Assembly: GCA_014730055.1 (NCBI GenBank)
Contig: WJIV01000170.1
Coordinates: 1-25,334, forward strand
Direction of reading: 5' to 3'
Source: Candidatus Bathyarchaeota archaeon
GTDB lineage: Archaea > Thermoproteota > Bathyarchaeia > TCS64
Length of the DNA: 25,334 bases
The notes under the pieces were generated by a model. The model had not been told where the DNA came from and searched no databases. It saw nothing but the letters and a program-made list of their open reading frames with translations. Position 1 is the stretch's first letter. The number at the start of each line of letters is the position of its first letter. Shown here piece by piece: positions 1-25,334 of the stretch. The position numbers and the translations under genes are program-made.

Positions 1-134
1 CTAATCAACTCGTACTAGGGGTACCTGCCAAGGCAGTTCGAGAATGCAGAGAGGCAGAGCACGCCTATATGAACAAGGAACATGAAAGGACACTTAGCAA
101 AGCGAAAATCTACAAAGAAATATACAAGAAATAA
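1..134 (+). CDS. C-terminal end of a hexapeptide-repeat / gamma carbonic anhydrase-like protein (partial)
   Basis: This is the last 43 codons of a gene that begins outside the window; the frame is open from the left edge and stops with TAA at 132-134. The visible peptide contains LVLGVPAKAVREC followed by a charged helical tail (AEHAYMNKEHERT). A hydrophobic strand, then GVPAK and a basic or acidic helix, is the usual ending of the left-handed beta-helix proteins of the gamma carbonic anhydrase/PaaY/YrdA group. The catalytic histidines would lie upstream, so activity cannot be judged. Assignment rests on the GVPAK ending only; a sugar or serine acetyltransferase of the same fold is the main alternative. 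Confidence 0.6.
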   Translation, partial: NQLVLGVPAKAVRECREAEHAYMNKEHERTLSKAKIYKEIYKK

Positions 135-205
135 AAACAATTTAAACTGGTCTATTTCTGTTTTTCTCACATCGATAGTATTTTACTATTCTATATTGAC
201 TTCTA

Positions 206-508
206 CTAAGTTAATATCTTGTTAAAGAAATTTCTACTTGTTTTTCCAGTTAACGTTGCTATGATGAGCCTTTCATCGGGGTCAATATACTTATGCGGGT
301 TATTTCTACAATATATGTACTTGCAAAGGGTTTCTGGGTCTACTAGTTTAAAGAATACTGTATTTCGAGTTATGAATCTCCATGTCGTTGACTCATATTT
401 CCTCGCTTTAAAATAGTAGAGCCCAGTTGGGTCCTCGTGCTTAACCGTATACCTGAAATCCTCCTCCTTCTCCTCGCGGCGATATTTTTGGTATCCGGCT
501 GTTCTACC
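206..508 (-). pseudogene. Start-less 100-codon open frame, probable gene remnant
   Basis: Read on the minus strand, codons from 508 to the TAG at 206-208 form a 100-residue open frame that contains no ATG, GTG or TTG at all, and stop codons lie just upstream in the same frame. The translation looks like protein rather than noise: an Arg/Lys/Glu-rich start (YRREEKEEDFRYTVKHED), then GLYYFKARKYESTTWRF and PETLCKYIYCRNNPHKYIDP. It lies just downstream of the broken vapC and has the same orientation. I do not recognise the family. Most likely it is the 3' part of a gene that has lost its beginning; a start through a frameshift or sequencing error upstream is possible. The overlapping plus-strand frame at 219-416 is judged to be its antisense shadow. 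Confidence 0.4.
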
Positions 509-542
509 TTATAATATGAATTATTAGAGCCTATGGAAACAA

Positions 543-930
543 TCAATAAATTTCCACTGTAATTTGTTGGAAACGTTCAAAATGTTTTCTATTCCTTGTG
601 ACAACAGTATTACACCCATGTTCTAATCCGATTGAAACAATGAAAACATCAAACGCATCCACAGGCTCACCTTTTCGGTACAAATCACTCATTAACCCTG
701 CAGCTGACCTAGAAGATTCATAGTCTAGAGGTAAGACCTCCAATCGTTCTAATAGAGACTCAGCCTCAAAAAGCCTGCTTTCTTTATTCCTGGAACCATA
801 CTTGATTCCGAAGAACAACTCGTAAGCATTAACAGCAGTTGTAGCGCCACCATTAAGACCCTCAGAATACCGTACAGCCGCAGCTTCCTCTAAGAAGATC
901 TATCAGAAAACAAGTATCAAGAAGTTTCAA
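543..930 (-). pseudogene. vapC: VapC-type PIN-domain toxin, frameshifted
   Basis: The PIN-domain ribonuclease toxin is split over two frames. From a TTG at 930 one frame reads MKLLDTCFLIDLLRG, the classic VapC N-terminus with the first catalytic Asp (D5), and stops at 862-864. The rest lies in another minus frame from about 890 to the stop at 543-545: EEAAAVRYSEG, then NAYELFFG with the conserved Glu, VDAFDVFIVSIGLEHG with the third acidic cluster, and the VTRNRKHFERF C-terminus. The two pieces join at about 885-891, so one single-base indel disrupts the gene. Without the first piece the protein lacks strand 1 and its metal-binding Asp, so it should be inactive. The TTG overlaps the end of the upstream antitoxin gene, as usual in vapBC. 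A sequencing error is the alternative. Confidence 0.75.
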
Positions 931-1156
931 CTCGACGCCTCATTGACTCATTAAACAACCCACGAGCTTTCAAAGCACTGCAACGGACAGCTTCAAACTC
1001 CTCATCACTCATATCCCTCCAGAGACCAACACATTCGCTAAGCCTACCTCTTCTAGCGAGCCTACGAATCGCATCACTGAAACTCTCATCCTCTAGTTTA
1101 AGCCGTAAAAGCATCTCATACACATCTTCAGTTATTGAAATATTCTTGGACGTCAC
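917..1156 (-). CDS. vapB: VapB-type antitoxin
   Basis: This 79-residue protein matches the archaeal VapB antitoxin pattern (PF02697-like). The N-terminus SKNISITEDVYEMLLRLK is a ribbon-helix-helix DNA-binding motif. SFSDAIRRLARR follows, and then a C-terminal tail that in this family wraps the toxin (WRDMSDEEFEAV). It lies directly upstream of the PIN toxin and overlaps it by 14 bases, so the two form one operon and the antitoxin probably represses its own promoter. An AT-rich stretch near 1180-1190 could hold the TATA box. Since the partner toxin is frameshifted, the antitoxin may be an orphan, or may still counter related VapC proteins. Confidence 0.8.
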   Translation of the reverse strand: MTSKNISITEDVYEMLLRLKLEDESFSDAIRRLARRGRLSECVGLWRDMSDEEFEAVRCSALKARGLFNESMRRRVETS

Positions 1157-1505
1157 ACATATTCATATGAGTACACAGAAATAACTTTTAGCCCTACTTG
1201 GATGCTTCAAAGAATCTAGGGCAGAACGTTAAAATCTAGTAATAATTCCCGTGCTTGAATTTCAAGTTATATCAACTCGATTCTTACTCTTTTCTTTTGT
1301 TTGAGTTACACTGAATATGTTGATTATCTAACGTAGGCCGATTCTTGTGGACATCCAGTCTACAGTAGAGGGCATCGAATCCGGAGATGAGCAAACTCTA
1401 GATTACGTCCTCCGTACGTCGTCGCTGGCGTGTGTTGTCCTCAGACAAGAAACAATTTTTAACATCAATTTTACAATTATTAATTTGCTAAAGGAGATAA
1501 CTACC
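1157..1505. other. Intergenic stretch between vapB and the PD40 gene
   Basis: The first part (about 1157-1330) is AT-rich and should hold the divergent vapB promoter. Bases about 1335-1450 are visibly more GC-rich and read on the plus strand as a plausible peptide (VEGIESGDEQTLDYVLRT) in frame with the next gene. There is no ribosome-binding site before its GTG at 1347, whereas a strong one precedes the ATG at 1506. I treat it as non-coding or as a remnant. No RNA gene is recognised here. Confidence 0.35.
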
Positions 1506-2468
1506 ATGCGACTAATTAAACTCATTATCTTTCTGATTGTTACTGTCATCCTCATCTCAGTTGGCACACATTTGTTCAATAACAAGCAGGAGTTCACACC
1601 TCCAAGTAGACACTCTAAGATACCCGCAGACTCGGTGAAGATACTCCCTGGAAATGATCTCAATCCTCCACTATCAGAGTCCCCGGAATACTACGATCCA
1701 GTGCCAGTAACTGGACTAGTCAATACTGCCGGAGGTGAGGATTCAGCCTTCGTACTTCCTGACGGCGAGACATTGTACTTCTTCTTCACTCCAGACGTAA
1801 GAATCCCAGTCGAGGAGCAGATTAAAGATAAGGTCACGGGTATCTATCGTTCCAAAAAGAACAGTGACTCTTGGGAAGAACCTGAGAGGATAATTCTCCA
1901 GGATCCAGGTAAACTAGCAATGGATGGCTGCCAGTACATCAATGGAGATGAGATGTACTTCTGCTCCGCCAGGGAAGGTTACACGGGGCTACACTGGTTC
2001 AAAGCAGAGAAAATCGGAGATACCTGGACTAACTGGTTAAACGTCGACGAGGAGCTGAAGACGGAGGAACACGAAGTAGGAGAACTCTATATCTCCGCTG
2101 ATGGTAAAAGGCTATACTTTCATAGTACAAGAGAGGGAGGAGAAGGAATGTACGACATCTGGTTCTCAGATAAAACTGGTGATGAGTGGGGAGAACCTGT
2201 TAACTTGGAGGTCGTGAACACCGAGGGAAATGAGGGTTGGCCTTGCTTATCCATAGATGAGAATGAGTTATGGTTCTCAAAGGACTACGGGATCTGGCGG
2301 ACGAAGAACGTTGAAGGTGAGTGGACTGAGCCAGAGCGGATGTTCTTCCCCCTGGCAGGTGAACCATCACTAGATGTGCATGGTAATGTTTACTTTACTC
2401 ATCATTTCTTCAAGAACGATACTATGCTTGAGGCAGACATATATGTCGCATATAGGAAGACATCTTAA
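1506..2468 (+). CDS. Membrane-anchored PD40/TolB-like beta-propeller protein
   Basis: The protein has 320 residues. I chose the ATG at 1506 because AAAGGAG lies 8-10 bases upstream and because the protein then starts with a basic MRLIKL followed by a hydrophobic segment of about 18 residues (IIFLIVTVILISVG), a signal anchor or uncleaved signal peptide. The rest is exposed outside the membrane. It consists of WD40-like PD40 blades recognisable by repeated 'S.DG..LYF.S' motifs: LPDGETLYFF, INGDEMYFCSAR, SADGKRLYFHSTR followed by YDIWFSD, and SIDENELWFSKD. Such propellers usually bind peptides, sugars or partner proteins and are not enzymes. It stands alone between two toxin-antitoxin loci, so the partner is unknown. 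Confidence 0.75.
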   Translation: MRLIKLIIFLIVTVILISVGTHLFNNKQEFTPPSRHSKIPADSVKILPGNDLNPPLSESPEYYDPVPVTGLVNTAGGEDSAFVLPDGETLYFFFTPDVRIPVEEQIKDKVTGIYRSKKNSDSWEEPERIILQDPGKLAMDGCQYINGDEMYFCSAREGYTGLHWFKAEKIGDTWTNWLNVDEELKTEEHEVGELYISADGKRLYFHSTREGGEGMYDIWFSDKTGDEWGEPVNLEVVNTEGNEGWPCLSIDENELWFSKDYGIWRTKNVEGEWTEPERMFFPLAGEPSLDVHGNVYFTHHFFKNDTMLEADIYVAYRKTS

Positions 2469-2489
2469 TCACTAGTAAAGGAATGTCTC

Positions 2490-2906
2490 TTAGATTAGTT
2501 CAATAATCTGTGAAGATCTGGCTTTCCGGTAAAACTTTCTATCGGATGTGATGACTTTTATTCCCAGCAGTTCTGCTAGTGATAGGTAACAGGAGTCATA
2601 GAGTGTTATATCATACGCATAGGCGTTTTGAAGAGATCGCTGGATCAGCTCCTTACCGGGATTGATAAGGTCTATCTGAAGATCAATTATGCTGTTGATT
2701 GCCTGAGCTACTTTTACTTCATTAAAATCAGGTTTGTATCGGAGAGCGTTAGCCATCTCATATATTATCAGGTCGGGGGATGAAAGAACCGTTCTACCTC
2801 TTATATGCTCATCTCTTAGCCTAAGGGAATCCTCTGTTCCCTCTTCCTCGGATATCCATTTAATGGCTGTGGAGGCGTCTATTACAGCTTCCGTCGGTCT
2901 CGCCAT
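2490..2906 (-). CDS. vapC: PIN-domain VapC toxin
   Basis: A 138-residue PIN-domain ribonuclease (start ATG at 2906, reading MARPTEAVIDASTAIKW). The four acidic residues of the metal site are present: D10 in VIDAS, E50 in IIYEMANAL, D104 in LYDSCYLSLAE and D122 in TSDRKF. An upstream in-frame ATG at 2933 would add nine residues, but it lies deeper inside the antitoxin gene and the PIN strand begins only after the second Met. The gene overlaps its antitoxin by 25 bases, so the two are translationally linked. VapC proteins typically cleave tRNA or rRNA when released from VapB. This copy appears intact. Confidence 0.87.
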   Translation of the reverse strand: MARPTEAVIDASTAIKWISEEEGTEDSLRLRDEHIRGRTVLSSPDLIIYEMANALRYKPDFNEVKVAQAINSIIDLQIDLINPGKELIQRSLQNAYAYDITLYDSCYLSLAELLGIKVITSDRKFYRKARSSQIIELI

Positions 2907-3142
2907 TTTCTGATCTCCTCGACACCCGACCATGATACCTCTGATTTTTCCCTCAAGTTATCCATTACCTCCGCAGCTCTTCGCATAAGCTCTTCATCCC
3001 TTATACGGCTCTGCCTTTTTGATGCAACCCATAACCTGAAAGCCTCACTCGCGGCTTCTCCTATCTTCATATCATGCCTTATAGCCTCAGCTTTGAGGTT
3101 TCTGTACGCGTTCTCGTCGATATCTTTTATACTAACACTCAC
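2882..3142 (-). CDS. Ribbon-helix-helix antitoxin (VapB-like)
   Basis: An 86-residue partner of the PIN toxin that follows it. The N-terminus MSVSIKDIDENAYRNLKAEA looks like a ribbon-helix-helix strand plus helix, followed by a second helix (IGEAASEAFRLWV). The charged middle (RQSRIRDEELMRRAAEVMDN) and a Trp-containing C-terminal tail (VSWSGVEEIRKWRDRR) resemble a toxin-neutralising segment. The toxin gene starts inside its 3' end. The stretch just upstream (about 3150-3180) is AT-rich and fits a promoter that the complex could repress. It belongs to a different antitoxin subfamily from the one at 917-1156. Confidence 0.78.
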   Translation of the reverse strand: MSVSIKDIDENAYRNLKAEAIRHDMKIGEAASEAFRLWVASKRQSRIRDEELMRRAAEVMDNLREKSEVSWSGVEEIRKWRDRRKL

Positions 3143-3229
3143 GAAAAACTATGGTTTTTCTAGAAATATATACATTTCCAACTTTTCCAAACAAGTGAGT
3201 TATCCTATTCAGGTGTAGAGTTCAATCGA

Positions 3230-3808
3230 TCACTTTCTACGTTTTAGTATATATGCGGATATGGAGATAAGGAATAAGAGGTTGAAAAAGACGCTTATAA
3301 CCGGGTGGTTAAAATCTGTTCCTATCAGGTTCCCATGTACGATTCCGAAAAATAGCGCAAAATACATCAGGGCATGAACCTGCCTCCAGTAATCCGGAAT
3401 CCTTCTCCTGAGGTAGAACCCCGCCACGGCTACATAAATAATTATAAGTGCGGGCCTGCCTGCGAGTGACCAGAAACTGTACCATGATCCGAAACTGGGT
3501 ATAAATATCATCAGATTTGAGGTTCTAATAGCTAGTGTAATGGGGTGAAGACTGATGAAAACCAGTCCAAAGGCGGCGAAGGCGTGGTGAAGCTTTAGGA
3601 AAACTACTCCAAAGTACTCTCGTATCTCCCGTATAAAGGGAGTGGATATGGTAGCGATACTCATTGATGTATAACCCCATAGCGCAAAAACCCTCATCAG
3701 GAAGCCGGAAAATGAGCTAAAACCATTAGAATAGGCGATAGCTACCAGTATAGAAAATAACACAACAGTTGCAGCCAATAAATAAGGCATCTTATCTTTC
3801 AAACCCAT
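3230..3808 (-). CDS. MsrQ/ferric-reductase-like heme membrane protein
   Basis: A 192-residue integral membrane protein with about six hydrophobic segments. It fits the ferric-reductase-like transmembrane domain family (PF01794), which includes MsrQ (YedZ). Candidate heme-ligand histidines sit in the usual paired pattern: H74/H75 and H88 in LKLHHAFAAFGLVFISLHP, and H145 and H158 in WRQVHALMYFALFFGIVHG. MsrQ passes electrons through b-type heme to the molybdenum subunit MsrP. A matching MsrP-like gene lies 1.9 kb away (5755-6369) on the other strand, separated by a toxin-antitoxin locus and nth. The pairing is inferred; it could instead be a stand-alone quinone or ferric reductase. Confidence 0.72.
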   Translation of the reverse strand: MGLKDKMPYLLAATVVLFSILVAIAYSNGFSSFSGFLMRVFALWGYTSMSIATISTPFIREIREYFGVVFLKLHHAFAAFGLVFISLHPITLAIRTSNLMIFIPSFGSWYSFWSLAGRPALIIIYVAVAGFYLRRRIPDYWRQVHALMYFALFFGIVHGNLIGTDFNHPVISVFFNLLFLISISAYILKRRK

Positions 3809-4151
3809 ACCTTCCTCAGAACTTCATAAGCAAGGCAAATTAAATAGGTTCATTGTCTCACTGGTCTAATCGTGTCAAGACTTTGTTCTCCATCTCCAGT
3901 ATACTGAATTAGAATATCGAGTAGCTTGTAAGGGAATGTCTATCGGAGCTATCTCTAATAGGCTGAACTTTGCTGCCTGGACATCCTTTTGGCTGTTAAT
4001 GAATTCTCTTAGGGCTATATTTTTGTGTTCTTTCAGAAAGTTAATATTACAATCGAAAAAACCTACCCTAGACACTGACTTAATAGTAACCCAATTTCTA
4101 AAGACAGAGTCTCGGAAAACCTTAACTACATTACCTTATAATTATATAACT
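3809..4151. other. Intergenic stretch between the MsrQ-like gene and the third vapBC
   Basis: The stretch is AT-rich and has no convincing gene. A 66-codon minus-strand frame from a GTG at 4075 to 3875 has a protein-like middle (HKNIALREFINSQKDVQAA) but no ribosome-binding site and no recognisable family. The plus-strand frame that runs from 3936 into the antitoxin is just an upstream extension of it. A TATA-like run near 4135-4149 lies close before the antitoxin start. Confidence 0.4.
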
Positions 4152-4379
4152 ATGAGTAAATACTCTACGATATCTGTCCCAGAGGAAGTAAAACAAAAAC
4201 TCGAAGAAAATAAGGGTGACAGAGAATGGGGGGAGTACCTCCTAGAACTCTACCGGAAGGCAGAAGAAGAACGAAGAAATAGAGCAATAAAAAAAATCTC
4301 TGAAGTACTAAACGAAGAAGATTTCGAGAACATGAGAAAATCATCATCCAAGTTCAGGGAGGAATTCAAAATCCAATGA
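4152..4379 (+). CDS. vapB: VapB-type antitoxin
   Basis: A 75-residue antitoxin read from the ATG at 4152 (MSKYSTISVPEEVKQKLEENK). The first part is the short strand plus helix of the ribbon-helix-helix type found in archaeal VapB proteins. It is followed by a long, highly charged helix (KAEEERRNRAIKKISEVL) and a tail, NEEDFENMRKSSSKFREEF, of the form that occupies the toxin groove. The open frame extends further upstream, but the upstream part has a composition unlike protein, and this ATG sits just behind a TATA-like sequence. The stop codon overlaps the toxin start (ATGA at 4376-4379), so the pair is co-translated. Confidence 0.8.
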   Translation: MSKYSTISVPEEVKQKLEENKGDREWGEYLLELYRKAEEERRNRAIKKISEVLNEEDFENMRKSSSKFREEFKIQ

Positions 4380-4732
4380 AGCTTTACGATACAAACATAA
4401 TAATAGATCAACTTCAAAACAGACAACCCTTCCCGGGAAAAATATCCGTCCTCACACTGATAGAACTGTTGAGAGGCATAACCGAAGAAAAGAGACGCAA
4501 ACTTAAATCGAGCTTAGAAGAACTTTACCACGTTGAAACAATATCCAACGAGATAATATTAGAGTACTGCAGCATCTATACAATTCTAAAAAAAGAAGGA
4601 TTACTTATCCCTGATGCAGATCTTCTTATAGCCGCCACCGCCCTAGCTAACCAGTGTGAACTTATAACAAATGATAGTCACTTCAAGTGCTTAGAGAAAA
4701 AAGGGCTAAAACTAGGTAGTAATGATACATGA
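4376..4732 (+). CDS. vapC: PIN-domain VapC toxin
   Basis: A 118-residue compact PIN-domain ribonuclease. Metal-binding acids are visible: D5 in MKLYDTNIIID, E30 in LTLIELLRG, D80/D82 in IPDADLLIAATAL, and D100 in ITNDSHF. The gene begins within the stop codon of its antitoxin. It is the third VapBC pair within 4.2 kb and the only one on the plus strand. The three toxins differ clearly in sequence from each other, so this is not a recent duplication. It appears intact. Confidence 0.87.
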   Translation: MKLYDTNIIIDQLQNRQPFPGKISVLTLIELLRGITEEKRRKLKSSLEELYHVETISNEIILEYCSIYTILKKEGLLIPDADLLIAATALANQCELITNDSHFKCLEKKGLKLGSNDT

Positions 4733-4820
4733 ATTATTGAGAGACTGTCTGAATCTAATAATTTAAGGTTAAACGGCTTCTAAGAACAATTAGAATTGAA
4801 ATGTGACCAAGAGATTAGTT

Positions 4821-4847
4821 AAAAACCCACCCAGGGGGAGGACTGGG
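4821..4847 (-). terminator. Hairpin plus T-run downstream of nth
   Basis: On the minus strand CCCAG (4847-4843) pairs with CTGGG (4834-4830) around an 8-base loop, followed after TGGG by TTTTT (4825-4821). It lies about 180 bases beyond the nth stop codon and could end that transcript. The stem is short, so this is tentative. Confidence 0.35.
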
Positions 4848-5026
4848 AAAGTAAAATATAACATATTTACATAAAAGGAACTAGAAAACAACCCACTCAC
4901 ACCAATAAGTCATAACAATGTGGCTGTTACTGTAAAAATCGTGATGAAAAAACACAATAACTTGGTTGTAAACCTTGTAGAATTTGTTAAAAGCTACTTG
5001 AATTATCGCACCTCCTAACCACATAA

Positions 5027-5686
5027 TTACTTCTTGTCTCTGTTGTGATTGAATGTGAATGCGCTGGGGCATATGTCGCTTAGTACACATTTACTACAGG
5101 AGGGCTTTTTCGCGTTACAGATCGCTCTACCATGCTCGATTAGTAAGTAGTTTACTGGCATCCAGTCCTCCTTTGGGAATATCTCCATGAGATCTCTCTC
5201 AATCTTATCGATATTTTTCTCCTCAGTGAATCCGAGCCTGTGGCTCAACCTGTCGACATGGGTATCAACCGCTATACCAACCACCTTATCGAATGCGTTC
5301 TGCAGGATGATATTCGCCGTTTTCCTCGCAACTCCCTTCAAGCTGACCAGATCTTCCATGTTGTCGGGTACCTCGCCACCGTAATCTTCAACGATCTTCT
5401 GGGCCGCTGCCTTAATCCAGTCAGTCTTACGCCTGAAGAAGCCGCTCGACCTGATGTCCTCCTGCAGTTCTTGATCTGGGGCAATTGCGTAGTCCTCGGG
5501 AGTCTGATACTTCTCGAAGAGGTCTTCGGTTATTTTGTTTATCTGCTCATCTGTGCTTTGAGCGGAAAGAATCGTGGCCACTAGAAGATCCATGGGGGTC
5601 TCAAAATTTAGCGTTGTGCCATCGACGTTGTTGTATTCCGACTTTAATCTTTTCAGTACCTCTTCAGCTCTTTCCTTCTTGTCCAT
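5027..5686 (-). CDS. nth: Endonuclease III (DNA glycosylase/AP lyase)
   Basis: This 219-residue base-excision-repair enzyme removes oxidised pyrimidines and cuts the abasic site. The helix-hairpin-helix reads LVSLKGVARKTANIILQ with the catalytic Lys at K122. The catalytic Asp is D141 in AVDTHVDRLSHRLG. The C-terminal iron-sulfur cluster loop has four cysteines (C190, C197, C200, C206) in the canonical C-x6-C-x2-C-x5-C spacing. Length is typical for the family. It starts at ATG 5686 and is transcribed divergently from the molybdoenzyme gene, sharing a 68-base intergenic region. Confidence 0.95.
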   Translation of the reverse strand: MDKKERAEEVLKRLKSEYNNVDGTTLNFETPMDLLVATILSAQSTDEQINKITEDLFEKYQTPEDYAIAPDQELQEDIRSSGFFRRKTDWIKAAAQKIVEDYGGEVPDNMEDLVSLKGVARKTANIILQNAFDKVVGIAVDTHVDRLSHRLGFTEEKNIDKIERDLMEIFPKEDWMPVNYLLIEHGRAICNAKKPSCSKCVLSDICPSAFTFNHNRDKK

Positions 5687-5754
5687 GGATGAAAGTACTC
5701 TAGGGCAAATAAAAAGTGCAAGACTTTATCTTACCTCGATTAGATGCTTTCTTG

Positions 5755-6369
5755 ATGAGCTTGTTCTGGAGAAGGAAAAAAGACGAAGATAAAACAAGAC
5801 TACCCCCACGGCAGAGATGGATAGATCATATCCTAGGATGGGGTACCGAGCACCCGGGCATCGTTCCTACCCTCCCTGATATATCGAAGGACGAATGGAG
5901 CCTGGAAATAGAGGGCGAGGTTGAGAAGCCGCTTACTATGGACTGGGAAGGCTTCATGCAGTTACCCCAGACTACATCAGTAAGCGATTTTCACTGTGTT
6001 GAAACTTGGAGCGTAAAGGACCAGAAGTGGGAGGGAGTCCTTTTCAAAGAGATAATGTCTAGGGTAAAGCCGACAAGTAAAGCCAGATATGTCATTCTGG
6101 AATGTTATGACGGTTACTCCACCAGCCTCCCCATAGACGAGCTGACCGGCGAGGATATCATCCTAGCCCACAGGTTAAACGACGAGGACCTACACCAGCC
6201 CCTTGGAGGGCCCATGAGACTCATTGTTCCACATAAATACGCGTACAAATCTCCCATGTGGCTAAAGAAGATAATATTTGATACGAGAGACAAGCTTGGT
6301 TACTGGGAGCGAGGAATATACAGTAACACCGCTGACCCTTGGAAGAACGATAGGACAAGGCTGAGATAA
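5755..6369 (+). CDS. Sulfite-oxidase/MsrP-like molybdopterin oxidoreductase
   Basis: A protein of 204 residues from ATG 5755, with an oxidoreductase molybdopterin-binding domain (PF00174). The molybdenum-ligand cysteine is C81 in SDFHCVETWSV, followed by the cofactor-contacting segments WEGVLFKEI, LECYDGYSTSLPIDE and GGPMRLIVPHKYAYKSPMWLKKI. It has only the catalytic domain, without the dimerisation domain of true sulfite oxidase, like MsrP (YedY). Unlike bacterial MsrP, no Tat signal is visible: the N-terminus is MSLFWRRKKDEDKTR, so it probably stays in the cytoplasm. An in-frame GTG at 5716 is possible, but a TATA-like TTTATCTTA at about 5723-5731 fits a leaderless mRNA starting at 5755. 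The substrate is unknown. Confidence 0.85.
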   Translation: MSLFWRRKKDEDKTRLPPRQRWIDHILGWGTEHPGIVPTLPDISKDEWSLEIEGEVEKPLTMDWEGFMQLPQTTSVSDFHCVETWSVKDQKWEGVLFKEIMSRVKPTSKARYVILECYDGYSTSLPIDELTGEDIILAHRLNDEDLHQPLGGPMRLIVPHKYAYKSPMWLKKIIFDTRDKLGYWERGIYSNTADPWKNDRTRLR

Positions 6370-6415
6370 CTGCAAGAATTATATCCCCCTTCCCCGTATA
6401 TCACCCTAGATTTCT

Positions 6416-8182
6416 ATGGAATACGATTACCTGATAAAGAACCTGAAAATCGTAGAAGGAACAGGAAAGAAAGCCTATGATGGAAACCTCGCTGTAAAAG
6501 GCGACAAGGTCGCCGAGACCGGGGACGTGAAAGGAGATGCCGTCAAGGAGATAGATGGGAAGGGATTGACAGCACTCCCCGGCTTCATCGACGCCCACAG
6601 CCACGCCGACTGGGCTTTGCTGTGGTATCCCAAGACCCAGAGCCACGTGATGCAGGGAATCACCACATTCGTGGGAGGACAGTGTGGAGGAAGTCCCGCC
6701 CCATTGGGGGAACATGTTAGAATCCCTTGGTTGTTAAGAGATCATCTCGTTGAATTAGACCCCTACAAGTACTATCCTCGCCAGCCTTACTATCCCCTCG
6801 AGACAGTGAACGAGTGGATGGACCAGATTTTCGGCTGGAAACTAGAGTGGGATACCATGGGTGATTATTTCAAAAAGGTCGAAGAGACCGGTATCAGTAT
6901 CAACTACGCACCCCTGGTTGGCCACGGTACCATAAGGACCAAGGTTATGGGACTTGACTATAAGAGAAAAAGCGAGAAGAGCGAGAGAGATGAGATGCAC
7001 GAGCTAATCCATGAGGCTATGAGAGATGGATGCATCGGGATGAGCACTGGACTCGACTATGACCCAGACGTTTTCGCAGAACATAGTGAGATAGTAGAAG
7101 CAGTCTCAAAGCTAAAAGAATACAACGGGGTCTACTGCCCCCACTGGAGAAGGACTGGAAGAAGAAGGGGAATAGCCGCAGGACATACCCCAAACGAGAA
7201 GATCACTGCACTTCTCGAATGTGTCGATGTTCACGAGAAAACCGGCGTACGACTACACTATGCCCACCTATCAACTGGCTGGAATATACAACCTACACCA
7301 CCACCGGAACTGGAGGAAGCTAACCTAAGGATAACCATCAATAAGATACTGGAAAAAAGTGATGAGGATCTTGACATTACATGGGACGCTATTCCCTTCC
7401 TAGTAACAGGGGGATTCAGCGTAATGCCCTATCTATGTGGATTGCTGGAACCTTGGCTGAGAGAACTAGGAGGAAGAGAAGCTCTGGGCGAGTGGCTAGA
7501 TGTACCAGATTTCCGTGAGGAGGTTTACGACGCGATAAAAAGCGGAAAATGGTTTATCCGCGTAGCCTATAACCCCAACACAAACCCCAGATGGGCCGAG
7601 AACCTCATAGTGACGAAGAGCGAGGTAGAGGGTATAGATGGTAAAACAGTAGCTGAGATTGCTGAGATGTGGGAAGAAGACCCATGGGATACATACTGTG
7701 ACATAATAGTGAAGGATCCTCATACTAGGGGGGTAACCGGTACGCTATCCTATAATCCAGCATATGACCAGTACTATATACATCCCAAGGGAATGGTTGG
7801 GCTGGACACAATGGTCAGCGATGACAAATACCAGGCCAAGAATCCTCCGTACAGCTTGCCAGGAATTAACAGCTTCGCTGCGTTTCCAATATTCTTCAAT
7901 AAATATGTGAAGGAGCAGGAAACATTCACGTTGGAGGAGGCCGTGCAGAAGACAAGCACAATGGCAGCTAAGGTCCACAACCTAGAGGGAAGGGGAACAA
8001 TAAGCAAAGGAAGCTACGCTGACATCGTCCTAATGGATCTCCCTGGATTAAAGGTCGAGGCTGACGAGATAGAACCAAGGAAGTACCCAGAGGGCATAGA
8101 GTACGTCTTCGTTAACGGTGTTCCTGTAGTTGAGAAAGGTAAGCATTCAGAGGCAACCCCTGGTCGTGTACTCAAAAGATAG
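6416..8182 (+). CDS. N-acyl-D-amino-acid deacylase family amidohydrolase
   Basis: This 588-residue amidohydrolase belongs to the D-aminoacylase group, which hydrolyses N-acyl-D-amino acids or related amides at a zinc site. Visible features in order are a small beta-sandwich start (YDYLIKNLKIVEGTG), the first metal motif GFIDAHSHAD (H61, H63), and the family's cysteine region GGQCGGSPAP (C90). LHYAHLSTGWN supplies another histidine. MVSDD marks the position of the catalytic Asp. The typical C-terminus reads TFTLEEAVQKTSTMAAKVHNL and GTISKGSYADIVLMD. It is somewhat longer than usual because of central insertions. A TATA-like element at about 6378-6385 lies 30-35 bases before the ATG. The exact substrate cannot be read from sequence. 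Confidence 0.88.
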   Translation: MEYDYLIKNLKIVEGTGKKAYDGNLAVKGDKVAETGDVKGDAVKEIDGKGLTALPGFIDAHSHADWALLWYPKTQSHVMQGITTFVGGQCGGSPAPLGEHVRIPWLLRDHLVELDPYKYYPRQPYYPLETVNEWMDQIFGWKLEWDTMGDYFKKVEETGISINYAPLVGHGTIRTKVMGLDYKRKSEKSERDEMHELIHEAMRDGCIGMSTGLDYDPDVFAEHSEIVEAVSKLKEYNGVYCPHWRRTGRRRGIAAGHTPNEKITALLECVDVHEKTGVRLHYAHLSTGWNIQPTPPPELEEANLRITINKILEKSDEDLDITWDAIPFLVTGGFSVMPYLCGLLEPWLRELGGREALGEWLDVPDFREEVYDAIKSGKWFIRVAYNPNTNPRWAENLIVTKSEVEGIDGKTVAEIAEMWEEDPWDTYCDIIVKDPHTRGVTGTLSYNPAYDQYYIHPKGMVGLDTMVSDDKYQAKNPPYSLPGINSFAAFPIFFNKYVKEQETFTLEEAVQKTSTMAAKVHNLEGRGTISKGSYADIVLMDLPGLKVEADEIEPRKYPEGIEYVFVNGVPVVEKGKHSEATPGRVLKR

Positions 8183-8192
8183 GTTAAGAACC

Positions 8193-8214
8193 TCTCTTTC
8201 CTTTTTTATTAATT
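8193..8214 (+). terminator. T-rich terminator after the deacylase gene
   Basis: A pyrimidine stretch CTCTCTTTCCTTTTTTATT follows the stop codon by about 10 bases. T-runs of this kind terminate transcription in archaea without needing a hairpin. Confidence 0.5.
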
Positions 8215-8318
8215 TGTAATATAAAAATTCCATATTTTTGCGTCTGAAAAGAAATCCTTTTAACCCTTTACTTTTCTTATGTAGCACACCAGCGTAAACT
8301 ATCCATAGAGGAGTCAAG

Positions 8319-8594
8319 ATGGAGAAATCTAATATCGTTTTCATTGGAAAGAAGCCCGTTAATAACTACGTGCTTGCCTGTATGACGCTAATTAAAAGCG
8401 GACACAACGAGGTAGTCATCAAGGCTAGGGGACGCAACATCAGCCGCGCGGTTGACGTAGTTGAGGTCCTTAGAAACAGGTATTTGCCAGATGCTGATGT
8501 CGCTAATATCAAGATTGGCACTGAAAGCATCACAGGGGGAGATGGGCCTACCAATGTTAGCACCATTGACATCCACGTCAAGGCTAAAGCGTGA
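8319..8594 (+). CDS. albA: DNA/RNA-binding protein Alba
   Basis: A 91-residue chromatin protein of the Alba family. The signature [15 protein letters not shown] carries the DNA- and RNA-binding lysine pair (K11, K12). It is followed by [26 protein letters not shown], and the beta-hairpin region around [13 protein letters not shown] inserts into the minor groove in this family. The ATG at 8319 has a GAGGAG ribosome-binding site 6-11 bases upstream. It is the first gene of a likely operon with the KH-domain gene 45 bases downstream. Alba dimers coat DNA and, in several archaea, RNA. Intact and canonical. Confidence 0.96.
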
Positions 8595-8611
8595 AGTAAA
8601 TCCATGTGACC

Positions 8612-8629
8612 CCTCCGACGCGCCGGAGG
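8612..8629 (+). promoter_or_regulatory. Hairpin that would sequester the ribosome-binding site of the KH gene
   Basis: CCTCCG (8612-8617) and CGGAGG (8624-8629) are perfectly complementary, with a 6-base loop. The 3' arm contains the GGAGG that is the only ribosome-binding site for the TTG start at 8640. If the hairpin folds in the mRNA, translation of the downstream gene would be restrained unless a protein or passing ribosome opens it. Confidence 0.5.
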
Positions 8630-8639
8630 ATCTATCAAT

Positions 8640-9149
8640 TTGCAATTACAACTATGCGAGTTCTGTCTGAAGAGCGGAATGCTATGCTCAAAGTGCCAAA
8701 CTAAAGTAGAGTCTGGTGAAGTTAGCGACGATTACATGGGAGTAGCCAAGAAGTTACTGGAACTGGAGAACGAGTTTCAGTTCCTGCAGAAAGCGAGACT
8801 AGATAATGTCTTGGATGCAGGGGGTTTCCTAGTCCTAGTTGTTGGCAAGGGGGACAGTTCAAAGTTTAACAACGCTCCCAAGCTTATGCGTGAACTAGGG
8901 GACGAGTTCAGTAAGCGCGTGCTGGTCCTCGAGAGTGGAACTAAGGATAGACAGTTCCTTGAGGATCTATTTGTAAACCAACACATAGTAACCATAAACA
9001 TCATCTGGCTGCCAGATGGCACAACTGAGACCAGAGTAGTACTTCAGGGACGCGGTACAAGGCGCCTCAGCAAGAAGAGGATCGATGCATTAACCACCGT
9101 AGCCAAAAAGGTACGCAATATGGATCTCAGGGTAGAGTATACCTACTAA
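8640..9149 (+). CDS. Archaeal Zn-ribbon/KH-domain protein (NusA-like)
   Basis: A 169-residue protein starting at TTG 8640, chosen because GGAGGA lies 10 bases upstream and because the cysteine motif starts at once. Four cysteines (C6, C9, C16, C19 in LCEFCLKSGMLCSKC) form a zinc knuckle. A helical linker (GVAKKLLELENEF) leads into a KH-like RNA-binding fold with LVLVVGKGDSSKF, a variant of the GxxG loop, then RELGDEFSKRVLVLE. The C-terminal half has NIIWLPDGTTETRVVLQGRGTRRL. Such proteins are conserved in archaea and are often annotated as NusA-like or KH-domain proteins; the precise role is not established. It sits between alba and aspS. Confidence 0.72.
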   Translation: MQLQLCEFCLKSGMLCSKCQTKVESGEVSDDYMGVAKKLLELENEFQFLQKARLDNVLDAGGFLVLVVGKGDSSKFNNAPKLMRELGDEFSKRVLVLESGTKDRQFLEDLFVNQHIVTINIIWLPDGTTETRVVLQGRGTRRLSKKRIDALTTVAKKVRNMDLRVEYTY

Positions 9150-9153
9150 CCGC

Positions 9154-9163
9154 CAAACTTTTT
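9154..9163 (+). promoter_or_regulatory. TATA box for aspS
   Basis: CTTTTTATAC lies about 45-55 bases before the aspS ATG, just past the previous stop codon. This fits an archaeal TATA box and a short leader that includes GGAG at about 9197-9200. Confidence 0.55.
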
Positions 9164-9208
9164 ATACCCTACTTTATTCTAGCCTCGTAAAACAGTGGAG
9201 TCTAGGAT

Positions 9209-10549
9209 ATGTTCGACCGCACCTATATTTCGGACTTGGAATCCAAGTTGGAGGAAAAGGTAAACCTCGCAGGCTGGGTAACAAGAACACGTGACTTGAA
9301 AAATATCAGATTTATAGTCCTCAGAGATATGACCGGGGAAATCCAGATAGTAGTGAAACCTGAATCTCCTCAGATGTTTGAGCTCAACCTAAACAGGGAG
9401 GACGTAATAAAAGTAACAGGGGAGGCAGTGCAAAGTAAAATCGCCAACGCCGGATTGGAGTTCATCCCTGATGCAATTGAGGTAATAAATCGAAGTGAGC
9501 AGCCATTACCTGTTGATATCCTTGAGAACAAGAAAAGCGAGCTCGATACCCGCCTTAATTGGAGGTTCCTAGATTTCCGCGCCCCAACAACGAATGCAAT
9601 ATTCCGGGTTCAGAACGCCTTGGTGACAGGGTTTAGAAGCTGGCTAACTGAACACGACTACATGGAATTCCAACCCCCTTGCATTATCGGATCCGCCTCA
9701 GAAGGGGGTGCAGACCTCTTTGCCATACCCTACTTTGAGAGGCAGGCGTACCTAGCTCAGAGCCCGCAACTGTACAAGCAAATGTGTGCCATGAGCTTCG
9801 AGAAGGTATTTACTATTACACCTATCTGGAGAGCTGAGAAATTTAACACTCCAACACATCTCAACGAGGTTCGCCAGATGGATATTGAGCAGGCATTCGC
9901 CAACGATGAGGACGTGATGTCTGTTCTAGAGAAGGTTCTGGTCAACATGCTCAAGGAAGCCAAGGAGAAGACGCCCGAGGAACTTGAGATGCTCGATAGA
10001 GATATTGAGATACCCGAACTGCCTTTGAAAAGGGTGACTTACACGGAAGCTATCCAGATGCTACAGAATGAGGGAGAGACAATCCTCTGGGGGGATGACT
10101 TCACGAAAACCCAGGAAAAGCTACTTACTGAGCTTGTAGGTCAAGAAGCCTTCTTTATGAAGGACTGGCCCGGGGAGCAGAAGGCATTCTATGCTATGCC
10201 ATATAACGTTGAGGTAGAGGAAGATGTCAAGTACCTTGAGGGGACTTACCCCGATAATCCAGACATTGGTAGGAGGATAGTCAGGGCTTTCGACTGCCTT
10301 TACAGTGGTATAGAGATAAGCAGTGGCACGATGAGAATACACTTACCTGAGTTATTAAAGGAGAGACTCAAGTTTAAGGGTCTCAACCCGGATAATTTTG
10401 AGTATTATATTGGTGCCTTCCGGTACGGTGCCCCGCCCCACGCTGGATGGAGCATAGGAATGGAGAGAATAACCATGACAGTAACAGGTATGGAAAACAT
10501 AAGAGAAGCATGCATGTTCCCACGTGATAGAGACAGGTTGGTGCCCTGA
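9209..10549 (+). CDS. aspS: Aspartyl-tRNA synthetase (archaeal type)
   Basis: This class II synthetase of 446 residues charges tRNA-Asp. The N-terminal OB-fold anticodon-binding domain covers about residues 15-100 (LAGWVTRTRDLKNIRFIVLRD). The catalytic domain contains SASEGGADLFAIPYF and LAQSPQLYKQ. Motif 2 is RAEKFNTPTHLNE, and motif 3, at about residues 413-420, is GWSIGMER with the ATP-binding Arg (R420). It lacks the large bacterial GAD insertion, which makes it the archaeal/eukaryotic form. Whether it also charges tRNA-Asn cannot be judged here. Its stop overlaps the next start by one base (TGATG), so pth2 is translationally coupled. Confidence 0.96.
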   Translation: MFDRTYISDLESKLEEKVNLAGWVTRTRDLKNIRFIVLRDMTGEIQIVVKPESPQMFELNLNREDVIKVTGEAVQSKIANAGLEFIPDAIEVINRSEQPLPVDILENKKSELDTRLNWRFLDFRAPTTNAIFRVQNALVTGFRSWLTEHDYMEFQPPCIIGSASEGGADLFAIPYFERQAYLAQSPQLYKQMCAMSFEKVFTITPIWRAEKFNTPTHLNEVRQMDIEQAFANDEDVMSVLEKVLVNMLKEAKEKTPEELEMLDRDIEIPELPLKRVTYTEAIQMLQNEGETILWGDDFTKTQEKLLTELVGQEAFFMKDWPGEQKAFYAMPYNVEVEEDVKYLEGTYPDNPDIGRRIVRAFDCLYSGIEISSGTMRIHLPELLKERLKFKGLNPDNFEYYIGAFRYGAPPHAGWSIGMERITMTVTGMENIREACMFPRDRDRLVP

Positions 10550-10911
10550 TGAGCCCATTCAGTTACAAGATGGTCATAGTTATCAGAAGAGACCTAAACC
10601 TGAGTACAGGAAAAATGATCGCACAGGCATGCCACGCCGCCGTATCCGCTAACGAGCAGGCGAAAAAAACCCATAGTAAACAATGGAGAAAGTGGATGAA
10701 CGAAGGTGCGAAAAAGGTAGCCCTTGAGGCCGAGGACTTCGAGGAATTAGAAGAGCTAGCTGTATCAGCTGAACAAATAGATCTTGTCAACGTTTTCATA
10801 AGAGACGCTGGCCACACCGAGGTTCCACCGGGTACAGTTACCTGCATGGCAATAGGGCCCGATGAAGAGCAGAAAATTGATAAGGTGACTGGAAAACTTC
10901 CTCTAATTTAA
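10549..10911 (+). CDS. pth2: Peptidyl-tRNA hydrolase, Pth2 type
   Basis: A 120-residue enzyme that recycles peptidyl-tRNA dropped from ribosomes; Pth2 is the archaeal/eukaryotic form, unrelated to bacterial Pth. The core reads YKMVIVIRRDLNLSTGKMIAQACHAAVSA, with the conserved Lys, Gln and His of the active region, and then FEELEELAVSAE, DLVNVFIRDAGHTEVPPGTVTCMAIGP and the C-terminal KVTGKLPLI. The ATG at 10549 overlaps the aspS stop. A second Met at residue 8 is inside the first strand and is unlikely to be the start. It is co-transcribed with aspS, giving two tRNA-handling enzymes in one unit. Confidence 0.96.
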   Translation: MSPFSYKMVIVIRRDLNLSTGKMIAQACHAAVSANEQAKKTHSKQWRKWMNEGAKKVALEAEDFEELEELAVSAEQIDLVNVFIRDAGHTEVPPGTVTCMAIGPDEEQKIDKVTGKLPLI

Positions 10912-10989
10912 ATTAACATTATTTTACCAGTCATGATAATCTAGAATATTAGATCTTTTTATCTGTTTTAGGGATGAGATTAGAAGAAT

Positions 10990-11151
10990 TTAAGGTCCAG
11001 AGAACCCGCAGGCTGGGCACCTATATTTTCGACCGAATAGCCTGCACTTTTCACATCTCCAAAGGGTTACTGCTCCGCAGCTAGGGCAGTTGAACTTAAT
11101 AGCTTTCTCCTCGGGTGTAACCTTTCTTCCACAGCTTATACATGTAGCCAT
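10990..11151 (-). CDS. Small zinc-ribbon protein (Zpr-like, HVO_2753-like)
   Basis: A 53-residue protein starting MATCISCGRKVTPEEKAIKF. It has four CxxC knuckles: CISC, CPSC, CEKC and CPAC, the last in RCPACGFSGP at the C-terminus. This double zinc-ribbon layout matches the short archaeal proteins annotated as Zn-ribbon RNA-binding proteins with a role in translation (DUF1610-type). In many archaea the gene precedes that for elongation factor 1-beta, but here no such gene follows. A TATA-like ATTTAAATA at about 11184-11194 lies roughly 35 bases upstream on the minus strand. It is convergent with pth2. Confidence 0.88.
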   Translation of the reverse strand: MATCISCGRKVTPEEKAIKFNCPSCGAVTLWRCEKCRLFGRKYRCPACGFSGP

Positions 11152-11280
11152 ACTGTAACCACTCCATAGGCAATAGCAGTATTATTTAAATATTGACCGA
11201 GCAGCCCTAATTCAATATTAAGCATTTTCATGTTTATCTTTTGTATGTCTCGATCCATTTTTCTATATTTTTGATATCTT

Positions 11281-11403
11281 TTATCGGTAGGTATGTTCAC
11301 AGTGTGAGGCGTAATATTCGTTCTTTAGAGGACTATACCATATATCAAATCCTTTGTAACACGTTGTCTTCCTCGGGAACCTCTTTGTACCCAAAAAGCT
11401 CAC
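11281..11403 (-). CDS. Possible 40-residue ORF overlapping the end of the reductase gene
   Basis: A GTG at 11403 overlaps the reductase stop codon in a GTGA arrangement and opens a 40-residue frame ending in TAA at 11281-11283. The peptide is rich in aromatic and basic residues with two Cys and two His: TKRFPRKTTCYKGFDIWYSP, then YYASHCEHTYR. The coupled overlap and the protein-like composition suggest a real gene or the start of a decayed longer one. I do not recognise it, and there is no independent evidence of expression. Confidence 0.35.
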   Translation of the reverse strand: MSFLGTKRFPRKTTCYKGFDIWYSPLKNEYYASHCEHTYR

Positions 11404-12575
11404 CTAAAAAAAGCTAGTAACTCAGTCAACGCCATCCTGCCCAGTCCCCTCACAAGTATAGACAGAATTTTCGGATCGAGTAATGCTTTTCTGATAACTC
11501 CTGACTGCATATCCATATCCCCGGTTTCTAGGAGATGATGAAGTCGGTCCTCAATTTTCTCCTTTTTCATGATATTGAATACACTGTTAAACCTCTCATT
11601 ATCTATTTTATTCATAACTGTGCGTAAACTGCACATGGTCTTGAGTTCGAAACCGTATTCCCCTCTCCATTGGCGCTCGTAATCTATCAAAGATGATTTT
11701 CCGGCGAGATGATCAGATGCTACCTCACCAGCAATCTTAGCGCATAAACCACCAATAACCACTCCACCACCTGTGGTTGCTTTGACTTGACCTGCAACAT
11801 CTCCTACAAGCATGGTACTTTCATATACTGTTCTCCTTACAGGTCCTCCGGTACATATCTGTCCAGCTCTAATCGTAGAGTATTTCTTATTAGCGAATCT
11901 CCTCTTAACAAATTTCAGTAGCTTTTCAAGACCGTCTTCCGACTTAGTGCCTAATCCAACTCTGGCTCTATCCGCGGTAACGGGAATTACCCAAGCAAAG
12001 AAACCTCCGGATATATCTTCATCAAACCAGATCTCAACTATATCCGGGTTTAACTCTACATTTTCTACCTCAGTGTTAAATCCAGTTATAAACGTAGGTG
12101 GACTGTAATTGTATCCACTGGCCAGAAGTAATTTCCCTCCTGAACCTTCGGCATCTATTGTTAGCCCCGTTTCATAGGAGGCGTTTTTTGTCTCTATTTT
12201 GTGCTCATTTAATTTGTTAACGCGTGTATTTTTGTATAAAAGAGCTCCCTTATCCTCTGCTCTTTCCGCTAGGTAGGAGTCAAAAGAAGTTCTATCGATA
12301 ACAAAAGCTCTAGGCTTACTATCTTTAATTTCGATGAAATCTCCCTCAGGACTGTAGACTCTTCCACCTAGAACCTTGTTCTGAATAAAATCTTGAGCTG
12401 GATCAATACCCAGTCTATCTAAACCTTTTACACTTATCAGACCTGCACAATGATTTGGTACACCTATAGTTGGATGCTCCTCAAAAACCGCTGTTTTAAA
12501 TCCCCGAGAAGCGAGGATTTCAGCTGATATAGCTCCTGAGGGACCGCATCCTATTATACATGCATCAAATTTCAA
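11400..12575 (-). CDS. Geranylgeranyl reductase family flavoprotein
   Basis: A 391-residue FAD enzyme of the geranylgeranyl/digeranylgeranylglycerophospholipid reductase family, which saturates the isoprenoid chains of archaeal membrane lipids. The N-terminal dinucleotide fold reads ACIIGCGPSGAISAEILASRGFKTAVFEE (G9-x-G-x-x-G14). It is followed by the family motif PNHCAG (40-45), close to the PxxYxWxCGG-like region with the active-site Cys. A second FAD-binding segment reads GDVAGQVKATTGGGVVIGG. The start is a TTG at 12575, since no other start precedes the FAD motif. It begins 12 bases after the prolyl isomerase gene, with AAGGG/CCCTT arms (12591-12576) forming a small hairpin over the junction. 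Confidence 0.9.
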   Translation of the reverse strand: MKFDACIIGCGPSGAISAEILASRGFKTAVFEEHPTIGVPNHCAGLISVKGLDRLGIDPAQDFIQNKVLGGRVYSPEGDFIEIKDSKPRAFVIDRTSFDSYLAERAEDKGALLYKNTRVNKLNEHKIETKNASYETGLTIDAEGSGGKLLLASGYNYSPPTFITGFNTEVENVELNPDIVEIWFDEDISGGFFAWVIPVTADRARVGLGTKSEDGLEKLLKFVKRRFANKKYSTIRAGQICTGGPVRRTVYESTMLVGDVAGQVKATTGGGVVIGGLCAKIAGEVASDHLAGKSSLIDYERQWRGEYGFELKTMCSLRTVMNKIDNERFNSVFNIMKKEKIEDRLHHLLETGDMDMQSGVIRKALLDPKILSILVRGLGRMALTELLAFFR

Positions 12576-12587
12576 GGGTGTAAGCCC

Positions 12588-13457
12588 TTAAGATCTTTCG
12601 ATGGTCTCGTAGAACTCTATCGCATTAAAGTCTTCAAAGTACCTGAGGATGTCTAGGGCTACGCCACGTTTTGCAATCTGGATGTTCTCACTGAAGAAGA
12701 TGTCATCCGGGATGCTGATGCTAAGCTTATCATCTGATAGCTCGATCTCGAATTTCTCGGTCTCTATGCCGACAAACCTTCTGCCAATAAGTGCTCTCCA
12801 CTTTTCCTCGTCCTCAGTCATATGATCTGTTACTTTAACATCGTATATTATAGTACGACCTGCTAGTGGGTGATTATAGTCTACTTGTACCCTACCAGCT
12901 CCGACGCTTCTAATTATTGCAGGACGACCGTCAATCTCTAGTTCAGCACCTACGACGGGGTTTATTCCCTTGCTCCTAAGTATCCTGTAAGGTATCGTCT
13001 CAACGTTGCTTGGGTCCCTCTCACCAAAGGCTTCCTCTGGCGGGATCTCTATCTCAGTTTCCTCATCAAAGGGTGTGCCAGGTAGCCTGCTATCTAGTCC
13101 CCTGAGAACAAATCCCTCACCAACTATTACTAGTCTGGGCCCATAGCTCCTATTTTCGTTATAGATTCCTTCTTCCTCAGCTAGTTCCTGGTCTGTTGTC
13201 TCGAAGATTTCACCTGTCTCCTCGACCCTGCCAGTCATCTCAATTTTAATGAAGTCCCCTTTGTTTACAGCGTCTTCGAAGTACTCTTCTTCCTCGGGTT
13301 CAGGTTCTGGTTCATCATCTAATTCTTCGGGTTCTTCCTCAATCTCTTCCTCCTCCACGAGTTCCTCTTCCTCTGAGTCCTCTTCGGGAGTTTCCTCGGG
13401 TTCTTCTACTTCCTCTTCTTCCTCTTCGAGATTTTCTATCTTTTCTTCTTCACTCAT
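12588..13457 (-). CDS. FKBP-type peptidyl-prolyl isomerase with acidic N-terminal extension
   Basis: From ATG 13457 the protein has 289 residues; a GTG at 13469 would add four. The first 60 or so residues are almost only Glu, Asp and Pro. The FKBP domain then begins at VNKGDFIKIEMTGRV, has VIVGEGFVLRGLDSRLPGTP, and contains the chaperone-like insert-in-flap typical of SlyD and archaeal FKBPs (EAFGERDPSNVETIP ... VQVDYNHPLAGRTIIYDVKV). A further C-terminal domain of about 85 residues follows, as in the long archaeal FKBPs. It accelerates proline isomerisation and acts as a folding helper in the cytoplasm. The strongly acidic leader is unusual and its role is unknown. It is the first gene of an operon with the reductase. 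Confidence 0.9.
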   Translation of the reverse strand: MSEEEKIENLEEEEEEVEEPEETPEEDSEEEELVEEEEIEEEPEELDDEPEPEPEEEEYFEDAVNKGDFIKIEMTGRVEETGEIFETTDQELAEEEGIYNENRSYGPRLVIVGEGFVLRGLDSRLPGTPFDEETEIEIPPEEAFGERDPSNVETIPYRILRSKGINPVVGAELEIDGRPAIIRSVGAGRVQVDYNHPLAGRTIIYDVKVTDHMTEDEEKWRALIGRRFVGIETEKFEIELSDDKLSISIPDDIFFSENIQIAKRGVALDILRYFEDFNAIEFYETIERS

Positions 13458-13614
13458 AGTAAACTTCACTGTTGAACGTTATTTCTCCAAGTAATATGGA
13501 ATCTACGAGTGTAACGAGTCAATCGATTTAAAGTCTTTCTATAAATAGAAGATAATCCCTGAGATTTTCCTCAACCATTACATCCTTATTAACAGTAATG
13601 CACTACAAATAACA

Positions 13615-15213
13615 ATGGTCAATCGTCTCGCTAGATACGCTCAGATGGCATCCATCCTATCCAAGTACGGGTTCGGAATCTTTCTCGATGAACTCTTCCC
13701 AGAGGAATCCAGACCCGACTTTCTACAGAGAGGGGAAGCATACGAGCACCTTAGTGTATACACGAGGATAAGAATGGCCATAGAGGAACTAGGTCCAACC
13801 TACATTAAACTAGGGCAGATAATGAGCACCAGAAGGGATATTCTTCCTCAGCCAATGATCAAGGAACTCCAGAAACTAACTGACAGGGTTAAACCTGTAC
13901 CCTATGAGAAGATTAGACCAGTCATCGAGGAGACCTGTGGTCCGTTAAGGGAGATATGTGAGTACGTGGAGGAGGACCCATACGCCTCAGCGAGCCTCAG
14001 TCAGGTGCACAGAGCCGTATTACTGGATGGGACTGAAGTTGTATTCAAGGTCCAAAGACCAGAAATAGAGGAGCTAATTGAAGTTGATCTTACCATCTTG
14101 GAATCTGTAGCAAGAAGGATAGAGACTGTCTTTCCATACTTAACCCCCTATAATCCGGTCGAGATAATAAAGGAGTTCAGCATTCAGATAAGAAAGGAAC
14201 TAGACTTCGTCAGAGATGGGAAAAATGCAGAGACTTTAGCTAAGAACCTTGAGGAATTCGAGAGGATAAGGCTACCGAAAATTTTCTGGGAGAGAACAGG
14301 GACCCGCCTGCTTGTTATGGAGTATATTGAAGGTACCCGAATTGATAACATAACAGAACTTGAACCAAAATTCGATCTGGCTGAACTCGCTGAATTAGGC
14401 TTCCAAGCTTATCTAAAGCAGATATTTCAGGACGGATTCTTTCACGGGGATCCCCACGCAGGCAACTTAATTGTCACCGGTGAGGGAAAGCTTGTTTTTC
14501 TCGACTTCGGGATGGTTGGAATACTGAGGCCAGAGAGACGTCTAACCTTCACAAGGATTCTATATGGTATAGTTGAAAATGACGTAGATCTAGTTGTCAG
14601 AAGCTTCAGAGACCTTGGAGTTTCATTTGATGACACGGATGTAGATGAATTTAAGGACGAATTATATACGATATTAAGAGAGAGCAGAAGATATGATCTA
14701 AGAGATTATAGCTTCATTGATAGTTTAGATGATATTACCTATACTTTCTATAGGCATAAGATCAAACTACCTGGAACATTGATGTTAATGCTCAAGGTTC
14801 TAACAATGATGGGGGATCTCGGATTATTACTCGATCCTGAGTTCAATTTTATAGAAAGGGTAAGGCCTTACCTTAACAAGATATTAATTCAAAACTACCT
14901 GAGCCCAGAACAAGTTCAAAGAGTTAGAACAGCTCTAACAAGAGATATAATGGATCTTCCCCGAATTATTGGAGATTTTTTAGATGACCTCTCCAAAGGT
15001 AGAGCTCGTCATAGAGTAGATATACCTGATCTCGAGAAGCTCGAAGGATCAATAGAAGGTGCATCAAAGAGAATATTTGTTGGGCTTTTATCGAGCGCTC
15101 TAATACTTGGAGTGTCACTAATTATTACTACACTGGGAAGCAACTGGCCTGACTGGTACCTATATTCACTAACAATTCTAGGATTACTGCTTGTAATTTT
15201 TCTTGTTCGATAA
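13615..15213 (+). CDS. ABC1/UbiB/ADCK family atypical kinase
   Basis: A 532-residue protein-kinase-like protein. The family-specific KxGQ motif is YIKLGQIMSTRRDILP (K65-Q68). The Ala-rich loop that replaces the glycine-rich loop reads YASASLSQVHRA (about 123-133). The ATP Lys is K145 in VVFKVQRP. The family ExD region is KELDFVRDGKNAE. The catalytic loop is FHGDPHAGN (276-284), and the metal-binding DFG is at 297-299. Two hydrophobic helices at the C-terminus (about 487-532) anchor it in the membrane, as in UbiB. Family members support quinone or lipid metabolism and have ATPase activity; the archaeal substrate is unknown. Confidence 0.93.
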   Translation: MVNRLARYAQMASILSKYGFGIFLDELFPEESRPDFLQRGEAYEHLSVYTRIRMAIEELGPTYIKLGQIMSTRRDILPQPMIKELQKLTDRVKPVPYEKIRPVIEETCGPLREICEYVEEDPYASASLSQVHRAVLLDGTEVVFKVQRPEIEELIEVDLTILESVARRIETVFPYLTPYNPVEIIKEFSIQIRKELDFVRDGKNAETLAKNLEEFERIRLPKIFWERTGTRLLVMEYIEGTRIDNITELEPKFDLAELAELGFQAYLKQIFQDGFFHGDPHAGNLIVTGEGKLVFLDFGMVGILRPERRLTFTRILYGIVENDVDLVVRSFRDLGVSFDDTDVDEFKDELYTILRESRRYDLRDYSFIDSLDDITYTFYRHKIKLPGTLMLMLKVLTMMGDLGLLLDPEFNFIERVRPYLNKILIQNYLSPEQVQRVRTALTRDIMDLPRIIGDFLDDLSKGRARHRVDIPDLEKLEGSIEGASKRIFVGLLSSALILGVSLIITTLGSNWPDWYLYSLTILGLLLVIFLVR

Positions 15214-15301
15214 CGTAAATCTAACGTTAATTAAATAATTATTCTATAAACTTAGAAAATTAATCTTCAAAGGGATTAAATATGATAATTTTTGATTTTT
15301 G

Positions 15302-15589
15302 ATGATTAAAATGACACTAGAAATACCGAAAAAATTTGAAAAATACGTCGTTTTAGGAGAAAAAGAGGAAAAAATCAAAAAATTTGAGTGTCCAATCTGT
15401 GACTTTGAGACAAAGCAAGGTCCAGGAGCCTTGAGAATGCATCTTGTGCTAAATAGCGATCCTAGTATCGAGTCACGTTACGACGAGGAACATAAGGAAG
15501 CTTCGAGAAAAGAACCTATATATAAGCTAGAAGCAGTCAGAGAACTTTCAGTATTCCCACATGAATCGGTTAACCCCGAAGAACAATAG
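15302..15589 (+). CDS. Small single zinc-finger protein of unknown function
   Basis: A protein of about 95 residues read from ATG 15302; a second ATG at 15311 is possible. A TATA-like TTAAATA at 15276-15282 puts the transcript start at this ATG, so the mRNA is probably leaderless. The middle contains a C2H2-like finger: FECPICDFETKQGPGALRMHL, with a CxxC pair and a His 13-14 residues later and another His further on (EEH). It is flanked by a basic N-terminal segment (EKEEKIKKF) and a charged tail. Single zinc fingers like this are scattered in archaea and are presumed DNA- or RNA-binding. It lies 100 bases before the structured RNA candidate, which has its own promoter. Confidence 0.65.
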   Translation: MIKMTLEIPKKFEKYVVLGEKEEKIKKFECPICDFETKQGPGALRMHLVLNSDPSIESRYDEEHKEASRKEPIYKLEAVRELSVFPHESVNPEEQ

Positions 15590-15662
15590 GAAAAAGAGGA
15601 ACACTTTCCAACAATTTTCTAATAAAAGATTATTTTACTATAATTAATTTATCTTTGAAAGG

Positions 15663-15670
15663 TTTAATAA
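15663..15670 (+). promoter_or_regulatory. TATA box for the structured RNA at 15691
   Basis: TTTAATAA, preceded by the purine-rich GAAAGG (a BRE-like element), is centred about 25 bases before the first base of the 10-bp terminal helix. That spacing is standard for archaeal transcription starts. Confidence 0.6.
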
Positions 15671-15690
15671 TGGTGCTGAGAAGAGTAATA

Positions 15691-15824
15691 GTGCCCGAAT
15701 GGGAGCGACCTAAGGTCTAAGAAGCGGATGACCTTGAGACGCTGAGCACTGAGATGGGCTTCCAAGTGCATCTGGGCTTTGGCGCAGATGATTACTGCAT
15801 CTCAACGCAAGAACATTCGGGCAC
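15691..15824 (+). ncRNA. Structured non-coding RNA candidate, family unknown
   Basis: The 134-base segment begins GTGCCCGAAT and ends ATTCGGGCAC, which pair as a perfect 10-bp closing helix (15691-15700 with 15815-15824). Inside are two hairpin arms. Arm one is AGCG/CGCT (15704-15707 with 15740-15743), then a 4x4 internal loop, then AAGGTC/GACCTT (15712-15717 with 15730-15735). Arm two is TGAGATG/CATCTCA (15750-15756 with 15798-15804) capped by CATCTG/CAGATG (15769-15774 with 15785-15790). A TATA box sits 25 bases upstream, and a T-rich stretch follows. There is no open frame of note. It lacks the conserved internal sequences of 5S rRNA, the SRP RNA apical loop and the RNase P core. It has scattered GATGA and CTGA words but no proper C/D order and no terminal ACA, so neither guide class fits. 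Confidence 0.65.
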
Positions 15825-15840
15825 CTTTATTTTTAAAAAA
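15825..15840 (+). terminator. T-rich end after the structured RNA
   Basis: CTTTATTTTTAAAAAA directly follows the closing helix. The T-run fits archaeal termination just past the 3' end of the RNA. Confidence 0.45.
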
Positions 15841-16027
15841 TCATCTTAAGATAATAAAATGAGATCGAGTTTCCTTGCATGAATCAAAGACCCAGATTAG
15901 ATATTTGTTTCAAAAAAGGGAATTGAGTGTTCTGAGCCATAGTAGGCCACCATAATATTAATTTCCTTATAAATAGCATTCTTCAACCTTCTTCATTTAA
16001 TGTAGATGAATTCAAGATCTGATTTTG
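15841..16027. other. Non-coding stretch between the RNA candidate and the beta-sandwich gene
   Basis: I see no gene here. The stretch is AT-rich and separates a plus-strand RNA from the 3' end of a minus-strand operon. Confidence 0.5.
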
Positions 16028-16666
16028 CTAATATTTTGTGATAAGAACTTTGTCAATATCCCGATCTATTTGCCGGATCCCATCATAGAGGTAGGCGTAG
16101 ACAGTGTATAATCCCTCAGACTCTGGGGTGAACTCCATCTTGCTCTTTAGTAGGCTTTCTTCATTAATATCGATACCAGTTTCTCCTAATTGTGTGAACA
16201 CCCCATTGGGCAGGTTAACCCAATAATCTAATCTAACCTTTGAGTCTGGTTTTAGACCCCTGATGGTTGTTTCAACTTCCACTCTACGTCCTACCTTTTG
16301 CTTTGCATCACCTTGGATTAGTAGGGTGTCTAATTGAGCGACCTCATCGCCAACCTTGAGCCGGATAGCAGGCGACTGCCAAGAAAATCTCTCATCCCCT
16401 AAATAGCCAAAGATCTTAATGTGTACTTTAGTTGTGCTGAAAGCAGATATATCGTAGGGTATTACAGCTGTCTCTCCGGGATGTATGTTGCTGAGCCATT
16501 TTAACGAATCTTGTACCTCAAGTAAGCTCTGATCAAGAGAAAATAAGCCAATCTCTAAGGTCTCAATCTCTTCTTCTCCAATATTCTTAATCTTTAACGA
16601 TACCTGGCTTTTTCCTCTAATGACTTCTCTTGGTTCTAACTTAACTATAACCGGTAACCGCTTCAT
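16028..16666 (-). CDS. Protein of unknown function, predicted beta-sandwich
   Basis: A 212-residue protein without a signal peptide or membrane segment that I cannot assign to a named family. The alternation of hydrophobic and polar residues suggests two immunoglobulin- or CARDB-like domains. The first runs from VIVKLEPREVIRGKSQVSLKI to about residue 105 and includes the typical NIGEEEIETLEIGLF strand pair. The second starts at DTLLIQGDAKQKVGRRVEV and ends with EFTPESEGLYTVYAYLYD, a phrase common in such sandwich domains. Its ATG overlaps the stop codon of the glutaredoxin-like gene (ATGA at 16663-16666), so both are made together. A role as a binding or scaffold partner of that redox protein is possible. 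Confidence 0.6.
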   Translation of the reverse strand: MKRLPVIVKLEPREVIRGKSQVSLKIKNIGEEEIETLEIGLFSLDQSLLEVQDSLKWLSNIHPGETAVIPYDISAFSTTKVHIKIFGYLGDERFSWQSPAIRLKVGDEVAQLDTLLIQGDAKQKVGRRVEVETTIRGLKPDSKVRLDYWVNLPNGVFTQLGETGIDINEESLLKSKMEFTPESEGLYTVYAYLYDGIRQIDRDIDKVLITKY

Positions 16667-16974
16667 GCTTTTCCCTTCCTTCTCAAGTTGAGTTTGTCTG
16701 ATATTTTCTCGGGGTTGAAGCCTATGATTTTTTCATTGTTAACAACAATTATTGGAAAGGCTATGCTTTTCCCGCCCTCGGGGATATCCATCCCAAATAA
16801 ACCTGCGGCCTCAGACCGGTCCTCAGGGTTTGCTTGATCGATATCAAGGTATCTAAACTCAATGTCCTTTTCTTTGAGATAATTCTTTGCCTTATCACAT
16901 GCATGGCAGTAGCTCAGAGAGTATAAAGCTACATCCTTATCATCTATTTCACCATTGACCTCTGCCCAACTCAT
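16663..16974 (-). CDS. Glutaredoxin-like protein
   Basis: A 103-residue thioredoxin-fold protein of the glutaredoxin/NrdH type. The active site is SYCHACDKAK (C23 and C26, a CHAC motif) after the first strand DVALYSL. The cis-proline comes at AFPIIVV (P74), and the glutathione-fold ending is KIIGFNPEKISDKL. It probably reduces disulfides in the cytoplasm using a small thiol or a thioredoxin reductase. A TATA-like TTTATAAAATA at about 17000-17010 lies 26-35 bases upstream on the minus strand, so the mRNA is likely leaderless. It is the first gene of a two-gene operon with the beta-sandwich protein. Confidence 0.85.
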   Translation of the reverse strand: MSWAEVNGEIDDKDVALYSLSYCHACDKAKNYLKEKDIEFRYLDIDQANPEDRSEAAGLFGMDIPEGGKSIAFPIIVVNNEKIIGFNPEKISDKLNLRRKGKA

Positions 16975-17175
16975 TTTTCAGTGATATTAAATGAATCATA
17001 TTTTATAAACAAAAGGAGTATTCATATTCTATACCCTAATTTCCTGAATCAGAGCTATTCGTAATTAAAATGTACCTCATTATCAAGTTTTTATTTCTCT
17101 TTAATTTGTTTATTTATTGCATTTAAATAATAAGTGATTATAAACTATGATGCATATGTATAGTAATGAACTAAA

Positions 17176-18273
17176 TTGAAGCTCATGACTGTTCTTTTAC
17201 CAGTCTACGGGGGATCTAAACATCTCGATGGGCTTCTTAAAGCACTAGAGCAAGACCCCTATCCAGATAAAGAGGTAATAGTAACTGTTGACGCACCAAC
17301 GGAAGAGACCCGTTCTCTTGAGTCAGAATACCCTTGGGTGAAGTTTAAGTGGAGCAAAAAGAGGCGGGGGAAAGTTAATGCCCTCAACGAGGAAACAGCC
17401 AACTCAAGTGGAGAGTTTTTACTATTCATTGACTGTGATATAAAGATAGTAAAGGAAAGGTTCTTGGGGAAAGTCGCGGCGGCTCTTCGCGAGAAGGAGC
17501 TGGTAGATATAAAAAAACAGATTATCCGTGACTCTTTAATGGCTAAGCTTGTAAGCTATGAGTACCTCAGTGGGAGTTTAACTAGCTATATATTCGATAA
17601 TCTAAACAGTAGCTGCCCTCAACTTAACGGTGCATGCTTTGCTATCCGTAGGGAGACATTCGAAAGACTAGGAGGATTCAATAAAGTCCTGTATGAGGAC
17701 CTGGATTTAGCCTTCAGGGCCTTCCAGAGCGATGTGAGCTACAGTTTCGCAGATGATATTGTTGTTATGAACGCCGTGGATCCAGAACTAGAGAACTGGT
17801 TAAAACAGAGAAAGAGATGGGGCATAGGGTTGGTAAAGTGGATTAAGGGGAATCTCATAGGGTTATTAAGGGGAATATCTAGAGATCCTTTTGTCTTCCT
17901 TGCCGCATTTATGGTACTTTCCCCGAGTTCTCTATTAATTGCTGCGAGCTTCCTTTTTTCCGCAGATTCAATTATCAAAGTCTCATCTCTGGGGGTACTC
18001 TTATCAAGTCGTGGATTATACCAAATTCCCCCTTCTTCTCTGGGTCAAATATCAACATCCATCTCAAAAAGCATAGCAATGCTGATCGCTGGTTATCTAT
18101 CCAGTAGCATAGTCTTTTTCTTAGCTGCCAGGCGCCTAAACTATGAATTTAATCTCCTAGAATTCGCTTTATATTTTTTCTTATATAATCCGGTCTGGCT
18201 CATTATAATTCTAATTAGCTTGGTGAGACTGATATTGAAAAAGGAGCCTTCTGAGTTGGATTGGAAAGTATGA
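17176..18273 (+). CDS. Family 2 glycosyltransferase, membrane-associated
   Basis: A 365-residue processive-type GT2 enzyme. The GT-A fold starts TVLLPVYGGSKHLDGLL. The metal-binding DxD is D86-C-D88 in LLFIDCDIK. The acceptor and catalytic acid motif is VLYEDLDLAFRA (about E174-D177), and the family signature is QRKRW at 211-215. About three transmembrane helices follow (roughly 236-260, 299-322 and 325-352). This resembles enzymes that build exopolysaccharide or transfer sugars at the membrane. The frame opens with a TTG at 17176; an ATG at 17185 is equally plausible. A TATA-like TTATAAAC at 17138-17145 suits either start. No partner biosynthesis genes are nearby. Confidence 0.87.
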   Translation: MKLMTVLLPVYGGSKHLDGLLKALEQDPYPDKEVIVTVDAPTEETRSLESEYPWVKFKWSKKRRGKVNALNEETANSSGEFLLFIDCDIKIVKERFLGKVAAALREKELVDIKKQIIRDSLMAKLVSYEYLSGSLTSYIFDNLNSSCPQLNGACFAIRRETFERLGGFNKVLYEDLDLAFRAFQSDVSYSFADDIVVMNAVDPELENWLKQRKRWGIGLVKWIKGNLIGLLRGISRDPFVFLAAFMVLSPSSLLIAASFLFSADSIIKVSSLGVLLSSRGLYQIPPSSLGQISTSISKSIAMLIAGYLSSSIVFFLAARRLNYEFNLLEFALYFFLYNPVWLIIILISLVRLILKKEPSELDWKV

Positions 18274-18360
18274 GGTTCTTTTATCGTTTTTTACATATTT
18301 ATGAAAAATGCCAGATGTATTACTCTGCTATACGCACAATAGTACTCAAATAATTGAATA

Positions 18361-18434
18361 TGGGCCCGGAGGGATTTGAACCCACCACCACCTGGTTATG
18401 AGCCAGGTGCTCTGCCAAACTGAGCTACGGGCCC
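18361..18434 (-). tRNA. tRNA with CAT anticodon (elongator Met or Ile2)
   Basis: On the minus strand the gene begins GGGCCCGTAGCTCAG, has anticodon loop CTCATAA on a CCTGG/CCAGG stem, and ends CGGGCCCA without an encoded CCA. The anticodon is CAT. The anticodon stem lacks the three consecutive G-C pairs next to the loop that mark initiator tRNA, so it is an elongator Met or the agmatidine-modified tRNA-Ile2. The acceptor GGGCCCG/CGGGCCC resembles archaeal tRNA-Ile, which favours Ile2. The T stem has one T-T mismatch. A TATA-like TAAATATAAA at 18461-18470 lies about 30 bases upstream. Confidence 0.9.
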
Positions 18435-18460
18435 CTTTCCTCCTCTGTAAACCTGATTCC

Positions 18461-18500
18461 TAAATATAAAAACTCCCCCTTTCTAAAAACAATTATAAAC
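18461..18500. promoter_or_regulatory. Back-to-back tRNA promoters
   Basis: Two TATA boxes face away from each other: TAAATATAAA (18461-18470, serving the minus-strand tRNA) and TTATAAA (18493-18499, serving tRNA-Glu). Each is about 28-35 bases before its tRNA. Confidence 0.6.
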
Positions 18501-18526
18501 AGGCTCATGGCTTATCATGGATACAA

Positions 18527-18602
18527 GCTCCTGTGGTGTAGCTCGGCCAAGCATTCCGGCCTTTCGAGCCGGAGAACCCGGGTTCGAATCCCGGCGGGAG
18601 CA
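18527..18602 (+). tRNA. tRNA-Glu (TTC)
   Basis: The acceptor stem GCTCCTG/CGGGAGC has one G-T pair. The anticodon stem CCGGC/GCCGG encloses the loop CTTTCGA, giving anticodon TTC. The T arm is CCGGGTTCGAATCCCGG and the discriminator base is A, with no encoded CCA. The TGGTGTAGC D-arm start is typical of archaeal tRNA-Glu. The DinB-like gene starts only 35 bases downstream. Confidence 0.93.
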
Positions 18603-18637
18603 CTATTCTTTTCTACTCCCTATATTAGAGCATAATT

Positions 18638-19387
18638 ATGGGCTTTGGTATTGCAATAGAGACAGGTGCAACAGGTATTTGGTATGGCAGATTAATAGAC
18701 TATATTGGTACACATGCTAGGGCCATGTCCAAGGATAGCTTGATGAATGAACTTCTATTAGAGAAAAAATATCACGAATACTTCTTAGAAGATTGCGGTA
18801 TCAATAAAGTAAAGCCAGGTAGAGATCGATTTCATATTGTGGAAGAGGTTAGAGGAATTGAAGATCTCGGTGAATCCGGTGGAGCTGTAGCTCTATTCAA
18901 ATTTGATATGTCTGATGTAAATTTGGGTTTCTTAAACCACTGTATTGAGATCATGGGCTGTAACAGGCGTCTTCTTTTCAATGAGATAAAATCCCTAGAT
19001 ACTGATATCCTTAACCATACACCTCCTGGAAAAGGTAGAAATATAAACCAGATTTTACACCACATCTCGTCTGCAGAAGAATTTTACATCTCAAGGCTAG
19101 GTGAGCAAGCGGATATAATCTACGAGAATAATCTCCAAAAGACGCAGAAGGAAGCGAATAATCTGCCACCCATTGAGCGGTTATCCCTGGTCAGAGGAGC
19201 GGCTGTTAAGACCCTTGAAATATTAATCCCAGATAAGATTGGAGTTTTCACCCGTAATGAATATACAAGATATCCGGATGAAAAATGGACGGCTCATAAA
19301 GTACTCCGAAGGTTCCTCGAGCATGAGAGAGAGCACATATACAACATCAGAGAATATCTGGGGAAACCTCTCAGATATACAGATTAA
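18638..19387 (+). CDS. DinB-like/four-helix-bundle protein with an N-terminal extension
   Basis: A 249-residue protein. The C-terminal two thirds form a DinB/YfiT-type four-helix bundle. NINQILHHISSAEEFYISRLGE supplies the first metal-binding His (H141 or H142), and FLEHEREHIYNIREYL supplies the HxxxH pair (H229, H233), the usual three-His nickel/zinc site. Such proteins are often thiol-dependent transferases. The first 90 or so residues (GIAIETGATGIWYGRLIDYIG) resemble the HicB-like module found in front of some DinB domains. It starts 35 bases behind tRNA-Glu with no clear promoter of its own, so read-through from the tRNA promoter is possible. Confidence 0.72.
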   Translation: MGFGIAIETGATGIWYGRLIDYIGTHARAMSKDSLMNELLLEKKYHEYFLEDCGINKVKPGRDRFHIVEEVRGIEDLGESGGAVALFKFDMSDVNLGFLNHCIEIMGCNRRLLFNEIKSLDTDILNHTPPGKGRNINQILHHISSAEEFYISRLGEQADIIYENNLQKTQKEANNLPPIERLSLVRGAAVKTLEILIPDKIGVFTRNEYTRYPDEKWTAHKVLRRFLEHEREHIYNIREYLGKPLRYTD

Positions 19388-19436
19388 ACCACATTGATGT
19401 CAAACGATAAATAACTAACAAGTACTTATCGAGTAC

Positions 19437-20564
19437 ATGGAAGCTGTCGATATTGCCACGGAATTAATCAAATTTGATACAAGTGGTCCTCCCGCAAGAG
19501 AGCAACCCTGTGCTGAATGGATAAAAGACTTCCTGGAAGACGCCGGCCTAGAGACTGAACTTCAAATAGTCGAGAAGGATAGAGCAAATGTAGTAGGTAA
19601 GATAGGTGAAGGTAAAGGGCCTGGTCTTGTACTATCTGGTCATATTGACGTCGTGTTGGCCGGTGATCCAGAGCTATGGGAAATATCTGGTCCCTTCGAG
19701 CCAGTGGTCCATGAGGGAAAGCTCTATGGCAGGGGTGCCTGTGACATGAAGGGGCCTGATGCATGTATACTAAATGCGGTTAAAGACCTAGCCAATGAAG
19801 ATTTCAAGCGGCAGCTCAGCGTAGCATTCACAGCAGGTGAAGATACAGGAGGATGGTTTGTCACCAAGGTAATAGAGGAAAACCTGATTTCCGATAAGGA
19901 TGCAGCCTACGGGATAATACCAGAGCCCAGTATGATGGACATAATCCCTGTTCATAAAGGTGGGGGCGGAGCCGTGATAAAAATACTCGGTAAGGCAGCA
20001 CATAGCAGCAGGCCAGATATAGGTATTAACGCGAATCAAAAAGCAGCTGATTTCCTTATCGCCCTCCGGGAGCTCCAGGGACGACTCAATAACACACGAC
20101 ATCCTTTGTTGGGCCCCACCACAGTTGAATGCACCATGATGGAAGGAGGATTCAAGAGTAACATTATCCCTGATAGCGCCAAACTTACCCTGAATACCAG
20201 GCTAATTCCTGTGCATAAGGAACCTGAGACCTCTAGGAAATGGTTTGAGGATATAATACAGGAACTTGGTGCAAATGACCCCGAGTTCAGGGCTGAGATA
20301 GTAAGTCATAGAGCAAGTGAGCCCTTGGATGTACCGCTAGATAGCGAAATTGTAAAGTTCCTAGTTAAGAAACTTGGAAAGGAACCTGTGGGCGCTCCTT
20401 ACTACACAGAAGCTGTTGATTATACCAGAGCTGGTATACCCACTGTAATCTGTGGACCTGGTAGTATAGATCAGGCTCATACTGCAGATGAATGGATATC
20501 TCTAGAACAGATCAATATTGCTGTCAAAACATTCAAGGAAGCAATTAGCCACTTTTGCCTATAG
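19437..20564 (+). CDS. M20 family zinc metallopeptidase (ArgE/DapE/CPG2 type)
   Basis: A 375-residue zinc amidohydrolase. Metal and catalytic motifs are SGHIDVV (H69, D71), YGRGACDMKG (bridging D103), AGEDTGG (catalytic E135, with D136 where most relatives have a second Glu), IIPEPSMMD, and the C-terminal DQAHTADEW with the last metal His. The dimerisation domain carries AHSSRPDIGINAN with the conserved His. Family members remove acyl groups from amino acids or cut dipeptides; ArgE, DapE, LysK and carboxypeptidase G2 look alike, so the substrate is open. No lysine or arginine genes lie nearby. It may act with the D-aminoacylase in scavenging, but that is speculative. Confidence 0.88.
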   Translation: MEAVDIATELIKFDTSGPPAREQPCAEWIKDFLEDAGLETELQIVEKDRANVVGKIGEGKGPGLVLSGHIDVVLAGDPELWEISGPFEPVVHEGKLYGRGACDMKGPDACILNAVKDLANEDFKRQLSVAFTAGEDTGGWFVTKVIEENLISDKDAAYGIIPEPSMMDIIPVHKGGGGAVIKILGKAAHSSRPDIGINANQKAADFLIALRELQGRLNNTRHPLLGPTTVECTMMEGGFKSNIIPDSAKLTLNTRLIPVHKEPETSRKWFEDIIQELGANDPEFRAEIVSHRASEPLDVPLDSEIVKFLVKKLGKEPVGAPYYTEAVDYTRAGIPTVICGPGSIDQAHTADEWISLEQINIAVKTFKEAISHFCL

Positions 20565-20587
20565 ATGCAGTTCAAACATTTCAAAAA

Positions 20588-20782
20588 CTAGATCTCAACT
20601 GTTGGACAGTTAAGCCTTGAGATCACAGACTGGACCTCATCCGGATCAAGCTTTAACGTGTATAGATACTTCCCTGTCCTCAGCTTTAACTTGGTATTAT
20701 CAGAATTCCTCTTAATCCTGCATTCCTCGGCATTTCCACTAAGCTCTATGAATTCCTCGGCGTCATTTATCTCCTTGGGCAT
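20588..20782 (-). CDS. rpl38e: Ribosomal protein L38e homologue
   Basis: A 64-residue protein that aligns along its whole length with L38e: the start MPKEINDAEEFIELS corresponds to MPRKIEEIKDFLL, and CRIKRNSDNTKLKLRTGKYLYTLKL corresponds to the hallmark [23 protein letters not shown]. It is a small protein of the large ribosomal subunit. L38e is present in eukaryotes and only in some archaea, mainly TACK and Asgard lineages. It lies 76 bases downstream of the aCPSF2-type gene on the same strand. The assignment rests on remembered family sequence, not a search. Confidence 0.82.
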   Translation of the reverse strand: MPKEINDAEEFIELSGNAEECRIKRNSDNTKLKLRTGKYLYTLKLDPDEVQSVISRLNCPTVEI

Positions 20783-20858
20783 TTCTTTTTCTCCGTCTTC
20801 ACACTAGAAAGAGAGGTTGGCTTTAATGGTTTCGCTCTCGTTAAAAAATTAGAAGGGG

Positions 20859-22118
20859 CTAGATAGTGAACTCTTCTTCTCTCTCTGGGGCCACAGCATT
20901 ATAATCCATCTCATCTCTAGCCACCTGTGCAAGGTATTCGCAGCTTTCTTCCTCCCCGTGGACTACATAGAGATCTGGTTTACCCCTTAGCTTCTGCACA
21001 AACTCCTGTAATGGAGTTCTTCCACTATGGCTGCTGAAGTCAAAATGCTTGACCTCCGCGATGACCTTTTCATCCCTGTCCTTTATCGGGAATCTTCCGG
21101 TTTCCAGTAGCTTAGCTCCTCCTGTTCCAGGGACCTGGAAGCTCACTATGTATACTGCGTTTTGAGGGTTCAATGCTAGTTTTTCCATGTAGAACATAAC
21201 TGTTCCACCCTGCAACATGCCCGAGGGAGCGACTATTACATCAGCCTTCTTAATGGCCTGCCTTCTATCTCTCCATCCCCTTATCTCGTGAACGTCCTTC
21301 ATTGCGCTCTGATATTTTTTCGGGGTCTTTATGGAGCTAGGGTTATCCAGCATAGCTTGATTCACAGCCCTAGCCATCCCGTCCAAAAGGATGTACCCAT
21401 CGAACTTGTGGGCCTTCAAGATGTTGATCATCTCCTGGCTTCTACCAACAGCGAAGGCTGGGATCAGAACCTTTCCGCCGTCGTTCACCTTCTGCTTGAT
21501 CTTACGAACAAACTCTTCCTCAAGCTCCTTCCTATCAGGGTGCTCATGCATGGCGTAGGTAGACTCTATTACTACCGCATCATACTTCTTCCGGGGGATC
21601 TTCGCAGCGTGGCAGATCCTTGTTGGGATGGTGTTAAAGTCACTCGTGTAGAGGATCTTCTTTCCGTTCACCACTACATCCACCATCGCGCTTCCTGGGA
21701 TATGCCCCGCGTCAAGAAGCCTGAAGTTGATATCCTTGATCTTTACCTCTTTGTTGTAATCCAGATCATTTCTAAAGTTCTGCATCTTCTCAAGCTCAAG
21801 ATACTCAAAGGGCAGATAGTAGCTGTTCAGCTTGATCATGTCTTTGATAAGAATCTTGATTAGTTCACTTGTGCCCCGTGTAGCAAAATAAGGCATCTTC
21901 CCGCTTAGATAGAAGAGAGGCACGCCACCACTGTGATCCAGGTGCGCGTGTCCAATTACTATCCCATCAATATCATTTGCTCTGATATGTGCAGGAAACT
22001 CCGGGGGCGTCCCCGGCTTAACTCCGTACTCGAGGAGCAGGTTACCCTGATCTGAGTTTACTATTACGGCGTTACCCCCTACCTGGCGGGTCCCGCCCAT
22101 GAATTTTAGCTTAACCAT
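20859..22118 (-). CDS. Beta-CASP metallo-beta-lactamase ribonuclease, aCPSF2 type
   Basis: This 419-residue RNA-processing nuclease is related to eukaryotic CPSF73. The metallo-beta-lactamase motif 2 is GHAHLDHSGG (H57, H59, D61, H62). Motif 3 is DAGHIPGSAM, and motif 4 is ILYTSDFN. Beta-CASP motifs follow: VIESTYAMHEHPDR (motif A), FDFSSHSGR (motif B) and VVHGEEE (motif C). There are no N-terminal KH domains, which separates it from aCPSF1 and puts it in the KH-less aCPSF2 group. These enzymes act as endo- and/or 5'-exonucleases in archaeal RNA maturation and decay. The upstream leader contains a strong hairpin. Confidence 0.93.
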   Translation of the reverse strand: MVKLKFMGGTRQVGGNAVIVNSDQGNLLLEYGVKPGTPPEFPAHIRANDIDGIVIGHAHLDHSGGVPLFYLSGKMPYFATRGTSELIKILIKDMIKLNSYYLPFEYLELEKMQNFRNDLDYNKEVKIKDINFRLLDAGHIPGSAMVDVVVNGKKILYTSDFNTIPTRICHAAKIPRKKYDAVVIESTYAMHEHPDRKELEEEFVRKIKQKVNDGGKVLIPAFAVGRSQEMINILKAHKFDGYILLDGMARAVNQAMLDNPSSIKTPKKYQSAMKDVHEIRGWRDRRQAIKKADVIVAPSGMLQGGTVMFYMEKLALNPQNAVYIVSFQVPGTGGAKLLETGRFPIKDRDEKVIAEVKHFDFSSHSGRTPLQEFVQKLRGKPDLYVVHGEEESCEYLAQVARDEMDYNAVAPEREEEFTI

Positions 22119-22141
22119 TTCTTAATATTACCTAACCTAAC

Positions 22142-22188
22142 GAAAGGCTCGCCGTCGACATAATCTGACGTGTATGCGAGTCTCTTTC
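22142..22188 (-). promoter_or_regulatory. Structured leader hairpin of the aCPSF2-type gene
   Basis: GAAAG (22142-22146) pairs with CTTTC (22184-22188), CTCGC (22148-22152) with GCGAG (22176-22180), and CGTC (22153-22156) with GACG (22167-22170). Together they form one interrupted hairpin of about 14 pairs. A TATA-like element (ATATAT, about 22258-22264) would start a minus-strand transcript near 22235, placing this hairpin in an mRNA leader of roughly 115 bases, just before the nuclease gene. Confidence 0.5.
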
Positions 22189-22315
22189 AGTCCTTTCCCT
22201 GAAAACCAACGCACGCTGGACATCCTAGGGGGATTGTGTATTTTCATGCACGCTTCTTGATATATGTTATCCTTTCCTAGACGAGGTTATGCCATTTTTG
22301 TATCATATTGAACCA

Positions 22316-23893
22316 TTAGAGCACGGTTTTAAGCTCCTTTCCCGTCTCTTCTTCCCATATGTTTCTGCTCTGTATAACCTCTGGTAACAGTGCCAGGTTC
22401 ATCAGCATTTCCTCGGTTGCCACATCGAGTTCATCGTACTCCCTCACCAGAATTACCCTTCTCCACTCCGTCGACTCCAAGTACTCACGTATATTCTCAA
22501 CAGTAAATTCAATAGTCTCTATGTCAAGGGGTTCAGCAATATCATACTGTGAGAGAGGGAAAGTCTCCGAAAGATGCTCCGGGATGATACCATAAGGAGC
22601 AGCGTAGAAGCAGAAAGTGATACTCTCAGCATCTTTGACGCTGTTTTTTATCCTTCTAAACTCTCTGTAGCGGTTGAAGGGCATCTTTGGAGGAGCCTTG
22701 ATCAGCACCAGAACGTCCTTTCCTTCGGGTTGTTTAAAGTTCTCTTTTAACTGGATATTATGACGGAGGGTCTCAGGCCTCACAAGGCTATTATAATCAT
22801 AGTAAAAGACCCCATGACCCTTGAAACCTGAGCTGCCTTTCTCAATATATCTGCTGTACTTTGATAGAGTTTTCAGTGCCGCTGACATCTGGGGATGAGC
22901 TTTTGCCCTGGTCTCGACTAGATCCCATAACCTTCCCTCCACAATGGCCTGCTTCACAATCTCCATTTCCGTGGCAGTCACGTGAAGATTATGCTCCGCG
23001 ATGGCCTCCTGTCTCATACCCCTGGGCAGATCCTTCAGCTCACTGGCCGAATACTTTCTACAGATAGGACAATTGCATGGGAGATACTGAAGGTTCTCAA
23101 GAAGGAGAGTTCCCTGATTGGTGAGGTAACGGTCGTCTTTAGCGTACAAAACATACGCCGCTGAGTCGAATAGATCGCACCCCATGGCCACAGCGAGGGC
23201 GAAAACCATGGGGTGACCAGCGCCAAAAAGATGTAGAGGGCGCTCAACAGGTATATTCAGTTTAGTCATCATCGTCATGTCCACCAGGACCGGATACATG
23301 TAACGCTCCATAACCTCCGTAGGACTACCCAGGGCATGAATGTCATAGGGCATTTCACCTATTCTCCTAGCGGAATCCGCAACGAGATCTAGGTGCCGGC
23401 CTCCCTGTACAGGCCCAACCCATAAATTGGGTGTATCCTCAATCAGGGGAAGGGCCTTCTTAGCTCTCTCAAGGGTCTCATTGACCGTATACTCTACCCG
23501 GGATCTAGATTCATCCCATCCGGTGGGGATATCGAGGATGACGGCGATATCTGATTCAATCCTCTTTTGAAACGCAATGATCTCGGGTTGATTCACTTTT
23601 ACGCCACCGTACACAAGGATCTGGTACGCACCGCTATCGGTCATAATTACCCCATCATAGTCAAGTAAACTATGTACAGTAAGTGCAGGGATGTCCTCAA
23701 AGTGGTTTTTGATGATATAACTATTGGTTATCACTATATCGATACCAAATTCTTCCTTCATACGCCTCGGCTCTAACGTCTGTAAAACAGGATTAATAAC
23801 AGGCATAAATGCAGGTGTCTCAACCTCCCCTGACTTCGTTCTAAGTTTCCCAATTCGACCGAGAAGATCACGATCCCGAAGCTCGAAAGACAT
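22316..23893 (-). CDS. tgtA: tRNA-guanine(15) transglycosylase (archaeosine synthesis)
   Basis: This enzyme exchanges guanine-15 of tRNA for preQ0, the first step to archaeosine. Numbering from the Met encoded at 23899, the active site includes MTDSGAYQ (D88) and the nucleophile region CDLFDSAAY (D245). The zinc site is C275, C277, C280 and H303 (PCNCPICRKYS ... AEHNLHV). The substrate pocket contains GPVQGG and FGAGHP. A C-terminal domain of about 180 residues follows (DVLVLIKAPPKMPFNRYREF), shared with archaeosine synthase. I see no PUA domain, which usually ends the archaeal enzyme. I prefer the second Met at 23893 because a TATA-like ATATAA (23914-23919) lies about 25 bases ahead; starting at 23899 adds two residues. 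Confidence 0.93.
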   Translation of the reverse strand: MSFELRDRDLLGRIGKLRTKSGEVETPAFMPVINPVLQTLEPRRMKEEFGIDIVITNSYIIKNHFEDIPALTVHSLLDYDGVIMTDSGAYQILVYGGVKVNQPEIIAFQKRIESDIAVILDIPTGWDESRSRVEYTVNETLERAKKALPLIEDTPNLWVGPVQGGRHLDLVADSARRIGEMPYDIHALGSPTEVMERYMYPVLVDMTMMTKLNIPVERPLHLFGAGHPMVFALAVAMGCDLFDSAAYVLYAKDDRYLTNQGTLLLENLQYLPCNCPICRKYSASELKDLPRGMRQEAIAEHNLHVTATEMEIVKQAIVEGRLWDLVETRAKAHPQMSAALKTLSKYSRYIEKGSSGFKGHGVFYYDYNSLVRPETLRHNIQLKENFKQPEGKDVLVLIKAPPKMPFNRYREFRRIKNSVKDAESITFCFYAAPYGIIPEHLSETFPLSQYDIAEPLDIETIEFTVENIREYLESTEWRRVILVREYDELDVATEEMLMNLALLPEVIQSRNIWEEETGKELKTVL

Positions 23894-23939
23894 GAGCATT
23901 CTTTGTACGGGTGATATAATTATCTGATGTTATTTTTAA

Positions 23940-24143
23940 TGAAAAAAATATTTTTCCATCAAAAAAAAACAAGAGAAAAAAATAGAATAGTCCACGTAAT
24001 GAAAAACGAACAAACGAACAAACGACCTCACCGGGGGGGGGGGACATTATATGCATTCTTTAACTAAATACGGCAAAGTGATTTACGTAGCTTTCTTACT
24101 TCCTAAACAGAAATGTAATGCTTGCTAAAAAAAAAATAAAAAA
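23940..24143 (-). other. Homopolymer-rich intergenic stretch with a T-run terminator
   Basis: Between tgtA and the dodecin gene there is no ORF. On the minus strand a T7-A-T10 run (24143-24126) just downstream of the dodecin stop is a good archaeal terminator, with further T9 and T7 runs near 23961-23982. The plus strand also shows ACGAACAA repeated 2.5 times (24006-24025) and a run of eleven G (24033-24043), which may be an assembly artefact or a slippage site. Confidence 0.55.
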
Positions 24144-24170
24144 ATGATAAATCTCTATTATAACTGAGAT

Positions 24171-24380
24171 CTATCTTTGGTCCTCGACTAGGAAGGATAT
24201 CCTTACATTGGTTCGATACTGGACTATTTGATCTCCTTTTACATCAGCTGTCTGTCCTATGACATCAATGCCCTGTATTTTTCTAATAGTCTGTGCTGCC
24301 TCTTTCAAGGCCTCCTTTACAGCATCCTGCCAACTTTCTTTGGATACTCCCACTAACTCAACGATCTTCAACGTGGCCAT
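24171..24380 (-). CDS. Dodecin family protein
   Basis: A 69-residue dodecin: KIVELVGVSKESWQDAVKEALKEAAQTIRKIQGIDVIGQTADVKGDQIVQYRTNVRISFLVED has the family's strand-helix-strand-strand pattern and length. Dodecins form 12-subunit hollow spheres that store flavin or other ligands. The Trp that stacks the flavin in classical dodecins (in the phrase RN..WFEV) is replaced: here the sequence reads TIRKIQGIDVIGQ. A strong ribosome-binding site GGAGGTGA precedes the ATG, and the gene starts 11 bases after the universal stress protein gene, so they form an operon. Flavin storage is doubtful; a calcium-type or other dodecin is possible. Confidence 0.88.
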   Translation of the reverse strand: MATLKIVELVGVSKESWQDAVKEALKEAAQTIRKIQGIDVIGQTADVKGDQIVQYRTNVRISFLVEDQR

Positions 24381-24391
24381 ACGTTCACCTC

Positions 24392-24889
24392 CTATTTGAC
24401 TATGAAAACAGGAACCTTAGATCTGTTCACGACTGCGTCACTTACGCTCCCTAAAACAATCTCCTCAAGCTCTCCAAGTCCCCTGCTACCCATAACTATC
24501 AAGTCGAAATCATTCTCCTCAGATTCCCTAATGATCTCCAATCTGGGCTTCCCCTCAACTATCTTCTTCGAGATCGTCAAATCGGGAAACCTCTCCTTCG
24601 ATCTGGTGAATCTCTCCTCAAGCATCTCCTTATTTTGCTCTCTGAATTCCTCATAGTAAGTATTAGCCCATCCTGGTAGATAGGCAGTACCTGTCACTCC
24701 AGGAGCCGCTGGAGAAGCAGCAGGAACACTAACTGGGGCAACCGAGTTAAATATCTCGACCTCTGCATCAATTTTCCCCGCCAGCCATAAGGCATGATCA
24801 AGAGCCTTATCTGCCTTCTCGGAACCATCTATTGCAGCTAAAATCTTTTTAATTTTAATCTTGTCTTCTTCTCGACTCTTTTCACTCAT
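24392..24889 (-). CDS. Universal stress protein (UspA family)
   Basis: A 165-residue UspA-fold protein. It begins with the hydrophobic strand ILAAIDGSEKADKALDHALWLAG and ends with the ATP-binding motif MGSRGLGELEEIVLGSVSDAVV, matching G-2x-G-9x-G(S/T), so it is likely ATP-binding. A low-complexity Pro/Ala segment (APVSVPAASPAAPG) sits in the loop after strand 2. A TATA-like TTTATATTAA at about 24921-24930 gives it its own promoter, separate from the cold-shock gene. It is followed by the dodecin gene in the same operon. Confidence 0.93.
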   Translation of the reverse strand: MSEKSREEDKIKIKKILAAIDGSEKADKALDHALWLAGKIDAEVEIFNSVAPVSVPAASPAAPGVTGTAYLPGWANTYYEEFREQNKEMLEERFTRSKERFPDLTISKKIVEGKPRLEIIRESEENDFDLIVMGSRGLGELEEIVLGSVSDAVVNRSKVPVFIVK

Positions 24890-24951
24890 TCCGTTTTCTC
24901 TATCTCAGAAAGTGAGAGACTTAATATAAACATTGAAACGTTTTTCTCTTA

Positions 24952-24966
24952 AATAAATAAAAAAAA
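24952..24966 (-). terminator. T-rich terminator after the cold-shock gene
   Basis: On the minus strand a T7 run followed by ATTTATTT (the complement of AAATAAATAAAAAAA) lies at and just after the cold-shock stop codon, before the promoter of the stress protein gene. Confidence 0.5.
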
Positions 24967-25164
24967 TTAATGTATTATTTTGACGTTAATTGCTCGCTTA
25001 CCCTTGTCGGTCTCCTCTACTTCAAATTCGACCTCGTCTCCGCGATCCAAGTCATAGACGTTTTTAACGTCAGTAGTATGGCAGAAGATATCGTCATCCC
25101 CCTTCTCAGGCCTTATGAATCCATAACCTCGAGAATCAAGCCATGTTTTAACTTTACCTTTCAA
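24967..25164 (-). CDS. Cold-shock domain protein (CspA family)
   Basis: A 65-residue single cold-shock domain. RNP1 is GYGFIRPE and RNP2 is DIFCHTTDV, with the family start KGKVKTWLDSRGYG and ending EVEFEVEETDKGKRAINVKI. It binds single-stranded RNA or DNA and acts as an RNA chaperone. The start is a TTG at 25164, with GAGGTG six bases upstream; the basic first strand fits this start. Csp proteins are common in bacteria but patchy in archaea, so transfer from a bacterium is possible. It lies upstream of the universal stress and dodecin genes, forming a stress-related cluster. Confidence 0.92.
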   Translation of the reverse strand: MKGKVKTWLDSRGYGFIRPEKGDDDIFCHTTDVKNVYDLDRGDEVEFEVEETDKGKRAINVKIIH

Positions 25165-25334
25165 CTATTTCACCTCGTATGTTATTCAAATGGAATAAGA
25201 GAATAGCCACCTTGACCTTTCAAAAAGCCAAATCACTTGCAATATTCTGGAAAACCTTTCTCCATCCCAGTTAAACTTGTTTTCACGTCTCTTTAAGAGG
25301 CATATCTTAAAAACCCTACTGTATATAGCCTCAA

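Follow-up and report, generated by a model that had tools for sequence, protein, structure and literature searches.

A probable gene for a pseudoknotted RNA, found in one to five copies per genome in part of one order of Bathyarchaeia, that fits none of the RNA families tested

In the stretch of 25,334 nucleotides analysed here (the window; contig WJIV01000170.1 of a Candidatus Bathyarchaeota archaeon), a block of about 134 bases between protein genes has ends that can pair with each other. Is this block the gene of a folded RNA, does the RNA belong to a known family, and what might it do? The original prediction, made from the sequence letters, had described a closing helix, two enclosed arms, a promoter and a terminator, and had placed the RNA in no known family. 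That observation on positions 15691-15824 was confirmed, and its reading as a structured RNA gene without a known family was supported; very probably, these 134 or so bases are a true gene on the plus strand, with a folded non-coding RNA as its product. Missing from the prediction were a pseudoknot between the two arms and a family of paralogues. The parts of the locus, in window coordinates, are the following.

15299-15589, plus strand: ORF of 96 amino acids with a CxxC...H pattern, the upstream neighbour of the RNA
15663..15670, plus strand: TATA-like box, TTTAATAA, starting 28 bases before 15691
15691..15824, plus strand: whole RNA, about 134 nt; fold z -4.1; 112 and 111 bits with the covariance models R1 and R2, scores given by construction because the window sequence is part of both models
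15691..15701, plus strand: closing helix P1, 5' strand, GTGCCCGAATG, pairing with 15814-15824 (11 bp in the window)
15705..15742, plus strand: arm P2, with GCG/CGC, an A-rich internal loop, a second helix and a 12-nt loop, as seen in the fold
15721..15725, plus strand: pseudoknot strand 1, GAAGC in the P2 loop, pairing with 15758-15762
15746..15808, plus strand: arm P3, with a 3-bp P3a (2 bp in the window), a 6-bp P3b, then a bulge and P4
15758..15762, plus strand: pseudoknot strand 2, GCUUC in the P3 bulge, pairing with 15721-15725
15769..15790, plus strand: P4 hairpin, capped by c(UUUG)g
15809..15813, plus strand: junction J3/1, AAGAA in the window and RAGAA in the family
15814..15824, plus strand: closing helix P1, 3' strand, CATTCGGGCAC, pairing with 15691-15701
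15826..15834, plus strand: T-rich tract, a likely terminator, separated by one C from the last paired base
16028-16974, minus strand: two genes downstream of the RNA, one of them glutaredoxin-like

The ends of the block had been predicted to pair perfectly over 10 bases, and we found 11 consecutive pairs. Both arms were present in the RNAfold structure, whose energy was -55.4 kcal/mol, compared with -38.3 ± 4.2 kcal/mol for 200 dinucleotide shuffles, none of which folded as well. The G+C content of the block is 54%, that of its flanks 24% and 29%. Folding alone leaves the strand unsettled, because a good fold was obtained for the reverse strand too (-52.9 kcal/mol, z -5.4). The TATA-like stretch and the T-rich tract of the window copy are both in plus orientation, and the structure cells of the homologues described below held 46 G.U against 18 A.C combinations, an excess that, in an alignment fitted to the plus-strand model, would favour the plus strand.

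Homologues were searched in 256 genomes of the class. With the RNA as query, BLASTN matched 141 of them at E up to 1, nearly all matches being short. Six BLASTN loci were aligned; L006 and L025, matching nearly the whole RNA, and L005, matching all but the 3' strand of P1, were kept, and L007, L008 and L024 were dropped as unconvincing before model R1 was built from the window and the three kept loci. R1 found 27 copies in 14 genomes, with E from 7.5e-31 to 5.9e-7, and R2, built from 20 copies, returned exactly these 27 places and 14 genomes; by construction, 3 of the 27 homologues are in R1 and 19 in R2. Counts out of 28 refer to the window copy plus these 27 homologues. There are one to five copies per genome, with five in G251 and four in G256.

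All 14 RNA-bearing genomes fall within one order, that of Bathyarchaeota RBG_13_60_20 (G001), in which the other 18 of 32 genomes had no confident copy. Lack of conservation in relatives had been named beforehand as an argument against an RNA gene; conservation was seen in 14 of these 32 genomes. In a phylum-wide sample the RNA was found in 1 of 398 genomes, G001 itself. Distant members may be missed in these large searches, because those of more than 40 genomes used stricter filters and scored few candidates per genome (13 in the R2 search of the class, 8 in the phylum sample).

The same genome, G001, holds the relative of the UbiB-like protein encoded upstream in the window (locus L001, 59% identity). 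Window positions 12588-18603 and positions 9031-19969 of L001 share FKBP-like and UbiB-like genes, the FKBP of L001 being identified by eye, and a divergent tRNA-Met/tRNA-Glu pair. An R1 scan of L001 gave no copy of the RNA; the copy of this genome lies elsewhere.

Several weaker candidates were rejected. L086 in G238 (23.3 bits, E 0.19) was not counted, as by eye its 5' strand lies in the end of an apparent ORF, and L087 (E 0.39) looks by eye like coding sequence. After the weak R2 match in L086 (about 1501-1617, minus strand) stands a T-rich end, GGGCACCTTCATTTTA, almost identical to that of the family. Run without filters on 18 further AlaX-like loci, R2 gave 16 matches, the best at E 0.69, which we read as noise. 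One 16-base motif from the 5' part had 51 exact matches in viral contigs; on the contigs with this motif the model gave three weak matches (16.4-17.4 bits, E 0.57-0.87) and no convincing copy. A blastn search of plasmids with the window copy gave no match.

Comparison of the copies showed the shape of the RNA, a three-way junction of the closing helix and two arms. P1 was complete (10 of 10 pairs) in 26 of 28 copies and one pair short in the other two; in L056 the second pair is A-U instead of G-C. An extra arm in 8 of 28 copies shifts the 3' strand of P1 downstream and brings the total length to 168-208 nt, the P1 partner in these copies being the best match within about 100-260 nt. Across the family, the RNA is about 130-208 nt long.

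The 20 short copies were aligned with R2, and this alignment (A5) is thus fitted to the structure. In it, 92.2% of cells were paired and 30 of 45 pairs showed changes on both sides, compared with 19.2 in shuffled alignments. Cells changed on both sides numbered 134; shuffles gave 41.9 such cells, and sliding the partner gave no more than 24. The weakest measure was the number of further pair types, 60 against 53.6, a value reached by 4 of 500 shuffles. Compensatory changes, which the original prediction had proposed to look for in the closing helix and the arms, were thus found: both sides changed at 6 of 10 pairs in P1, 5 of 6 in the upper helix of P2, 3 of 3 in P3a and 4 of 6 in P3b. Pairing was low in the upper helix of P2 (77.6% of cells) and in P4a, only 77-78% of A5 cells for the two.

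The P4 tetraloop is UUUG, UUAG or UUGG in all 28 copies, that is, c(UUNG)g, and in 26 of them a G.U forms the third pair beneath the loop, the exceptions being the window (G.G) and L035 (G-C). In J3/1 of the short copies, the letters after the first are A (20/20), G (19/20), A (20/20) and A (18/20). The letters of the junctions J1/2, J2/3 and J3/1, the bulge and the tetraloop are similar among copies; unpaired columns overall vary more than paired ones (0.94 vs 0.76 bits).

The pseudoknot joins the loop of the first arm (P2) with the bulge of the second (P3). Its strands change together: GAAGC/GCUUC in the window is GCAGC/GCUGC in L045, GAGGC/GCCUC in L041 and GAGAC/GUCUC in L052. Since the structure shaped A5, the most telling check is alignment A6, made by MAFFT alone from 15 of the 20 copies (L046, L047, L050, L058 and L061 were omitted as near others). 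RNAalifold on A6 recovered P1, the pseudoknot and the tip of P4; P2 and P3 were not recovered from these 15 copies, because they cross the pseudoknot and are thereby absent from a nested fold that contains it. Taken alone on A6, the pseudoknot was paired in 98.6% of cells, with 7 both-side cells against 2.0 in shuffles and 0-1 with the partner slid.

A TATA-like box had been predicted 25 bases upstream and is present, but its start was measured at 28 bases before 15691; similarly, the predicted T-run exists as a T-rich tract, but one C stands between it and the last paired base, which it had been said to follow directly. Positions -26 to -24 are A or T in all 26 copies without N upstream, the window included, and ATTTT occurs within about 12 bases after P1 in 17 of 20 short copies. 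In the family as well, the A/T tract upstream and the T-rich end downstream keep almost constant distances from the RNA. A scan for bacterial-type terminators found none at the T-rich tract of the window.

Further upstream, a second box lies at a nearly fixed distance from the TATA, with T at -53, A at -38 and A at -33, and in several copies it reads GTTG-N11-CAAC. A four-part rule of these box letters plus the A/T tract held in 20 of 28 copies and, over the 27 loci, at 211 of 79549 positions (0.27%), the copies' own sites included; because it was made from the same copies, it measures consistency and is no independent test. The window copy fails the rule, with T instead of A at -38. By eye, the upstream box is absent from seven nearby tRNA genes, one of which has only 59 bases upstream. 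Searched in eight genomes, the pattern GTTG-N-CAAC-N-TATA gave 21 matches and its reversed control 26, hence no enrichment; three of the 21 precede copies of the RNA, and one more, in L062, precedes an apparent protein gene.

Reading frames starting at the first base of the RNA stayed open in no more than 11 of 28 copies; as the copies differ in length, this test is rough. A mechanically called ORF of 70-111 amino acids overlaps the RNA in 18 of 28 loci, on either strand.

The RNA sits, as originally described, between the CxxC...H ORF and the minus-strand genes. The former had been called a zinc-finger gene; the pattern is there and four relatives are in the protein database, but the name holds by eye only, since the 96-residue product has no Pfam match at E 0.001. 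Elsewhere the copies sit beside varied neighbours, none common to all. The nearest non-overlapping downstream ORF, called mechanically at 70 or more amino acids so that some are doubtful, is convergent in 17 of 28 copies, the window included, and co-directional in 11. The most widely shared downstream family is an AlaX-like gene, found in same-strand orientation at 8 of 28 loci. With longer stretches, covering 20 of the 27 copies, 9 of 14 genomes had such a gene downstream of a copy, again same-strand and 0.15-2.3 kb away (loci L166, L167, L165, L168, L169, L159, L155, L157 and, in G255, L048), with different genes between; in G252 and G253 it starts about 150 nt downstream of the RNA. Of two AlaX-like proteins scanned with Pfam tRNA_SAD, one scored 26 bits (cut-off 24) and the other 21.8 bits, below the cut-off.

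Certain sites are kept between genomes: an SPFH-gene site in three and the AlaX-like-gene site in nine. In G245, G247 and G248 the SPFH site and the AlaX site are occupied by one copy each, and by eye G251, G254 and G256 each appear to have three kinds of copy. Since like sets of copies and sites recur across genomes, the duplications probably predate these species, and since such sets persist across species, the paralogues probably do related but separate jobs. The window copy, which fails the promoter rule and carries G.G where the family conserves G.U, may for these reasons be diverged.

Against known families, Rfam 15 at gathering thresholds reported nothing in the window but two tRNAs (18361 and 18527; ARAGORN/RF00005), and no family reached its threshold in the RNA block. 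The strong Rfam match that was to end any claim of novelty was looked for and was not found, and Rfam agrees with the earlier failure to match 5S rRNA, SRP RNA, RNase P RNA, tRNA or a guide RNA. Over the RNA in 20 of the 27 homologous loci, no family appeared at E up to 1. A lax search of 301 bases around the block gave three sub-threshold matches: snR77 at 16.6 of 50 bits, GlsR7 at 14.5 of 75 bits, and psRNA6 (E 0.076), which lies outside the RNA on the other strand. An abstract-level literature search, which covered few subscription papers, found no description of such an RNA.

What kind of RNA is this? The explanation that we consider best, with moderate confidence, is a stand-alone gene for a pseudoknotted non-coding RNA that acts in trans as a structural RNA and is probably the core of an RNP. 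Each copy would be transcribed alone, and the product would serve in trans as a folded scaffold. By tying the loop of arm 1 to the bulge of arm 2, the pseudoknot would give it a compact core. Most likely, it would be bound by at least one protein, the contacts being the conserved purines of the junctions and the c(UUNG)g hairpin, G.U pair included.

A guide or antisense RNA, which would pair with a target RNA through an unpaired segment, could account for the several paralogues per genome seen in G251 and G256 and for the greater variability of unpaired columns overall. Inspection by eye for C/D or H/ACA box motifs, a kink-turn and a copy-specific guide segment showed the same mix of conserved junctions and loops with more variable unpaired columns. 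However, the junctions, bulge and tetraloop are conserved across copies, making this reading unlikely; part of the P2 loop is taken up by the pseudoknot, and no snoRNA or guide family passed the Rfam threshold in the block or appeared over the RNA in the 20 loci.

The orientation of the neighbours bears on another possibility, a cis-acting leader such as a riboswitch or attenuator, whose fold would sense a ligand and whose T-rich end would stop transcription before the next gene. Among riboswitches, those built from a junction and a pseudoknot have a compact core locked by loop pairing and conserved unpaired purines, much as this RNA does, and the 11 co-directional ORFs and the close AlaX-like genes of G252 and G253 would suit such a leader. 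But the downstream ORF is convergent in the other 17 copies, no downstream gene family is common to all copies, and this RNA differs from riboswitches in having its own TATA-like tract and end. With no riboswitch family among the Rfam matches of the RNA loci either, we regard a cis-acting leader as quite unlikely.

The AlaX-like neighbour also suggests a mimic of the tRNA-Ala acceptor that would bind or regulate the AlaX-like (tRNA_SAD) editing protein; the G.U pair at the tip of P4 is reminiscent of the G3.U70 identity pair of tRNA-Ala. We judge this very unlikely. P4 is a closed hairpin without a CCA end, the 24 loci scanned yielded no tRNA-Ala gene, and the other copies have no AlaX-like gene in their 1.5-kb flanks or in the longer stretches available for 20 of 27. 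Strong AlaX-like matches occur in 27 of the 32 genomes, namely in 12 of the 14 RNA-bearing ones and in 15 of the 18 others, so the linkage reflects synteny kept in one part of the order and not co-occurrence. As a lead to function, the AlaX-like neighbour is weak.

The least probable explanation, and a highly improbable one, is a diverged member of the 5S rRNA, RNase P RNA, SRP RNA or Y RNA family, since the lax Rfam matches over or beside the RNA fall far below gathering scores, 5S rRNA and RNase P RNA lie elsewhere, and Ro60 is scarce in the order. 5S rRNA resembles our RNA in its closing helix with two arms and its similar length, but it has no arm-to-arm pseudoknot, RF00001 did not match the block or the 20 loci scanned, and a separate 5S gene passed the cut-off in 28 of 32 genomes, including 12 of the 14 with the RNA. 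Likewise, archaeal RNase P RNA (RF00373) did not match at the RNA, and its separate gene passed the cut-off in 20 of 32 genomes and 9 of the 14. No SRP family was among the Rfam matches at the window block or the 20 homologous loci scanned, and neither ARAGORN nor RF00005 found a tRNA cloverleaf in the block. Y RNAs are small, occur in several copies and have a terminal closing helix, as here. Their closing helix is bulged and bound by Ro60; P1 of the window copy has no bulge. No Y RNA family was among the Rfam matches, and the Y RNA partner Ro60 (TROVE) was found in 1 of 32 genomes. That single Ro60/TROVE-like gene is in G247 (L170, L171), an RNA-bearing genome.

The RNA is therefore new at the level of the RNA family, as none of the families tested fits. 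Its nearest parallels in kind are OLE, ROOL and GOLLD, conserved RNAs that are apparently transcribed alone and whose function was unknown at discovery; they are large and bacterial, whereas ours is archaeal and about 130-208 nt long, and none of these families was among its Rfam matches. To our knowledge, few archaeal RNAs have been described that are structured, present across a lineage and of unknown function. Starting from the stand-alone structural RNA preferred above, the family may well represent, though we hold this tentatively, a new archaeal RNA class, the pseudoknotted core of an undiscovered RNP whose paralogues are long-lived and would mostly share a dedicated promoter; by the latter we mean the palindrome-like upstream box plus TATA, unlike the tRNA genes looked at. 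The family offers a fold with a pseudoknot supported by covariation, as many as five copies in one genome and hints of a promoter type peculiar to it, and the covariance model, the predicted core and the conserved G.U hairpin give a concrete handle for finding a new RNP in Bathyarchaeia.

Several other features were seen beside the copies and in the window. In G250, a small ORF next to the RNA (L039, 1665-2135, minus strand) contains two similar Cys/Trp-rich stretches, CRCVILCRWICF and CIIVCRWFCYY. Two adjacent genes lie beside the RNA in L042 (1709-2712) and in L050 (1735-2741), and the second gene of the pair, as scanned in L042, encodes a cucumopine-synthase C-terminal domain (PF18631), here in an archaeon. 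In the window itself, three adjacent small gene pairs, at 543-1156, 2490-3142 and 3936-4732, resemble toxin-antitoxin pairs of the VapBC type by eye.
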